Assembly (NCBI GenBank): GCA_023910675.1
Contig: JAAVWC010000009.1
Location: 62,001-126,000, forward strand
Direction of reading: 5' to 3'
Source: Gemmatimonas sp.
Lineage (GTDB): Bacteria > Gemmatimonadota > Gemmatimonadetes > Gemmatimonadales > Gemmatimonadaceae
Length of the DNA stretch: 64,000 bases
Shown here piece after piece: positions 1-64,000 of the stretch. The translations under genes and the position numbers were made by a program. Position 1 is the stretch's first letter. Every line of letters starts with the position of its first letter. The notes under the pieces are model-generated. The model saw only the letters and a list, made by a program, of their open reading frames with translations, was not told the origin of the DNA and did no database searches.

Positions 1-1191
1 CGTTACGCGACCGCCGCGATCGGGTGGTCGGGTACGCCGTGAGTGCACACCCAGACGATGTGCGTGGCGGGGCCATCGGCCCCGATGCGGAGGCTCGGCA
101 GATCGTCGAAATGGTACCGCAGCTGAGCCGTCTGGCGGCACGAAGCATCATCGTCCCGGTGACCCCCGCCGTGGTGCGCGAAGGGGCCATGACGCGCTTC
201 GCCTCGGTTGATGCCGTATGGCTGATCGCCACCGAGGCGCTCGACGATCCGGTTACGCGCCGAGCAGGTCGATCGGCTTATTGGTGCCGGCTTTCATTTT
301 GCACTGCAGGGCTACCCGGAGGGCGACCCGCTGCCCCTTTCGTTCACGGGGAGTACCATGGTGCTCGACGCGGCGCGGACCTCGCACGCCGCACTCGCGC
401 ACCAGGTGCGCACCCTTTCGGAGGCCGGGTTGCGCCCACTGGTGCGCGGTGTCGATGATCGCGTCACCCGCCAGCGTGTGCTCGCCGCCGGCGTGCCGTT
501 GTACGCCGGCCGGCAATTGACACGTGGCGCCGCCGTGGCGCCTGATCGGACGACGGAAGACAGCATCCTGCGCGCCATCACCATGCTGGCGGCCTTCAGT
601 GACGGACGTCCACCCGATGCCGCGTTCGATGCGTTCGTGCGCGATGATCCACACGTCGCGGCGTCGCTCCTCAAGGCGATGTCGTCGGCAGCGCTTGGTG
701 TTCGCGGCCCTCGCAGCGTATCGCATGCGTTGACGATGCTTGGACGCGATGCCATCATCGAGCGGTTGGTGGCGGTCACGGCACGTCTCATTGGCGAAGC
801 GGCGCACGATCCTGAACTCGGCTTCGCCGCACTGCGACGGGCCAGGCTCTGCGAACGCATTGGTGTCGCGCTCGATACGGCGCCGCACCCGCGTGCGCGT
901 GTCGTCGCAGGGCTGTTGTCGATGCTGGAATTCGCGTTCGCGGCACCGGCGCCGGTTCTCGCGCAACGGATCACGCTGCCATCGCCGCTGCGCGATGTCC
1001 TCGATGCACGCGAGAAGCCGCTGGGGCAGCTGCTCGACGTCGTCGATGCCATGGAGTACGGCTGGTGGGAGGATATGACGGCGCGTTGCCAGCGCCTCAG
1101 CATCCGGCCGCGAGTCGTGGCCGATGCGTGGCTCGAGACGTGGCGGAGCGCACGTGACGAGCTCGGACTGTCTCGCGCCGATTTCAACTGA
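1..1191 (+). pseudogene. EAL/HDOD signalling protein, 5' end off window, one frameshift
   Basis: This is the C-terminal part of a YuxH-like protein: a degenerate EAL (cyclic-di-GMP phosphodiesterase-like) domain followed by an HDOD domain. The reading frame is already open at base 3 with DRRDRVVGYAV, which resembles the start of such EAL domains, so the true start lies left of the window. The frame changes near base 261: the first part ends ...ALDDPVTR and the sequence continues in the next frame as EQVDRLIGAGFHFALQGY. Skipping one base restores it. The HDOD part begins around base 540 with TTEDSILRAITMLAAF. I see no intact EAL catalytic motif, so it may bind rather than cleave the nucleotide. 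The family assignment is by pattern only. Confidence 0.6.
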
Positions 1192-1210
1192 CGACTGGGT
1201 AGATTCCGTC

Positions 1211-1696
1211 ATGCCACACACCGCCCGCGAATATCTCGTGCACCGCTTTCGCGGTGACGCCCAGGTGCTCACCGATCGCGTTGCGGCCCTGCAGCGCGGT
1301 ACCAAGATCCCCGGCCCTGACGCCGCCACGTCTCGCCGCATGGCAGAGGCGTGTGAGGCGGTTGCCTCCATGGTCGAGTCGATTGCGCCGCACGAGCACG
1401 CGGCCGATGAACTGGATGCGATCGTCGCGCTCGTTCCGCTGCTCGAGCAGCGCGCGCGCGACGCCGGGATGCTGCCACCGATACGAGCGGTCTACACGGG
1501 CGCGGCCACGCGCATCCGCGAGGTGCAGACGGCGGAGGCCGCTGCCGCGAGCGGCTCGTCACTTCCCGGGGCGCAAGCGCACGACGATGTGCCGGACGAC
1601 ATGGTGGACGACGTCGACGTCGACGACGACGACATCGATGATGATGATCTCGATGCCTCGCCTGACGACCTGGACAACGGAGCCGCGCGGCCATGA
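1211..1696 (+). CDS. Hypothetical protein with Asp-rich C-terminal tail
   Basis: The predicted protein has 161 residues. It has a helical N-terminal half and a strongly acidic tract from about residue 125 (DDVDVDDDDIDDDDLD). The ATG at 1211 is chosen because the upstream extension overlaps the preceding gene and reads like a shadow of it. The stop codon overlaps the start of hslR (ATGA at 1693), so the two are probably translationally coupled. I do not recognise a domain. The acidic tail suggests a basic partner, perhaps the RNA-binding protein encoded next, but that is inference. Confidence 0.6.
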   Translation: MPHTAREYLVHRFRGDAQVLTDRVAALQRGTKIPGPDAATSRRMAEACEAVASMVESIAPHEHAADELDAIVALVPLLEQRARDAGMLPPIRAVYTGAATRIREVQTAEAAAASGSSLPGAQAHDDVPDDMVDDVDVDDDDIDDDDLDASPDDLDNGAARP

Positions 1697-2127
1697 GCCG
1701 GGGGCGTGCGGCGGCGCATGACGACACGGACGACGACGAGTCGTCGACGCCCGGTAAAGTCCGGCTGGACAAGTGGCTGTGGGCCGCGCGCTTTTTCAAA
1801 ACGCGGGCGCTCGCGGCCGAAGCCGTCGATGGCGGCAAGGTGGACGTGAACGGCGACCGTGCCAAACGCGCCAAGCCATTGCAGGTCGGCGATGAGGTCC
1901 GACTGCGGCAGGGACCAGTGGAGTGGGTGTTGACGGTCCGAGATGTCGCCGGGCGCCGAGGATCGGCGGAGATTGCGCGTGGCCTCTACGACGAAACGGA
2001 AGAAGGGCGACGCAAACGCGAACTCGTGACGGAGCAGCTCCGGAACATGCCCTCCGCGTTCTCGCACGGTGACAGCAAGCCCGGGAAGCGAGACCGCCGT
2101 GCCCTGCGTCGACTGAGAGGGAACTGA
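1693..2127 (+). CDS. hslR: S4-domain RNA-binding protein, Hsp15 family
   Basis: This 144-residue protein has an S4 RNA-binding domain from about residue 22 (VRLDKWLWAARFFKTRALA), then the GGKVDVNGDRAK loop and a basic tail. Hsp15 binds free 50S subunits that carry nascent chains and helps recycle stalled ribosomes. The C-terminal pattern YDETEEGRRKRELV and the basic end fit bacterial HslR. The first 20 residues are unusually acidic (DDTDDDESS) and extend the usual N-terminus. It overlaps the upstream acidic-tail gene by four bases. Family assignment is firm; the coupling to the upstream gene is inferred. Confidence 0.88.
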   Translation: MSRGRAAAHDDTDDDESSTPGKVRLDKWLWAARFFKTRALAAEAVDGGKVDVNGDRAKRAKPLQVGDEVRLRQGPVEWVLTVRDVAGRRGSAEIARGLYDETEEGRRKRELVTEQLRNMPSAFSHGDSKPGKRDRRALRRLRGN

Positions 2128-2309
2128 CCCACGCCCCAGACCCACTCCCCACCGCGAGCGACGGCGCTTCATGAAAGGCGCTTCACAGTGGTTACAGGGC
2201 CGGATTTTCGCGTTACTATGGCACTGCAAGGCATTCCCCGGACGGAGGGCATCGTTATTGCTCCGCCATGTGGAATCTGGTGCCGTTCCTTCCCTCCCCT
2301 GTTTCTCGC

Positions 2310-2981
2310 ATGCGGATCCTCGTCATCGAAGATGATCGGCTCGTCGCCGATCTGATGCGTCAAGTCCTGATGGACGATGGGTACGCGGTGGATGTAGCCC
2401 CGGCGGCCGAAGATGGCCGCACGCTCGCCCTCGCGAATCCCTACGACGCGATTGTCCTCGATCTGGAGCTGCCCGATCGCAGCGGGCTGTCGGTGTTGCA
2501 GGACCTGCGGCGTGAGGGCGCGACCACGCCCATCGTCGTCGCCACCGCGCACGACACCACCGCGGATGTCGTGCGCGCCCTCGACGCCGGCGCTGACGAC
2601 TACTTGCAGAAGCCGTTCGCCAATGAAGTCCTGGCGGCGCGCGTTCGCGCGGCGATCCGCCGCGGCGGTGCGCGCTCCATGGAAAAGGTGCAGATCGGCG
2701 ATCTCACCCTGCACCGCGTGAATCACGAAGTGCAGTGTCACGGCAAGACGGTCAACCTCACGGCACGGCAGTACGCGCTGCTCGAGTTCCTGGCGATGCG
2801 TGCTGGCGAAACGGTGACGCGCCCCGTGCTGCTCGAGCACGTGTGGCATTTGCAGTTCGACCCGGGCTCGAACGTCGTCGACGTGCACGTGGCCCAGCTG
2901 CGCAAGCGCTTGCGCGAATCGGAGAGCACCGTCGACATCCGCACCGTCCGGGGCGAAGGCTACGCGCTGGGAATCAGCTGA
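2310..2981 (+). CDS. OmpR/PhoB-family response regulator
   Basis: This 223-residue two-domain regulator has a receiver domain (acidic EDD at residues 7-9, phospho-acceptor Asp in IVLDLELPDRSG, Lys in YLQKPF) and a C-terminal winged-helix DNA-binding domain (LTARQYALLEFLA, then the recognition region NVVDVHVAQLRKRL and the wing RTVRGEGYAL). I chose the ATG at 2310 because the receiver begins directly there (MRILVIEDD); the in-frame ATG 42 bases upstream would add residues with no family match. No cognate kinase is adjacent. The preceding gene ends at 2127, so it has its own promoter region. Confidence 0.9.
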   Translation: MRILVIEDDRLVADLMRQVLMDDGYAVDVAPAAEDGRTLALANPYDAIVLDLELPDRSGLSVLQDLRREGATTPIVVATAHDTTADVVRALDAGADDYLQKPFANEVLAARVRAAIRRGGARSMEKVQIGDLTLHRVNHEVQCHGKTVNLTARQYALLEFLAMRAGETVTRPVLLEHVWHLQFDPGSNVVDVHVAQLRKRLRESESTVDIRTVRGEGYALGIS

Positions 2982-2985
2982 CGCG

Positions 2986-3288
2986 TCAGCGATTGAGCAG
3001 GGACTGCGCCCGACGAACGATCTCGGCGATCGTTTCGCCGGGCGTGGTGGTATCGACCCGATGGCCCGACAGGAGATGCGCGGCCAGCGATGAGACGGTC
3101 GCGCGCACCACGGTCTCATCGTCGCGTGTCGGCCCGACGATGACTAACTCGACCGCCGAGCCGGCCCCCGCCAGGCATTTGGCCAATTCTGCCTGCCGGC
3201 TCGCTGTTCGCACGGCGACCCCGAGGTCGCGTAGCGCTGCGTCCAGCGCCAGGCGCCACGCGCGGTCGCTGCCGTAGAGAACAATCAC
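2986..3288 (-). CDS. Small hypothetical protein, receiver-like fold
   Basis: This is a 100-residue protein starting at a GTG (VIVLYGSDRAWRLALDAALR). The alternation of hydrophobic strands and helices resembles a degenerate receiver or Rossmann-type domain, but I see no phospho-acceptor Asp or Lys-Pro motif. It lies immediately downstream of ridA on the same strand, with four bases between the ridA stop and this start, so the two are probably cotranscribed. Its 3' end converges on the response regulator with only four bases between stops. No function is assigned. Confidence 0.5.
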   Translation of the reverse strand: MIVLYGSDRAWRLALDAALRDLGVAVRTASRQAELAKCLAGAGSAVELVIVGPTRDDETVVRATVSSLAAHLLSGHRVDTTTPGETIAEIVRRAQSLLNR

Positions 3289-3292
3289 GTGG

Positions 3293-3721
3293 TCAGCGCG
3301 CCGATGCCACCGCCGCGACGGCGGAGATTTCCACCTGAATGCCCCGCAGCTGCGCCCCCACCACGGCACGGGTGGGAAACGGGGCGCTGAAGATGGTGCG
3401 ATAGACCGCGTCGAACGCCCCCCAGTCCTTTTCGTCCGCGAGATACACCGTGACACTGACGACATCGGCCACCGTTGCCCCGCCCGCCTCGAGAATGCGC
3501 ACGAGATTCGCCAGGGTGATCCGCGTCTGTTCTTCGATGGTCGTCCCGACGATCTGCCCGGTGGCTGGGTCGCGTGGCGTCTGCCCCGAGACAAAGAGCA
3601 GCTGCGAATTATTTGCGGTGCGTACGCCCGGCGAGTAGGCTCCCGCAGGCGGCGGAAGGTCCGGCAATATCACGGGCGTCCACTGACGGGACACCGGGGC
3701 GTTCGATTCGTCGTGTGACAT
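3293..3721 (-). CDS. ridA: RidA family enamine/imine deaminase
   Basis: This 142-residue protein shows the YjgF/YER057c/UK114 pattern: PAGAYSPGVRTANNSQLLFVSGQ near the N-terminus, TRITLANLVRILEAGGATVADVVSVTVYL in the middle, and the end FPTRAVVGAQLRGIQVEISAVA with the conserved Arg. RidA hydrolyses reactive 2-aminoacrylate and related imines released by pyridoxal-phosphate enzymes. The start at 3721 is the ATG nearest the domain. The divergent neighbour, 24 bases away, is a PLP enzyme of the D-serine dehydratase/D-threonine aldolase family, whose dehydratase members would make this substrate. Confidence 0.9.
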   Translation of the reverse strand: MSHDESNAPVSRQWTPVILPDLPPPAGAYSPGVRTANNSQLLFVSGQTPRDPATGQIVGTTIEEQTRITLANLVRILEAGGATVADVVSVTVYLADEKDWGAFDAVYRTIFSAPFPTRAVVGAQLRGIQVEISAVAAVASAR

Positions 3722-3745
3722 TCTCAGGCAGGCGGAGGTGAGGCA

Positions 3746-4882
3746 GTGGCAACGTATCTCGAACAGCTCGAGACACCGGTTCCGATTGTGGACCTCGATC
3801 GGCTTGCCCACAATCTGGACCGGATGGCCGCGTACGCCACCCTGAACGGCCTGCGACTTCGTCCGCACGTAAAGACGCACAAGTCGCCACGGATTGCCGC
3901 CGAACAGCTCCGCCTTGGCGCCGTGGGGCTCACCTGCGCCACGTTGCGCGAAGCCGAAGTCATGTCCGAAGTGTGCAACGACATCTATGTGGCGTACCCG
4001 CCCGTGGGCGCCGCACGCCTCGAGCGACTGGCCCGGCTGCCCGCCGACGTTCGCCTCACGGTCGCGGCCGATGACATTCAGTCGCTCGATGCACTCGGCG
4101 TGGCCGCCATGCTGGGCGGGCGCATCATCGATGTCATGATCGAAGCGGACCTTGGCATGCATCGTGTTGGCGTCACCTCGCCACAGAAAGCGGCGGCCAT
4201 GGCGCTCCACCTCGACCGTTCGACGTCGCTGCGTTTTGCCGGACTGCAGTTCTATCCCGGCCACATTCGCAGTCATGTACACGAGCAGGCCGATGCGCTG
4301 GCCCAGTTGGGGCGCGACATCAGCGCGTACGTCGACGCGTTGACCGATGTGGGCTGTCCCCCCCGCGTTGTCAGTGGTGGATCGACGCCGGCGGCGTGGC
4401 GCATGCACGAGGTCCCCGGCGTGAACGAAGTCCGTCCCGGTACCTACGTGTACAACGATCGCACGACCGCGCAGATCGGCGCGTGTGATTGGGAAGACTG
4501 CGCACTCACAGTGCTGGCGACGGTCGTCAGCGTGTCGGTGAAGGGACAAGCGGTCATCGATGCCGGCACCAAGGCGTTGGGGCGCGAACCGCTTCGTGCC
4601 GAGGGCGACGGCTATGGTGCGTTGCTCGACCACCCGGAAGTGATCGTGTCACGCCTGTCGGAGGAACATGGGATCCTTGACGTGTCGCAGTCGTCGTGGC
4701 GTCCCCGGCTGGGCGATCAGGTGCGCGTGGTGCCGAACCATGTCTGCATTGCCGTGCATCTGTTCGACGAAGTGTTCGGCGTGCGCGGCGACGCGGTCGA
4801 AACGCGATGGCCCGTGGCAGCCCGTGGTCGCGCGTCGAACCTCGAGCTGGAGACCGCGCCGAAGCGACCGCGGGCCGTGTAG
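3746..4882 (+). CDS. D-serine dehydratase / D-threonine aldolase family PLP enzyme
   Basis: This 378-residue fold-type III pyridoxal-phosphate enzyme has an N-terminal alanine-racemase-like barrel and a C-terminal beta domain. The PLP lysine is expected in RPHVKTHKS (about residue 43). A metal-site motif PNHVC lies near residue 331; in the family, His-x-Cys binds zinc in D-serine dehydratases, while several D-threonine aldolases have His-x-Asp, so dehydratase is slightly favoured. The start is a GTG with a good ribosome site (ggaggtgag) just upstream. Only 24 bases separate it from divergent ridA, which fits a 2-aminoacrylate-producing enzyme paired with its detoxifier. Substrate is inferred, not shown. 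Confidence 0.82.
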   Translation: MATYLEQLETPVPIVDLDRLAHNLDRMAAYATLNGLRLRPHVKTHKSPRIAAEQLRLGAVGLTCATLREAEVMSEVCNDIYVAYPPVGAARLERLARLPADVRLTVAADDIQSLDALGVAAMLGGRIIDVMIEADLGMHRVGVTSPQKAAAMALHLDRSTSLRFAGLQFYPGHIRSHVHEQADALAQLGRDISAYVDALTDVGCPPRVVSGGSTPAAWRMHEVPGVNEVRPGTYVYNDRTTAQIGACDWEDCALTVLATVVSVSVKGQAVIDAGTKALGREPLRAEGDGYGALLDHPEVIVSRLSEEHGILDVSQSSWRPRLGDQVRVVPNHVCIAVHLFDEVFGVRGDAVETRWPVAARGRASNLELETAPKRPRAV

Positions 4883-4904
4883 GCGTTCGCGATCACGCCC
4901 GCGA

Positions 4905-5377
4905 TCACGCTCGCGCGATCGCGGCGAGCATTCCACGCGTCAGCCGCAGCAGGTCATCAGCGGCGAGCGAAATTTCGAGGCCGCGGCGCCCCGCACTCAC
5001 GTGAATGCGATCGAACAGTATTGCCGTTTCGTCGAGCACGAGCGGCAGCGATTTCTTCTGCGCCAGTGGACTGATCCCGCCCACGATGTACCCGGTCGCC
5101 CGCTCGGCGGCGTGCACATCGGCCATCGTGGCGCGACGTCCGTGCACGGCGTCGGCCACGGCCTTGAGATCGAGCATACGACTCACCGGTACCACGGCGC
5201 AGGCCAGACCCACGCCCTCCACGTCCGACGACCAGCGTCTTGAAGACGCTGTCGGGATCGAGCTGTAGTGCGTCGGCCGCCTCGAGCCCGTACGACTCGG
5301 CAGCGCGGGTCGTGGAGGTAGCTGAGGACGTCGTGCGGTATGCCGGCCTTTTTCGCGAGCACAATGGCAGGAGTCAC
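4905..5377 (-). pseudogene. ybaK: YbaK/EbsC Cys-tRNA(Pro) deacylase, two frameshifts
   Basis: Three reading frames must be joined to give a normal-length (about 156 residues) YbaK-type editing protein. They are TPAIVLAKKAGIPHDVLSYL from the GTG at 5377, then AESYGLEAADALQLDPDSVF, then DVEGVGLACAVVPVSRMLDL through TGYIVGGISPLAQKKSLPLV to the end. The family clears mischarged Cys-tRNA(Pro). Skipping one base near 5302 and one near 5225 repairs the frame with no internal stop and all conserved blocks present. The gene is therefore either freshly broken or intact with sequencing insertions. Its 3' end converges on the D-serine dehydratase-like gene. Confidence 0.75.
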
Positions 5378-5412
5378 GCGTGAACGTTGTCACGGGGTAC
5401 TAACTTTCCGCC

Positions 5413-6713
5413 ATGACTTCGCCGCGCCGCATTCTGCTGGTCGACGCTGACGCGTTTCTTCGTGGCGGTGGCGCGTCAGGAAGATCCGGAAGGCGCGGGG
5501 CGGGCCGCGCTGCTCATTGTGGGCGGTCGACCGGGCTCTCGCGGCGTGGTGTGCAGCGCCTCGTACGAATGCCGCGCCTTTGGCGTGCGCTCGGCGATGC
5601 CTATTGCGCGGGCGCTCAAGCTGTGCCCTGAGGCGATGTGCGTCCCGGTGCCGCGACAGGCGTGCAGCACGCGGAGCAAGGAGATCCAGGCCGTGCTGGT
5701 GCGCTTTGCCCCCGTGGTCCAGGCGTCGAGCATCGATGAGTGGTACTGTGACCTGGGGGGCACGGAGGCGCTGTACGGCCACGAGCCGCTGCGCGATACC
5801 GCCCATCGCATCCGGCAGGCGGTATTCGAGGCGACCTGGGCTCAACGTGTCCATTGGCGGAGGCACGTCGCGGCTCGTGGCCAAGATGGCCTGTGGAGGT
5901 GGCCAAGCCAAAACCCGGGACCGGGGCCGACGGTGTGCACTGCGTGGCGCCGGGCCAGGAGGCCGGCTTTCTCTCCACGTTCAGGCTGGCCGATCTGCCC
6001 ATGGTGGGGCCCAAAGCTGGCGGAAAAGCTGGAGCGCATGGGGCTGATCCGCGTAGCACGAGGCCCAGGGCTGGACGGAGGAGGCACTGGTGAGCCGCCT
6101 CGGCGACCGGGCCGGTCCCGTGGCTATACCGGCGGGTCCGCGGACTCGACGACAGCATCGTGTCCCCCCGCGACCGCCAGAAGCAGGTGAGCCGGGAAGA
6201 CACGTTCGCCCGCGACCTCGACGACGATACGGTCATCGAGCGGGAACTGCTCCGGCTGGCCGTCCGCGTGAGCAGCGATCTCCGACGGCAAGGCGCTGCG
6301 GGCCCGAACGGTAACGGTCAAGATCAAGGACACGGACTTCCGCACCCGGTCGGCCCAGCGCACCCTGTCGGCGTACATCGAATCGGAAAAGTCGGTGCTC
6401 AAGGCGGCCCGTCCGCTTCTGCGCCAGCTCCGCGGCAAGCGGCGCGTTCCGGTTCGGCTGCTGGGGATTTCCCTCTCCCACTTCGACGACGAGCCGGAGG
6501 CGCTCCCGCTGCCCGTCACGCAGCTGGGGCTCTTTGCGGCGTCCCCGGCGGCTCCGGTGTCTGCGGCGGCGATCGACCCGGAGGAGTCACCCCGCGACCG
6601 CGCCCTGACCCGGGCACTGGATCGCATCCGGGATCGTTATGGATCCGGCAGCCATTCTTCCGGCCGGCCTTGTGGACCCGACACACGATACGGGCCCAAG
6701 GGTAGAAGAATGA
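5413..6713 (+). pseudogene. dinB: DNA polymerase IV (Y-family), eight frameshifts
   Basis: A full-length DinB of about 430 residues can be followed only by moving forward one base eight times (near 5457, 5839, 5892, 6014, 6056, 6116, 6294 and 6642). Recognisable pieces in order are RRILLVDADAF, AVARQEDPEGAGRAALLIVG with CSASYECRAFGVRSAMP, the catalytic SSIDEWYCDLGG, GLNVSIGGGTSRLVAKMA, EVAKPKPGTGADGVH, FRLADLPMVGPK, the little-finger domain SREDTFARDLDD, VKIKDTDFRTRSAQRTLSAY, and a tail ending PTHDTGPRVEE at 6713. No nonsense change is needed otherwise. Y-family polymerases copy past DNA lesions. Whether the gene is dead or the sequence is faulty cannot be told here. Confidence 0.75.
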
Positions 6714-6815
6714 CCCCGGTCCCACTAGGTTCCGCTACGGTATGGCAGACGCGGCGCCGAATCGTGGTGTCGGCCGAATCGACGACCGTTTTCTCTTCCT
6801 GCTCAGGGTGTCTTC

Positions 6816-7109
6816 ATGAGTGCTCAGCAGTACGATCCGAACAAGTTGGGCTGGGGTGCCGCCATCATCACCTGTGTGATGACCGCCGCGCTCGGCTTTG
6901 GTGCGTACACGATCCACAACAACACGTATCGGCACCCGCGCGATCCCATGATGCAGCAGGTGTACTACGAGCGCGATCAGGCCAAGCACGCTGCCGCCGG
7001 CGAGCACGGCGCGGCAGCCGGTGGTGAGCATGGTGCCGCTGCTGGTGAACATGGTGCCAAGGCCACCGAAGAACACAAGGACGCTGCGCCGGCCGCTGAG
7101 AAGCACTAA
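6816..7109 (+). CDS. Small single-pass membrane protein with EHGAAAG repeats
   Basis: This is a 97-residue protein: a short N-terminus, one membrane segment around residues 12-32 (GWGAAIITCVMTAALGFGAY), a middle YRHPRDPMMQQVYYERDQAK, then three loose repeats of GEHGAAAG ending in charged residues. The predicted topology puts the His/Glu/Ala tail outside the membrane. I do not recognise the family; the histidines might bind metal, which is speculation. It is a single-gene unit: a strong hairpin terminator follows 22 bases after the stop. Confidence 0.7.
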   Translation: MSAQQYDPNKLGWGAAIITCVMTAALGFGAYTIHNNTYRHPRDPMMQQVYYERDQAKHAAAGEHGAAAGGEHGAAAGEHGAKATEEHKDAAPAAEKH

Positions 7110-7131
7110 GCGACCGTTTGCTGCCGCTACG

Positions 7132-7163
7132 AAAAACGCCGCAATCGTGATTGCGGCGTTTTT
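7132..7163 (+). terminator. Rho-independent terminator, can work both ways
   Basis: A perfect inverted repeat (AAAAACGCCGCAATC / GATTGCGGCGTTTTT) is followed by six T on the plus strand and preceded by five A, so it can stop transcription from either side. It ends the small membrane-protein gene and insulates the sbtA operon. Confidence 0.9.
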
Positions 7164-7194
7164 TCTTGCCAAATGCAGTCCATAGGTTTTCTCA

Positions 7195-7213
7195 ATGCTT
7201 TCGTTCCGAACAT
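7195..7213 (+). promoter_or_regulatory. Candidate LysR-type operator upstream of sbtA
   Basis: The 19-base sequence ATGCTTTCGTTCCGAACAT is an imperfect dyad (ATG-N-TTCG...CGAA-CAT) lying 41-59 bases before the sbtA start in an AT-richer stretch. The last gene of the operon is a LysR-type regulator, which makes this the most likely binding site. It is a single occurrence, so the call rests on position and symmetry only. Confidence 0.35.
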
Positions 7214-7253
7214 TCAATTTGCATAACTATCACGATATATCGATGTTGCGTCC

Positions 7254-8246
7254 ATGATCGAGACCCTCAAAGCCAATTTGCTCTCGCCGATCCCGCTCGC
7301 CTTCGCGCTCGGTATCGTGACGCGCCTCATGCGCAGTGAGTTTTCGCTGCCCAAAGACATCTACAGCGCGCTCTCCATCTACCTGCTCTTCGCGCTTGGT
7401 CTCAAGGGTGGTGTGGAGCTCGCCCACGCATCGTTCGACAGCATCATCGCGCCCGCCGGTGTGACCCTCCTGCTGGGTTGCATCACGCCGCTCAGCACCT
7501 ATGCCGTCATGCGTTACGTGGGGCGCTTCGGTACGTCGGACGCTGCGGGTATGGCCGCACACTATGGCTCCGTGAGCGCCGTCACCTTCATTGCGGCGCA
7601 GCAGTTCATGCAGCGCGTTGGCGCGCCGGCGGAAGGCTTCATGCCCACGCTGCTCACGCTGCTCGAAAGCCCGGGTATTCATATCGCGCTGGCGCTGGGT
7701 GCCATTCAGCGTAACAAGCAGCTGCTCGCCAGCGGTGGCGACACCGGCGCGCATGGCTCCATCAAGGAAGTACTGCACGAAGTCCTGACTGGGCGGACGA
7801 TGATCCTGCTCGTTGGCGGCCTCCTCGTGGGCTACTTCATGGGTGAGTCGGGATGGAAGGCGGTGTCGCCCTTCTTCGACAGCGGCTTCAAGGGCGCGCT
7901 CATGCTCTTCCTCCTGGAGATGGGCATCGTCGCCGGTGATCGTCTCGGTGACCTCAAGAAGGTGGGTCCCTTCCTGCTGGCGTTCGGTATCATCATGCCG
8001 CTCATTCACGGCGCCATCGGCGTGGTGCTTGGCGAGTGGGCAGGACTCACACCCAGCGGCGCCGCAGTGCTCGGCACCATGGCCGCCAGCGCGAGTTACA
8101 TCGCCGCACCGCCGGCAGTGCGACTCACCTTGCCGGAAGCGAACCCGACGTACTCGCTGACGGCTGCACTCGCGATCACGTTCCCATTCAACATCCTCGC
8201 CGGTATCCCGATCTACTACAGCATCGCGCAAGCGATCGCATCGTAA
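7254..8246 (+). CDS. sbtA: SbtA-type sodium-dependent bicarbonate permease
   Basis: This 330-residue membrane protein has about ten hydrophobic segments and the SbtA/DUF897 layout: SPIPLAFALGIVTRLMRSEF at the N-terminus, LFALGLKGGVELA, and MAAHYGSVSAVTFIAA after the first half. The second inverted half contains GFKGALMLFLLEMG and MAASASYIAAPPAVRLTLPE. In cyanobacteria SbtA imports HCO3- with Na+. The PII-like and carbonic anhydrase genes directly downstream support the same role here. It is the first gene of a four-gene unit (sbtA, PII-like, carbonic anhydrase, LysR), with a terminator before it and AT-rich upstream DNA carrying a candidate operator. Confidence 0.88.
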   Translation: MIETLKANLLSPIPLAFALGIVTRLMRSEFSLPKDIYSALSIYLLFALGLKGGVELAHASFDSIIAPAGVTLLLGCITPLSTYAVMRYVGRFGTSDAAGMAAHYGSVSAVTFIAAQQFMQRVGAPAEGFMPTLLTLLESPGIHIALALGAIQRNKQLLASGGDTGAHGSIKEVLHEVLTGRTMILLVGGLLVGYFMGESGWKAVSPFFDSGFKGALMLFLLEMGIVAGDRLGDLKKVGPFLLAFGIIMPLIHGAIGVVLGEWAGLTPSGAAVLGTMAASASYIAAPPAVRLTLPEANPTYSLTAALAITFPFNILAGIPIYYSIAQAIAS

Positions 8247-8266
8247 CCCTTCACGAACTCACCATC

Positions 8267-8587
8267 ATGCTGACGCATTCGTTCAAACTGGTTACGATCA
8301 TCGCCGAGCCGGTGCTCGAGCCCCGCATCACCACGGAACTTCGCCGTCTCGGCGCCACCGGCTTCACGGTGGTCGAAGGGCGCGGTCAGGGATCGCGCGC
8401 GCTGCACGCGGCGGAAATTCCCGGCATCAATGTGCGCATCGAAACGATCGTCCCGCCCGATGTCGCCGACCGCATCGTGGAATACATCTCCAAGCAGTAT
8501 TTCGCCGACTACGAAGTAATCGCCTATCTCTCCGATGTGCAGGTCGTCCGTGGAGAGAAGTACCGCGCCCCAAACACCGGAGCCTGA
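8267..8587 (+). CDS. sbtB: SbtB-like PII signalling protein
   Basis: This 106-residue PII-superfamily protein starts MLTHSFKLVTIIAEPVLEPRIT and contains GATGFTVVEGRGQGSRALHA, the T-loop region being shorter and different from GlnB, then NVRIETIVPPDVADRIVEYI. SbtB proteins bind adenyl nucleotides (and cAMP in cyanobacteria) and control the partner SbtA. It starts 20 bases after sbtA and is followed after one base by the carbonic anhydrase gene. The position right after sbtA makes the SbtB assignment strong; nucleotide specificity is not readable from sequence alone. Confidence 0.85.
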   Translation: MLTHSFKLVTIIAEPVLEPRITTELRRLGATGFTVVEGRGQGSRALHAAEIPGINVRIETIVPPDVADRIVEYISKQYFADYEVIAYLSDVQVVRGEKYRAPNTGA

Positions 8588-8588
8588 C

Positions 8589-9191
8589 ATGTGTACCACG
8601 CCGCATTCGACGATGGTATCCCCGTCGCGTCGCCAGCTGCTGCAGCGCACGGCTGCGATTGGCGCCGGCGCTCTGTTCGGAACCGCACTGAACACGCTGC
8701 TTCCCACCGAGGCCGCCGCCGTGTCACGCATGCCGGACGTATACGCAGACCCGGCCGCCGCACTCGCCGCGCTCTACGAAGGCAATTCCCGTTTCGTGAA
8801 GGGCGAAGTGATGGCGCCCAACCGCAACATGGCACGCCTCAAGGAAGTGGCGGCCGGCCAGAAGCCGTTTGCGGCGTTCCTTGGCTGCGCCGACTCGCGT
8901 GTGCCGGTGCTCTACGTGCTGGGGCACACCAAGTGTGGCGCCGTATCAGCGACCATGACCGGCAACGACGTGCCTGGACAGATCTCGACCCTGTACCAGC
9001 ACATTCGTCGCGCGGCCAAGGAAAGCAACGGCGACTTGAACAAGGCCATCATGCGCAACGTCGAGCTGCGGGTGGAGATCCTCAAGGAAGCGTCACCCGT
9101 TATTGCGAAGCGGGTGAAGGCCGGCACGCTCGTCATTGCGGGCGGCGTGTACGATCTGGAGACGGGACGCGTATTGCCGGTGCAGGTATGA
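8589..9191 (+). CDS. Beta-carbonic anhydrase with Tat-like signal and internal deletion
   Basis: The 200-residue product begins with a twin-arginine-like signal (SPSRRQLLQRTAAIGAGALF), then the family start PAAALAALYEGNSRFVKGEV. The zinc-site motifs CADSRVP and VLGHTKCGAV are both present, but only three residues apart. In the family about 40 residues, including the conserved RVAGN segment, lie between them. The gap is in frame, so the protein could be made, but a strand next to the active site is lost. The C-terminal half is complete. If active it would interconvert CO2 and bicarbonate outside the cytoplasm, next to the SbtA permease. The stop overlaps the next start by ATGA. Confidence 0.78.
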   Translation: MCTTPHSTMVSPSRRQLLQRTAAIGAGALFGTALNTLLPTEAAAVSRMPDVYADPAAALAALYEGNSRFVKGEVMAPNRNMARLKEVAAGQKPFAAFLGCADSRVPVLYVLGHTKCGAVSATMTGNDVPGQISTLYQHIRRAAKESNGDLNKAIMRNVELRVEILKEASPVIAKRVKAGTLVIAGGVYDLETGRVLPVQV

Positions 9192-10102
9192 CCCCGCTCT
9201 CCCTCAACACGCTCAACTATCAGCACCTGCTGTACTTCTGGGTTGTCGCGCGCGAGGGGAGCATTGCCAAGGCGACGGTGGTGCTGAATCTCACGCAGCC
9301 CACCATCAGCACGCAGCTCAAACTGCTCGAACGATCTCTGGATGCGTCGCTCTTCGAGCGACGCGGCCGGAATCTCGTGCTCACCGATACGGGGCATCTC
9401 GTCTTCCACTACGCCGACGAAATGTTCCGGACGGGACGTGAACTCACGGAGGCGCTCACGCGCGGCGACGCACGCATTCCGGCGCGACTCGTTGTGGGCA
9501 TTTCCGACTCGTTGCCAAAACTCACCACGTGGCGTCTGCTTCGCCCGGCGCTCGACGCGGTGCCGGGACTGCATCTCACCTGCCGGATCGACAAGACGGA
9601 ACGGCTGGTGGCCGACCTGGCCGTGCACGCGCTCGACGTGGTGCTCGCCGATACGCCCGCATCGCCGTCCATTCCCATCACGCTGTACAATCACCTGCTC
9701 GGTGAGTGTGGCGTAACCGTGTTTGCCACGGAGGCACTGAGTACCAAGTACCGCCGACGTTTTCCGCAGTCGCTCGACGGCGCGCCGTTCATCATGCCGA
9801 CGAACAACACGACCATGCGCCGCTCACTCGACGCGTGGTTCGTAGCCAACGATGTGCGCCCCAATATTGTCTGTGAAGCCGAAGACGTGGCGCTGTTGCA
9901 GGTGTTCGGGCAGGAAGGGATGGGACTCTTCGCCGCGCCCACGGTGGTAGAGGCACAAATCCGTCGGGCGTACCACGTGCGTGTCGTGGGTCGATTGCCC
10001 GACGTGCGCGAACAGTTCCATGCGATTTCGGCCGAACGGAAGCTCGCCCACCCTGCCGTGGTGGCGCTCAAGGACGCTGCGCGCGCCCGCTTGTTCGGAT
10101 AG
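9188..10102 (+). CDS. LysR-family regulator, NhaR type
   Basis: This 304-residue regulator has an N-terminal winged HTH (LNYQHLLYFWVVAREGSIAK, LNLTQPTISTQLKLLERSL) and a C-terminal effector domain (LVVGISDSLPKLTTWRLLRP). The NYQHLLYFWVVAREGS signature is typical of NhaR, which responds to Na+ in enterobacteria. That is notable because SbtA is a Na+-dependent transporter. It overlaps the carbonic anhydrase gene by four bases and so is part of the sbtA unit rather than divergent from it, unlike most LysR regulators. Likely autoregulation through the dyad near 7204 is inferred. Confidence 0.85.
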   Translation: MTPLSLNTLNYQHLLYFWVVAREGSIAKATVVLNLTQPTISTQLKLLERSLDASLFERRGRNLVLTDTGHLVFHYADEMFRTGRELTEALTRGDARIPARLVVGISDSLPKLTTWRLLRPALDAVPGLHLTCRIDKTERLVADLAVHALDVVLADTPASPSIPITLYNHLLGECGVTVFATEALSTKYRRRFPQSLDGAPFIMPTNNTTMRRSLDAWFVANDVRPNIVCEAEDVALLQVFGQEGMGLFAAPTVVEAQIRRAYHVRVVGRLPDVREQFHAISAERKLAHPAVVALKDAARARLFG

Positions 10103-10123
10103 CGGTGCGCCGTGCGGTGGGTG

Positions 10124-11749
10124 TTACAGCGGCAGGTTAAACCAGAACTCAGCGCCCTTCCCCACTTCCGAGTTCACGCCGATTTCGCCGTCATGCGCTT
10201 CAACGATGCCCTTGGCGATGTAGAGCCCAAGGCCTGACCCTGCGCGCAGCAGGCGCGGCGCCTGCCAGTAACGCTCGAAGAGACGCGGCACGTCGTCGGG
10301 CGCCACACCGGGGCCGCTGTCCCGCACACTGATGCGCACGCCGTCTTCCTGTTGCGTCGCCGTTAGGACGATTTCACCACCGTGCGGTGTGAAGCGTACC
10401 GCGTTGCCCAGCAGGTTGGAGAGCACCTGCGTGAGCCGATGCTGATCGCCGAGGACAACCGGGAGATCGTCATCGATGCGACGGACAAAGCGCAATGCAG
10501 CATCTTCCATGACCGGCTCGAAGATATCGGCGCATTCCTTGAGGAAGTCACTCGCCGGCACACGCCGCCGCTCGACGCGCAGTCGTCCCGCGGAAATGCG
10601 CGACACGTCCTGCAAGTCCTGAATGAGGCCATCGGCCTGACGGGCCGCTGCGCGCACCGCCTCCACTTCGTCGCGCAACATGGGCGCGATGTCCTCGTCG
10701 GCCACGGCCGCGGGGGTATCGCGCTTGAGCACCGCACCGGTCAGCATCACGATGGCATTGACGGGATTGCGCAGATCGTGTGACACGATGGCGAGCATTT
10801 CGTCACGCTCCCGTACGGCACTGCGCGACTGCTGATAGAGCCGCGCGTTTTCCAGCGCGAGCGCGGCAAGGCCGGCAAACTGGTCGGCCACCTGCTGCTC
10901 TTCGAGCGAGTGCACCGCGCCCGGACGCGTGCGGACCAGATGCAACGCTCCAATGGCCCGACCACCGGCGCGCAGCGGCACCAGCAGTACCGCGCTGGCC
11001 CCAAGCGACTGCGCGCGCTGACGCGATGCGGTATCGTGGAAATTGGCGTTGAGCCACGCGCTGATGTCGGTGAGACGCTGTGCCTCAGCTTCGTGCGCGA
11101 CCCGCGCACTGCTCGCCGCGGTGGGCTCAAGCTCCAACGGCTCTGCCACCTTGGAGAGCAACGCGGCCGTGTCTTCGTGACGGTGCGGATCGAGGTGCGT
11201 GGCTGCGGCGCGGCGCATCGCGCCATCGGGGGTAAGCAGCTCCAGCAAGCTCCACTCGCCAAGCAACGGTACCGGCAGCTCCGCGATGGTCGCCATGGTC
11301 GACTCGACGTCGAGCGATGCCGCGAGCACCCAGCCGGCGGTAGCGAGCAACCTCTGCCGTTCCTCGCCCTTCACGCGTTCGCTCACGTCACGCAGCGTGA
11401 CCATGAAGGTGCGATCCCCATCCATCGTGACCCGCGCAATGGACGCTTCGGCGGGAAACGTTTCGCCATTCTTGCGCAGTCCCGCAATGGGCCGGCGGTG
11501 CGCCATGGTCCGCGCATCACTCGCCCCTTCGGCGAAGGTACGCATATGGCCGCGGTGCACCGCGCGCGTGGCCATGGGGAGCAGACGGTCGAGCGGCTGG
11601 CCGAGCATTTCAGCTTCCGTCCAATGGAATATCTTCTCCGCCCCGCGATTGAAGCGGACAATGCGGAAGCCGTCATCGAGTGCGATGATCGCATCGGCCG
11701 AGATGTCGACAATCGCGGCAAGCGCGGCGTGTGAGTGCGTTTCTGGCAT
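10124..11749 (-). CDS. PAS-GAF sensor histidine kinase
   Basis: This 541-residue, apparently soluble kinase has a PAS domain (about 8-125, VDISADAIIALDDGFRIVRF), a GAF domain (about 140-300), a HisKA domain with phospho-acceptor His in IVSHDLRNPVNAIV, and an HATPase domain with NLLGNAVRFTPHGG, VRDSGPGVAP and GSGLGLYIAKG. No membrane segment and no receiver are present. No response regulator is adjacent, so it is an orphan here. It converges on the NhaR-type gene and is divergent from the P-type ATPase gene, sharing an upstream region of about 155 bases. Confidence 0.9.
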   Translation of the reverse strand: MPETHSHAALAAIVDISADAIIALDDGFRIVRFNRGAEKIFHWTEAEMLGQPLDRLLPMATRAVHRGHMRTFAEGASDARTMAHRRPIAGLRKNGETFPAEASIARVTMDGDRTFMVTLRDVSERVKGEERQRLLATAGWVLAASLDVESTMATIAELPVPLLGEWSLLELLTPDGAMRRAAATHLDPHRHEDTAALLSKVAEPLELEPTAASSARVAHEAEAQRLTDISAWLNANFHDTASRQRAQSLGASAVLLVPLRAGGRAIGALHLVRTRPGAVHSLEEQQVADQFAGLAALALENARLYQQSRSAVRERDEMLAIVSHDLRNPVNAIVMLTGAVLKRDTPAAVADEDIAPMLRDEVEAVRAAARQADGLIQDLQDVSRISAGRLRVERRRVPASDFLKECADIFEPVMEDAALRFVRRIDDDLPVVLGDQHRLTQVLSNLLGNAVRFTPHGGEIVLTATQQEDGVRISVRDSGPGVAPDDVPRLFERYWQAPRLLRAGSGLGLYIAKGIVEAHDGEIGVNSEVGKGAEFWFNLPL

Positions 11750-11904
11750 ACTCGATCAAGGTAATTGAAAGGGTCGACGTCGGTGATATCCCCATTGCCC
11801 ATGAGCGATGCCCAGCGCATGGGTACATGGCCGACGCCACGCCTCCCCGGTGTGCTTCGTCGCACACTGCGGCGCAATCGTTGCGCATGCTGCAGTTTTC
11901 TCAT

Positions 11905-13770
11905 ATGAAAATATCCGCTTTGCCCTTTCCAATATCCCCACTTCCGATCGTCACGCTAGCCTTCCTGATCGCGGGTTTCGTAACGCCGCTGCTTGGCGTA
12001 CCTGATGTGTGGCGCGATCGCGGATGGCTGCTGGGTCTGCTGATTACAGGTTTGCCGGTCGCGTGGCGCACTCTTCGCGGGATGCTGCGCGGCGAGTTTG
12101 CGGCGGACGTGGTCGCGATGCTCGCGATTGTCGGCGCGTTACTGCTGGGGCAGCCATTGGCCGGTCTTGTGGTGGTGCTCATGCAAACGGGCGGTGAAGC
12201 GCTCGATGCGTATGCGGTGGCGCGCGCGTCGAATGCCGTCTCAGCACTGGAGGCCGATGCGCCTCGTACGGCGCATCGTGTGAGCGGCGGCCGTGTCGCC
12301 GACATCGATGCCGACGCCATTGTGCCGGGGGACGAACTCCTCGTGCGTCCGGGTGAACTCGTTCCCGCGGACGGCGTCGTCGTTGATGGCGCGTCGCATG
12401 TGGATACGTCGAGACTCACTGGAGAGCCGGTGCCGGTGCGCGCGTCGGCGGGCTTGCGTGTGTACTCCGGGAGCTTCAATCAGGAGGGCGCGCTCACGAT
12501 ACGCGCCGAACGTCGGTCGCAGGAGAGCCAGTACGCGCGCATCGTGGAGCTGGTGCGCAGCGCCCAGGCCTCGAAGAGTCCGTTGCAGCGTACCGCCGAC
12601 CGGTGGGCGGTGTGGTTCACGCCGCTCACCTTGGCGGCGTGTGGGGTCGCGTGGATGATCTCCGGCGAGTGGTCACGGGTGCTGGCGGTGTTGGTGGTCG
12701 CGACCCCTTGCCCGCTCATTCTCGCGGCGCCGGTGGCGATCATTGGCGGCATCAACCGGGCCGCCAAGCGTGCCATCATTGTACGTCACGGCGGGGCGCT
12801 GGAGGGGCTCGCCAAGGCCGACACCGCAGTGTTCGACAAGACGGGTACGCTCACGGTGGGAAGGCCAAAGGTCTCGCGCATTGTTGGTGTCGGAGAGGCG
12901 GTGTCGCTGGAGCTGTTGGGGAAGGCCGCAGCGGTCGAACAGGGGTCCGGGCATTTGCTGGCGCGCGTGCTGGTCGCCGAAGCAGAAGCGCGTGGAGCAC
13001 CGCTGGTGATTGCCGCCGAACTGCAGGAGACGGCGGGGCATGGCATTACCGGGCGGGTCAGCGGCGAGGCGGTGTTCGTGGGCGCGCCGGACTACGTGCG
13101 TGAAGCGCTGCTGCGGGTGGCGCCGGTGGCGGCGGGCGTGTTGGCCGACATGGAGCGCGAAGCGAGCGGCCTGCGCGCCTATGTGGGCACCGAGGGGGGC
13201 GAATTGGCGCGCTTCGAGTTCGCCGACGAGATGCGGGCGGAGTTGACGCCGATGTTCGCGGAGCTTCGCGCGCTGGGCTTTACCGGGCTGCAACTGTTGT
13301 CGGGAGACAAGCAGGCGAACGTGCAGGCGGTGGCCGACGCGGTGGGCATTACCGAATACGCGGGCGAGCTGTCGGCGCAGGACAAGGTGGCGCGGGTGGC
13401 GGCGCTCGAGAAAGCGGGGCACCGTGTGCTCATGGCAGGTGACGGCACGAACGACGCACCGGCGCTGTCGACGGCGACGGTGGGCATTGCCCTGGCCGGC
13501 CACGGCGGCGGCGTGGTGGCCGAAGCGGCCGATGTCGTGCTGCTCATCGATGATCCGTCGCGCATTCCCGAGGCGGTGCGGATCGGGCGCCGCGCGCTCA
13601 TGATTGCGCGCCAATCGATTGGGGTGGGGCTCGGGCTGTCGCTGGTGGGGATGGGCTTTGCGGCGGCCGGGATGCTGACGCCGGTGGCGGGGGCGCTGGT
13701 TCAGGAGGTTATTGATGTGGCGGTGATTCTGAATGCACTGCGGGCGGCGACACCGGGCCGGACGAGCTGA
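11905..13770 (+). CDS. P1B-type heavy-metal translocating ATPase
   Basis: The product has 621 residues from the ATG at 11905; starts at 11887 or earlier are possible. It has the actuator motif DTSRLTGEPVPV, the membrane metal motif TPCP in VVATPCPLILAAPVA, phosphorylation Asp in FDKTGTLTVG, and hinge motif GDGTNDAPAL. There is no N-terminal heavy-metal-binding domain. The usual P1B His-Pro dipeptide region reads GSGHLLAR. TPCP instead of CPC or CPH argues against classic Cu+ export; the metal cannot be named from this. No metal-responsive regulator is adjacent. Confidence 0.85.
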   Translation: MKISALPFPISPLPIVTLAFLIAGFVTPLLGVPDVWRDRGWLLGLLITGLPVAWRTLRGMLRGEFAADVVAMLAIVGALLLGQPLAGLVVVLMQTGGEALDAYAVARASNAVSALEADAPRTAHRVSGGRVADIDADAIVPGDELLVRPGELVPADGVVVDGASHVDTSRLTGEPVPVRASAGLRVYSGSFNQEGALTIRAERRSQESQYARIVELVRSAQASKSPLQRTADRWAVWFTPLTLAACGVAWMISGEWSRVLAVLVVATPCPLILAAPVAIIGGINRAAKRAIIVRHGGALEGLAKADTAVFDKTGTLTVGRPKVSRIVGVGEAVSLELLGKAAAVEQGSGHLLARVLVAEAEARGAPLVIAAELQETAGHGITGRVSGEAVFVGAPDYVREALLRVAPVAAGVLADMEREASGLRAYVGTEGGELARFEFADEMRAELTPMFAELRALGFTGLQLLSGDKQANVQAVADAVGITEYAGELSAQDKVARVAALEKAGHRVLMAGDGTNDAPALSTATVGIALAGHGGGVVAEAADVVLLIDDPSRIPEAVRIGRRALMIARQSIGVGLGLSLVGMGFAAAGMLTPVAGALVQEVIDVAVILNALRAATPGRTS

Positions 13771-13809
13771 AGCTCGCAACCGAGAACTGACAATTTCGAC
13801 GACAAACGT

Positions 13810-13855
13810 CAAACTCCCCGCGGGAGCCGAGATCTCGGTCGCCGCGAGGAGTTTG
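13810..13855. terminator. Hairpin between convergent genes
   Basis: An imperfect inverted repeat with arms CAAACTCC / GGAGTTTG and further pairing inside (GCGG...CCGC, GAGAT..) sits between the P-type ATPase gene and the convergent PEP-CTERM gene. The T-run is poor, so a factor-independent role is likely but not certain. Confidence 0.6.
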
Positions 13856-13928
13856 CCCTTTGTTGTACGAGTGTCCGGTCGTCAGGTACGGCCTACCTTT
13901 GCGATCGCCCGTTTACGATGGGGCTCGC

Positions 13929-14450
13929 TCAGGCCTTGGTGCGACAGCGGCGGGCAACCACACCCATTCCAACGATGCCTGATGCCAACAGCAGGACCGA
14001 AGACGGCTCAGGAACTTGATGGGACGGTACAGAGAAGACGCGAATGCCGGAAAGGCCCTGCGCATTTCCTTGCCCGTTGGTAGCCGACCCGATCGTAGTG
14101 ACACTGATCGCCCCTTGATAGGACGCGTAATGGTACAAGCTGGCCGACGGTCGCGTTCGCGTCGATCAAGCGCTCGTCCGTGATCTGGGAGAGGAATGGC
14201 TGATCAACGACATTCGCACCAACCTCGTCGGCCCACTGTTCTGTTTCGAGGAAGTCGGCAAATGACTGACCGTTGGAGCTGTTGAGATTGGTTACGCCGT
14301 ACGCACCCGTGCACAAATCCCAATTCGAGACTGTGCATGGCAGTTGGGTGAAGTACGCGTCCCCTGGGCCTGCGCCGACGCCATGGGCACGGCCAGCGCG
14401 ATCGCAAACGCCACGAAGCAGCGCGCGCGATTACCAACCGGCAACGGCAA
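13929..14450 (-). pseudogene. PEP-CTERM exported protein, two frameshifts
   Basis: Three frames join into one secreted protein of about 170 residues. It has a signal sequence (FVAFAIALAVPMASAQAQ), then DAYFTQLPCTVSNWDLCTGA and NSSNGQSFADFLETEQW, then LYHYASYQGAISVTTIGSAT, and the sorting tail VPEPSSVLLLASGIVGMG with a final arginine-rich end. PEP-CTERM proteins are processed by exosortase and placed on the cell surface or in the extracellular matrix. One-base skips near 14361 and 14143 restore the frame. No ATG lies in frame at the signal sequence; a TTG at 14450 or 14444 is possible. No exosortase gene is in the window. Confidence 0.6.
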
Positions 14451-14451
14451 A

Positions 14452-14480
14452 GCGGGCCCGGTCGAGGAGACCGGGCCCGC
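14452..14480 (-). terminator. Terminator of the diguanylate cyclase gene
   Basis: A 10-bp perfect stem (GCGGGCCCGG / CCGGGCCCGC) with a nine-base loop lies 20 bases beyond the GGDEF stop codon on the minus strand and is followed by TTT. The PEP-CTERM gene starts just after it, so it must read through or use a promoter overlapping the hairpin. Confidence 0.75.
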
Positions 14481-14499
14481 GCTCGTGTACCCGAAGCCG

Positions 14500-15696
14500 T
14501 TACGCCGGCCGCGTCAGCAAACCATCCGCCACGCACACCCGCTCCCGCCCGTTCTGCTTGGCCTTGTAGAGCGCCTTGTCCGCACGGGCCACCCACTCCT
14601 CGACTTCCTCGTGAATCTCGAGCTGCGCCACGCCAATCGAGGCACCCACCGAGAACTCCATGCTCGGATGCGGGGCCGGCATAGACGACAGCTGCTCCTG
14701 CAGCCGCTTAGCCAACGTCTGCGCCATCTTCCAGTCGGTGTTGTGCAAAATGGCCGCGAACTCGTCGCCGCCCAACCGGCACAGCACGTCGCTCTGCCGC
14801 ATGAACGTGCGCGACAGCGCCTTGCCCAAGTTTTGAATCGCCACGTCGCCCGATTGGTGACCGTACATGTCGTTCACCATCTTGAGCTTGTCCATGTCGA
14901 TCATGAGCAGCACGACGGGCTGACGGCCCAGCGAGAACATCTGCAGCGCGCGCTGCGCCATCACATCGAACAGTTTGCGGTTGCCAATCCCGGTAAGCAC
15001 GTCGGTCGTGCTCTCGCGACGCGCCTCTTCCAACTGCTTGCCCAACCGATCGAGCTTCGTCGCGAGGCTCACGTACTGCTCCTGCTGCTGCTCGCGCCGC
15101 GTCTGCAGCGCGCCTTCGATGGCCAGCACCGCGCCCACGACTTCCGACTTGATCGAGCCGGTCTGCATGCGCTTGAGCGCGACCTTGGCCCGCTCCATCT
15201 GCGTTTCGGTGGTGACGTCGATCGTCTGATCCACCTTCACTGCGTTGTGCACGGTCTCCACGCAGGCCCAGAGTGCATCACGCAACTCGTTGATCGACGA
15301 ATCCACGTATTTGGATTCGTCGCGGCGCTGCTCGGCGATCGTGCGCACCACGCCGTCCCAGTCGCGATCATGGACGCCGAGCGACCCCTGCGCCTGCTCT
15401 TCGAGCGGATAACCAAGGGTGACGTGACGATGCCAGCGCGAGAGTTCGCGCGAGATGTCTTCGCCGGACCGATCGGGGAGATCGATGGGGTAGCGCGAGA
15501 GCGCCGTGAGAATGCCGCCAAGCGCATCGAGCACGAGCTCAAGGCTTTCATCGGCGGACGCGATGGCAGCAGCGGCCGTGGGCGCCGGCGGCGCGGCACC
15601 ACCAGGAATAGCCTTCAATACTGGGGATTCACTCGCGCCGTTCGAACTTCCTCGTTCGGACGAGAGGCGGGGTTCGGAGAGCAACTTGAAGAACAT
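14500..15696 (-). CDS. Diguanylate cyclase (GGDEF domain)
   Basis: This 398-residue soluble protein has an N-terminal helical sensory region, a probable coiled coil (about 200-235, REQQQEQYVSLATKLDRLGK) and a C-terminal GGDEF domain with the intact active site RLGGDEFAAI near residue 305. An inhibitory I-site RxxD (RQSD) lies five residues before it, so product inhibition is expected. It makes cyclic di-GMP from two GTP. A PEP-CTERM surface protein gene follows on the same strand, which may be a target, but this is only positional. The start MFFKLLSE is the only reasonable ATG. Confidence 0.9.
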   Translation of the reverse strand: MFFKLLSEPRLSSERGSSNGASESPVLKAIPGGAAPPAPTAAAAIASADESLELVLDALGGILTALSRYPIDLPDRSGEDISRELSRWHRHVTLGYPLEEQAQGSLGVHDRDWDGVVRTIAEQRRDESKYVDSSINELRDALWACVETVHNAVKVDQTIDVTTETQMERAKVALKRMQTGSIKSEVVGAVLAIEGALQTRREQQQEQYVSLATKLDRLGKQLEEARRESTTDVLTGIGNRKLFDVMAQRALQMFSLGRQPVVLLMIDMDKLKMVNDMYGHQSGDVAIQNLGKALSRTFMRQSDVLCRLGGDEFAAILHNTDWKMAQTLAKRLQEQLSSMPAPHPSMEFSVGASIGVAQLEIHEEVEEWVARADKALYKAKQNGRERVCVADGLLTRPA

Positions 15697-15783
15697 GGAT
15701 TGGGAAAGAGGTTGTGGTAATCATCGGCAGATCCGTCCCAAGGGTTAAATTTTGCCATGCTCGCGTAGTCCAAGATGTCACAC

Positions 15784-15813
15784 AGCGGGCACCGAATTGC
15801 TTCGATGCCCGCT
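15784..15813 (-). terminator. Hairpin after acyl-CoA dehydrogenase gene
   Basis: The stem AGCGGGCA / TGCCCGCT, with added TTCG/CGAA pairing in the loop, lies 27 bases after the dehydrogenase stop on the minus strand. There is no T-run, so the call rests on the stem and its position. Confidence 0.45.
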
Positions 15814-15839
15814 GGCTCCCGTCATGTTCCCCCTACTGG

Positions 15840-17630
15840 TCAGAATTCGTCGGCGGCGAAGGCCATAATGGACGCACTGCCCGACTGAATCGCCGTCAGC
15901 AACGTCGCCGTTTCGGGGAGCACGCGCGAAAAGTAGAAACGCGCCGTCTTGAGCTTGGCCTCGTGGAAACGGCCGTTGGCCGCCCCCTCCGCCAGCTTCT
16001 GCCGTGACACCGTGGCCATGCGCAGCCACTGCCACCCCACCGCAACGTAGCCCATGAGCTGCAGGTACTCGGTGGCCGCCGCGCCCACTTCGTCGGGGTT
16101 GGCGAAGCCCTTCTCCGCGAGGAGCATGGTCGCCTTCTGCAACTGGTAAAATGAGGCGCCGAGCGCCTTCGCGAAGTCGTCGAGACCGTCCACCTGCGCG
16201 GCGGCGTCCACGTCACCCTTTACCAATTCGAAGAAGCGCCGCACCAACCGCCCCCCTTCCATAGGCAGCTTGCGCCCCACCAGATCGAGCGCCTGCACGG
16301 CGTTCGTCCCTTCGTAGATCTGGGCAATGCGCGCGTCACGCACATACTGCTCGATGCCGTATTCCTTGATGTAGCCATGCCCGCCGAGCGTCTGCAGCGC
16401 GACGTTCGTGTTCTCGAACCCCTTGTCGGTCAAGAACGCCTTCACCACCGGCGTCATGAGCGCCACGATGTCCTCGGCGTCCTGACGCACCGCGGCATCA
16501 GGATGACGGTGCTCGATATCAATGCGAATGCCCACCGCATAGGCGAGCGCGCGCATCCCTTCGTTGAGCGCCTTGATGCGCAGCAGTCCTTTGCGCACGT
16601 CAGGGTGCACCAGGATGGAATCGGCCGGCCCCGACGGGTTCTTGGGACCTGTGAGCGAGCGCCCCTGCAAGCGATCCTTGGCATATGACAGCGCATTCTG
16701 ATACGCCACCTCGGAAAGCCCGAGCCCCTGCAACCCGACCGCGAGACGCGCGCCGTTCATCATGACGAACATCGCGCGCATCCCCTTGTGCGGCTCACCC
16801 ACGAGGAAGCCCTTGGCGTTGTCGAAGTTGAGCACGCATGTCGCCGACGCCTTGATGCCCATCTTGTGCTCGACACTGCCGCAGGTGACGCCATTCCGCT
16901 CCCCGAGTCCTCCACTCTCCGTGGGGAGAAACTTGGGGACGACGAACAGCGAAATGCCCTTGGTGCCTCCGGGTGCATCGGGGAGCTTGGCGAGCACGAG
17001 GTGCACGATGTTTTCCGTGAGGTCGTGCTCACCGGCGGAGATGAAAATCTTCGTGCCGGTAATGTCGTACGCCCCATCGGCCGTCGGGACGGCTTTGGTG
17101 GTGATGATGCCGAGGTCGGTGCCCGCCTGCGCCTCGGTAAGGCACATGGTACCGCCCCACGTGCCATCGATGAGCTTGGGGAGATAGCGCGACTTCAATT
17201 CGTCCGACCCGTGGCTCATGAGGGCACTGTAGGCGCCATGCGACAGGCCTGGATACATGGAGAAGGAGAGATTGGCCGAGCAGAGCATCTCCTCCATGAC
17301 GAAGCGCACCATCTCAGGGAGCCCCGTCCCACCATACGCAGGCTCGGCGCTGATCGCAGTCCATCCGTCGGCGGTGTAGCGCGTGTACGCGTCCTTGAAC
17401 CCGGTGGGCGTTTTGACCTCCCCGTTCACCAGCGCGATCCCTTCGGCGTCGCCGCTCTGGTTGATGGGAAACAGGACGTCTTCGCAGAACGTCGCCCCAC
17501 CGGCGAGGACCTCGTCAATCATCTCCGGCGTCGCGTCTTCAAAGCCGGGGAGCGCCGAGAGCTGGCCGATGTCGTGCACGTCGTTGAGCAGGTAGCGGAT
17601 ATCGTCGAGCGGAGCGTGGTAGGCAGGCAT
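15840..17630 (-). CDS. Acyl-CoA dehydrogenase, large (DmdC-like) type
   Basis: This 596-residue flavoprotein is longer than classic 380-residue acyl-CoA dehydrogenases because it has an extra C-terminal helical domain (from about 465), as in 3-methylmercaptopropionyl-CoA dehydrogenase relatives. Visible motifs are MCLTEAQAGTDLG (substrate/FAD binding), FISAGEHDLTENIVHLVLAK, LGGHGYIKEYGIEQYVRDAR and the IYEGTNAVQALDL loop with the expected catalytic Glu. The start MPAYHAPLDDIRYLL at 17630 is chosen over an upstream ATG because the family begins there. It likely oxidises a fatty or branched acyl-CoA; the substrate is unknown. No electron-transfer flavoprotein gene is adjacent. Confidence 0.85.
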   Translation of the reverse strand: MPAYHAPLDDIRYLLNDVHDIGQLSALPGFEDATPEMIDEVLAGGATFCEDVLFPINQSGDAEGIALVNGEVKTPTGFKDAYTRYTADGWTAISAEPAYGGTGLPEMVRFVMEEMLCSANLSFSMYPGLSHGAYSALMSHGSDELKSRYLPKLIDGTWGGTMCLTEAQAGTDLGIITTKAVPTADGAYDITGTKIFISAGEHDLTENIVHLVLAKLPDAPGGTKGISLFVVPKFLPTESGGLGERNGVTCGSVEHKMGIKASATCVLNFDNAKGFLVGEPHKGMRAMFVMMNGARLAVGLQGLGLSEVAYQNALSYAKDRLQGRSLTGPKNPSGPADSILVHPDVRKGLLRIKALNEGMRALAYAVGIRIDIEHRHPDAAVRQDAEDIVALMTPVVKAFLTDKGFENTNVALQTLGGHGYIKEYGIEQYVRDARIAQIYEGTNAVQALDLVGRKLPMEGGRLVRRFFELVKGDVDAAAQVDGLDDFAKALGASFYQLQKATMLLAEKGFANPDEVGAAATEYLQLMGYVAVGWQWLRMATVSRQKLAEGAANGRFHEAKLKTARFYFSRVLPETATLLTAIQSGSASIMAFAADEF

Positions 17631-17805
17631 GGGCGAGGGCTCGGGGTGGGGTATCCCTCCAACCTGTGGCACGGAGCGACAGGCGGCAAGGGTCATTTGC
17701 GACGGTTCCGTCATGTTTGTGCAAAAATGCGTGGCAGCGGAACCGGACGCGGCCGAATGCCGTATCGGTTATTGTCCCCCTACCCTGAATGGAGCGAATT
17801 CTGGC

Positions 17806-19693
17806 ATGAAGCAGTTCTTCACCGCCCTGGCGGCGAATCTCGTCACGATCGCGGTGTGTGTCGTTGCCGCGGTCCTGCTCATCATTGGTGTGGCGGCGTC
17901 GGCCGGCTCGCGCCCCACCACCGTGGTGCGGCAGGGCTCGGTCATGATTGTCGATCTCGAGCAGGCGTTGTCGGATCAGCCGGCGCGCGCCGAGGCCCGT
18001 TCCGTGTTCGACGACGCGCTGTCGCCGGGCAGCGATGCCCTGCCTCTGCGTTCGGCGCTGTTGGCCATCCGCGCGGCAGCGGACGACGACCGCATCAGCG
18101 GCATTTTGCTCCGCGGCTCCGTCACGGGCGACGGCGTGCGCTCTGGCTATGCGGCGCTCCGCGAGCTGCGGCAGGCGCTCGTCGCCTTTGCCGCCAGCAA
18201 GAAGCCGGTGCACGCGTACCTCGTGAACCCGGATGTGTCCACGTACTACGTGGCCTCGGCGGCCACGCAGATCACGCTCGACCCGTTCGGCTCGCTATTG
18301 TTGCCTGGCATGGCATCGGAGCAGGTGTTTCTGAGCGGGCTCTTCGAGAAATACGGTATTGGCGTGCAGGTGAGCCGCGTGGGGCGCTTCAAGGCGGCGG
18401 TCGAACCGTTCACATCGCACCAACATGAGCCCGGAGAACCGCCTGCAGGTCGCGTCATACTTGGGTGACCTGTGGAGCGAAGTGAAGCGCGGCATTGCCG
18501 AGAGCCGCAAAGTGGACACGCTGACCCTGCAGGGCATGGTGGATGCCCAGGGGATCATGCTGCCCGCCGACGCGCAACGCGCCAAGCTCGTGGACCGCGT
18601 GGCCTACTTCGACGTGGTACTTGCTGACTTGCAGACGATGACGGGCAAGGCGGGCGGCACGGTCGCGCGGAGCGCCAAGGACAGCACGCGCGACGCGGAG
18701 CTCGCGGCGATCATCGAACAGCCCTCGATGCCACAGATCACGCTCGATGCGTATGCGCCCATTGCCGTGGCGAAAGACCGCATCATTGGCGGCAGTCAGG
18801 CGATTGCCGTGGTGTATGCCGAGGGGGATATCGTGGACGGCGAAGGGGGCGACGGGCAGATCGGAGGCGCCGCGCTGTCGCGCGAGCTGCGCAAGCTTCG
18901 CACGAACAACACGATCAAGGCGGTCGTGTTGCGGGTCAACAGCCCAGGCGGCAGCGCGATTGCCTCAGAGCAGATTCAGCGCGAGCTCACGCTCATTGCG
19001 AAGAACAAGCCGCTGGTGGTGTCCATGGGTTCACTGGCGGCGAGCGGCGGCTATTGGATCAGCACCGCCGGCTCCCGCATTTTTGCTGAACCCAACACGA
19101 TTACCGGCTCCATCGGGGTGTTCTCGCTAGTGCCGAACATCAAGGGACTCGCCGACAAGCAGGGGATCACGTTCGATACGGTGAAGACCGGGCGTTACGC
19201 CGATCTTTTCTCGCTGGCACGGCCGCGTACCGAGGCGGAGCTCGCGGTGTTGCAGCGCGGCACCGACGCGGTGTACGCGGCGTTTTTGCAGCGCGTCGCG
19301 AGCGCCCGCAAGCTGACGGTCGATTCGGTGGGGATGATTGCCGAAGGACGCGTATGGTCGGGCGCGCAGGCGCTGCGCATCGGTCTCGTCGACTCCATAG
19401 GTGGCCTCGACATGGCACTCAAGAGTGCGGCGTTGCTCGCGAAGCTCACTGGCGACTACGAGGTGCGGGAGTATCCGCGTGTGAAGTCGGCCACGGAGCG
19501 CATTACGGAGTTGCTGGAAGACAAGCCGGCGCCGGTGGCAGCGCGGGCGAATGCCGCCCTTCGCGAGATGGGCGCGCGCGGTGTGGCCGCCGATCTGGCG
19601 CGCGACGTGACACGTGAGCTCACCATGCTGCTGTCGTACAACGACCCGCGTGGGGTGTATGCGCGGATGCCGTACATTTTGCGGGTTCGGTAA
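17806..19693 (+). pseudogene. sppA: Signal peptide peptidase SppA (67K type), one frameshift
   Basis: A membrane anchor (about residues 8-35) is followed by two tandem S49 domains. The catalytic lysine is expected in VSRVGRFKAAVEPF and the serine in MGSLAASGGYWIST. The frame shifts near 18412, just after AAVEPFTS, and resumes as NMSPENRLQVASYLGDLW; skipping one base gives a normal protein of about 628 residues. SppA degrades cleaved signal peptides in the membrane. The TAA stop lies inside the conserved end of an inverted-repeat element. Everything except the single shift looks intact, so it may be functional in the organism. Confidence 0.85.
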
Positions 19694-19938
19694 CGGCGGT
19701 TGAACAACGGGGGGCTGGTCCGGCGCTCAACTCGCCACGGCACTAGCCCTCAGGGAAAAGAACGTAAGGAAAAAGGGGGAAGCGCGGTTCGGTCCACCAC
19801 GAACAACGATCTCGTTGTTACCGGCGAACCGAACCGCGCTTCCCCCTTTTCCCTTACGTTCTTTCTCCTGAGGGCTAGTGCCGTCGGCCAGTGAACCGCC
19901 GGACCAGCAACCGCAGTTCAGCTACCGCAGTTCAGCTA
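19690..19938. repeat. Long imperfect inverted repeat, copy 1
   Basis: The core runs 19714-19908 with outer arms GCTGGTCCGG / GGACCAGC. Inside, the left arm AGCCCTCAGGGAAAAGAACG through GGGGGAAGCGCGGTTCGGT pairs with the right arm over about 75 bases. The asymmetric end GTAACGGCGGTTGA at 19690 supplies the sppA stop codon. The other end carries two direct copies of CCGCAGTTCAGCTA (19911-19924, 19925-19938). Two further copies lie near 43.2 and 46.2 kb in the opposite orientation. All three sit between convergent genes. Confidence 0.85.
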
Positions 19939-19943
19939 CCGCA

Positions 19944-20321
19944 TCAGCCCTCGAACACCGGCGTCGTCCACGCGCCGTACGTCACCTTGCGCGCGGCTTC
20001 GAGGCGACGGCCCTGCGCCTGCCAGTCGGCGAGATCGGCGTGCATACGCGCCAGATGAGCGCCGGCCTTGGCGATACAGGCGGCATTGCCACGTGTCTGC
20101 ACGTCACCGAGCGCCCACTCCGCGGCCTTTGCGCGCGCGCGGGCAATGACGAGCTGATCGACGCAACGCGCGGCGTGATAGCTGCTCCACGCAGCCATGG
20201 GACGATCGTCATCGATGCCGTACAGCGCCCACACACCATCGGTGGTCGGAATGGCATCGAGGAGAAATCCATCGAAATCTTCAGGGATTGCGTAGGTCGC
20301 GTCCGTGCTGGGCATGCTCAT
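19944..20321 (-). CDS. Hypothetical protein
   Basis: The product has 125 residues from ATG 20321 (MSMPSTDATYAIPEDFDGFL); an in-frame ATG at 20402 would add 27 residues. The composition is mixed alpha/beta with Trp/Tyr-rich parts (WALYGIDDDRPMAAWSSYHA) and a long helix. No signal peptide, membrane segment or known motif is seen. It converges on sppA across the inverted-repeat element. Unknown function. Confidence 0.6.
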   Translation of the reverse strand: MSMPSTDATYAIPEDFDGFLLDAIPTTDGVWALYGIDDDRPMAAWSSYHAARCVDQLVIARARAKAAEWALGDVQTRGNAACIAKAGAHLARMHADLADWQAQGRRLEAARKVTYGAWTTPVFEG

Positions 20322-20456
20322 AGGGAGGCACCGAAAGAGTGGGCGGAACGCATCGAACCGAGGACTGTCCGGCTGTTCGTCATGGGCGGCTCTTCCGGAC
20401 ACTCACTCAAGCTGCGCGCCGTGCTTGATGGTTCCCTCGCTTTCTACATTTCGCGC

Positions 20457-21503
20457 ATGCCTATCCGACATTTCCCGTCGCCCGCCGTGTTGGCGCAGGC
20501 GACGCTGCTGGCCCTGCTCTCTCCCGTCGCCCCGCTGGTCGCGCAAGCCACCGTCGCGACGCCCAGCAAACCGTCTGTATCCAAGCCAACGGCCAAGCCC
20601 TCCGCGAAGGACAGCGGCGCCAAATCGGCGTACCCCACCGGCGGCACATCGGCCGCCGCCCGCGCACTCGCCGGCAAGCCGGTGCCGGTGTGGCCTGTGC
20701 CCGGACCGGCGCCGCTGGCCGGCAGCGTCCTGCCGGCCAAGCGCATTATTGCGTATTACGGCAATCCGTTCTCCAAGCGCATGGGCGTCTTGGGCGAGTA
20801 TCCGAAGCCCGACATGCTTTCGCGTCTCGATCGTGAGGTCGCGGCTTGGAAGCGCGCCGATCCCGACACGCCCGTGCAACCGGCGCTGCACCTCATAACC
20901 ACGGTGGCGCAGGGCGACGCGGGCAAAGACGGCAAGTATCGCATGCGCCACAGCGACAAGCTCACCGAGAAGGTGTACGGGTGGGCCAAGGAGCGGAACG
21001 CGCTGCTCTTTCTCGATGTGCAAGTGGGGTTGAGCACTATTCAGGAAGAGCTGCCGCGCCTGGAAGCGTGGCTGTCCAAGCCCGATGTGCACGTCGGCAT
21101 GGACCCCGAGTTCTCGATGAAGGACGGCACCAAGCCCGGTCGCAAGATCGGCAGCTACGACGCGGCCGATGTGAACTGGGTCATCGATCAACTCGCGCGC
21201 ATTGTGACGGCCAACAACCTGCCGCCAAAGATTCTGGTGGTGCACCGTTTCACGAAGCCGATGCTCACCAACGCGACGAAGATCAAGCGCGACCCGCAGG
21301 TACAGGTGGTCATTCACATGGACGGGTGGGGCCCGCCAAGTCTCAAGCGCGATTCGTACGCGGCATACGTATACGCCGAGCCGGTACAGTTCACCGGCTT
21401 CAAGCTGTTCTACAAGAACGACACCAAGTACGGTGGCCCCATCATGACGCCGGCGCAGCTGCTCGCGCTCACCCCCAAGCCGCTCTACATCCAGTATCAG
21501 TAA
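20457..21503 (+). CDS. Exported hypothetical protein, barrel-like
   Basis: This 348-residue protein has a signal peptide (residues 1-30, ending SPVAPLVAQA), a low-complexity Pro/Ser/Lys/Ala linker (about 31-75) and a conserved globular domain beginning RIIAYYGNPFSKRMGVLGEY. Later segments include ALLFLDVQVGLSTIQEELPR, HVGMDPEFSMKDG and VVIHMDGWGPPSLKRDSYAA. The strand-end acidic residues and overall look suggest a TIM-barrel, glycosidase-like fold, but no catalytic pair can be assigned. It is probably periplasmic or surface-located. It lies divergent from the hypothetical gene at 19944 and converges on the TonB receptor gene. Confidence 0.7.
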   Translation: MPIRHFPSPAVLAQATLLALLSPVAPLVAQATVATPSKPSVSKPTAKPSAKDSGAKSAYPTGGTSAAARALAGKPVPVWPVPGPAPLAGSVLPAKRIIAYYGNPFSKRMGVLGEYPKPDMLSRLDREVAAWKRADPDTPVQPALHLITTVAQGDAGKDGKYRMRHSDKLTEKVYGWAKERNALLFLDVQVGLSTIQEELPRLEAWLSKPDVHVGMDPEFSMKDGTKPGRKIGSYDAADVNWVIDQLARIVTANNLPPKILVVHRFTKPMLTNATKIKRDPQVQVVIHMDGWGPPSLKRDSYAAYVYAEPVQFTGFKLFYKNDTKYGGPIMTPAQLLALTPKPLYIQYQ

Positions 21504-21535
21504 GCCGCAGACGTCAGCGCCACGTCAGCGCCGCG

Positions 21536-23731
21536 TCAGCGCCACGTCAGCGACATGAGGAACGACACGCGACGCGGTAGCCCGGGCTCGAAGAACCGGT
21601 TGCGCGTCGCGTTGATCACCAGGCTCGACGCGTAGCGTCGGTCGAACGCGTTCTCGAGCGACACGGTGGGTTGCACGCGCACACGACCGACTGACGGCAC
21701 GTCGTACCCTGCGCGCAGATTCCAGACGCTGAAGCCGGCGCCGTACACCGACGCCGCGTCGTTGGCACTGGCTCGGGACGACGCCGTCCACTCGACGGTG
21801 CCGAAGAGTCCACGCGCGCGCACCGTCCCGAAGCTTTGGGCATAGTGTTCCGGGACACCGGGAATCCTTTTGCCGGCGAACGACACCGCGCCTACGTCGT
21901 AGCGATCGAAGCGAAAGCGCGAGAAGGTGTACGCCGTGCCGAACTCGAATGCCTCCCACTGCCCGCGCACACTGGTCTCGGCACCCGTGCGCGTAGAGCG
22001 GCCGGCGTTGCGGAACGCGCGACGTCCCGGCTGGTTGGGTACATCGAAGGGAACGAGTTCGTCGAGCACCCGCGCGCGGAAGACCGCGAGGTCGGCGCGC
22101 AGATGCTGACCAAGCACCGCCTGCGTCCCCATCTCGACCGTGCGTGTTCGTTGCGGCGCGAGCGTGCTGTTCAACCCGGCGGCGCCATTCTCCTGATTGG
22201 TGAGCTCCGTGACGGTCGGCGTTTCGAAGGCGGTCGACAGACTCGCATAGAGCGACCACCATGGACGCGCGCGCCAGGTGAGTCCGAACATCGGACTCAC
22301 CGCATCGAGCGTCCGATTGCCGGAGTCGTCGGCATTGGTGGTGGTGATGAACTGATCGCGGACACGAAACCCAACCTGGTCGTAGCGCAACGCAGCGCTC
22401 GCGAACACCCGGCGCGGCGCTTCGACTTCCACGCGACCGTAGCCCCCCACGTTGGTGGCGCGCTCTTGCTGGTTGAGTCGCGTGGCGCCACGCTCGGCAC
22501 GCACCACCGGACAAAGCGCCGTGACGGGCGCGGTCGCTGCCACCGCGGCGCAATTCTCGAAGTTGGCGCGTGCATCCACCTGCCGCTGCGCATCGATACC
22601 GGCACCAAGTCGCACGGGCCATGCAAGCGCCCCCACGCGCCATGCGCCGTGCATGCTGCCCCCTACCACGCGACGATCGACATCGACGATGGCGAAGGGC
22701 AACGGGTTATCGAGGGACCGACTGCCGGTAAAGAGCGATCCGCGCACCGTCCCAGAGGAGAGATCACGCTCGGCGAGCAGCGCGATCTGCGACTGGACGA
22801 CGGCCTTCCGCGAGCGGCGTGTAATGTTCAACGAGTCGGGGAGCCGCGGATCGCGCGCGAGTTCCGCGGCCGTCAACGCACCGGTGTTTTCAGCGCGCGG
22901 GGCCGCGTAGTGTGTGCCCTGCACTTCGAGCCGCGTTCCCGCAACGGTGACGAGCGCACGCGCAAAGACACTCGAGGCATCGAGGCGCGACCAGGTGCGC
23001 GGTCCGTTGCCCGCAGTGCGCGTCGCCGAGAGCAGCCATGCCGGCTGTCGCCACTGTCCCGACGTGTCGGCCATCGATCCCGACAGCTGCACGTTGCCGC
23101 GCTGCCACCCGCCGCCATCCCACACACGCGCCTGTCCGCTGACGGGCGTCGCCGACGGCGCGCGCGAACGCATGTCGATGACACCACCCGCCGCGTTGCC
23201 ATACAGCGCCGCCGCCGTGCCGCGCACGATATCCACGCGCTCAATCGTTTCGAGATCGAGCCAATCTGTGGGGGTCTGTCCGTCGGGCAACGACAGGGGA
23301 ACGCCGTCGCGCAGCACACGTACGCCGCGTACGCCGAACGCCGACCGCGCGCCGAAGCCGCGCAGCGATATGCGCTGATCCTGCGACGGGTTGGCACGGT
23401 CCTGCACCTGCACGCCCGGCACCGCCAGCAGCAAATCACTCACGCCGGTTCGACGCAACGCCGGCCGCGCCGACAGTGGCGCCGTGCTTACGGCGAATGG
23501 CAACTCGAACGGCGAGCGCGCAGCGTCTCGCGTGACCGTTACGCGCACCGATTGCAATCGCTGCGTCGTATCGCGCGACGGCTGCGCGTGCAGCGGACGC
23601 GCAGCCGGGCTTGCCGAGGCAAGGAGAACGAGGGCACCGAGGGCGGACGCGACGGTGGGAGCACCGGCGCGGCGGATGGCGCGGTCCGCCACGAAGTCAG
23701 GGTTTGAATGCACCCTGCGATCTATCGCCAA
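21536..23731 (-). CDS. TonB-dependent outer-membrane receptor
   Basis: This 731-residue protein has a signal region ending near residue 49 (PAARPLHAQ) and a TonB-box-like stretch SVRVTVTRDAAR. The plug domain (about 65-190) shows GVSDLLLAVPGVQVQDR, ISLRGFGARSAFGVRGVRVL and VDIVRGTAAALYGNAAGGVI. A 22-strand barrel follows and ends SFLMSLTWR. It imports a scarce ligand, perhaps a siderophore, using TonB energy; the VQVQDRANPSQDQRISLRG pattern is common in siderophore-type receptors but does not fix the ligand. No TonB, ABC or reductase genes are nearby. Confidence 0.9.
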   Translation of the reverse strand: MAIDRRVHSNPDFVADRAIRRAGAPTVASALGALVLLASASPAARPLHAQPSRDTTQRLQSVRVTVTRDAARSPFELPFAVSTAPLSARPALRRTGVSDLLLAVPGVQVQDRANPSQDQRISLRGFGARSAFGVRGVRVLRDGVPLSLPDGQTPTDWLDLETIERVDIVRGTAAALYGNAAGGVIDMRSRAPSATPVSGQARVWDGGGWQRGNVQLSGSMADTSGQWRQPAWLLSATRTAGNGPRTWSRLDASSVFARALVTVAGTRLEVQGTHYAAPRAENTGALTAAELARDPRLPDSLNITRRSRKAVVQSQIALLAERDLSSGTVRGSLFTGSRSLDNPLPFAIVDVDRRVVGGSMHGAWRVGALAWPVRLGAGIDAQRQVDARANFENCAAVAATAPVTALCPVVRAERGATRLNQQERATNVGGYGRVEVEAPRRVFASAALRYDQVGFRVRDQFITTTNADDSGNRTLDAVSPMFGLTWRARPWWSLYASLSTAFETPTVTELTNQENGAAGLNSTLAPQRTRTVEMGTQAVLGQHLRADLAVFRARVLDELVPFDVPNQPGRRAFRNAGRSTRTGAETSVRGQWEAFEFGTAYTFSRFRFDRYDVGAVSFAGKRIPGVPEHYAQSFGTVRARGLFGTVEWTASSRASANDAASVYGAGFSVWNLRAGYDVPSVGRVRVQPTVSLENAFDRRYASSLVINATRNRFFEPGLPRRVSFLMSLTWR

Positions 23732-23770
23732 GGCGGAACGGAGGGAATCCCCCGGCTTGCAGCAGGGGGG

Positions 23771-24406
23771 TCAGCGACCCGCGTCGGAGCAGGTGGGCTT
23801 CCGCTCGAATGGGCTCTCATCCATCAGCTCACCGGTGCGGGAACAGACAATCCCTGTATTCGTATCGCGAACCGCCATGAACCAATGCGAGGGCGATGTG
23901 TTCGACGCCACCACCCGCTGCTCCTGCGGCATGCGGAGACCGCGGGCCTTGAGCTCGGGCCAGGTGGCGAAACGCTGATTCAAGATGCGGAAGGCCGACT
24001 GCTGCTCATACACATTCGACAACGTGCCGGCCATCGCCGTGCGGCTTCGGTCCTGCTGCTTGCCTCCGTTCACTTTGAGCGCCGCGATGACCATCGCGAT
24101 CATGGCGAACGCCACGACCACGCTGGTGACGAGCACACTTTCCCGCTCGGCGCGCGTCGCCGAGGCGACCGAAGCGGCCGAGGTGGCGACGCGCTTCGCG
24201 CCCGGTACGGCGGCCGAGGTCGACGGCGCCTTCGGCGCGGCGCCGCGAACATTGCCCGCCCCGTAGGACGACCGACCGCCCGACAGTGGCTCCGCCCGGG
24301 GATACGTCACCGGGCGCCACTCCGCGTTGATGCCCAGCGAACGCGGTGACGCGCGGAATTTGTCCGCGGCGAGCGTGGACGGGCGACGAGAGAGGGGATT
24401 CGACAT
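23771..24406 (-). CDS. Membrane-anchored, pilin-like hypothetical protein
   Basis: This 211-residue protein has a long basic/Ala-Ser-rich N-terminus, one membrane segment around residues 92-112 (VLVTSVVVAFAMIAMVIAAL) and a C-terminal domain containing YEQQSAFRILNQRFATWPEL and a closing pair of cysteines (GIVCSRTG, KPTCSDAGR). The Tyr-rich helix after the membrane segment and the terminal Cys pair recall type IV pilin-like proteins, but the cytoplasmic leader is far too long for one. It ends 40 bases upstream of the TonB receptor start on the same strand. Function unknown. Confidence 0.6.
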   Translation of the reverse strand: MSNPLSRRPSTLAADKFRASPRSLGINAEWRPVTYPRAEPLSGGRSSYGAGNVRGAAPKAPSTSAAVPGAKRVATSAASVASATRAERESVLVTSVVVAFAMIAMVIAALKVNGGKQQDRSRTAMAGTLSNVYEQQSAFRILNQRFATWPELKARGLRMPQEQRVVASNTSPSHWFMAVRDTNTGIVCSRTGELMDESPFERKPTCSDAGR

Positions 24407-24553
24407 GCAGTCATGTTACGGACTGGACGATTGCGGCGGCATAGTGGCACCGGCACGACCGTCACAGCGGCAGCATTGATTCGACCTTTTTCGTGACGAA
24501 CCGCTTGTCACACGGCGCAAGCACCATAGTCTGGACCGCCTATATTTCCTCCC

Positions 24554-25975
24554 ATGTTTTTCAAACAGCTCTATGATCAGCCGCTGGCCCAAGCGAGCTA
24601 TCTCATTGGCTGCCAGGCGACTGGCGAAGCCATGGTCGTCGATCCGCTGCGTGCCCCTGCGCCGTACATCGAGCTTGCACGCAGCGAGGGCTTACGGATC
24701 ACGCACATCACCGAAACCCACATCCATGCGGATTTCGTTTCGGGCGCACGCGAGCTGCACGCCGCCACTGGTGGTCGCCTGCTGCTGTCAGGCGAAGGGG
24801 GCGACGACTGGCAATACCGCTTCGCCGCCGCCGATGGTGCGACACTGCTGCACGACGGCGACCACTTCATGGTGGGGAACCTGCGCTTCGACGTGATGCA
24901 CACCCCCGGGCACACGCCGGAGCATCTGTCGTTCGTCGTCACGGATACGCCGCGTGCCGCCGGTCCCATGGGCGTGCTCACCGGTGATTTCGTGTTTGTC
25001 GGCGATGTTGGCCGCCCCGACCTGCTCGAGAAGGCCGCCAAGGTGGCGAATACGATGGAAGCGGGAGCGCGCACGCTCTTCGCCTCGCTGCAGCGGTTCC
25101 GTGCCCTGCCGGACCACCTGCAGCTCTGGCCAGGCCACGGAGCCGGCTCGGCCTGCGGCAAGGCGCTTGGCGCTGTGCCGTTCAGCACCGTCGGGTACGA
25201 GAAGCGCGCCAACTGGGGGGTGGGCACCACCAGTGAATCGGCGTTCGTTGCGGCTGTGCTCGAGGGGCAGCCGGAACCGCCGCGCTACTTCGCGGAGATG
25301 AAGCGCATCAATCGAGACGGGCCGGTGGTGCTCGGCGCGCTCTCGCCGCTCCCACCTTTGGACGGCGCAGACGTCTGCCGCCGAGTGGATGCCGGTGCGT
25401 GGCCCGTCGATATGCGCAGTGCCGCCGACTTTGCTGTGGGCTTCCTGCCGGGCAGCCTGTCGGTGCCCTACAGCAAGTCATTCAGCACCTGGGTCGGTTC
25501 GCTGGTGCCATACAATGTCGACATCGTGCTGCTGGTCCCGGATGCGGACGTGGCGCTGGTCGACCGTGCCCGACGGGACCTCTCCCGAATCGGCCTTGAT
25601 CGGATCGTGGGATGGGGAACGCCGGATGCCGTGCTTCCCGCCCATGCGGCACGGGGCGGGGTCTGCGGAACCATGCAACAGCTGACGGCGGCGGCACTGG
25701 CCGATGGCGACGGGTTGCCAGCGGCATATACCGTGATTGACGTACGCGGCCGGTCGGAATGGGCGGTCGGCCATGTTCCTGACGCGGTGCACATTCCCAT
25801 GGGAGAACTTTCCGACCGTCAGGGCGAATTGCCTGGCGGCCCCTTACTGGTGCATTGCCAGTCGGGGGCGCGTTCGGCGGTCGCCGCGAGCCTCCTGCAC
25901 CGATTGGGACGCCCCGACGCCGTGAATGTGACGGGCGGATATGTCGCGTGGCGCGACGCCCGCCGCGGCGGGTAG
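24554..25975 (+). CDS. Persulfide dioxygenase-like MBL hydrolase with two rhodanese domains
   Basis: This 473-residue protein has an N-terminal metallo-beta-lactamase domain with ETHIHADFVSGA, MHTPGHTPEHLSF and VLTGDFVFVGDVGRPDL, the pattern of ETHE1/persulfide-dioxygenase-type enzymes. Two rhodanese domains follow: one without a cysteine loop (about 275-360) and a C-terminal one with the active loop HCQSGARS near residue 437. Such fusions oxidise glutathione- or protein-bound persulfide to sulfite or thiosulfate in sulfide detoxification. The start MFFKQLYDQPLAQASYLI is standard. It is monocistronic, with about 145 bases of upstream DNA. Confidence 0.87.
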   Translation: MFFKQLYDQPLAQASYLIGCQATGEAMVVDPLRAPAPYIELARSEGLRITHITETHIHADFVSGARELHAATGGRLLLSGEGGDDWQYRFAAADGATLLHDGDHFMVGNLRFDVMHTPGHTPEHLSFVVTDTPRAAGPMGVLTGDFVFVGDVGRPDLLEKAAKVANTMEAGARTLFASLQRFRALPDHLQLWPGHGAGSACGKALGAVPFSTVGYEKRANWGVGTTSESAFVAAVLEGQPEPPRYFAEMKRINRDGPVVLGALSPLPPLDGADVCRRVDAGAWPVDMRSAADFAVGFLPGSLSVPYSKSFSTWVGSLVPYNVDIVLLVPDADVALVDRARRDLSRIGLDRIVGWGTPDAVLPAHAARGGVCGTMQQLTAAALADGDGLPAAYTVIDVRGRSEWAVGHVPDAVHIPMGELSDRQGELPGGPLLVHCQSGARSAVAASLLHRLGRPDAVNVTGGYVAWRDARRGG

Positions 25976-26014
25976 CCGCGACGGGTAGCCGCGACGGGCG
26001 CGTGAGTTGGCGCG

Positions 26015-26542
26015 TTACTGCGGACGCGCGGTGATCATATGCTGCAGGAACTCGCCGGCGCTGCCGCGCTGACGCGAGTTCCCGACGCGCAGGGCGTCGA
26101 CGCAGGCAAGCATCTTGTGCAGCCGCGCATCGCGCGCCGCAACCTTGGTCACGCCGTTGAACAGCGGAACCAGTGCCTCACCACGAACGGTCCCGCCTTC
26201 CATGGGCCACACGAGCGTGCGCACGGGCTCGTCGGTGCCGAACACACTGGCAAGCTCCGGATGCGATCCGGCGGTAGGCAACCCTACGCGCTCCGGTCCG
26301 TGGACCGCCGGAAAGGCGTACCGGGCGCCATACACCAGGAACTCGTGTAGCGAGGTATCCACGATCGTCCGGCTCCCCGATCCGCAAATGCCTGCATGCT
26401 GGAGACGGGCCACCGAGCGATGTACGGCACTCGTGCTGGTAGCCAAGGCGATCGCGAGCGGCTCATATCGATCTTCGGGAACCAGAACGAGGCGGAGCGC
26501 TACCGCGATGTCGAACGGCCGGAGAGAAGGCTGCGAAGGCAC
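26015..26542 (-). CDS. Winged-HTH DNA-binding protein
   Basis: The product has 175 residues. The N-terminal part (about 8-50, LRPFDIAVALRLVLV then YEPLAIALATSTSAVHRSVARLQHAG) is a helix-turn-helix of MarR/IclR-like shape. The rest (AFPAVHGPERVGLPTAGSHP, VWPMEGGTVRGEALVPLFNG, LACVDALRVGNSRQR) is conserved-looking but not a domain I can name. Similar proteins are often partners of small toxin-like or nucleotidyltransferase genes; none is next to it here. An inverted TGTACA repeat upstream could be its own operator. Confidence 0.65.
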   Translation of the reverse strand: MPSQPSLRPFDIAVALRLVLVPEDRYEPLAIALATSTSAVHRSVARLQHAGICGSGSRTIVDTSLHEFLVYGARYAFPAVHGPERVGLPTAGSHPELASVFGTDEPVRTLVWPMEGGTVRGEALVPLFNGVTKVAARDARLHKMLACVDALRVGNSRQRGSAGEFLQHMITARPQ

Positions 26543-26607
26543 GGGTTTCGGTCAGAAAGTGAGAGGATGGCGGCTTGAGCAGTTTACCCCGTATTTTCCG
26601 AAACAAT

Positions 26608-26655
26608 GGTGTACAATCAGCCACATCGTCCCTCCTGACATTCAGCTTGTACACC
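26608..26655. promoter_or_regulatory. Inverted TGTACA repeat in AT-rich upstream region
   Basis: GGTGTACAA (26608-26616) and its exact reverse complement TTGTACACC (26647-26655) are separated by 30 bases, 66-113 bases before the HTH gene's start on the minus strand. Another GTACAC lies near 26671. The stretch 26580-26750 is much richer in A/T than the rest of the window. It may be an operator for the HTH protein, or acquired DNA. Confidence 0.4.
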
Positions 26656-26887
26656 CCTAGCACCTTTTACGTACACTTAAGCACGTTTGGGATCAGTACA
26701 GTTAAAGCGGACTTAATACTCATACCCAGCGCCGTTTTGTCAACCGCCGGTCGACTGGGTGCAGCGGCAGCGCGGCAGCGCGGCAGCGCGTGGCGGACGG
26801 ACGCCCTGACCACCGTGGTTCGTGTGCCGATCCGTGTCACCGTGTCCGTGAGCTGCTGAGCTTGCGCGTGATTCCGCCGGACGTGTC

Positions 26888-27170
26888 GAGCCGGTCCTCT
26901 GCGAAATACGCGACGTCACCGAACGTCGCCGCTCTGAGGAAGCCATGCGGGACATCGGCACACAGCGCGCGATTGGGCGCGTGTCCGCGTGCGTCGCGCA
27001 CGAGATCCGCAATCCGCTCGCGGGGAGAGCATGCCTTTCTGCTCGTCGGCGACGCCGTAGTCGTCGGGACGAAAGGCGACGCGTGCGTGATCACCGTACG
27101 CGACGAAGGTGTGCGTATTCCTGACCACCGGCGCGAGCGCATCGTTCACCCCATAAGCGACGACCGCCAA
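26888..27170 (+). pseudogene. Remnant of PAS-type sensor histidine kinase
   Basis: One frame reads the end of a PAS domain joined to a HisKA domain: EIRDVTERRRSEEAMRDIGT, then the phospho-acceptor box VAHEIRNPLAG. After about 40 bases a different frame gives a fragment like the ATP-binding G1 box, ACVITVRDEGVRIPDHRRER. The dimerisation and N-box parts between them are missing and no start or stop matches, so this is a decayed kinase with an internal deletion, not a working gene. It fills the otherwise empty 26543-27222 gap before argJ, together with the AT-rich stretch to its left. Confidence 0.6.
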
Positions 27171-27222
27171 GGCACCGTAGCGACAACTGGCGCCCACGCG
27201 CGGGACAACTCAGCTTACGGGG

Positions 27223-28401
27223 ATGTCCGATACCTCCCTGTTTCACGCCACGCCGGTCTTCCCTCGTGGTTTTCGCTGTGCAAGCCGCAACGTAGGGCTC
27301 AAGCCAACCGCCCGCGATCTCACGCTGTTCGTGAGCGACGTCGATGCGTCGGCCGCAGCGGTCTTCACGCGCAATCACTTCCCCGGTGCGCCCATCATTC
27401 TGGGCCGCGAAACCATCAAGGGCGGTGTCCTGCGCGCGGTGATTGCCAACAGCAAGGTGAGCAATGTCGCCACCGGTGAACGGGGGGTGGAGAATGCGCG
27501 GCGGATGGCGCGCGCCGCCGCCGCCGAGCTGGGGACGAGCGCCGACCGCATTCTGGTCAGCTCCACCGGCGTGATTGGTGTACCGTTGCCCATCGACAAG
27601 ATCGAGGCCGGCGTGGTGGGCATGACCGCGGACCTGCTGGGCGATCCGATGGTTGGTGCGGAAGGAATCATGACGACGGATTCGCATCCCAAGGCGCTAT
27701 CGGCGAGTGTGGGGGATGCGACGATCACGTGGGTCGCGAAGGGCTCCGGCATGATCGAGCCCAATATGGCCACGATGCTGTCGTACATCTTCACCGACGC
27801 GGCGTTCGACGCGCCCACACTCGACCGTTTGTTGCGTGCGGCGGTGGCCCCGTCGTTCAACATGCTCTCGGTGGATACCGACACGAGCACCTCGGACACC
27901 TGCGCCATTCTCGCGAACGGTCTCGCGGGTGCTGTAGACGAAGCCGCGTTTCTCGCGGTGCTGATCGCCGGGTGCACGCGCATGACCCAGATCCTCGCGC
28001 GCGACGGCGAGGGCGCGGAGCACCTTATCCGTGTGGAGGTGGTGGGTGCGCTCACGGCGCAGGAAGGGCACGTGGTTGCCAAGTCCATCGTGAACTCGCC
28101 ACTGGTGAAGACCATGGTCCACGGTGCCGACCCGAACGTCGGGCGCTTGCTCATGGCGGTCGGCAAGTGCTTCGAGTGCACGATCCAGCCGTCCACCACC
28201 GATGCGTGGATCAACGGCTATCAGGTCGTTGCCAATGGTGAGCGGCTGTCGTTCGACGACGAGATCGTGCGCACGACCCTCTCGCAGGAAGTGGTCGTGC
28301 TGCGCGTGGCCCTTGGCGTGGGGACCGGTGAAGCGACGGCGTACGGCTGCGACTTCACCAAGGGCTACATCGAAGAAAACGCGGCGTACTACTCGTCCTG
28401 A
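27223..28401 (+). CDS. argJ: Bifunctional glutamate N-acetyltransferase / N-acetylglutamate synthase
   Basis: The 392-residue product matches ArgJ (ornithine acetyltransferase) along its length: ARDLTLFVSDVDASAAAVFT, RILVSSTGVIGVPLPIDKIE, the self-cleavage/nucleophile motif KGSGMIEPNMATML (Thr after Ala), and MVHGADPNVGRLLMAVGK. It moves the acetyl group from N-acetylornithine to glutamate in the cyclic arginine pathway and can also use acetyl-CoA. The precursor cuts itself before the Thr into two chains. No other arg gene is in the window, so the pathway is dispersed. The start ATG at 27223 suits the family. Confidence 0.93.
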   Translation: MSDTSLFHATPVFPRGFRCASRNVGLKPTARDLTLFVSDVDASAAAVFTRNHFPGAPIILGRETIKGGVLRAVIANSKVSNVATGERGVENARRMARAAAAELGTSADRILVSSTGVIGVPLPIDKIEAGVVGMTADLLGDPMVGAEGIMTTDSHPKALSASVGDATITWVAKGSGMIEPNMATMLSYIFTDAAFDAPTLDRLLRAAVAPSFNMLSVDTDTSTSDTCAILANGLAGAVDEAAFLAVLIAGCTRMTQILARDGEGAEHLIRVEVVGALTAQEGHVVAKSIVNSPLVKTMVHGADPNVGRLLMAVGKCFECTIQPSTTDAWINGYQVVANGERLSFDDEIVRTTLSQEVVVLRVALGVGTGEATAYGCDFTKGYIEENAAYYSS

Positions 28402-28547
28402 GTGGGCGCAGGATAGAGCACGCGGCATCGCTCTTCATTGCGAAACACGAAACGCACATCGTCACGCGTTTCGACGTACGGCATATGCTCGACGAACAGC
28501 TCCCAGTCGGTGACCGCCCCACGTGTTGGCTGCGTCTCGCTACGCAT
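28389..28547 (-). CDS. Possible small protein, 52 residues
   Basis: An ATG at 28547 opens a short frame (MRSETQPTRGAVTDWELFVE ... DDVRFVFRNEERCRVLYPAP) whose 3' end overlaps the argJ end by 13 bases on the opposite strand. The aromatic/charged composition looks more protein-like than nearby frames, but there is no homologue I can name. The rest of the 28402-28762 gap holds nothing I can recognise. Confidence 0.3.
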   Translation of the reverse strand: MRSETQPTRGAVTDWELFVEHMPYVETRDDVRFVFRNEERCRVLYPAPTQDE

Positions 28548-28762
28548 GCGCCTATTGGAGCGAATCGGCGCGAGTGGCAAGTGCCCTGACCGCGTGCATA
28601 GCGGCACCGTCGGGAACGCTGCGTGGCGGCGCCGGCCACGACGTACTGCCATCGCCGCGCGCAACCGCGAACGCCACCAGAAATGTCGCGCCCGCCGAGG
28701 ACTGGAAACCCATGCGATGTCGTCCCCGCGGCGCGCGCATGGGTTTCTGTGCGGCTCAGCGT

Positions 28763-31700
28763 TTACTCTGGGGGTGCGGGAAGTCCCTTCAGGTTGAGGG
28801 ATTGCACCTGCTCGACCCATTCCGTCAGCCGCTCGAGGCGCGTGATCTGCGGCGTGATGTCGAAATGCTGCACGAGCGCACCGCGCGGCACCGTTTGCGT
28901 GAGCGCCGTGGCCTGCATGAGGAAGAAACGACGCTTGTCGGGTGAGTGGCAGGGGTACTGCAACTCGAAGCGCTCACGACGCCCCGACAACAAGTCGCGG
29001 AGTCCGCGCCCGACGGCCTGCGCCATCAAATCCTCGGGCGTCGCCATGCAGGCGGTGACGTAGTTGAGCCCGATTCCAGACACGAGCGGCTGCGGCGCCT
29101 CGTTGAGCTCCCCAAAGCGTGTCCAGCTCGCGTTGGTCTGCAGAATGGTCCCATCGGCGCCCAACACGACAATCGATGACGGAATCGAATCGAGGATGTG
29201 CTGCAGCCGCTCTTCGCCGCGCTTCACCTCGGTGACATCGATGACGCTGACGATGACGCCGTGCGCCCCCGAGTCGCCAGTGAGGTATGGCAGCACCTTC
29301 ACGTGCAGATGCGACCCGTCCGGAGCCTGCATTTCGTGCGACTCCGATGTATTGCCCGACATCACGCGGCGACACATGGACACGATATCGACACCCGGAA
29401 TCTTCGCGGCGATGTGCTCGAGCGGTCGGCCGATATCCTGAGGCATGACGTTGAGCAACCGCAGCGCGGCATCGGTGAACTTGCGGATCCGCAGCGACGA
29501 ATCAACGAAGAGGGTGCCCACGCCCGTTGTACGCAGCAGGTTCTCGATGTCGTTATTGAGGCTGATCAGCTCTGAGATCTTTTCCTGGTACTCAGCGTTG
29601 ACCGTCTGCAGCTCCTCATTGACCGACTGCAGCTCTTCATTGGTGCTCTGCAACTCTTCGTTCGAGGCCAAGAGCTCTTCGTTGGTCGCTTGCAGCTCCT
29701 CGTTCGAGGTTTCGAGCTCCTCGATCGTCGCCTGCAAGTTCTCCTTCGTGTACTGCAACTCGTGTTCGAGCTGCGACAGGCGAAGCGCAGACGAGTCGTC
29801 GAGCGCATACTGGTCGACGGTGCCGCCAGCCAGCGGCTTGGGTCCGCTTTCAAAGAAGATGACGTACGTGCGGCTGCGGTCTGGACCGACATCGAGTGGC
29901 CGCACGTGCAGGCGCACGGTCGGCTCGTTGGGTTCGACCTCGATGCCTTCGTACAGAATATCCCGGTGTTCCTTGGCCACGCGCGCGAGGGCGGCGCGGA
30001 GTGCCGTACCGAGCGGACGCGGAAGCAGCTTGAAAATTTCGAGCGTCGACCGGCCAGCCGGCACCTTGAGCAGCGACGACACATCGCCAAACGTATGCAG
30101 CAGATGATACTCGGCATCGAGTACCACGCAGCGCAGCTTGAGCACGTCGGTGAGTTCCTGAAAGACATGCTCCAGCAGGCCGTCGTCACTCGCCGATCGG
30201 ACCGGCCCCATGCGCGTGGCCATGACCGCCTGCTCCGCCGGTGTCGTGACGGAGAACGATTGCATCATGGGGCGCCGCGGGCGGCTGGGCAGCGCTTCGG
30301 CGAGCGTGTGACGGCCGGGCTGCAATGCCTGATAAATCTTCCACTTGGCGTCGATCACATCGAACAGGGTCGACAACGGCCCGAGGGTTTCACTGGAGCC
30401 GAGGAACAGAAACCCGCGCGCGCGAAGCGCATACGCCAACAGCGCAATGACCCGGCGCTGCAGATCGGTGCCGAGATAGATGAGCATATTGCGGCAGGAC
30501 ACGAAGTCCATGCGCGTCAGCGGCGGGTCCTTGAGCAGGTTGTGGCGCGCGAAGATGACGCGATCGCGTAGCGCGCGACTCACCTTGTACCCGTCGCCGT
30601 CGGCCACGAACCAGCGCGAGAGACGCTCGGGGGTCATGTCGGCCGCAATGGAATCGCCGTACTTGCCGGCAGCCGCGAACTCGACGGCATCCTGATCGAC
30701 GTCGGTCGCGAAGACGCGCACGTTCCGACTCAGCTTGGCGCGTTCGAGGGCCTCGAGAATGAGGATGACGACCGAATACGGCTCTTCACCGGTGGAGCAG
30801 GCGGGGATCCACAGACGCAGCTCGGCATCGGCCGGGGTGTCGGCGATGAGCTGCGGAATGATGCGTTGCTCAAGAATGCGAAAGGCTTCATCATCACGGA
30901 AGAAGCGTGTGACGTTGATGAGGAGATCACGATGCAACTGCACGAGCTCCGGCTTGGAGTCTTCGAGCAGACGCACGTAGTCATCCCAGCCCAGGCCGGG
31001 GTGCATGAGCACCCGGCGTTCGATGCGGCGGATGATCGTGTTGGGCTTGTAGCCCGTGAAGTCGGTGCCGAGCCGGTCGCGCAGCATGCCGAGCACCCGC
31101 TGTACCTGCGAGGCGGTCCCCGCCGCCTGATCATTGCTGGAGTACGCGCGCACGCCGCCGCGGCGCAGGAAGAACTGGGCAACGGTGGCGGGAATATCCG
31201 CGACCTGCAGGACCTGATCGGCAAGTCCGGTGGCGACGACGCTGCGCGGCATCCCATCGAACTGGGCTTCGGTCGGGTCCTGCACCAGCACGAGCCCACC
31301 TTCCGCCTTGAGCTCACGGGACCCGCGAGTACCGTCACTGCCGGTACCCGAGAGCACGACCCCGACCCCGTACTCACCACGTGCGTGCGCGAGTGAGGCG
31401 AAGAAGACGTCGATGGGGAGGTGCAACCCCTGGCCCGCCGGCTGCTCCGCCAGCCGGAACTGGTCTCCGTCGAGAGTGAGATTGGTTTTGGGCGGATTGA
31501 GGTAGACGGTGTCGGCCTCGATGCGCATCCCGTCTTCGGCGCGAAGGACGCGCAAGGTGGTGTGCCGTCGCAGCAGCTCCACCATCAGCGACTTGTGGTC
31601 GGGAGAGAGGTGCTGAATGACGACGTACGCGATGCCCCGATTGGGGTCGGCGTTATCGAAGAACTGCTGCAGCGCCTCCAGACCGCCGGCACTGGCTCCG

Positions 31701-31780
31701 ATCGCGCAAATGGCGATGGTGGGGCTGTCGCCCATGCCGGGCACGTCGCCCGTTGCACTACCCTGCTCGGTGATGGTCAT
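28763..31780 (-). CDS. CheB-CheR-PAS fusion chemotaxis-type protein
   Basis: The product has 1005 residues from ATG 31780. Domains in order are: CheB methylesterase (about 20-205; catalytic motifs [24 protein letters not shown]); CheR methyltransferase (about 220-480; [40 protein letters not shown]); a degenerate PAS; a coiled coil with repeated NEELQ(S/A)(T/V)NEEL heptads (about 645-720); and two PAS domains. No kinase or output domain follows. It would add and remove methyl esters on chemoreceptor glutamates or on unknown proteins. Its start overlaps the end of the upstream hybrid kinase gene by 23 bases, so the two form one operon. Confidence 0.9.
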
Positions 31781-34136
31781 GCTGACGGGAATTGTCTGGA
31801 GGTACGTTCGGTGGTCCATCCAGCACCGCACGGATGCGGGCCAGGAGTTCGCTGGTGGTCCACGGCTTCTGAATCAGGGGGGCGTCGCACGGGGCGTGGA
31901 CATCGCCATCGGCGTAGCCTCCGCCGGCGTATCCCGTCACCCACACGATACGTGAGGCAGCGGCATATTGGCGAGTCGCCTCAAGGACCCGGAAACCGTC
32001 GCCGTGGGGCATGACGACATCCGAGACGACCAGATCGACCGGCGGATGTCCCTTGTCGCGCTGTTCGCGCAGGAACGCACAGGCGGCGTCACCACTCGCG
32101 GCTTCGGTGACGGCGTAGCCGGCGCGACGGAGGACGCGCGCCGACATCGCCCGGATGGCGTCGTCATCTTCGACGAGAAGAATGCGCTCGTCGCCGCGTC
32201 CCACCTGCGACGCAATACTCGGCAACGAGGAGGGGGTGAGCCGAGCGTCCGCGACGGCCGGGAAATGCAGGTGTATCGTGGTGCCCTGCTCCGGCTGGCT
32301 TTCCACGGACACGCGCCCCCCCATCTGCTCCATGAGCCCGTAGACCATCGACATGCCGAGCCCGGTGCCTTCTCCCAATCGCTTCGTGGTGAAGAACGGT
32401 TCGAATATGCGGGCCAGCGTTTCGGGACTCATGCCGCAACCGGAGTCGCTGACGGAGACCACCACGTGACGCTGGGCACTCGACGCGCGCGACTGCGAGT
32501 CGGGGGTTCGTGCGGGGCCGGCTTCCGCGTGCAGCACGATACGCAGCTCACCGCCGCGATCGCGCATGGCGTCGCGCGCGTTGGTGGCGAGGTTGAGCAG
32601 GATCTGCTGGACCGCACTGCCATCGGCGAACGCGAGCGGCACATCCCCGTGGGTGAGACACTGCACCACGATGGTTTCGGGGAGCACCCGTCGCAGAATG
32701 CCGGAGACATCCTGCACGACGGGTTCGAGCAGCGTGGGCTCGACCCGCAGCTGCTCGCGCCGCCCGAAGGCCATCAGCTTGCGCACCATGTCCGCCCCAC
32801 GCTGGGAGGCGCGGAGAATTTCCGCCAATCCTTCACGCGCTTCGAACGAGAGCCCATCGCCCGAGAGCAACAGGTCGGCGTGGGCCAACACAATGGTGAG
32901 CAGATTGTTGAAGTCGTGGGCGATGCCGCCGGTGAGCTGACCGAGCGCTTCCATTTTTTGCGATTGCCGCAGCTGCGCTTCGAGCTCGCGCGCGGCCGTC
33001 ATGTCGCGCGCCACGGCCACGTGGCGCCCCGGCACGACGTTGGCGCGACTGGCGTATTCCACCTCGACGACGGTGCCATCGTGGCGCCGGAGGCGCACGA
33101 CGCCGCGTCCGGTGCCACTGCGCAACAGCTCCGCATGCTGCCGCATGAGCAGCTCATGGTCTTCCGGCACGACGAGGTCGAGGAGCGTGAAGTCGGGGGG
33201 GGGCGACGGCCTGGTCGCGAGAAACGATCCCACGACGGCGTTCGCGCGCAACACCCGGAGATCGTCGTCGTAAATCACGATCGCGTCGAGGGCGCCGTCA
33301 AAGACGGCCTTGAAATGCGCCATCGCGTCGAAGCGCTCGTCCTGCTGCCGATGCGTTTCCGTCGTTTCTATGTGCTGAATGACGGCGCCGGTCTGTCCGC
33401 TGAGTGCATTGATCGACAGGTGGTACCACCGATCGCCGGACTCGTCCGGCGCATGGTACTCGAGCTCAAACGCCATCGCCCGCCGCTGGAGCACGGACTG
33501 TAGCCCGTTGGCAATGGCGTGGGCATCGGGCTCGCGAAACCAGTTGCCGCGCCGGGAGAGCTCGAGGTAACTGGTGCCCACGCCGGCGCCAGCGAGGGTG
33601 TGGGCATTGGCGAGCACCGAGACATGCCAGCGGGCATTGCCGGAGCGGATCACGCCTTCGCTATCGACCAGCAGCAGACTGGCCGGTAAGGCATCGAGGA
33701 CTTCCTCGACATCGTGCGCGTGTCGTTCGAGCAGATCGCCATGGAGGCGTTCGTCGGTCACATCGGCCACCCGCACGAGCCGCGCGGGGGTCCCGTGGTA
33801 CAGGCAGTGCGACCACATGGCCGAAAACACGCGTCGGCGTCCATCGAGGTCGGCCGCGACATCGAGCGGCGAAGAGAGCACGCTGGCCATGAGGCGCATG
33901 GCGCGCGGCTCGGCCAAGAGTCGTCTGTCGAATGCCTGATTGGCGGCCAACAACACGCCCTCCCCGTCGAGCACGATGTGCGCGTCGGGGAGGAGTTCGA
34001 GCGGAAGCTGGCCGGCTTCGACGGCGGTGACGTGCACGCAAACGGAGTCGAGGGGATTACACCTACAGGAAGCTCGACGTCGAGCTCGACAGTTGTCCGC
34101 AATAGGCGCCGGTGACCGAGCGCGCGCAATGGTCAT
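31758..34136 (-). CDS. Multi-PAS hybrid histidine kinase with receiver
   Basis: The product has about 792 residues; the start is uncertain (ATG 34136 chosen, GTG starts further in possible). Two or three PAS-like domains (DAHIVLDGEGVLLAANQAF, ALPASLLLVDSEGVIRSGNA, GALDAIVIYDDDLRVLRANA) precede a HisKA box GGIAHDFNNLLTIV and an HATPase domain (NLATNARDAM, SDSGCGMSPE, GTGLGMSMVYG). A C-terminal receiver follows, with DLVVSDVVMPHGDG and LIQKPW. It is soluble. It is translated just before, and overlaps, the CheB-CheR-PAS gene, suggesting a shared signalling pathway in which PAS ligands act on both. Confidence 0.88.
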   Translation of the reverse strand: MTIARARSPAPIADNCRARRRASCRCNPLDSVCVHVTAVEAGQLPLELLPDAHIVLDGEGVLLAANQAFDRRLLAEPRAMRLMASVLSSPLDVAADLDGRRRVFSAMWSHCLYHGTPARLVRVADVTDERLHGDLLERHAHDVEEVLDALPASLLLVDSEGVIRSGNARWHVSVLANAHTLAGAGVGTSYLELSRRGNWFREPDAHAIANGLQSVLQRRAMAFELEYHAPDESGDRWYHLSINALSGQTGAVIQHIETTETHRQQDERFDAMAHFKAVFDGALDAIVIYDDDLRVLRANAVVGSFLATRPSPPPDFTLLDLVVPEDHELLMRQHAELLRSGTGRGVVRLRRHDGTVVEVEYASRANVVPGRHVAVARDMTAARELEAQLRQSQKMEALGQLTGGIAHDFNNLLTIVLAHADLLLSGDGLSFEAREGLAEILRASQRGADMVRKLMAFGRREQLRVEPTLLEPVVQDVSGILRRVLPETIVVQCLTHGDVPLAFADGSAVQQILLNLATNARDAMRDRGGELRIVLHAEAGPARTPDSQSRASSAQRHVVVSVSDSGCGMSPETLARIFEPFFTTKRLGEGTGLGMSMVYGLMEQMGGRVSVESQPEQGTTIHLHFPAVADARLTPSSLPSIASQVGRGDERILLVEDDDAIRAMSARVLRRAGYAVTEAASGDAACAFLREQRDKGHPPVDLVVSDVVMPHGDGFRVLEATRQYAAASRIVWVTGYAGGGYADGDVHAPCDAPLIQKPWTTSELLARIRAVLDGPPNVPPDNSRQHDHHRAG

Positions 34137-34165
34137 TTCGAGGTAACGGGCGCTCCGAACGCCAT

Positions 34166-35719
34166 TTATTCCGAACGCGACCGCAGCGGCGGGCGGTGCC
34201 AATGGCGCGTTTGCTGTTCGTAACTGAACGCCAGCCCGATGAGCGTCGCTTCACTCCAGGCCCGTCCCAAGAACGAGAGGCCGGCCGGCAGGCGCCCGTC
34301 GCGGGTATAGCCCATGGGCACCGTCATGGACGGGAAGCCGGTAGACGGGGAGAAGAGCTGACTGTTGTCGCCGTGCGGCGTGTTGAGATCGCCAATGCGC
34401 CGCGGCGGGTTGCTCCAAGTGGGGTAGATCATGGCGTCGAGCTGCAGCGAGTCCATGAGCTGCGTGACCGCAACGCGGAGCGCCGCGCGCACTCGCTCGC
34501 GCGACTGGCACCCCGCGCTCTGCTCGGGCGCGTCGGTGGCCTGCGCGGCGTCGCGGAGACGCTGTTCCACGGTAGGGTGATACCGGCGGCTGCGCAACAC
34601 GTCATTCACGTTCTTCACGGGCGCCTCCGGGCCGCGAGCGGTGAAGTAGCGCTCGAGGTCGGCGCCAAACCGGTTACATCCGCCCTGCTGTCGCCGCTGA
34701 ATGGCGTCGAGCGAATCGACGCGCACCGTGTCGAACACGATGGCGCCGGCGCGGCGCAGGTCGGCGACCGCCCGCTCGAACACCGCATTGACCTCGGCGT
34801 CGAGCGTGGGCCGCTCGTAGGCCTGACGGAGCACCCCGATTCGGGCGCCGCGGAGGGATCCGGCGCGCAGCGCGTCGGTGTAGCGCGCCGGGCGCTTGCT
34901 GTCGGCGGGCGCGGTGACCGTGTCGGCGGGATCGCTGTGGGCAATGACATCGAACACGGCCACCGCATCGGCGACCGACCGCGCCATCGGCCCCGCCACA
35001 TCGGCGACCGCATTGAGTGGCACGACGCCGGCGCGCGAGGTGAGCCCCATCGTGGAGCGAATCCCCACGAGCGCCTGGTGCGCCGACGGCCCGCGAATAC
35101 TGTTGCCGGTATCGGTGCCCAGGCCGAGTGTCGCGAAGCCGGCGGCCACGGCGGCGGCGGTCCCGCCGCTCGAGCCGGCCGTCACACGATCGAGGGCGTA
35201 CGGATTACGCGTGTATCCCGGCAGGATGGAACTCACCGTTTCGTACGGCGTGAAGGCCCACTCGGCCAGATTGCTCTTGGCCAACACAATGGCCCCCGCC
35301 TCCTTCACCAAACGCACCATCGTGGCGTCCTGCTTGGGCTTCCATCCCTCGAGCGCCAGCGACCCCGCCGTGGTCTGCAATCCGACAGTCTCGAAGTTGT
35401 CCTTCACGATGAGCGGGATGCAGTGCAGCGGCCCGACGGGTCCCGACCGCGTATAGCGCGCATCGAGACTCTCCGCGACAGCGAGCGCCGCGGGATTCGT
35501 GATCACGATACTGTTGATCGCCGGTCCCTTCTTGTCGAGTGCGTCGATGCGGGCGAGATACTGCTGCACCAGCACGCGGCATGTCAGCCGCTTGCTCTTG
35601 AACGCGGCGTGAATCGTCGTGATCGACGCCGTGTCGACGGGGAATGGGGGCCGCTGTGCCGACAGACTGAGGGGCAGCACAGCGTACGCGAATGCGAGAA
35701 GGGCGCGGAATGGACGCAT
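34166..35719 (-). CDS. Exported amidase (amidase-signature family)
   Basis: This 517-residue protein has a signal peptide (MRPFRALLAFAYAVLPLSLS, cut near AQR). The amidase-signature Ser-cisSer-Lys triad is visible: Lys in PLIVKDNFETVG, the Gly/Ser loop TAGSSGGTAAAVAAG, and DTGNSIRGPS with the nucleophile Ser. The C-terminal part (SPSTGFPSMTVPMGYTRDGR) is typical of the glutamyl-tRNA amidotransferase A/peptide amidase group, but export excludes a tRNA role. It probably hydrolyses small amides or peptides in the periplasm. It lies 70 bases downstream of the ATP-grasp gene on the same strand; the pairing may be functional. Confidence 0.87.
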   Translation of the reverse strand: MRPFRALLAFAYAVLPLSLSAQRPPFPVDTASITTIHAAFKSKRLTCRVLVQQYLARIDALDKKGPAINSIVITNPAALAVAESLDARYTRSGPVGPLHCIPLIVKDNFETVGLQTTAGSLALEGWKPKQDATMVRLVKEAGAIVLAKSNLAEWAFTPYETVSSILPGYTRNPYALDRVTAGSSGGTAAAVAAGFATLGLGTDTGNSIRGPSAHQALVGIRSTMGLTSRAGVVPLNAVADVAGPMARSVADAVAVFDVIAHSDPADTVTAPADSKRPARYTDALRAGSLRGARIGVLRQAYERPTLDAEVNAVFERAVADLRRAGAIVFDTVRVDSLDAIQRRQQGGCNRFGADLERYFTARGPEAPVKNVNDVLRSRRYHPTVEQRLRDAAQATDAPEQSAGCQSRERVRAALRVAVTQLMDSLQLDAMIYPTWSNPPRRIGDLNTPHGDNSQLFSPSTGFPSMTVPMGYTRDGRLPAGLSFLGRAWSEATLIGLAFSYEQQTRHWHRPPLRSRSE

Positions 35720-35789
35720 GACGTGAATTAACCGCTGATACGCGGCGGGGGAACCTTCCCGACGTGCGGGTACGCCTCTCCGAAACGCA

Positions 35790-36764
35790 TCAGACAGTCT
35801 CCCCGATGAGCCCCGCGCGCACCTCGAGATAATCCACGAGCTGTACGACGGGGTCGAAGCCCACGACGTTGACCGCATCGGCGACGAAGTTCGAGAGCGC
35901 ATTGACATCGTAGAAATAGTGCTGCCCATCGCGGTCGTCGACGAGATACTCGATCCCTCCCACATCGATGCCGGCGGCCTGCGAAATGCGCTCAACCTGT
36001 GCAATGATCTCCGCGGGCGGATCGGCGCGCTCGACGCGCATGCCGCTCTTGGGCGCGTCAATCGCGCAGGCGCCGCGCACGAGCGCCGCGCCACTCGTGG
36101 TCTGACACGCGTCGGCCGGGCACAGGTCGAACGAGCCCACGGTCGGATACACGTTGATGGCGTAGAGATACTTGCCATTGAGCGTTTCGACGCGCGTGAT
36201 GTGTCCATTGCGAAGCGGCGCCGCCTCCTGCACGAGAGCTGTGCCGTCGACGCCGAGATCCACCGTTTCCGCCGCGATTGCCGACGACAAGACCTCCGCA
36301 TTCTCGTACTTCACGATGCCGGCACCACTGCCTCCGACATTCGCCTTCACCAGGATCGGGTAACGCAGCCCGTCGGCCGCGGCGAGCGCCTGCGAGGCAT
36401 GATTGATGACGCGGGAGCGCGGAAAGGGCAGCCCAAGCTCGCGCAGCAAATCGAGCTGGGTAGCCTTGGACAGCTCGTTGGCGTACGCCTCGACGCCATT
36501 CACCACCGGCACACCAAGCCGCTCGAGATGCCGCAGCCAGTGCAGCGTGTAGAACGTGGTCTGCCCATGGCCACGCAAGTACGCCGAGGGGCTGGCCCGG
36601 TTGAACACCAGCGACCACGGCAGCTCGCGCGCCGAAGGGTCGAACGCGTGGGCGGCCGCGTCGAGCCGCTCGTACGGAATACCCCGCTTGTCGAGCTCAG
36701 CAAACAGCGGGCGGAACCAGTCCGGGTGCTCGTGATAAATGGCGAGCGGACGAATCGTGGACAT
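35790..36764 (-). CDS. ATP-grasp ligase, RimK/D-Ala ligase-like
   Basis: This 324-residue protein starts at ATG 36764, which has a good ribosome site (CAGGAG). The ATP-grasp core is visible: RYPILVKANVGGSGAGIVKY (glycine-rich ATP loop with Lys), LVQEAAPLRNGHITRVETLN, and the metal-binding end GGIEYLVDDRDGQHYFYDVN with Asn. The N-terminal domain (AIYHEHPDWFRPLFAELDKR, LVFNRASPSAYLRGHGQTTF) resembles RimK-like amino-acid ligases. It would join a carboxylate and an amine using ATP; the substrate is unknown. The exported amidase downstream is a possible opposing or processing enzyme. Confidence 0.83.
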   Translation of the reverse strand: MSTIRPLAIYHEHPDWFRPLFAELDKRGIPYERLDAAAHAFDPSARELPWSLVFNRASPSAYLRGHGQTTFYTLHWLRHLERLGVPVVNGVEAYANELSKATQLDLLRELGLPFPRSRVINHASQALAAADGLRYPILVKANVGGSGAGIVKYENAEVLSSAIAAETVDLGVDGTALVQEAAPLRNGHITRVETLNGKYLYAINVYPTVGSFDLCPADACQTTSGAALVRGACAIDAPKSGMRVERADPPAEIIAQVERISQAAGIDVGGIEYLVDDRDGQHYFYDVNALSNFVADAVNVVGFDPVVQLVDYLEVRAGLIGETV

Positions 36765-36808
36765 ATCGCACTCCTGACGCTGCGGTAATGCCGTCCGAAT
36801 ACGACAAA

Positions 36809-36834
36809 GCCCGGGCAATGTGAGCCGCCCGGGC
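36809..36834 (-). terminator. Hairpin between chemoreceptor and ATP-grasp genes
   Basis: The perfect 8-bp stem GCCCGGGC / GCCCGGGC with a ten-base loop is followed by TTT on the minus strand and by GTCGCGTTTT on the plus strand. It lies 126 bases after the chemoreceptor stop and 45 bases before the ATP-grasp start. Confidence 0.6.
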
Positions 36835-36959
36835 GTCGCGTTTTAGCTCGTTGTTTTACGTGGCGGCAAGAGGCGGCAAATGACCACGAAGCAGTTGGCC
36901 CCGCACGCTAGCCCTACGAACAAAGCTGGTCAAGTATTGAGCGTCTTGCTTTGAACAGA

Positions 36960-38942
36960 TCAGGCCGCGCGACGCCTCCGGGCGTTAACCGATGCCGCCT
37001 CCGGTTGGCCGGGTTCGAGGTCACGGATTTTGAAGCCTTTCACGGCCGCCGCCAAATGGGCAGACTGTCCCTGGAGCTCTTCTGCGGCGGCCGCCGATTC
37101 CTCGGCATTTGCGGCCACCTGCTGCGTGACGTCGCCCATGACCGCGAAACCCTGGCCAATTTCCTTGAGGCCAAGGGCTTGCTGTTCCGTGCCGGTCACG
37201 ATCTCCTCGATCACGAGCGCGACATGCTCAACATGCTGGCGCGCGGCATCGAGCTGCTCACGAACGGCCTGCTCCCGCGCCACACCGCCGTCCACGTTTT
37301 GAATCTCTTCGTCGATGAGGGCGGCCGTCTGCTTGGCGGCTTCCGCCGAACGAATGGCCAACGCGCGCACTTCCTCGGCCACCACCGCAAAGCCGCGACC
37401 GGCATCGCCAGCGCGCGCCGCTTCGACGGCAGCGTTGAGGGCGAGCAGATTGGTCTGAAATGCGATCTCGTCGATCGTTTTCACGATCCGCTGCGTCGCG
37501 TCGGCTGACTGCTTGATGCGCTGCATGTCGGCCTGCAGGGCGAGCATGGCGTCCGAGCCACGCTTCACGCTCCGCGACGCGTTTGTCGCGCTGACGCGCA
37601 CCTCGGTCGCCTGCCCGGCGGCCACGGTGGCGAGTGAGCTCAGTTCAGAGAGGGATGCGGCGATCTCCTCGGCGCTTGCCGCTTGCGTAGAGGCCCCCTG
37701 CGCCAGCTGCTGGCCTCCCTCACTCAATTGCGACGAGGCATCATCCACCTGATAGGCGGCGGCGCGCACTTGCCCGAGCGTTTGCGACAGTGAGTCAATC
37801 GCGCTGTTGAGCGCGCCCTGCACACGAGCGAACTCGCCATGGAAGTCCCCTTCCATGCGGGCTTCGAGATTGCGATCGGCGATCTGTTCCAGCACCCGTC
37901 GCGCTTCGGCGAGTGGGGTCGCTGCCGCACTCATCACCCCTTCGACGCCGCGCAGTACGTCGGTGTAGCGCCCCTCGATCGTTCCGAGCTGCGCCTGCAC
38001 ATCGAACTCACCGGCCCGCGCCGAGGTGGCCAGTCGGTCGATTTCCTGGACCGCATAGCCCACCGCGTTCTGCGCTCGGTCGCACGCATCGAGCGAACGC
38101 GCGCACTCGATGGCCATGGCGTCGACGGCCAGCGCCACGACGCCGAGTTCATCACCACTGGTATCGTGCAACGCCTCCGGTGTATACGGCGCGACAGCCA
38201 CGGGCTCTCCGCGAGCCAGTGAAGTCAGCGCCGTGGAGACTGCCCGCATGCCGCGCTCCTGCAGTGCCTGAATGTGCGCCGAGATGTTCGTCAGCCTCGT
38301 GCCAATGGACGCGGCCAGGCGCCATGCGTACCACAGCCCCGCGACAAAGAAGACCGCGAAGATGCCCCAGATGAACCACATGGCGCGCGTGAACTGCGTC
38401 GCGGTGGCCGTCTTGACGTCGGCGCTCGTGCTTTGAATGCGATCGCCAAACGCTTCCATACCGTCTTCGACTTCGGCGAAGCTCACGAGGAACTTCTGAT
38501 AGAGTTCGGCCGACTGCGCGGGGTTGACGAGGGCGACCCCCTGCACGGCGGCGGCAGCCGCCGCGTATCCCGATACGCTTTTCCGGAGCGCGGGCATGTG
38601 TTGGGCCATGGGCGTGTGCGCCAGCAGTGTATCGGCGGCATACAGCGATGCCATGAAGCGGGCGGCGTGCTCTTCGAGCGCTTGGCGCGAGTCGCGCACC
38701 CCGGCACTGTCACCGCGCTGGGCCGAGAAGAGCGCCTCGAGGACATCGGCGCGCATCGCGTCGTGCATCATGTCGCTATCCATCTGGTAGCGCTGCGCCG
38801 TATTGTTGGCCACCAGCGCCGTGGTAGAAGCACGCGCGAGACGGAGCGCCGCCTGCCCGGCCACTGCCACCGCGAGAATACCCGCCGCGCCGAGTAGTGC
38901 AACGGCGCGCAAGCGCGCCCGAACAGACCGTAGAGCTAACAT
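36960..38942 (-). CDS. Methyl-accepting chemotaxis protein
   Basis: The product has 660 residues from ATG 38942 (nine residues shorter than the longest frame). Membrane segment one is about 14-36 ([20 protein letters not shown]), followed by a helical ligand domain of about 150 residues of the four-helix type. Membrane segment two is [20 protein letters not shown], followed by HAMP-like helices. The signalling tip [20 protein letters not shown] with [20 protein letters not shown] is intact. Glu/Gln methylation sites are likely but not pinned. No che operon is adjacent; the CheB-CheR fusion about 5 kb away is a candidate for receptor methylation. Confidence 0.92.
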
Positions 38943-39040
38943 TTCAGGGGGCCACACAGAGTTCACCACGCGACATGCGGCTGCGGCGCCGTCATCAGTG
39001 GCGCCCCCCCGCAGGGGGCACGCCGATTCGCACTTCGTAA

Positions 39041-41104
39041 TTATCGGATGGGCCGAACCGGAGCTTGAGGGGCGTTCCGTTTCCAGGCATTGTCGGCCGG
39101 TACCCGGTCGGGGAAGCGACGCTGTGGGTCGAGGGTGATGCCCTCAATCACCCGTCCGCCGAAGACCAACTCGGCCGGGAAGGTGCGGTTGCCGCCAAAC
39201 CACACGTCCACCGGGTACGTCACGCGTGCCGTCGTCGCATCGAGCATCACCGCGTTCTTCATGGGACGGATGGCCGGTCCCTTTTCCGCGAACTTCACGT
39301 CGAGCACGATGGGCGCCGGCATCTGTCCATCCTGCGCGACGACTACCGTGGTCCGGATGCCCTGCGGCTTCACGCTCGCCAACCGGTGGTCCACGCTTTC
39401 GGTGGTGAAGAGCCACGCATTCCAGAACCATCCCAGATCACGGCCCAGCGCCTTGTTCATGAAGAACATGTAGTCCCACGGGGAGGGGTGCTTGAACATC
39501 CAGGCGGTGGCCCACTCGCGATGTGCCCGCTGCACGGCGCTGTCGCCCACGATCCCTCCCAATGCCGAGAGCATGAGCGGCGTCTTGCTGTACGTGGTAA
39601 AGCCGTAGTACTGCGGGCCCGCGTAGTTGGCGTTCCACATCATGGGCGGTTCGGCTTCGCTGCCACTGACGCTGCCGTACCTCTGCCCTTCCCCGTCGAG
39701 CACTGGCGGTTTGCCCGCGGCATCGGCATCGGACAGGATGTTCATGTACTGATTGAATCCTTCGTCCATCCAGCCGTACCACGTTTCGTTGTTGCTCACC
39801 ACCATCGGCCACCACATGTGTCCCGTTTCATGATCGGCGGCGCCCACGTTCGAATTGATCACCATGGGGTACTCCATGCCCGCGCTCGGCCCATCCTGCA
39901 GCGTGAGCTGCGGGAACTGGTAGGGGAACCAGAGCTTGGAGTAGAACTCGAGTGCGTGACGCGTGACCTCACCGGCCTTCGCGAACAGGTTTGCGCGGCC
40001 CGGCAGGTACAGCATGTGAATGGGCACGACGCCCTTGCCGGGGATGGTCGCGCGCGTGGCCTGCCACACGTACTTCTTGGCGGTGGCCCACGCGAAATCG
40101 TTCACCGTGTCGGCGTGAAAGCGCCACACGAGCCGGCCGGTGCTGCTCGTGGCGGTCGCCTGCCCCGGACCGACTTCGTCGGCGCCTACAATGGTGGTGA
40201 CCTCGTTGGTCGTGGCGACCTTCTCCAACTGCGCACGCGCCTTGGCGGTGAGCACGTCGGCAGGGTTCTGCAGCAGTCCGGTGCCGCTCACGATCCAACC
40301 GGCCGGCACATCGATGTTCACATCGAAGGTGCCGAAGTTGTTGTAGAACTCCGAGGGGCCGAGGTAGAGCTCTGAGTCCCAGCCGCGCAGATCGTCGTAC
40401 ACGGCCACCCGGGGATACCACTGCGTAGGCTGAAACAGGGTATCGGCCCAGCGCTGCGTCATGCGGTGCCCGGTGCCCGGACCGCCCGGCAGCTTGTGCG
40501 ACCATTCGATTTCGAGCACGGCCTTGGCGCCCGGCGCAATGGGCGTCCCCAGTCGGACGCGCGCGTTGGTCGAGCGGCCATTGAGCAGGGTATTCTCCGC
40601 CGCGGCGGCCGCGGCGGCCTGCTGCTGGCTTTGAATGGCGCGCGCCCCTTCGGCGCCGGCGACGGTAGCACCAGCCACGTTCACGGACTTGCCATCGACG
40701 GTCATGCGGGAGATGACCATCCCGTCGGTCACCTCGGCGGGGACCCACGGTGCGGAGTGCGGCGCATTGCCCAGAAAGTGATTGGGATCGAGACGCAGGC
40801 CGATGGCTGCAAGCGCGTCGGGGCTGCTGTTGTGCAGCGTGATGCGCGCCTTGCCGGTGAGCCGGGCTGTGGCCGGATCGAGTGCGACATCGATGGCGTA
40901 ATCGGTGCGCAGCTGCCAGTAGCGGGCTCCGGGGCGCCCGGTGGAGTCGCGGGTGCCGGCGGCCATCGCCTTGCGGATGGCATTCGTGATGGGAATGTCA
41001 CGGCGGACGGCGCGGGGCGGGACCGCTTGCGCCGGCAAGGACGCGGGAGAGGCTGCCGAACAGATCGCCACGAGGGTGGCGACAGCGAAAGACGAACGGA
41101 CCAT
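39041..41104 (-). CDS. Exported M1-family zinc aminopeptidase
   Basis: This 687-residue protein has a signal peptide ([20 protein letters not shown]). The M1 features are GMEYPMVI (the GxMEN-like substrate loop) and the zinc motif HETGHMWWP (HExxH form), with the second Glu ligand 18 residues on in DEGFNQYM. The N-terminal beta domain carries [20 protein letters not shown] and a Gln/Ala-rich loop ([15 protein letters not shown]) near residue 160. It removes N-terminal residues from peptides outside the cytoplasm. It is monocistronic, 98 bases downstream of the divergent chemoreceptor start. Confidence 0.9.
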
Positions 41105-41191
41105 GGACGCTCGGGGAAAAGGAGACCCCGAACGCTAGCCCCGCACGCCCGCCGCCAGCAACGCCTGCCGCTCCGATGGCAGCACGGGCTT

Positions 41192-41420
41192 CACCACGTG
41201 GTGATCGAAGACGGGGTAGCGTTCACGGCATGGTTCGAGCTGCGGCACCCTGCCCTGTTGTCGCGCCTGGTCTTGCTGACGGGCGACACGGTCAACGACA
41301 CCGTCACGGCTGTGGCGGCACGCACGGGGGGCAGCTCATGGCGAAACCGTTCCAGCAGCACGACGTGGACGCGATGCGGGTGAAACTCACGAGCGTGAGC
41401 GCGACACCGGTGGGTGATTC
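41192..41420 (+). pseudogene. Fragment of a response-regulator receiver domain
   Basis: One frame reads WFELRHPALLSRLVLLTGDT then VNDTVTAVAARTGG. The next usable frame reads QLMAKPFQQHDVDAMRVKL, which matches the last third of a receiver domain with the strand-4 T-G-D segment and the Lys-Pro of strand 5. The frames meet at a run of six G near 41332. The N-terminal two thirds, including the phospho-acceptor Asp, are missing and no start is seen. This is a leftover of a hybrid kinase or regulator in the gap 41105-41449. Confidence 0.55.
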
Positions 41421-41449
41421 CGCGCAGTCGGGGCGGAACTCGACGTACG

Positions 41450-42184
41450 TCAGCCCATCGTCGTGGCGGTACGCAGCGCGTCGACGATACGCGACGCCGT
41501 GATGCGCTGATGCGATGCGTGCCAGACAACCTGTCCGTTGCGGACCACCAGCGCCTGCGGTGACTCGTGTTGCACGCGCAGCAGCTCAGCGAGGGCGGTT
41601 GACAGCGGGCGCTCATTCTGCACGATGAGCAGCCGGGTTTCTGCGCGGGGGTTCTCGCGTACGAACGCATCGTACTCGCGCTTGACGCCGATGGAGATGG
41701 AGCAGGTGGCGCTGTGCTTGAAGATCACGACCGGTGTATCGCGGTCGACGAGGTCACGGGCGTCGCGCATGGCGGGCGAATCGGCCGTGGGCGCCGCGAC
41801 TTTCGGTGTCGAGCTGGCAATGGGCGTTGCGGCGATGCCGGCCTGTTGGGCAGACAGTCTCGCCTCGAGCATGGTGGTGTACGTGGAGAGCGCTTGCGCC
41901 CCCGACTGCCGACCAATGAGGGCGCCCTGATCGAAGAGGAGTACGGTGGGAAGCGCCCGCACGTCATATTTCGTGACCGTCTCCAGATTGCTGTCGGCGT
42001 CCAACGTGAGCACCGTCACCCGATCGCGATAGTTTTGGGCGAGCCGGGTCATCACCGGTTTGAGGGTCACGCAGGGCTGGCACCAGGATGCCCACACGTC
42101 GACCAACACCGGCACCGGTGACTGAAGGACGCGCGACGTGAATTCGGCGTCGGTGACGGCTGCGGGAAAGACAGAATCGCTCAT
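41450..42184 (-). CDS. Thioredoxin fused to YtxJ-like monothiol domain
   Basis: The product has 244 residues. An N-terminal thioredoxin domain (about 1-112) has the active site WASWCQPC (CQPC in place of CGPC) and the cis-Pro region RALPTVLLF. After a 25-residue Ala/Ser/Thr-rich linker there is a domain like Bacillus YtxJ/bacilliredoxin-type proteins: TPVVIFKHSATCSISIGVKR (single Cys), then VQHESPQALVVRNGQVVWHA and SHQRITASRI. YtxJ is linked to bacillithiol redox control. The fusion suggests the thioredoxin part resolves mixed disulfides on the second domain. The start is 12 bases from the divergent exonuclease gene. Confidence 0.83.
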   Translation of the reverse strand: MSDSVFPAAVTDAEFTSRVLQSPVPVLVDVWASWCQPCVTLKPVMTRLAQNYRDRVTVLTLDADSNLETVTKYDVRALPTVLLFDQGALIGRQSGAQALSTYTTMLEARLSAQQAGIAATPIASSTPKVAAPTADSPAMRDARDLVDRDTPVVIFKHSATCSISIGVKREYDAFVRENPRAETRLLIVQNERPLSTALAELLRVQHESPQALVVRNGQVVWHASHQRITASRIVDALRTATTMG

Positions 42185-42196
42185 ACCCGGAAGATA

Positions 42197-43108
42197 ATGG
42201 ACCAGACCACGCGACACGATATGGACGACATGATCCAGACCCTCGAAGCCACCGGCGATTACCGCGTGCTTCGGCGATTCGAGGCGCGCGATCGGTACGC
42301 CCCCGCGGCGCCGGGCATCGACGTGCGGCGTGGGCTCATCCTCGATGTCGAGACGACCGGGCTCGATACCACCAACGATCACATCATCGAGCTCGGCTTG
42401 GTGGCCTTCGAGTTCGACGGCGGCGGCATCGTCTACGGTGTGGACCGCAAGCGGGAATGGTTCAACGACCCCGGCATTCCCATTCCCGACGTCGCGTCGG
42501 AGATCACGGGCATTACCGACGACATGGTTCGTGGCCAGCACATCGACGACGACGCGGTGCTCGCGGAGATTGCCCGCGCCCACCTGATCATCGCCCACAA
42601 CGCGAGCTTCGACCGTCGCATGCTCGAACGGCGGTATCCTGCGCTCACCCAGAAGCATTGGGGCTGTTCGCTGAACGATGTCCCGTGGGCGCGCTTCGGG
42701 TGTCGCGGCGCCAAGCTCGACTATCTGCTTTTTCAGCTGTGTGGCGCATTTCACACGGGCCATCGGGCAGGCGACGATTGTCTTGCCACGTTGCACGTGC
42801 TGGCGACACCGCGTGACGGTGACGTGTCGCCACTCACCCTCCTGCTGGAGAACGCCCGCAAGACGACCGCACGATTGTCGGCGATCGGTACACCGATCGA
42901 AACCAAAGAGGTGCTGAAGGCGCGTGGCTACCGCTGGTTCAACGGCAACAGCACGCGCCCCAAGACGTGGTTTCGCGATGTGCCGGAAAGTGAGCTCGAG
43001 GCCGAACAGGCGTGGCTGCGCGAACACGCCTATGGCGGGTTGGCCAACCCGCCGTGGCGCATTGACCGGTTTACGGCGAAGGAGCGGTATTCGGAGCGGG
43101 TGCTCTAA
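42197..43108 (+). CDS. DnaQ-like 3'-5' exonuclease
   Basis: This 303-residue protein has the DEDDh exonuclease motifs: ExoI DVETTGLDTTND, ExoII HNASFDRRML, and ExoIII GHRAGDDCLATL with His and Asp. The C-terminal 90 residues (ETKEVLKARGYRWFNGNSTR, PKTWFRDVPESELEAEQAWL) form an added domain seen in stand-alone DnaQ-like proteins. It degrades single-stranded DNA or RNA 3' ends; the role could be repair or RNA turnover. Its start is 12 bases from the divergent thioredoxin fusion gene, and its end abuts inverted-repeat copy 2. Confidence 0.88.
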   Translation: MDQTTRHDMDDMIQTLEATGDYRVLRRFEARDRYAPAAPGIDVRRGLILDVETTGLDTTNDHIIELGLVAFEFDGGGIVYGVDRKREWFNDPGIPIPDVASEITGITDDMVRGQHIDDDAVLAEIARAHLIIAHNASFDRRMLERRYPALTQKHWGCSLNDVPWARFGCRGAKLDYLLFQLCGAFHTGHRAGDDCLATLHVLATPRDGDVSPLTLLLENARKTTARLSAIGTPIETKEVLKARGYRWFNGNSTRPKTWFRDVPESELEAEQAWLREHAYGGLANPPWRIDRFTAKERYSERVL

Positions 43109-43349
43109 CTGCGGAGTACAGCAGGTGGGGTTTGGTCCGGCGGTTTACTGGTTACGGCACGAGCCCTCAGGGGAAAGAACGTACGAGCACCGGAGGAAAC
43201 ACGGGGTGGTCCACCGGGAACCGCAGTTGCGATTGTGGTGGACGGCACCGCACTCTCCCCTATGTCCTTGCGTTCTTTCCCCTGAGGGCTCGTGCCGTAA
43301 CCAGTAAACCGCCGGACCAGCCGCCGTTATTCACCGCCGTACACAAGCG
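43109..43349. repeat. Long imperfect inverted repeat, copy 2
   Basis: The core is 43132-43321, arms TTGGTCCGGCGGTTTACTGG / CCAGTAAACCGCCGGACCAG, with inner arms ACGGCACGAGCCCTCAGGGG / CCCCTGAGGGCTCGTGCCGT matching perfectly. The middle (GAGCACCGGAGGAAACACGG against its partner) pairs less well than in the other copies. The element fills the gap between the exonuclease stop and the convergent MFS gene stop. The end equivalent to the sppA side of copy 1 (GTACGGCGGTGAATAACGGC on the minus strand) lies on the right, so it is inverted relative to copy 1. Confidence 0.85.
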
Positions 43350-43351
43350 TG

Positions 43352-44758
43352 CTACGCCGTTCGTCTGGCTCGCAAGCGTACACTGAACACCATCATCGTC
43401 ACCATCACACCGACCGCGGTGAGATACGCGGTTTGCAATCCGACCAGTCCGCCTCCGGCCGCGTCGGCGAGCGCGCTGAGCACGGCCACCACCATGAGGT
43501 TGCCGATGGCAATGCCGATGTTCACGAGCGCCTGCGCCGCACTGCGCTGCTGCGCGCTCACTTCATCGAGCACGACGGTGCGCAGCGTGCCGCCCACCAC
43601 AATTCCCACGCCGGCCCCGATGAACAGCGTGGCCACCATGAACGCCCAGTAGTGGTGCGCGAGTAGTCCCACGAGCAGAGACCCGATGCCGAGGGTGCCG
43701 AAGCCCCAGAGCATAACCGCTCGCGGCCCCAGCGTGTTTTGCAGTCGCCCGAACAGTGCCGATGCCACCGACGAACAGAGTACCAGCGGCAGCAGCATGA
43801 GCCCGGCCTTGCTGGCCGGTGTCTGAAAGGCGGCCACGGCCACCGACGAAATGAAGATCACACTGCCCATCCCGAAGCCGGCGCCCGTACACAGCACCCA
43901 CGTGGTGCGCAGCTGCTGCGTGCCGAAAAGCGTGAGCGGTACGATGGGCAAGGCCGCGCGGCGCTCGACCCACATGAGCGAAGGGACGGCGAGGACGGCG
44001 GTGACGAGCAGCGCCGGCCAAACCGTAAGGCCCGTAAGCGTATCGACCGCGCGATTGATCCCCAGCGTGAGACTGGCCAGCATGATGGCAAGGACCGTGA
44101 TCCCGGCGTAGTCGAACGGCGGCGACGCATCGGGCCTGCTGACGCGTGGCAGTGACCGATACCCCATGGCGAAGACAATCGCCGCAAAGGGCAGATTGAT
44201 AAGAAAGATCCAGCGCCAGCTGGCGACGACGAGAATCGCCGACGCGAGAATGGGCCCGAACAGAAATGCCATGCCGAAGGTGGCGCCGATGAGGCCGAGA
44301 ATCTTCCCGCGTTGCTCCGGCGGGAAGGTATCGCCAACCACGGAGCTCGCGGTGGGCGTAATGCCACCGGCACTCAACCCCTGAATGGCACGCCCCAGCA
44401 GCAGCACGTCGAAGGTGCTCGACTGCGCGATGATCAGCGAGCCGATGGCAAAACCGGCAATATCCATGAGGTAGATGGTGCGCCGGCCAAAGCGATCGCT
44501 GAGCGCCGCCATCAGCGCCGTACTCGTCATCGAGCAGAGACTGAACACGATGGTGACGAGTCCGACTTGCCGGTTGTCCACGCCGAACGCGGTCCGCAGC
44601 GCCGGGATGGCGGGGGCAATGACGGCCGCATCGAGCGCCGCCATAAAGACCCCGGCAAAGAGCACGGTGAGCAGCCGCTGGCGTGCGGCGGCGTCTTCGG
44701 GAGAGAGCGTGGGTGGAGGCGACGGCGACGACGCCGTTGGGACAGCAATGACGGTCAT
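43352..44758 (-). CDS. MFS transporter, drug/proton antiporter type
   Basis: The product has 468 residues from ATG 44758 (MTVIAVPTASS). About 12-14 hydrophobic segments are visible, with major-facilitator motif A ALSDRFGRRTIYLMD between segments 2 and 3 and motif C-like GATFGMAFLFGPILASAIL in segment 5 (a hallmark of exporters). MAALDAAVIAPAIPAL at segment 1 resembles the DHA2/EmrB group. It probably exports drugs or metabolites. It is monocistronic, convergent with the exonuclease across repeat copy 2, and divergent from the flavoprotein gene, sharing about 160 bases of upstream DNA. Confidence 0.87.
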   Translation of the reverse strand: MTVIAVPTASSPSPPPTLSPEDAAARQRLLTVLFAGVFMAALDAAVIAPAIPALRTAFGVDNRQVGLVTIVFSLCSMTSTALMAALSDRFGRRTIYLMDIAGFAIGSLIIAQSSTFDVLLLGRAIQGLSAGGITPTASSVVGDTFPPEQRGKILGLIGATFGMAFLFGPILASAILVVASWRWIFLINLPFAAIVFAMGYRSLPRVSRPDASPPFDYAGITVLAIMLASLTLGINRAVDTLTGLTVWPALLVTAVLAVPSLMWVERRAALPIVPLTLFGTQQLRTTWVLCTGAGFGMGSVIFISSVAVAAFQTPASKAGLMLLPLVLCSSVASALFGRLQNTLGPRAVMLWGFGTLGIGSLLVGLLAHHYWAFMVATLFIGAGVGIVVGGTLRTVVLDEVSAQQRSAAQALVNIGIAIGNLMVVAVLSALADAAGGGLVGLQTAYLTAVGVMVTMMVFSVRLRARRTA

Positions 44759-44917
44759 GCCGGCAATGTAGCGCGCCGCGCATGACTCGGCCGCCCATTC
44801 CCCGCCGTCTGCCGCCGGGCGATACTTCACCGGTGCGGCGTGGTGCCGTGTGTCGTACCGCGTTGACCGGCCCCGCAACAGGCGGCCGTGCGGCAGGCCT
44901 TTGGGGCAGGTGGAGTG

Positions 44918-46138
44918 ATGCAACGAGTTGTCGTGATCGGTGCGGGCGCGGCGGGAACGATGGCGGCGATCTTCGCCGCGCGCGGTGGAGCAGACACGAT
45001 CCTGATCGAGCGCACCAAGGACGGTGGTCGCAAGATTCTCATCAGCGGCGGCGGACGGTGCAACGTACTTCCGTCGCGCCTCGATGAATCGCGGTACGTG
45101 ACCGACTCGTCGCCAAACACGCTGCGCAAGATTCTCCGTGGGTGGCCGCTGGCCGAACAGATCGCGTTCTTCGAGCAGGAGGTCGGCGTTCCGCTCGAGG
45201 AGGAAGTCGAGAGCGCGAAGCTGTTCCCTGCCTCACACAAGGCGCGCGATGTGCGCGATGGCCTGCTCGACCTGGCGCGTCGGTCCGGTGTGCGCCTGCT
45301 GTTCGATACGAAGGTCACCGGCTTGCAGCGCGATGGCGCGCAGTGGCTGGTCGCGCTGGACAACGATGTGCCGCTGCGCGCGGACTCGGTGATCGTGGCC
45401 ACGGGTGGCCTGTCGGTCCCCAACACCGGCAGCGACGGCACGGGGCTCAACATGCTGGCGGCGATGGGGCACACCATCCACCCCACCTATGCGGCGCTCA
45501 CGCCGGTGTGCGCGGACAACAGCGCGTACGGCGAGCTCTCGGGGATCTCGCTCAAGGTATCGCTGACGGCCACCTCCGAGGCGCGGCGGGCGACGGCCAG
45601 CGGCGGCTTTCTGTTCACACACCGCGGCTACAGTGGGCCGTCGGTGCTCAACGTGTCGCACGTGGCGGTGCGGGCGCGCCACGACGCGGCGAGCGCCGCC
45701 AGCATCTCGGTACAGTGGACCGCTCACGACGAGGCGGCGTGGACGGCGCTGCTGCAGCCGCACGGCTCACGTCAAGTGTCGAGTGTGGTGCGGCACGAGT
45801 TGCCCGATCGGTTGGCCGATGTGCTCATGGCGCAGGCCAACGTGGAGCCGACGCGCAAACTGGCCGAGCTGACGCGCGACGAACGGCGCCGCCTGATCGA
45901 CACGCTGGTGCGCGGGCCGCTCCCATGGAACGGCGACGAAGGCTACAAGAAAGCCGAAGTCATGGGCGGCGGTGTACGCCTGTCGGACATCGATCCGCGC
46001 ACGATGGAAAGCCGCCTGCACAAAGGCCTGTACCTGTGTGGCGAAGTGCTCGACGCGTTCGGCCCGATTGGCGGCTACAACTTTTTTTGGGCGTGGGTAA
46101 CCGGGCGGGCGGCGGGACAGGCGGTCGCGGCGGGTTGA
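44918..46138 (+). CDS. HI0933/BaiN-family FAD-dependent oxidoreductase
   Basis: The product has 406 residues from ATG 44918. It has a two-dinucleotide-binding flavoprotein fold: N-terminal GxGxxG FAD motif VVVIGAGAAGTMAAIFAARG, ILISGGGRCNVLPSRLDESR (hallmark GGGRCN), ATGGLSVPNTGSDGTG, and the C-terminal MGGGVRLSDIDPRTMESRLH ... GYNFFWAWVTGRAAG. Members were once called aminoacetone oxidase family; some reduce bile-acid intermediates or menaquinone-like compounds, so the substrate here is unknown. The stop codon is followed at once by inverted-repeat copy 3. Confidence 0.88.
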   Translation: MQRVVVIGAGAAGTMAAIFAARGGADTILIERTKDGGRKILISGGGRCNVLPSRLDESRYVTDSSPNTLRKILRGWPLAEQIAFFEQEVGVPLEEEVESAKLFPASHKARDVRDGLLDLARRSGVRLLFDTKVTGLQRDGAQWLVALDNDVPLRADSVIVATGGLSVPNTGSDGTGLNMLAAMGHTIHPTYAALTPVCADNSAYGELSGISLKVSLTATSEARRATASGGFLFTHRGYSGPSVLNVSHVAVRARHDAASAASISVQWTAHDEAAWTALLQPHGSRQVSSVVRHELPDRLADVLMAQANVEPTRKLAELTRDERRRLIDTLVRGPLPWNGDEGYKKAEVMGGGVRLSDIDPRTMESRLHKGLYLCGEVLDAFGPIGGYNFFWAWVTGRAAGQAVAAG

Positions 46139-46360
46139 CCGCGGAGGTTTGGTCCGGTGACTTACTGGCTACGGCACTAGCCCTCAGGAGAAAGAACGCA
46201 AGAGCACAGGAGGAAGCGCGGTGCCGTCCACCCCGACCGCAACCGCGGTTCCCAGTGTACCAAACCGCGCCCTTCCCTGTGCTCTTGCGTTCTTTTTCCT
46301 GAGGGCTCGATCCGTAAGCGGTGAACCGCCGGACCAGCCCCCGTAGTCAACCGCCGTTAC
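46139..46360. repeat. Long imperfect inverted repeat, copy 3
   Basis: The core is 46149-46338. The left arm GCCCTCAGGAGAAAGAACGC then AAGAGCACAGG pairs with the right arm CCTGTGCTCTTGCGTTCTTT then TTCCTGAGGGC. The right end carries GTAACGGCGGTTGA (minus strand, 46347-46360), the same sequence as at copy 1, and here it supplies the TAA stop of the M16-like gene. Where copy 1 reads GTAAGGAAAAA this copy reads GCAAGAGCACA, and in each copy both arms changed together. Confidence 0.85.
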
Positions 46361-48444
46361 TTCGCCAACCGCAGTTCAATCGGCTGCCCCACCGGCGCAA
46401 TCCGTACCAGGCGCTTGCTCTGCTTGTCCACGTAGAACACGCTCGACGACTCGCCGCCCGTCTGTTCGATCTTCCAGGTGTCGAACGTCCCGGCGGGTAC
46501 CGTCACCGATTCGCTGCCGACCACGGTGAGCTTGATCGGCTCTACCGTGCCCTTGCCGGCCTCGAACACGTTCACCGTGAAGCTCGCCTTGTCGACCCAG
46601 CGGAACAGCGGCAGTGCCGCCGTAATCGCGTCGGCGGCAATGGTGCCCTTGGGCAGTTCCGTGTCGATGGTGACCGACTTGGGGCCCTGCTGCGTCATGG
46701 TCTGGGCGCTTCCCTTGGCACGCCCACCGGCGAACGATACGTCCGTCTTGAGCTGCTGCCCCTGCATCGACATGCCCTGCTGCAACGACGTCGGCGACAG
46801 CGCCGCATCGATCTGCAAGGTGCTCTGCTGCGCCATCATGCCGTTCATGATCGACGTGTTCTCCTTGAGCGTCCATCCAGCTGTCGCCTGCTCGACCGAG
46901 ATAACGGACTGCCCCGCAGCATTGCCCTGCACGAACACCACGAAGGAATCGCGCGAAGCCTTCAACTGCGACGCATCGAAGGCCACCATCATCGTCTTGG
47001 GGGTGAGATCGGACGGCTGCATCACGTCACCGTCGGCGTTCACGATCTTCACTGGCGCGACCTTGGCGAGCTTGTCGTACAACTTGGACCCGTCACCCAC
47101 GATCACGACCAGCGCCTGTTGCGGCCGGATGACCCGACGGGCCGCTGCCGTTGCCTGCGCGATCGTGACCGCGGCCATCCTGGTGCGATACGTCTGCAGA
47201 TAGTTGGCGGGCAGGCCATACAACTTGACGGTGGCCACGCGTTCGGCGAGCTCTTGCGGCGTTTCGATGGTGAGCGGGAACGAGCCCACCATGGCACCAC
47301 GCTTGAGCTCGAACTCTTCGCGCGGAATGGCTTCGACAGTGATGCGGCGCAACTGCGCGAGCATTTCCACCATCGCCGAATCGGTGACTTCGGTGCGCAC
47401 TTCGGCATTGGCTTCGAAACGCCCCATGCCACGGGGCCGCGTGATCCGTGCATACGCGCCGTAGGTCCAGCTCTTCTGCTCGCGCAGAATGGTGAAGAGG
47501 CGTGCGTCGGTCCCGCCGCCCAGAATGGAGGTCGCAATGGCGGCCGCAAAGCGCGCAGAGTCGGCCGGGCCAATGGCGAGATTGCCCACCAGCACATTGG
47601 ACTGCACGGAGCCTGGACGATGTACCAGCAGGATCTCGGTTTTGGCGCGCGTCGGCGGTGCCGGGAACGCCACGGGTGCGCCCGTCCCGCCAACCCATCC
47701 GCTGAACGCCTTTTCCGCATCGCGCGTCAGCTGCGCGAGCGTGATGTCACCGGCCACCACCAGCAACGCCCCGCGCGGCCGGACTCGCGTGCGGTGGAAC
47801 TGCTGCAGGTCCGCACGTGAGATGGCGCGAATGGTGGCGGCGGTCGACGTGCCACCGTACGGGTGCGCCCCGTACAGCGCCGCGCGGAAATACTTGTTGG
47901 CCAGGTAACTGGGATCGGCCGCGCTGATCTGCAGCCCCGACAATGCCTGCGTGCGGGCAAGTTCGATTTCCTTGCTGTCGAGCGTCGGCCGTGCGATCAC
48001 GTCGCCAAGAATCTCGAAGGCCAGCGGCGCCGCATTCGACAGCACCGAACCGCTCACCGACAGGAAGTCGTCGTCGGAGCCAGCGGCAATCCCGCCACCT
48101 GCACTTTCGATCTCCTTCGCGATCTGTTCGGCGCTCCGCTTGCCCGCTCCCTTCGTGAGCAGCGACGCGAGCATCGTCGCCGTCCCGGTCTTGTTCGCGG
48201 GGTCGTACGCATCCCCGGCGGCGGCGACCAATCGGAAGGCCACCGTCGGATTGCGATGACTCTCCACCAACACGACGCGCACACCATTGCTGAGCGTCGC
48301 CTCCTGGAACGGCGGGAGTGATGCCGGCTTGATGGGCGCAGGGGCGGGCGGCTGCGATGGGTACGACTGTGCCGACGCCGTATACACGGGGACCAGGGCG
48401 GCGAGCGCGATCACCCGAGGGCGGAATAGATGGGAGCGGCTCAC
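46357..48444 (-). CDS. Non-catalytic M16-family subunit with extra C-terminal domain
   Basis: This 695-residue exported protein (signal peptide ALAALVPVYTASAQS) has two M16 (insulinase/processing-peptidase) halves, about 45-460. The zinc motif HxxEH is missing: the equivalent stretch reads AYDPANKTGTATMLASLLTK. The arginine/tyrosine-type site of the second half (TSILGGGTDARLFTILREQK) is kept, as expected for the partner chain of a heterodimer. A C-terminal region of about 200 residues (SVTVPAGTFDTWKIEQTGGE) resembles DUF3108-like beta domains. It starts with GTG overlapping the stop of the catalytic M16 gene by four bases, so the two are coupled. Confidence 0.85.
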   Translation of the reverse strand: MSRSHLFRPRVIALAALVPVYTASAQSYPSQPPAPAPIKPASLPPFQEATLSNGVRVVLVESHRNPTVAFRLVAAAGDAYDPANKTGTATMLASLLTKGAGKRSAEQIAKEIESAGGGIAAGSDDDFLSVSGSVLSNAAPLAFEILGDVIARPTLDSKEIELARTQALSGLQISAADPSYLANKYFRAALYGAHPYGGTSTAATIRAISRADLQQFHRTRVRPRGALLVVAGDITLAQLTRDAEKAFSGWVGGTGAPVAFPAPPTRAKTEILLVHRPGSVQSNVLVGNLAIGPADSARFAAAIATSILGGGTDARLFTILREQKSWTYGAYARITRPRGMGRFEANAEVRTEVTDSAMVEMLAQLRRITVEAIPREEFELKRGAMVGSFPLTIETPQELAERVATVKLYGLPANYLQTYRTRMAAVTIAQATAAARRVIRPQQALVVIVGDGSKLYDKLAKVAPVKIVNADGDVMQPSDLTPKTMMVAFDASQLKASRDSFVVFVQGNAAGQSVISVEQATAGWTLKENTSIMNGMMAQQSTLQIDAALSPTSLQQGMSMQGQQLKTDVSFAGGRAKGSAQTMTQQGPKSVTIDTELPKGTIAADAITAALPLFRWVDKASFTVNVFEAGKGTVEPIKLTVVGSESVTVPAGTFDTWKIEQTGGESSSVFYVDKQSKRLVRIAPVGQPIELRLAK

Positions 48445-49814
48445 GGGGTCTTGGTCTCCGGCTTGATGAGAACGATGGTGCTGTTATCGGGACGCAGATA
48501 CTTCGCGGCCACGCGCTTGATGTCCTCGACAGTCACGGCGAGGAACCGATCGATATTGCTGGTCACCGCCTTGGAGTCACCGAGATACATCGTCGCTTCC
48601 TGCAACGCTTCAGCGCGGCCCATCGAGGTCTCAAGGCCGGCGATGCGCGAAGCACGGAATGCATTCTTGGCCTTGGCCAGTTCTTCGGCGTTCACCCCGC
48701 CGCTCACGATCGACTGCACCTGCGTGGTGAGCAGCTTCTCGACGGAATCGGGGCTGACGCCCTGATTGGCGATGCCGAGGGTACCGAACACGTTGGGCCC
48801 GCGGCGCGGCCCCACACCGGCCAGCGCCTGCGCCGCCACGGCGGCCTTCGCCTCACGCACCACCGCCTGATTAAGGCGCGAGCTTTCGCCGGCACCGAGA
48901 ATCGTGCTGAGCAGTTCCAGCGCGGGCCAATCGGCACTCTTGTACTCGGGAATACGCCACAGGACGAGCACGGCCGGCAGGTTGGCTTTGCTGTCGGTGA
49001 CGCTCTTGCGCTGCAGTCCCGTGTTGAACGGCTGCTCGCATTCCACGGCCGGCGGTGTCGGACCAGCCGGGATATCGCCGAAGTACTGCGCAATCAGCGC
49101 CTTGGCTTCGCTCGGCTGGAAGTCACCGGTGACAACGAGCGTCGCGTTGTTGGGACGATAGTACGTCTTGTGAAAGTCGATGACGTCATCGAGCGTCGCC
49201 GCATTGAGATCGTCCATCGAACCGATCGTTTCGTGCGCATAGGCGAAACACGTCTTGGGGTCGATGACACTCGTGAGCGCGTTCAGGAAGGCGCCGGTAT
49301 ACGGCTGATTATCGATACGCAGCCGCCGTTCTTCCTTCACCGTCTCCCGCTGATTCTCGAAGTTTTCCTTCGTGATCTTGAGCGAGCGCATGCGGTCGGC
49401 CTCGAGCCAGAGTCCGAGGTTGAGCCGGTTGGAGGGGAGCGATTCGTAGTAGTTCGTGCGGTCGTCGGCGGTGGAGCCGTTCATGTTGCCGCCACCACGC
49501 TCGATGAGCGCCATATGGTCGCCCTTCTTCACGTTGTCCGAGCCTTGGAACATCATGTGCTCGAAGAGGTGCGCAAAGCCCGTACGCCCGGGCCGCTCGT
49601 TCCGCGCCCCCACGTTGTACCACACGTTCACCGTCACGACCTGCGCTGAATGGTCTTCGGCAAGGATGACGCGAAGGCCATTGGGCAGCGTGTAGTTCTC
49701 GTGGGTGATTGGCGCGATGGACTGCGCCTCGAGCGAAGGGAGCCCCAGCGCGAGGGCCATCGTGCACACCAGGGCACGTCTCGCGACGCGCCGCGAGGGT
49801 AGCAACATGATCAA
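48441..49814 (-). CDS. Catalytic M16-family zinc peptidase
   Basis: This 457-residue exported protein (signal ALVCTMALALGLPSLEAQS) has the inverted zinc motif HLFEHMMFQG (HxxEH), with the distal Glu expected in RETVKEERRLRIDNQP. The second inactive M16 domain follows (ILGAGESSRLNQAVVREAKA). Together with the downstream motif-less subunit it should form a two-chain processing-type peptidase in the periplasm. Substrates of such pairs include peptides and redox-cofactor precursors; none can be assigned here. The start could also be the Met two codons later. The gene is divergent from the small lipoprotein gene. Confidence 0.9.
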   Translation of the reverse strand: MIMLLPSRRVARRALVCTMALALGLPSLEAQSIAPITHENYTLPNGLRVILAEDHSAQVVTVNVWYNVGARNERPGRTGFAHLFEHMMFQGSDNVKKGDHMALIERGGGNMNGSTADDRTNYYESLPSNRLNLGLWLEADRMRSLKITKENFENQRETVKEERRLRIDNQPYTGAFLNALTSVIDPKTCFAYAHETIGSMDDLNAATLDDVIDFHKTYYRPNNATLVVTGDFQPSEAKALIAQYFGDIPAGPTPPAVECEQPFNTGLQRKSVTDSKANLPAVLVLWRIPEYKSADWPALELLSTILGAGESSRLNQAVVREAKAAVAAQALAGVGPRRGPNVFGTLGIANQGVSPDSVEKLLTTQVQSIVSGGVNAEELAKAKNAFRASRIAGLETSMGRAEALQEATMYLGDSKAVTSNIDRFLAVTVEDIKRVAAKYLRPDNSTIVLIKPETKTP

Positions 49815-50100
49815 TGCATCTCCGGAAAAGGGTATGGACAGGACGGATCAGGCTGGAGAAAGTTTCACCGGCCTTCGCCGAACCGGTACCGGCCGGGTCC
49901 GAGAAGGCACCATTCATCGCGCGTGCGGCCGCGACCGTATCGGCACAGGTCGTGCACTGCCTCAGGATGGGACGGTTATCCCGGCCACACGATCCCAGCG
50001 GAGAAAGCGCTTCTACCATCGAATGCGTGACCTCCAACCCCGACCTGATCCACCCTGGACAGGTCCTGACCTCGCCCGCCGACCCGCTCACGGAGCGCCT

Positions 50101-50574
50101 ATGACCTTCACGCACAGCATTGCCGGTGTCGCCTTCACCGTGCTCGCGTTCGCCGCCTGCGGCGATCGCGACAAGACGGACAATACCATGATGGGCGACA
50201 GCGTTGCCGCCACGTCCAACAGCGGCGGCACCCTGTCTGGCGACGACGTCGACATCGAAGGACTCGCACTCGGCCGCACGGTTGGTACCGACGGCAAGAT
50301 TACCGACAAGCTGGAGGAGTTCCGGACCACCGATACCATCGTCGCCGTGGTCGAGACCAACGAAAACGATGCGGGTAAGGAACTGAGTGCACGCTGGACG
50401 TACGGGGACGACGAGCAGTTGATCGAGGAACAGCGCCAGACCGTCGCGGCCGGCGAGAAAGCGCGCACGATGTTCCGTCTGACCAAGGCGAGCGCGTGGC
50501 CCGTAGGCACCTATCACGTGCGCCTTCTTCACAACGGCAAAGAAGTCAAGTCGGCCGACTTCACGGTGAAATAA
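50101..50574 (+). CDS. Putative lipoprotein, beta-rich
   Basis: The product has 157 residues from ATG 50101. A signal segment HSIAGVAFTVLAFAACGDRD ends in a cysteine fitting a relaxed lipobox. A low-complexity spacer follows, then a beta-rich domain (IEGLALGRTVGTDGKITDKL, EEFRTTDTIVAVVETNENDA, ARTMFRLTKASAWPVGTYHV, LLHNGKEVKSADFTVK). The end looks like an immunoglobulin-like strand pair seen in small periplasmic stress proteins. It is divergent from the M16 pair, with 286 bases between starts. Function unknown. Confidence 0.68.
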   Translation: MTFTHSIAGVAFTVLAFAACGDRDKTDNTMMGDSVAATSNSGGTLSGDDVDIEGLALGRTVGTDGKITDKLEEFRTTDTIVAVVETNENDAGKELSARWTYGDDEQLIEEQRQTVAAGEKARTMFRLTKASAWPVGTYHVRLLHNGKEVKSADFTVK

Positions 50575-50577
50575 CCA

Positions 50578-50740
50578 TGGCTCTTTCCAACAGAACGTTC
50601 GCCGCCGAGCAGGTGGCGAAGGACAACGCCACCGGCTATTCGGTGGTGAACAACCTGACGGTGCGTACGCCCTGATGAAGATCACACCAATGCCGTTGCT
50701 CCCCGAGGCGTTCAACGACACGCTGGTGATCCGTTTCTAG
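50578..50740 (+). pseudogene. Short outer-membrane protein fragment(s)
   Basis: Two short frames lie between the lipoprotein gene and the terminator: MALSNRTFAAEQVAKDNATG with ...VNNLTVRTP, and then MKITPMPLLPEAFNDTLVIR ending in Phe before TAG at 50738-50740. The final aromatic residue fits the end of an outer-membrane barrel protein. They may be leftovers of one gene or chance frames. Confidence 0.25.
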
Positions 50741-50769
50741 GGGGCAGGCGCGCCCCCACGTCCACGCAG

Positions 50770-50810
50770 GCAACGGGCTCCGCTTCTGGCGGGGCCCGTT
50801 GCTACTTTTT
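50770..50810 (+). terminator. Rho-independent terminator
   Basis: The arms GCAACGGG / CCCGTTGC with inner pairing CTCCGC/GCGGGG are followed by TACTTTTT on the plus strand. It ends plus-strand transcription from the lipoprotein gene. Its last bases overlap the stop of the convergent gene at 50802. Confidence 0.8.
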
Positions 50811-51359
50811 CCGCACCCAGCGGAACCCAATGCCAAGCGTGCTCATCGCCACGGCCTCGCCGCGTTGGCTGCCGAGGAAGGTGCGCGTAAAGAAGAGAGT
50901 GGGTGTCGAGCCCCGCAGGCGCGGGGCGCCGTAATCGAGCCGAATCGTGGTGCCCAGGCGCGCCCCCTGCCCTTGCACGCGGTAGAGCGTGGAGCCCACC
51001 ATGGCGCGCAACACGGTGGAGCGAATGTCGAAGGCACCGCCGGCCAACAGTGCGGCACGCTCCTCGAAGCGCACGTCCTGACAGCCGGTGACAGTGGGGG
51101 TCACGAAGCAGGAGTTGCCGTTGCCCACGGCAAGCGGGGTGAGCCGTGCCCCGGCAATCCACGCCCGCTTGGCGCCCTTCTTGAGCGGCGCGGTGAGGAG
51201 CAGCGAGGCCGACGCCAGCGGCGCTTCGGCGAGGGCCGTGGTGGAGGTCACCGGCCCGACTTCGATGTCGGCGGAGAGCAACCCGGTCGTGGTATAGAAG
51301 CCCATCCCCACCCCGGGGCGGCGTTGCGCGGCCGCCTGGAGCGACGGCGTACTGAGCAT
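50802..51359 (-). CDS. Probable outer-membrane beta-barrel hypothetical protein
   Basis: The product has 185 residues from ATG 51359. Amphipathic strands repeat along the length (GVGMGFYTTTGLLSADIEVG, AFDIRSTVLRAMVGSTLYRV, ARLGTTIRLDYGAPRLRG, MSTLGIGFRWVRKK), as in small outer-membrane barrels; two cysteines (NSCFVTPTVTGCQD) may form a loop disulfide. A proper signal peptide is only seen if one base is skipped near 51395, joining MFSDHLHPGSCAS to AASFPSLVALAMLSTPSLQA, so the true start may be near 51433. Function unknown. Confidence 0.55.
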   Translation of the reverse strand: MLSTPSLQAAAQRRPGVGMGFYTTTGLLSADIEVGPVTSTTALAEAPLASASLLLTAPLKKGAKRAWIAGARLTPLAVGNGNSCFVTPTVTGCQDVRFEERAALLAGGAFDIRSTVLRAMVGSTLYRVQGQGARLGTTIRLDYGAPRLRGSTPTLFFTRTFLGSQRGEAVAMSTLGIGFRWVRKK

Positions 51360-51450
51360 CGCCAGGGCGACGAGCGAAGGGAATGAAGCGGCGCAGAGGC
51401 ACAGGACCCGGGGTGAAGGTGATCGCTAAACATATCGCCTGACGCAGTCC

Positions 51451-52398
51451 TCATTGGACAGCGACCACGCCCGGTGATACCTCAGCGATGAGCAGAGTCT
51501 TTTGGCCCACCATGGTGCGCTTGTACCCGTCTGACGCGGCCCAACCGTGGGAAGCTGCAGGACACCGCTGCCGGCCCGGCGTTCGCGGTCCGCAAGCGCA
51601 TTCCCTTCCCGATGGACACCAACGGCGTGAATCGGAAGTGACCGGAAGGGGCAGGTGTTGAGCAACCTCTCCTGTGTTCCGCTGCCGCTGGTGGAAGCGC
51701 AGAACGGTCCGAATTTCCAGGGCCGAACCGTTGCGGTAGAAACGAACATACAGTGTCCCTGCATACACGGCGCAGCCGCTCTCGAACCAGGCTTCGCCTG
51801 CTGGCGCGTTGCCGGCACTTTCACCGGGTTCGGCGACCTGGACCGCGACATGCGCCCCCTGCCCTGGGCTATCGAAGATGGGCGGCACGTACACGTCGAT
51901 GCTCCCCAACCACCACTTCCATGATCCACGTCGTGCTATTGGACTGCGCCGCACTCAGGTCGCCCGTGCCGTTCGTTTGCGCCAAGGCCAGCGGCGCCTC
52001 GCTGTCGATGCAAGCGAACTGTTCACGCAGGACCCGTCCAACGTCACCTACGGAACGCGCCACGCAAACCGATTCCGTGTGGTAGCGAGCCACCTGCGAG
52101 ACGATGCCGGCCAGTTGCGCCTGGGTACGACGTGCCTGCTCTAACTCCTCGTGCATTTTTCGTACACGCGACCGGGTTTCCACCACGAGTTCAACGCAGC
52201 AATTGGCGCAACGCCGCCGCAGCGACACCGTGAACGTCCTGCGCAGAGCGCGGCCCCGACAACCGAGAGTACGAGGAGCATATCGGGGCGCGTGGTGGTG
52301 CGAGCGACCGCGTAGCCGATAGTGAGCAGCCCGGCGATCGGGGCACCCAGGACTGACAACAGCGCGGAGGCCACGGAACGATGAGGCAAGAGGCGCAC
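51451..52398 (-). pseudogene. Membrane-anchored coiled-coil protein, several frameshifts
   Basis: Joining frames by one-base skips near 52245, 52194, 51905 and 51649 gives one protein. Two membrane segments come first (SALLSVLGAPIAGLLTIGYA and MLLVLSVVGAALCAG), then a coiled coil (ELVVETRSRVRKMHEELEQA, RRTQAQLAGIVSQVARYHTE). A GAF-like or periplasmic-type domain follows (SIDVYVPPIFDSPGQGAHVA, ESGCAVYAGTLYVRFYRNGS, FRSLPIHAVGVHREGNALAD), and possibly the end TMVGQKTLLIAEVSPGVVAV. The last join is unclear and needs more than one skip. It looks like a small membrane sensor without a catalytic domain. I do not recognise the family. Confidence 0.4.
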
Positions 52399-52645
52399 GC
52401 GGCCGAATGGCAGGAGAAGACAACGCGGGTCCGGACGATTCCAAACGCCAAAGGCAACCTTACAGAACTAGACGGACAGTTTCCGAATTCTTTTCGCACC
52501 CGCACTAGAAGCGCCGCCCCAGACCGCGCTGACACATCTGTGAAACACTTTGGGGCGATACCCCTTCTATGGCGCGGGTATGCTCCGTGCCGCAGAAGTC
52601 GTGCGCCATGACTGCGACGTCCTCCACATTCCCCCTTCTCTTCGA

Positions 52646-54016
52646 ATGAACACCCGCGAGATCGTTCAACTGCTGCACCGGATTCTCGACATTGCGGCAA
52701 CGAATGGCCGCGATGCCGGCTTGGCGGAGGAACTCCGGAACTACCTCGAGAACCGTGATCTCGTGCTGCTGTGCGACGGCGATTCGCTCGTAATCAACGG
52801 CGACGATTCCGCCTCGGGGCTTTCGACGACCCGCGCCCTGCTCGCGCACCTGGGGCAGATGCAGGTACGCCGACTGTATGCGGCCCGCGGGATCACGTTG
52901 GATTCAGTCTCGAGCCTGTTCGGCGCACTGCGGGAGGGGAGCGCTGATGCGCTCAAGGAGCGTCTGGGAAGCGGCACACTGGAGAAAGTCCATGTGGAGT
53001 TCTCCGACCGTGCAATCAGTGCAGAACGGCATGCGGAGACCGACCAGGAGGAAGGCGTCGTCGAACTCATCGTCGCCCCAGTGCCGGCTGAAGCCCCTGT
53101 TGTAGTCGAGTGGGAGCTTCCCGAAGACCCAGACATCATCGAACGCGAAGTGGAGAGCCAGCTGGCGATATTTCGGCAGATGTTCGTGCAACTGGCCACG
53201 TCGAAGCAGCCACAGGAGAAGGCGGCCTTGTTCGGGGAGCTGGTCGGCATGCGCGGCGGCAATGAGGCGCTCATTTCCTTCCTGAACAGCCAGACGCGTT
53301 ACGTCGTGCTACTCGCGCTGGCACTCCTCGGCGCCCGCAAAGCCACCGAGGCAGGAGCAATCATCAGCCAGCTCATCGTCACCGCCGACCCGATCATCAA
53401 GCTTGCCTGCGTCAAGACGCTCAAGCAACTCAACGTGAAGGATCGCTGGGTCGCGTTCAATGTTGGGCTTCAGGATGACGACCCGGCGGTACGCCATGCC
53501 TGTCTCGAAGCATTCGACGACGACCCGCAGCGCCTCGCGGCGAAAACGGTGCGCGCCATGTTGCTGCGCGAGCGTGACGAACGGATGCTGACCGCGATCT
53601 CGGATCGGCTGGAGCGGTACCGCGGCTCAGAAGTCGTACGAGCGTTGTCGCAGGTGACGGTGTTTCACATCAAGGAGCGCGGTACGATCTCGGTCCTGCG
53701 CAGTCTCCTGCGCTCGCTGGTGGAACTGCAGCCGCAGTCTGCGAACCGATTGGGGCATTATCTACGCGGCTCGCCAAATCCGCTGCGTTCGGCACTGGGC
53801 GCCGAGATCATGAATGACGCCGACGCCCGCCTCGCGTCCTTCGGAAAGCTTGGCCGGAGCGATTCCGGGCAGGATCTGGTGGACGACGATGCCACCGACG
53901 ATTTGTCGCTCGACAACGACTCGATCTTCCCTGATGTCGTTCACAGCGAGCAGAGCGACCGGGGTGACGGTGAGACGGCTGTCGATGCGGCACGCGCCAA
54001 CGCCGCTGCGGCCTGA
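52646..54016 (+). CDS. HEAT-repeat-like hypothetical protein
   Basis: The product has 456 residues from ATG 52646 (MNTREIVQLLHRILDIAATN); longer upstream starts are unlikely. The N-terminal 120 residues form a separate domain (LCDGDSLVINGDDSASGLST). The middle (about 195-405) is alpha-helical with repeats of HEAT type (LLALALLGARKATEAGAIIS, IIKLACVKTLKQLNVKDRWV, DDPAVRHACLEAFDDDPQRL). The C-terminus is very acidic (DLVDDDATDDLSLDNDS). Such scaffolds bind other proteins; no partner is evident. It converges on the sensor kinase gene with 33 bases between stops. Confidence 0.72.
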   Translation: MNTREIVQLLHRILDIAATNGRDAGLAEELRNYLENRDLVLLCDGDSLVINGDDSASGLSTTRALLAHLGQMQVRRLYAARGITLDSVSSLFGALREGSADALKERLGSGTLEKVHVEFSDRAISAERHAETDQEEGVVELIVAPVPAEAPVVVEWELPEDPDIIEREVESQLAIFRQMFVQLATSKQPQEKAALFGELVGMRGGNEALISFLNSQTRYVVLLALALLGARKATEAGAIISQLIVTADPIIKLACVKTLKQLNVKDRWVAFNVGLQDDDPAVRHACLEAFDDDPQRLAAKTVRAMLLRERDERMLTAISDRLERYRGSEVVRALSQVTVFHIKERGTISVLRSLLRSLVELQPQSANRLGHYLRGSPNPLRSALGAEIMNDADARLASFGKLGRSDSGQDLVDDDATDDLSLDNDSIFPDVVHSEQSDRGDGETAVDAARANAAAA

Positions 54017-54049
54017 CTGGTGGCTCGCAACCGTCGTCACCCGACTACG

Positions 54050-55630
54050 TTACCACGGCGTGGAGCGGGGCGAGCGATCGAGGGCGCGCCGCACGGCCAC
54101 CGCCAGTTCGATGGGCGTGAACGGTCGGCGTAAGTGCACCCCGCCGTCAGTTTCGTTCTCGAGTCCGATGGCGTCACCCGTTTCGTCGAGTGTCACCAGC
54201 AAGACCGGCAGCTCCGGGAAGCGCTCGCACAGTCGCCGAAACGGATTCTCGCCGCCAGCGCCGAGCGTCACGATGTCGGCAATGAGCAGATTCGGAACGA
54301 GGTCGATCTCCCGATTGAGCAGTGGGCGGACACTGGCTGCCGTTGTCACCGTGTATCCGAGCTCCGTGAGCAGTCGTGTCATGGTGTCGAGACTGAGCGC
54401 ATCCCGCTCGAGCAGCAGAATTCGTTCGCGTCCCGTGGGCATCCGGTCCGACACACCCGCCAGACTGTCGGCGCTGGACGCTTCGCACGGCAACACCAGG
54501 CGTGCGGCGGTACCAACCCCCTCGGTAGACGAGACCAGCAATGCGCCCTCCGTTTCGTCGAGAAAGTCGGTGACGATGGACATGCCCACCCCACGATCCC
54601 CTTGCCGTGACTTCGTGGAGAAGAACGGCGTGGCGATGCGTTGCAGCATTCGCTCTTCCATGCCCTCGCCGGAGTCGAGCACGCTCACACGCACGTACGG
54701 CCCAGCGTCGGGCAGTCGATCCCATAACACACGGCCCTCTTCGCGCGGCGCGGCCGTCACCTCCATCGTGACGCCGATGGCGTACGCATCGGGGTCGTCT
54801 CCAGGCATCTGCCCCAGCCGTTTCTGCTTGGCCACCAGCGAATCGCGGGCGTTGGAGACGAGATTGAATACCGCCTGTTCGAAGTGCACCTGACTGCCGC
54901 GCACGAACACCGGCTGGGACACCGTCTCGATGCGCAGCGTGGCGTTGACCGGCAACATGGGCCGGAACAGGAGCTCCAGTTCGCGCAGCGTATCACCGAC
55001 GTTGATCACTCCGTCGTTCATGGACGGGCGATAGCGCTTCTTGAGGAGGAGCCGCGACAGATCGATGGCGCGTCCAGCGGTGCGCTTGATGGTCTGAATT
55101 TCGCGCAGGGCCGCCGGCGGCGTATTCGCAAGCATCTCGGCGAGCTCGGCGGAACAGAGTACGGAGCTGAGCAGATTCCCCAGGTCATGAGCCACGCCGA
55201 CGGCGAGCAATCCCTGCATTTCGGAACGCTGGGCGTTGCGCGTTTCCCGATGCACGGGGAGTTCGCCGGTGATATCCCGAAGGATCGTCAGCCACTGCGT
55301 CGTCTGACCGTGCTCACTCGACACTGGGGAGGTGGTCGCCTCGATGGCGCGCCACTCGCGCTCGTCGTAGCGCAGCCGGAAGTTCGTCACGAAGGTGCGG
55401 CCGCCCCGTAGCCCATTGCCAAAGGCCGTGGCGGTGGCCTGCTCCTGCAGGGGATCGAACGCGCCCAGGTAGCCTAGGAACCAGGGCGCGGCGGGCACTC
55501 GATGGCGCGGCAGGACAAACCGGCGCTCAAAGTCCACGACGCCGAAGGTGGGTTCACCGTTTGCGTCGAAGCCTGCAATGACGCAATCGGCCAGCTGGCC
55601 GAGCGCGGTGAGTACCGGAGAAACGTCCAT
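54050..55630 (-). CDS. Histidine kinase with degenerate C-terminal receiver
   Basis: The product has 526 residues. A PAS-like domain (about 10-130) precedes a HisKA box GVAHDLGNLLSSVL and an HATPase domain (FNLVSNARDSL, SVLDSGEGMEERM, GDRGVGMSIVTDF). A C-terminal receiver-like domain follows (about 405-520) in which ERDALSLDTMTRLLTEL and IADIVTLG keep some acidic residues, but the conserved Lys is replaced (LRRPFTP). It is soluble. The gene lies directly downstream of the response regulator on the same strand, 103 bases apart, so it is the likely partner kinase. Confidence 0.85.
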   Translation of the reverse strand: MDVSPVLTALGQLADCVIAGFDANGEPTFGVVDFERRFVLPRHRVPAAPWFLGYLGAFDPLQEQATATAFGNGLRGGRTFVTNFRLRYDEREWRAIEATTSPVSSEHGQTTQWLTILRDITGELPVHRETRNAQRSEMQGLLAVGVAHDLGNLLSSVLCSAELAEMLANTPPAALREIQTIKRTAGRAIDLSRLLLKKRYRPSMNDGVINVGDTLRELELLFRPMLPVNATLRIETVSQPVFVRGSQVHFEQAVFNLVSNARDSLVAKQKRLGQMPGDDPDAYAIGVTMEVTAAPREEGRVLWDRLPDAGPYVRVSVLDSGEGMEERMLQRIATPFFSTKSRQGDRGVGMSIVTDFLDETEGALLVSSTEGVGTAARLVLPCEASSADSLAGVSDRMPTGRERILLLERDALSLDTMTRLLTELGYTVTTAASVRPLLNREIDLVPNLLIADIVTLGAGGENPFRRLCERFPELPVLLVTLDETGDAIGLENETDGGVHLRRPFTPIELAVAVRRALDRSPRSTPW

Positions 55631-55733
55631 GGCCTATCGTGAAAGTACTGGCAAGCGGCGACGCGTGCACAATTTGGAACCCGGAAAGCGGCTGCTACAA
55701 ATAGCGATACGCGGTGTTTCACCGCTGAAAGCT

Positions 55734-56400
55734 TCATGAAGAGGCGGTCTGCTCCAGCCGGTAGCCCTGGCCGTGGATTGACTTGATGTCGATGGCGGCA
55801 CCGACGTCCGTGAGGGCTTTGCGGAGCCGCGAGACGTGCACGGAGATGCGGTTGGCGGCGAGGTCGGGACTCGTCGTACAGACGGGTGAGGATCCATTCC
55901 CGACGTGCCACTTTGGGGTAGCGTTCGATCAGCGCCGCGAAGACGTCGAACTCACGGGGGCGCAGCACCAACGGCGTCCCGTCGACTTCGACAAAGGGAC
56001 GCTCCCCCAAACGCACATTCGCAAAACGCCGCTCAGGCACCGCATACAGGCCACGCCGCCGCCGCAAGGCGCGCAGCCGCGCCAGCAACTCGGCGGGGAT
56101 GAACGGTTTCGTCAGATAATCGTCGGCTCCCTGGTCGAAACCGTAGACCATGTCCTGCGTGTCCGACATCGCCGTGAGCACCAGCGTGGGGCGTGCCCCA
56201 AGCGCCGGGATCAGGGACACACCGTCCCCATCGGGGAGCTGCCGATCGAGGACGACGATGCCAGGATCGAAACTGTTCACCACAGCCCGCGCTTCCTTGA
56301 TGCTGCGGACCGCGAGGACGTTGTAGTGACTCTGCCGGAGCAGCGCACTCAATGATTCCGCCAGATCCCTGTCATCCTCAACCAGCAAGAGGTTCATCAC
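55734..56400 (-). pseudogene. OmpR-family response regulator, one frameshift
   Basis: The receiver domain is intact (LLLVEDDRDLAESLSALLRQ, phospho-acceptor in VVLDRQLPDGDG, YLTKPFIPAELLARLRALRR), and the winged helix begins VDGTPLVLRPREFDVFAALI. The frame breaks near 55869 after WILTRLYDE; skipping one base restores DLAANRISVHVSRLRKALTD through SIHGQGYRLEQTASS, giving a normal 221-residue protein. The recognition helix lies after the shift, so the gene as read would not bind DNA. It precedes the kinase gene on the same strand. Confidence 0.82.
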
Positions 56401-56568
56401 CCGTCTCCACTGCGGTCCGTCCTATCCGTCCTAAAAGGAACGACGAAGGCGATCGATAGCACGCCCCGTCGCGCGCGGGCACTAGGACCAAGGTCTCGCC
56501 GTGGTCCCTGCTCGCGGTGAGTCTCGGGAACAGCCGAGTAGACCGTCTGGGCTGTGCCTCCCCCGAGG

Positions 56569-56601
56569 GGCTGAAACACCCCTGCAATGTGGGGGCAATA
56601 G
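56569..56601 (+). promoter_or_regulatory. Motif shared with 57893, upstream of PEP-CTERM gene
   Basis: GGCTGAAACA, CTGCAATG, GGGGCA and TAG occur in the same order here and at 57893-57924, with almost the same spacing. Each copy lies upstream of a plus-strand gene (starts at 56712 and 57980). It could be a promoter, an operator or a small RNA leader. The rest of the 56401-56711 gap shows nothing I can name. Confidence 0.4.
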
Positions 56602-56711
56602 ACTAATCTACCAAGCGTTCGCAGCAATTCCTGGTACGTCGTGCTCCAAGCTGCTGCGGGCCTTTATCCCGTGTTCAATCAAACCACCCACGCTCCAGCG
56701 AGGAATCCGTT

Positions 56712-57474
56712 ATGTGTACAACTTGGCCGATGCGATTCGCCGGCGTCGCCCTTGCGCTCTGTGTTGCGGCGCCGGTCGCGCATGCGCAAAACCTTGTGGT
56801 CAATCCGAGTTTCGAGGCCGACAACTATTCGACCTTCTCCGGATTGAATCATTCCGGTCCTGGCGCCACGTTTGTCGGCACCAATGGTCTGGACTACAGC
56901 CCGCTTGGGACCATCGCCGGCTGGACGATTGGAAGGAGCGTGGACGTCTACACGGGTCTGCCCTACACGCAAGTGGACGGAAACTCGTACCTGGATATCG
57001 TGGGTGGCGGCAACTCCGGCACGGGTGCGTTCTTCATTTCGCAGCTGCTTGCGACAACAGCCGGTCAGACCTACTCGCTCAGCTTCAACTATGGGGAGAA
57101 CGTTTCAGCTCAAGAGTGGCCAGAGCGTTGACCTTCGCGTGTCCTTGACGTCCAATGCCGGTACTGGCCCGATCGACTTTGCCCAGGCCATTTCGTGGAC
57201 GCTCCCGGCGGACGCCACCAACAACCCGCGGTGGCGGACGGCTTCGTTTTCCTTCACGGCCACTTCCGCACAGACCGAACTCCGCCTTGGTGACGAATCC
57301 GGCATCCCGCTGGGTTCGGTTTCGCCGACGTACACGGTTGGCGGCGCGGTCGTTGATAATTTCTCGGTTGTGAACGTCACCGCAGTTCCCGAGCCGCGCA
57401 ACTTCATGCTCGTAGCCGTGGGCCTCGCCATGCTGTCTGGCCTCGCGGGCGCAAAGCGCCGCCGGACGGCGTAG
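56712..57474 (+). pseudogene. PEP-CTERM exported protein, one frameshift
   Basis: The signal peptide (RFAGVALALCVAAPVAHAQN) is followed by a beta-rich domain of the DUF642/carbohydrate-binding kind (NLVVNPSFEADNYSTFSGLN, SPLGTIAGWTIGRSVDVYTG, AGQTYSLSFNYGE). The frame shifts near 57100 and goes on as FQLKSGQSVDLRVSLTSNAG through YTVGGAVVDNFSVVNVTAVP. It ends in the sorting tail VPEPRNFMLVAVGLAMLSG with the basic end KRRRTA. One skipped base gives a normal protein of about 253 residues. It should be processed by exosortase to the cell surface or matrix. The upstream shared motif may control it. Confidence 0.75.
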
Positions 57475-57979
57475 CCAACCGGGTTGGACAATCGTCTGAT
57501 CCCGCAAATTGAGGAACAGGTATCACCCGCTCCTCAATCTGCCGCTGGTGAGGCGCCGTGGTGAGCCCGCTTGCTGCTGACGCAGCCGTCTGGAGCAGCG
57601 GGGGCCGCAACGCCCGGGCTGGGCCCCGCACGGCACTGGGGACGTGGCGCTCGCCACTTCCTGGCCGCCTCCCGCGTAGCAACCCGAGCCCGGAACGACG
57701 ACGAAGTGAGGGCATACCGGCGGGCAGACGGGTGATCCGTCGCCCGCACTGGCTCGGGTGGGGACTGCCCGGTACGCCTGGGGGTCGTCGGCCTATCGGC
57801 ACGGACAGGCGAGCGCTCCGGAGCCTCTGGCACGCGTCGCGTACGGGAATGTGGAGCCTGGACGCGGGTGGCTGAGGGGCCACCCCCCGCCAGGCTGAAA
57901 CAGGTCTGCAATGAGGGGCAGTAGCATGCGTTCCAATTCGATGGACGCGTGACGTAGTCTCTGACCTGGATGCCCCCCG
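57475..57979. other. Gap without recognisable gene
   Basis: This 505-base gap begins with an inverted repeat ATTGAGGA / TCCTCAAT (57513-57540) that may end the PEP-CTERM transcript. The middle, 57545-57880, is very GC-rich with open but meaningless frames on both strands and no repeat or RNA I can identify. The second copy of the GGCTGAAACA...CTGCAATG motif is at 57893-57924. Confidence 0.5.
57893..57924 (+). promoter_or_regulatory. Second copy of the 56569 motif
   Basis: This carries GGCTGAAACA, CTGCAATG, GGGGCA and TAG in the same order as the copy at 56569, one base shorter in the middle, 56-87 bases before the start of the unknown gene at 57980. Two copies in 1.3 kb ahead of unrelated genes suggest a common control signal. 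Confidence 0.4.
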
Positions 57980-58970
57980 ATGGAAGCACCGACGATGGTC
58001 GACGTGCAGAAGGACGAACCGCAAAAAATCGAGCGGTGGGTGGTGGTGCTCGACAGTCCAGACGTTCCGCCCTCGGTGTATCAGATGCTCGTCGATGCGC
58101 GCTTGCGTGTGGTGCTGTGCGGCAGCGATCTCACGCGGCTTACGCAGCGGGCGCGCGAACTGCGGGCTGCGGGGATCGACGATGGCATGCTGGTGCCGGT
58201 GTCGGGCGATCGCACGATGTACATGCTCGCGTTGCTCGATCTTGGTGCCTGCTATCGGGTAGGACTGTACGTCGTACCGCTGAGCGTGGCGGGGACCCAT
58301 CCGTTTCCATCGGCACTGCGCCGCGCCGACCTCCCAAGCCTTTACCGCGCAGAAGGGTACAACCTCTTCGCCGCCATTCAGGAACAGCTGTGCGAACGCG
58401 GCGGCGGCTGTCTCTGCATTTTGTGGGACGACGAGACTCCGTCCGGTGCCACCGCGCGACACGACGTCGCTGACTCATTGCGTACCGTGATGCTCGAATC
58501 GGGGCGAACGCGCTCGCGTGGCGTGGCCACCGTGTTGGTGATTCCGTCGCCGGACGAAAAAGTCGAGCCGGCCATCACCATCGACGGCAATCCGCACATG
58601 TTACCGCTCATCCTTGAAAATCCGAACGCGCTGGGTACGAGCCCCTCCGCCCGGCTTCGATACGCGGAGATTCTCGAGGCGACGCTCTCGCGGCAGTTCC
58701 ACGCGACGGCCGATGTCGTATCTGTCCACTCCGAGCGTGCGGCGCACCTGCGCATGGTACTCGCTGATCCTCCACTTCTCTGAGCGCGCCGACATTCCTG
58801 CACTCCCCTTCGGCTTGCAGGACACCAGCAGCGAGGTGCGACGCTTGGCAACTGGCGCTCGCTCGTCGGGCACATATTGACGTACCATTGATGCTGTCGC
58901 TGGCGCTGGCTGAAGCGGATACGCAGGTGACACGATTGATCGGCACGTATCTGGAGCGTCGGGGCAACCG
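57980..58970 (+). pseudogene. Hypothetical protein, probable frameshifts near 3' end
   Basis: The open frame from ATG 57980 gives 267 residues ending ADPPLL. It has an N-terminal alpha/beta region (ERWVVVLDSPDVPPSVYQML, DARLRVVLCGSDLTRLTQRA) that resembles the start of an ATPase or transposition-helper fold, and a middle part IQEQLCERGGGCLCILWDDE. Beyond the stop, skipping one base near 58760 and one near 58848 continues sensibly as LILHFSERADIPALPFGLQD, EVRRLALALARRAHIDVPLM and LSLALAEADTQVTRLIGTYL. The true protein is therefore probably near 325 residues. I do not recognise the family. Confidence 0.45.
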
Positions 58971-59638
58971 TAGCCATCCGAACGGCAGGAGCTTCGAGCA
59001 GGGTGAGGAATATGCTGGCCGCGGCCAGCGCGAACTTCTTCTGGAATTCCACCTGATACCCCGCCACTTCCTCGAGCGCAGCGCGGTTTCCCGGCGCCTG
59101 GCGTTCGGCCTCAACCTGCCTCGCCGCAGCGCGCAGTTCCTGCACGGTCATGCTCCGGTCGGTGCGCGGTACGTTCACCGTTCGTCGACCACAATGCGGC
59201 AACGAACATGGCGATGGGAATGGTCATGCCGGCGATGAACGGCACGGAGAACAGCAGGATCTCGAGCCCGCGGCCGCCCGCGATGTCGCGCGATCTCGAC
59301 CTCAGCAGGAGGAACACACTCTCCAACAGGACGAGTGCCGCAACAAAGGCAACCGTCACCTGACGCAGGAGCATCCGATCACCTTCGATGAAGTTGCGCC
59401 GCTCTTCGCTGACCCGCTCGTGCAGGCCTCGGCCAAGCACGTCGGCGATGCCCGCGAGCGCGGTCGCGCTCAGCACCCGTTGTCCGCAGCCGGCGCGTTG
59501 GTCGAGTTCCCGCTCGAACAGCTGCTGCATGGCTTCACCGTGGCGGCTCCGAAGACCACGTGGCAGGCAGATCATGAGCGCGGCAAACGCGCGACTCCAC
59601 ACGCGTCGCACCAGCTGAGGCCGGGCATCCCTGCTCAT
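58965..59638 (-). pseudogene. Decayed permease with prefix domain (LptF/G-like)
   Basis: The first frame (from ATG 59638) has a prefix domain ICLPRGLRSRHGEAMQQLFE, LSATALAGIADVLGRGLHER, then membrane segments VTVAFVAALVLLESVFLLLR and FSVPFIAGMTIPIAMFVAAL. It breaks at ALWSTNGE. Another frame continues VPRTDRSMTVQELRAAARQV and YQVEFQKKFALAAASIFLTL, as in the last part of LptF/LptG-type permeases, then stops making sense near 58970. The middle beta domain and C-terminal membrane helices are missing. Prefix plus permease directly after a PadR gene is a familiar arrangement. This copy is deleted internally and truncated. Confidence 0.5.
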
Positions 59639-59979
59639 GCCCGTACCTCCAGGCCCGACAAGCGTGCACGTGCCTTACGCGCGACCGCCTCGAGGCGCAC
59701 GCACTCCGCCTCCAGCGTCTGACGTCCACCGGTGGTGAGCCGGTAGAATCGCTCCCGCCCCGAGTTGCCGACCGGACGTTCGTGTTCCTGCAGCTCCTCG
59801 ATCCACCCGAGTCGAAGCAGCTCCTCCAGCGACCCGTACAAGGTCGCGGGCCAGAGGCGAACAGCGCCATCACTGAGCGTGCGCGCGTCGTCCTGGATGG
59901 CGCTGCCGTGGCGCGGGCCGGCGGCCAGGGACAGGAGGATGTAGAGCCAGTTGGTCTTCATCGGGACTTGAGAGTTCAT
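59635..59979 (-). CDS. PadR-family transcriptional regulator
   Basis: The product has 114 residues (or 108 from the Met at 59961, which begins the domain MKTNWLYILLSLAAGPRHGS). It has a winged helix with LWPATLYGSLEELLRLGWIE and the wing region GRERFYRLTTGGRQTLEAEC, followed by a short dimerisation helix. PadR proteins repress adjacent transporter or membrane-protein genes. The stop overlaps the start of the permease remnant (ATGA), so it formerly controlled that operon. A strong dyad lies just upstream. Family assignment is firm; the ligand is unknown. Confidence 0.88.
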   Translation of the reverse strand: MNSQVPMKTNWLYILLSLAAGPRHGSAIQDDARTLSDGAVRLWPATLYGSLEELLRLGWIEELQEHERPVGNSGRERFYRLTTGGRQTLEAECVRLEAVARKARARLSGLEVRA

Positions 59980-59993
59980 GCGATACCATAGAA

Positions 59994-60015
59994 TACTATG
60001 CTCTAATAGTATTGA
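59994..60015 (-). promoter_or_regulatory. Inverted repeat at padR promoter
   Basis: AATACTAT-GCTCTA-ATAGTATT is a perfect 8-bp dyad with a six-base spacer, 15-36 bases upstream of the padR start. It overlaps minus-strand promoter-like hexamers (TTGATC and TATTCT, spacing about 18). It is a good candidate for PadR self-repression. Confidence 0.55.
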
Positions 60016-60106
60016 TCAAGACTGTAGCTGTCAATCCGGGTGAGTCCCGCGGCATCGTCCGTGTGCGCCACTTCAAGTTACCGTATATTGCGCTACTTTT
60101 TAGCAC

Positions 60107-60793
60107 ATGATACGATCCACGAGCACCGGCACAGCAAAGCCTGGCGACCAGCTCACGCGCTTGGGGTTTTCGCCGACGACCGTTGCACTGCTGCGTTTTC
60201 TCCTCGTGCACGCCGACGAACCCATCCACCTCCGGGGGCTCCAGCAGGCGCTGGGAGCTGGGAGCCGCTCACTGCAGCGGGATCTGGCCACACTGATGGC
60301 GCTTGGCGCGCTGCAGCAGAGCACCGGCGCTGGTCGGCGTATCGACTATGTCGTTGACAAGGGGTGGGCGCTGTGGCCGGCACTCCGTGCGCTGGTGATC
60401 GGGCTGACCCCGCCCTCGTGGCTCATTCGGGATGCGCTCCGGACCGTCGACGGCATCGACGCCGCCTTTGTCTACGGGTCAACAGCCCGCGGCACGGCGA
60501 ACGCGGACAGCGACGTCGATGTCTTCGTGCTTGGCAACGAGGTGGACACGCGCGCGTTGCACCGGGGATTACAGTCGGTGGCCATGCTGACCGGGCGGCC
60601 GGTCAACCCGGGTATCTTCACCTATCGCAAGCTCGCCGAGGGGCTCGGTCGCCCGGATGCGTCCACGCGCCGGTTCCTTCGCGAGGTCCTGGCGGGTCCC
60701 AAGACGTGGGTGGGCGGATCGGTGAGCGCGCTCGAGCCGTTGGCGATTGCGAGCGACGCCGCCTTCTCGCCGCCAGTGGAGTATGCGCCATGA
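60107..60793 (+). CDS. HTH-nucleotidyltransferase (MNT-type antitoxin)
   Basis: This 228-residue protein has an N-terminal winged helix (LSPTTVALLRFLL region, then LRGLQQALGAGSRSLQRDLA), so it may bind its own promoter. The C-terminal nucleotidyltransferase domain has GSTARGTANADSDVDVFVLG (GSxxRG...DxDV, catalytic carboxylates). In MNT-HEPN toxin-antitoxin modules the nucleotidyltransferase adenylylates or otherwise silences the HEPN ribonuclease. The stop overlaps the HEPN gene start (ATGA at 60790), so the two are coupled. It is divergent from padR. Confidence 0.8.
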   Translation: MIRSTSTGTAKPGDQLTRLGFSPTTVALLRFLLVHADEPIHLRGLQQALGAGSRSLQRDLATLMALGALQQSTGAGRRIDYVVDKGWALWPALRALVIGLTPPSWLIRDALRTVDGIDAAFVYGSTARGTANADSDVDVFVLGNEVDTRALHRGLQSVAMLTGRPVNPGIFTYRKLAEGLGRPDASTRRFLREVLAGPKTWVGGSVSALEPLAIASDAAFSPPVEYAP

Positions 60794-61371
60794 TCTCTCG
60801 AAAGGCAGGGCGCGGAGGGTCACGCCGCGACACCGCAGCTCAGGGCGTCAACGCATTACCACTTCCGCCGAACGATGCAGCACGACTGCAAACTCCGGTC
60901 GCACCGGGGTGGGTGGAGCCATTGCCCGCTCGTGTCGAATGGATACGTGACCGACTGGAGCGTGTCGCGTTCTCGCGGGTGGAAGTGGCGAACAAGTGGC
61001 GGAAGGTCAAGGCCAAGGCCGATGATGCCGCCCAGAACGTGAGCGCCGATACCGCCCTCGGTGCCGCCTATGATGCAGGTCGCATCGCCTGCGAGGCCGT
61101 GCTGGCCTGTCATCACGTGCGTGTCCGTAGTGGCCATGGCCACCATGAGCGGGTCTTCAGTGCTGTCGCGGCGTTCGAGATCGCGGGGTGTGCCAACCTT
61201 GTTGCCGACTCCGAGGAGGTTCGGATTGCTCGCCACGAGAGCGAGTACGGCAGTGAGCTGGCGACCGATGAGGACGTGCGGCATGCCCGTGCGTGGATGG
61301 ATCGCTCCCTGCCGGTCCTGCGATCAGCCCTCGCGAAACTCGACCCGGAACTCGCGCCATACCTTCCGTAG
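60790..61371 (+). CDS. HEPN-domain protein, probable toxin of MNT-HEPN pair
   Basis: This 193-residue helical protein has an N-terminal basic extension (about 1-45) and a HEPN-type domain: RIACEAVLACHHVRVRSGHG followed by HHERVFSAVAAFEIAG. An R-x4-H arrangement (RSGHGH) fits the HEPN ribonuclease motif. The last part (ATDEDVRHARAWMDRSLPVL, RSALAKLDPELAPYL) is helical. Toxins of this kind cut RNA when freed from the nucleotidyltransferase. The coupled upstream gene and the second toxin-antitoxin pair just downstream fit an accessory region. The catalytic residues are inferred from pattern. Confidence 0.72.
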   Translation: MISRKAGRGGSRRDTAAQGVNALPLPPNDAARLQTPVAPGWVEPLPARVEWIRDRLERVAFSRVEVANKWRKVKAKADDAAQNVSADTALGAAYDAGRIACEAVLACHHVRVRSGHGHHERVFSAVAAFEIAGCANLVADSEEVRIARHESEYGSELATDEDVRHARAWMDRSLPVLRSALAKLDPELAPYLP

Positions 61372-61581
61372 TCGGGACGACGCGGCAAGCGACACGGGCC
61401 TTACCGAATGGTGGGGCCCGTCGCCCGACGGCGATCCACGTCGGGATCACAGAGGTACAGCGCGGCGATTCACAACAGCGCGTGGAATCCGCTGGGCGCC
61501 CGCGGTTCGGCAGAAATGGTTCACGCCGATTGGCGGTCGTCGCGCAAAATCGAAAGTCGCTGCCCTCGCACGCGCTGCGAC

Positions 61582-61881
61582 TCAGTAGTGGTAGCGCGCC
61601 TGAAGGAAGTCGATGCGATCCTCCGAGACCATGTAGACGAGGCGATGCTCCTGCGTGATTCGGCGCGACCAGACGTTGGTACCGAGTCCCTTGAGCGGCT
61701 CGGGTTTTCCGGTGCCGGCGAAAGGATCACGTATCACCTCGGCCATCAGGCCCATGATCTTCTCCGCGATTTTGGGCTGTTCGCGCACCCAGTACCGGAG
61801 GTCTTCATGACAGAGCGGATCCACCACCATCGCTCGGCGAGGCGGACGTACGGTTCCCGCCGCTTTCGGCTTTCTCGCCAT
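61582..61881 (-). CDS. yoeB: YoeB/Txe-family toxin
   Basis: This 99-residue toxin of the RelE superfamily has EDLRYWVREQPKIAEKIMGL near the N-terminus and the family hallmark C-terminal half DPFAGTGKPEPLKGLGTNVW then SRRITQEHRLVYMVSEDRI, ending ARYHY. The late Glu/His/Tyr residues (EH, YHY) are those used by YoeB to cut mRNA at the ribosome. It has a 15-residue basic extension at the start. It sits nine bases after the yefM antitoxin gene. The assignment is firm. Confidence 0.9.
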   Translation of the reverse strand: MARKPKAAGTVRPPRRAMVVDPLCHEDLRYWVREQPKIAEKIMGLMAEVIRDPFAGTGKPEPLKGLGTNVWSRRITQEHRLVYMVSEDRIDFLQARYHY

Positions 61882-61890
61882 GCAGAGACG

Positions 61891-62175
61891 TCAGTCGGCG
61901 GACGCCACCTCGAGCATCGCGCGCAGCGCCTCGAGCGACGTCGGATCGTTGGCACGCGTTTCTGCGCGCGTAAGCGCCGCCAACAGTCGCGCAGCGTTCT
62001 TTGGCGACCGAAGCAGGTGCGCGGTCTCCTGGAGGCTCTTGAGTTCAGCCGCGGGGATGAGCGCCAGATCTTCGTGTCCCCGACGCTGCAGGATCACCGG
62101 CTCCTGTGAGCTCTCTACCTCGTCCCAGACCTCGGCGAGGTGCTCGCGAAGATGACTGTAGGTCGTAGTCGTCAT
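61891..62175 (-). CDS. yefM: YefM/Phd-family antitoxin
   Basis: This 94-residue antitoxin has an N-terminal Phd/YefM DNA-binding fold starting MTTTTYSHLREHLAEVWDEV, then EPVILQRRGHEDLALIPAAE and the helix ELKSLQETAHLLRSPKNAAR, and a flexible C-terminal tail that wraps YoeB. The start ATG at 62175 is favoured over upstream Met codons because the family begins there. The perfect TGTACA palindrome 21 bases upstream is its expected operator. It is cotranscribed with yoeB. Confidence 0.88.
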   Translation of the reverse strand: MTTTTYSHLREHLAEVWDEVESSQEPVILQRRGHEDLALIPAAELKSLQETAHLLRSPKNAARLLAALTRAETRANDPTSLEALRAMLEVASAD

Positions 62176-62195
62176 GAGGAAGACACCCGATGTAT

Positions 62196-62214
62196 TGTAC
62201 AGTACTACTGTACA
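62196..62214 (-). promoter_or_regulatory. YefM operator palindrome
   Basis: TGTACAGTA-C-TACTGTACA is a perfect nine-base inverted repeat ending 21 bases before the yefM start. TGTACA palindromes are the known YefM-YoeB operator core in Escherichia coli, so autoregulation by the toxin-antitoxin complex is expected. Confidence 0.75.
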
Positions 62215-62277
62215 GCTTTCCCGTTCGCGTGTCAATACCGGACATCGCGTTGAACCGGACGGCGCCGCCGTGCGCGC

Positions 62278-62312
62278 AAAGCGGGGCCAGTCTCTCTCGC
62301 CCGGCCCCGCTT
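62278..62312 (-). terminator. Hairpin terminator of truncated ATPase transcript
   Basis: AAAGCGGGGCC / GGCCCCGCTT forms a ten-base stem. On the minus strand it is followed by TTTGCG. It lies between the end of the ATPase remnant and the yefM promoter and would keep the two units apart. Confidence 0.6.
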
Positions 62313-62323
62313 CTCTGCTCACT

Positions 62324-62419
62324 GCCAATCGGCGTGAACCAAACCCGCCACGGAGTGTGATCCGGGGGCCCGCCAATCGGCGTGAGCCCCCACTATGTGG
62401 GGGCGCACGCCGTTTGGCG
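62324..62419. repeat. Direct and inverted repeats, possible IS end or attachment remnant
   Basis: The 14-mer GCCAATCGGCGTGA occurs at 62324-62337 and 62372-62385. The second copy begins a stem of about 24 bases (CGGCGTGAGCCCCCAC, TAT loop, GTGGGGGCGCACGCCG, extended outward by CGCCAA/TTTGGCG). Tight long stems beside short direct repeats are typical of mobile-element ends. The rest of the gap 62215-62605 has no gene; TGGCACCG repeats at about 62434 and 62490 add to the impression of element debris. Confidence 0.5.
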
Positions 62420-62605
62420 GAGCTGGCTCACGCGAAATGGCACCGTCACCGGAACCGGTGAAGGTGAAGGCACCGTCCAATCGCGTTTGGCACCGTAATC
62501 ATTCGACGGTATCGGTGTCAGTCCGAGAGCGAAATGTTCACGACCAAAGAAGGCGCATCCACACGGCGCTCCAAGAAGAGTGCCGCTCGACAGGAGCCGT
62601 ATAGC

Positions 62606-63324
62606 CTAGGCGGCGGCTACCGGATCTTCCTTCCAGTTGAGCACCTCAGCGTGCACTGATGTTCGACCATTCACACCCCGTCCAAGCTCAATTGTGATTA
62701 GTCGATCCTCAGGGAACGCCGGACTAAGCTCGAGCGCAAGGTAGTCAAAGAGTGCCCGTTCATGCACAGCAATGATTACCTGTCGCTTCTGCTCTTTCGC
62801 CAATGTTCGCAAGAGCGCGGCGAACTGCGCGATGTGCACCTCGTCCATACTCTGCACTGGGTCATCAATTAGTAGCCACGGCAAGAGTGGTTGAACGGAC
62901 AAATGCAGTGCAAGAAAGAGCGTCAGTGCTGCGGTATTCAGGTTGCCTGCGCTGAGCATCGCTCGAGGATTGCCGCCACGGCCTCCGCGCCTAAAGAGCG
63001 TTTCGAGTGCGGCCTCTACGCCACCGCCAGAACTGTTCCGTAGCGAAAACGCCGGAATAAAGGGCTCGTCTGGTGCGAGCCGGACGAACAGGTCTCTCCA
63101 GACAGCGTTGAGCGAACCGTTGAAGACCTGACGCAAGATCTCAGCTCTTGCCGTCTTCGCGGCCTTCACCATGTCCTTCATGTCAAGGATCTTCTCATCG
63201 GCTGCAGCCTGTGCCTGCTTCCAGCTTGAGAGACGCTCCTCAATCGAAACCGTTTCCCTACCGAGTCCATCTATAGTGCGCCGTTCGCGCGAGAGATCAT
63301 CAAGGTGAACCGCCCCGAGTTTCG
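62606..63324 (-). pseudogene. 3' part of SMC/Rad50-like ATPase, cut by IS element
   Basis: About 238 residues remain of a larger ATPase: a coiled-coil end (VSIEERLSSWKQAQAAADEK), the ABC signature region MLSAGNLNTAALTLFLALHL, and an extended Walker B LLPWLLIDDPVQSMDEVHIA. The final HAxxR-like segment is QVIIAVHERALFDYLALELS, followed by LITIELGRG. The N-terminal half with Walker A is absent because an IS3-family element ends at about 63325. This type of ATPase is common in DNA repair and in phage-defence loci. GC content is lower than in surrounding genes, which suggests horizontal origin. Confidence 0.7.

Positions 63325-64000
<676 letters not shown>

What the first reader, a model, noticed from the sequence alone, without database searches (positions are those of the whole stretch)
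19690..19938. Three-copy family of about 190-bp inverted repeats, each between convergent genes
Near-identical long inverted repeats occur at 19714-19908, 43132-43321 and 46149-46338, always filling a gap between two convergent genes. They share outer arms around GGTCCGGCGGTTTACTGG and inner arms around AGCCCTCAGGRAAAGAACG. Where the copies differ in the stem (GTAAGGAAAAA in copy 1, GCAAGAGCACA in copy 3), both arms have changed to match. Within-copy matching across copies is what a conserved hairpin would show. It could be a two-way terminator, an RNase III target or a non-coding mobile element. I cannot match it to a named family.
Basis: seen in the sequence. Interest (0 to 1): 0.78.

Follow-up and report, generated by a model that had tools for sequence, protein, structure and literature searches.

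The report
Long palindromes at bacterial gene ends
A freshwater bacterium carries about fifty copies of a long mirror-image DNA sequence placed just behind the ends of genes, and some related species carry dissimilar palindromes at the same kind of place, which hints that the position is used for something even though the sequence changes.

Summary
The three inverted repeats are real and belong to a family of 48 full-length copies (core 185-206 nt) in this genome, found otherwise only in two sister Gemmatimonadaceae genomes. 'Always between convergent genes' fails genome-wide: 16 convergent, 28 tandem, 3 divergent of 47. The better rule is a nearby stop codon: 40 of 47 have one within 60 nt. 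Arm matching within copies is real but weak, and arms have changed partners between copies. Between species, positions whose mirror is conserved differ at 2.8%, others at 21%, which points to present selection. G-U and A-C mismatches are equally common on the sense strand and no U-tract is seen, unlike intrinsic terminators, so the constraint looks DNA-level. It is not like the genus's attC sites and matches no Rfam family. Two relatives lacking the family hold dissimilar long hairpins in the gap of copy 1. Best reading: a new family of repetitive extragenic palindromes, MITE-like in origin, kept as two-sided gene-end boundaries. The mechanism is inferred.

The parts
19701..19921 (.). Copy 1: full palindromic element, core 19717-19905 plus about 16 nt at each end
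43118..43334 (.). Copy 2: full palindromic element, core 43134-43318 plus about 16 nt at each end
46135..46351 (.). Copy 3: full palindromic element, core 46151-46335 plus about 16 nt at each end
18425..19693 (+). Peptidase S49 gene ending 23 nt before the core of copy 1
   Evidence: Pfam PF01343; found in 19 of 20 genus relatives searched
19944..20402 (-). Convergent gene, 152 aa, no Pfam match at E 0.001, conserved beside the S49 gene in five of the relatives fetched; its stop faces copy 1
42221..43108 (+). RNase T-type exonuclease gene ending 25 nt before the core of copy 2
43352..44830 (-). Major-facilitator transporter gene, stop facing copy 2
44918..46138 (+). HI0933-like flavoprotein gene whose stop ends 12 nt before the core of copy 3, inside the outer end of the element
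46357..48414 (-). Peptidase M16 / DUF3108 gene, stop facing copy 3

Best explanation
The element is a family of long repetitive extragenic palindromes. Two copies of one roughly 100-nt unit face each other to make a palindrome of about 220 bp, MITE- or BIME-like in kind. It spread before three sister species of one genus split. It now sits mostly at gene 3' ends, often abutting or supplying the stop codon, and is kept there by selection. SHOWN: repetition, placement near stop codons, strong constraint on boxes shared by both arms, arms nearly always paired, weak compensatory change, exchange of arms between copies. INFERRED: it works as a two-sided boundary between transcription units. A protein reads the mirrored boxes on double-stranded or extruded DNA and stops or insulates transcription or supercoiling from either side, with the very stable RNA hairpin adding 3'-end protection or termination.
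For: 48 full copies plus two of 84 nt and one weak match. In own and sister copies together, distance from core to stop codons: median 23 nt, 128 of 144 within 60 nt; to start codons: median 120 nt, 22 of 84 within 60 nt. Tandem copies lie nearer the upstream gene's stop in 22 of 28 (own) and 35 of 40 (sisters). Divergent gaps are depleted: odds ratio 0.26, p = 0.02, or 0.12 against gaps over 100 bp. In 44 ortholog pairs, columns whose mirror is at least 93% conserved differ at 100 of 3534, other arm columns at 731 of 3475. Compensated pairs: 49 against 24.4 expected over 44 pairs; 21 against 13.1 over 31 pairs, one per own copy, 9 of 500 permutations as high. Arms form one pool (A-A 77.1%, B-B 76.6%, A-B 76.8%); polarity against transcription is 14 to 14 in own tandem copies. 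Dissimilar long hairpins fill the same convergent gap in G028 and G029, and relatives have hairpin families of their own near stop codons.
Against: No protein is identified and no expression data were available. About fifty copies can serve only a small part of the gene ends of a 4.5-Mb genome. 7 of 47 copies have no stop codon within 60 nt and 10 of 47 have a start within 60 nt, some perhaps through gene-calling errors. Gene conversion among copies could also keep boxes uniform. Target-site duplications and clean empty sites were not recovered, so mobility is inferred from repetition. In the gap of copy 1 only two of six relatives printed have a long hairpin; G015 has about 36 bp and no long hairpin there, and in the gap of copy 2 G015 has about 44 bp without one.
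Confidence: 0.55

Rival explanations
1. Bidirectional RNA terminator or 3'-UTR stabiliser: the transcribed hairpin ends transcription or blocks exonucleases for the gene or genes that run into it, and selection acts on the RNA stem.
For: Position just behind stop codons and convergent enrichment; mean folding energy -135 kcal/mol for 47 copies against -74 for 200 random windows of 186 nt; some compensatory substitutions; dissimilar hairpins in the same gap of two relatives.
Against: G-U and A-C mismatches equal on the sense strand of tandem copies over the first 75 arm positions: 85 against 104 (28 own copies) and 147 against 144 (40 sister copies). In Bacillus cereus intrinsic terminators G-U is the most frequent intermediate (PMC5381666, passages). 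Longest T run only 2-6 in 47 copies; no terminator-like site in the gaps of copies 2 and 3. Sequence boxes are conserved beyond what pairing needs. So long a stem may tolerate A-C freely, which weakens the first point.
Confidence: 0.25
2. Relic MITE without host function that inserted preferentially at gene ends and is now inert.
For: Repetitive, palindromic, clade-restricted; other, dissimilar families in relatives.
Against: Columns whose mirror is conserved change 7 times more slowly than others between orthologs. Among own copies only one apparent single arm is seen (L061:4001-4091). At least 31 of 47 own copies are shared by position with a sister species.
Confidence: 0.12
3. Topoisomerase or nucleoid-protein site: the mirrored boxes bind gyrase or an architectural protein that relieves or bounds supercoiling at gene ends, as recalled (no call) for BIME-2 and gyrase in E. 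coli.
For: Symmetric, strand-neutral constraint on sequence boxes; placement where ending or converging transcription piles up supercoils.
Against: No binding data; stretches between boxes still show some pairing constraint.
Confidence: 0.18
4. Recombination site bounding exchangeable gene cassettes, integron attC-like.
For: One gene plus one element present or absent with the switch at the element's edge (L061 against L102), an inverted segment with exchanged arms (L086 against L111), different genes between two elements (L054 against L105).
Against: An integron integrase is in all 8 genus genomes tested, five of which lack the family, and attC-like sites beside it, recognised by eye, look different. 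31 of 47 own copies keep both flanks in a sister. Homologous recombination between repeats explains the events.
Confidence: 0.06

Closest known systems
ERIC / IRU and YPAL (RU-2) of enterobacteria
   Same: Intergenic repeats of 127 and 168 bp that form long stem loops; ERIC is co-transcribed with neighbouring genes (PMC2229807, passages).
   Different: Restricted to three Gemmatimonadaceae genomes; no direct sequence comparison with ERIC or YPAL was run beyond Rfam. Target-site duplications are not shown here. Two arms of about 100 nt from one pool; boxes under measured constraint; placement tied to stop codons.
REP / BIME elements
   Same: Palindromic units near gene 3' ends: a significant proportion of E. 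coli REPs lie 1-20 nt from the end of an ORF (PMC12306157, passages).
   Different: REPs are 20-40 bp, many with GTAG or CGTC tags (PMC3733652, title and abstract start in the listing). Here the unit is about 100 nt in about 50 copies, and the single Y1 transposase-like gene is not near a copy in this genome.
Bidirectional intrinsic terminators
   Same: Hairpin between convergent genes.
   Different: No U-tract and no G-U preference seen, far longer, a repetitive family of common descent.
Short repeats of 90 and 150 bp in Gemmatimonadota chromosomes
   Same: Same phylum, similar size (PMC11237797, passages).
   Different: That paper counts repeats by length; hairpin, palindrom- and terminator have 0 occurrences in its main text. 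Whether its repeats are palindromes was not tested.

Membership tests
MITE / ERIC-YPAL-type palindromic repeat | Short non-coding repeat with terminal inverted repeats, many copies, intergenic | tested here: met
MITE / ERIC-YPAL-type palindromic repeat | Target-site duplication and filled/empty sites | tested here: inconclusive
   Gaps without the element in relatives are too diverged to read a junction; sister loci were fetched because they hold a copy, so empty sister sites could not show
MITE / ERIC-YPAL-type palindromic repeat | Autonomous partner transposon with the same ends | tested here: inconclusive
   No match longer than 206 nt to the family model; the genome was not scanned for transposase genes with these ends
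REP / RAYT system | 20-40 bp tagged palindromes | tested here: not met
   Unit about 100 nt
REP / RAYT system | RAYT gene flanked by the repeats | tested here: not met
   One PF01797 gene in each of the three genomes, also in G015, no match in 4 others tested; no copy near it in this genome; the sisters' gene neighbourhoods were not checked for copies
Intrinsic terminator | U-tract after the stem | tested here: not met
   gaps of copies 2 and 3; T runs of 47 copies
Intrinsic terminator | RNA-level pairing constraint (G-U preferred over A-C) | tested here: not met
   limited power with so long a stem
Intrinsic terminator | Transcripts end there | not testable with these tools
   needs Term-seq
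Integron attC | Resembles the attC-like sites beside the genus's integron integrase | tested here: not met
   By eye those sites run from TAAC...TTGCTGC to GCAGCAGAACG...GCGTTA (attC features recalled); the element has no such ends
Any Rfam family | Match above gathering score | tested here: not met
   Only an unrelated SAM-alpha riboswitch in the window

The most novel reading that the evidence does not exclude
In this genus the gene-end slot, not the sequence, is what evolution keeps. Lineages fill it with non-homologous families of 80-220 nt palindromes, which turn over like mobile elements but serve one shared job as two-sided boundaries that do not depend on a classical RNA terminator.
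Probability: 0.35. Interest if true: 0.72.

Novelty: new member of a known kind. Interest (0 to 1): 0.5.

Why it matters
If the slot reading is right, this genus offers a natural experiment: dissimilar palindrome families occupy the same kind of gene end in sister species, so one can ask which property (pairing, length, sequence box, protein) is needed to end or insulate a transcription unit. It also shows that arm matching in a repetitive palindrome is not by itself evidence of an RNA hairpin: strand-aware mismatch counts are needed.

Tried and rejected
Rejected: (1) 'Always convergent'. (2) Integron attC: considered because elements follow genes as attC sites do and one cassette-like gain or loss exists; dropped after reading two integrase neighbourhoods. 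(3) REP/RAYT: one Y1 transposase-like gene per genome, no copy near it in this genome. (4) Templated arm correction: compensated pairs are mostly isolated (45 runs of one, 2 of two, 1 of three), which does not favour tract copying. (5) RNAalifold's covariation term was close to zero (0.2), while the full mirrored stem gave a score of 0.141 against 0.118 in shuffles; both are reported.

Led nowhere: empty-site junctions and literature on Gemmatimonas palindromes (nothing on them in the 10-20 rows listed by each). One search was a first, poorer gene caller, replaced. The replacement still calls one gene wrongly (20382-21503 on +, where conserved minus-strand proteins lie), so orientation counts are approximate. 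47 of the 48 full copies entered the counts; the one at C2:23430 was dropped because its profile match began at position 9. In one search two of eight G001 loci were dropped because they are cut by contig ends and the assumed coordinates did not hold; three of eight G028 loci there lie in one gap.

Full report
OBSERVATION. Their single strands fold far better than shuffles. Rfam has no match for them.

FAMILY. BLASTN against the own genome scored 40 of 61 candidates and listed 80 two-strand matches. A covariance model from 24 copies gave 48 full-length copies, two 84-nt copies and one weak match. Among 61 genomes searched, own included, only three have a match at E 0.001, all in one genus. The sister genomes G008 and G017 have 92 and 100 two-strand matches, that is roughly 46-50 places each; a count of 100 may be a cap. 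A pattern with 20 specified bases, run over one genome for each of 84,980 species, gave 65 stretches, all from two MAGs: a Gemmatimonadaceae bacterium (CANGXD01) and a pond bacterium (JAIXTI01). Copy coordinates agree with G008 and G017 where compared. The tool notes that records of the own genome may be left out of that scan.

ANATOMY. The core is about 186 nt, with a further 16 nt or so at each end (AGCCACCCGTTGTTCA read outward) that often reaches or supplies the neighbouring stop codon. Left and right arms are one pool: A-A 77.1%, B-B 76.6%, A-B between copies 76.8%, A-B within copies 80.3% (47 copies). The own partner's rank among 47 arms runs from 1 (9 copies) to 41, so many copies carry ill-matched arms. 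The unit is therefore a single sequence of about 100 nt used twice, face to face.

PLACE. A home-made gene caller gives, for 47 full copies, 16 convergent, 28 tandem and 3 divergent, against 40, 148 and 49 in 237 element-free gaps of the same stretches. Convergent enrichment is 2.5-fold in odds (p = 0.015) and divergent depletion 0.26 (p = 0.02; 0.12 against gaps over 100 bp). In tandem gaps the copy lies nearer the upstream stop in 22 of 28 (own) and 35 of 40 (sisters). 40 of 47 have a stop within 60 nt; 10 of 47 have a start within 60 nt. Polarity against transcription is 14 to 14 in own tandem copies.

SELECTION. 44 ortholog pairs covering 31 of 47 own copies were matched by both flanks. 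The element differs at 13.3%. Columns whose mirror column is at least 93% conserved differ at 100 of 3534, other arm columns at 731 of 3475, loop columns at 149 of 767. Conservation was taken from the mirror column to lessen circularity, but from the same sequences. Flanking alignments are mostly 88-96% identical, so the boxes evolve more slowly and the rest faster than the surroundings. Compensated Watson-Crick changes number 49 against 24.4 +/- 4.6 expected (44 pairs, 0 of 500 permutations; these pairs share own copies) and 21 against 13.1 +/- 3.5 (31 pairs, one per own copy, 9 of 500). On the 24-copy alignment the covariation score is 0.141 against 0.118 shuffled (0 of 500), a measure that relatedness can inflate; the two measures less prone to that are weaker: 30 pairs changed on both sides against 25.8 (20 of 500) and 74 further pair types against 69.4 (29 of 500). 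RNAalifold's covariation term is only 0.2.

STRAND TEST. If the transcribed hairpin were the target of selection, G-U pairs should outnumber A-C mismatches on the sense strand of tandem copies. They do not: 85 against 104 in 28 own copies, 147 against 144 in 40 sister copies; convergent copies, as control, give 50 against 68 and 68 against 74. In Bacillus cereus terminators G-U is the most frequent intermediate (PMC5381666, abstract and other passages). With such long stems the test has limited power, but it gives no support to RNA-level selection. T runs are short and no terminator-like site was found in the gaps of copies 2 and 3 (the gap of copy 1 was not scanned).

REARRANGEMENTS. Seven own loci with broken or unusual synteny were inspected, three of them base by base. 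In L061 against L102 a gene plus an element is present or absent, with the switch at the outer edge of the element. In L086 against L111 a segment of about 465 bp between two elements is inverted and the inner arms have changed partners. In L054 against L105 the genes between two elements differ: restriction-modification proteins against a methyltransferase and a low-molecular-weight phosphatase family protein. Ordinary recombination between repeats explains these and explains why arms reassort.

RELATIVES WITHOUT THE FAMILY. G028 is the closest relative found without it (87% and 81% protein identity at two loci). In the convergent gap of copy 1 six relatives were printed: G028 has a hairpin of about 98 nt with no evident similarity to the element, G029 another of about 80 nt, G012 and G005 shorter ones, G015 a gap of about 36 bp, and G020 nothing evident. 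In the gap of copy 2, G015 has about 44 bp without a long hairpin and G028 holds about 2.7 kb; for copy 3 the convergent neighbour was not found in the stretches fetched. A scan of 380 kb from nine genus genomes gave 15 inverted repeats above threshold, none inside a called gene: 8 between convergent genes, 5 in tandem gaps, 1 divergent, 1 at a stretch end. These stretches were chosen as orthologs of the window or as integrase regions, not for hairpins. The G004 hairpin has about 26 places in G004 and about 17 in G001, none in the other nine genomes searched, so those two share a family. Of 11 G004 copies with loci, 10 lie within 25 nt of a stop; of 6 usable G001 loci all lie within 33 nt. The G028 hairpin has about 12 places in G028, most of them partial; it also has one good copy in the window's genome at C30:38426 between convergent genes and weaker partial matches in G000, G008 and G017. 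So lineages do not each have a strictly private family.

INTERPRETATION. Shown: a repetitive palindrome family of common descent at gene 3' ends, constrained on mirrored sequence boxes, with weak pairing constraint and no RNA-strand signature. Inferred: two-sided boundary function, read at the DNA level by a protein, with the RNA hairpin as an accessory. That dissimilar palindromes hold the same gap in sister species is the most suggestive evidence for a function of the slot; it rests on one gap with three different families plus 3'-end families in other species, so it needs a census.

KNOWN KINDS. It works like ERIC, YPAL and REP/BIME elements and belongs with them as a kind; for the named families see the membership table. 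The phylum's short repeats of 90 and 150 bp have been counted by length in print (PMC11237797, passages); the words hairpin, palindrom- and terminator do not occur in that main text. The searches showed no paper on Gemmatimonas palindromes in the rows listed.

Noticed in passing
G000:C1:472276-473214 (L165) and seven other genus genomes: All 8 genus genomes tested carry an integron integrase over the family cut-off. In this genome attC-like cassettes lie nearby, some repeated almost identically in tandem, with other integrase- and transposase-like genes between.
   Followed up: partly
L054:7186-14236 against L105:5282-7189: The stretch between two palindromes holds restriction-modification genes in one species and a methyltransferase plus a phosphatase-family gene (arsenic-type by guess) in a sister.
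   Followed up: partly
G000:C1:358350-358682 (L166): A single Y1 (IS200/RAYT-like) transposase gene is in all three genomes with the palindrome and in G015; no match in four other relatives tested.
   Followed up: partly
window 36823-36897 (-): SAM-alpha riboswitch just above gathering score (36.1 against 36 bits), upstream of the called gene at 35790-36764.
   Followed up: no
window 19909-19918, 43219-43228, 46241-46250, 46367-46376: The motif AACYGCRGTT occurs in the window only at the three elements (4 matches, 0.28 expected in shuffles), in loops and flanks; flanks of some other copies show short tandem GTTCAACCGC units.
   Followed up: partly
L076:4001-4084, L095:3935-4038, L141:2199-2320: Copies of 84-122 nt in one species are full length in another. 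In L076 the middle is missing; in the others one arm is short. Deletion helped by the palindrome is a guess.
   Followed up: partly
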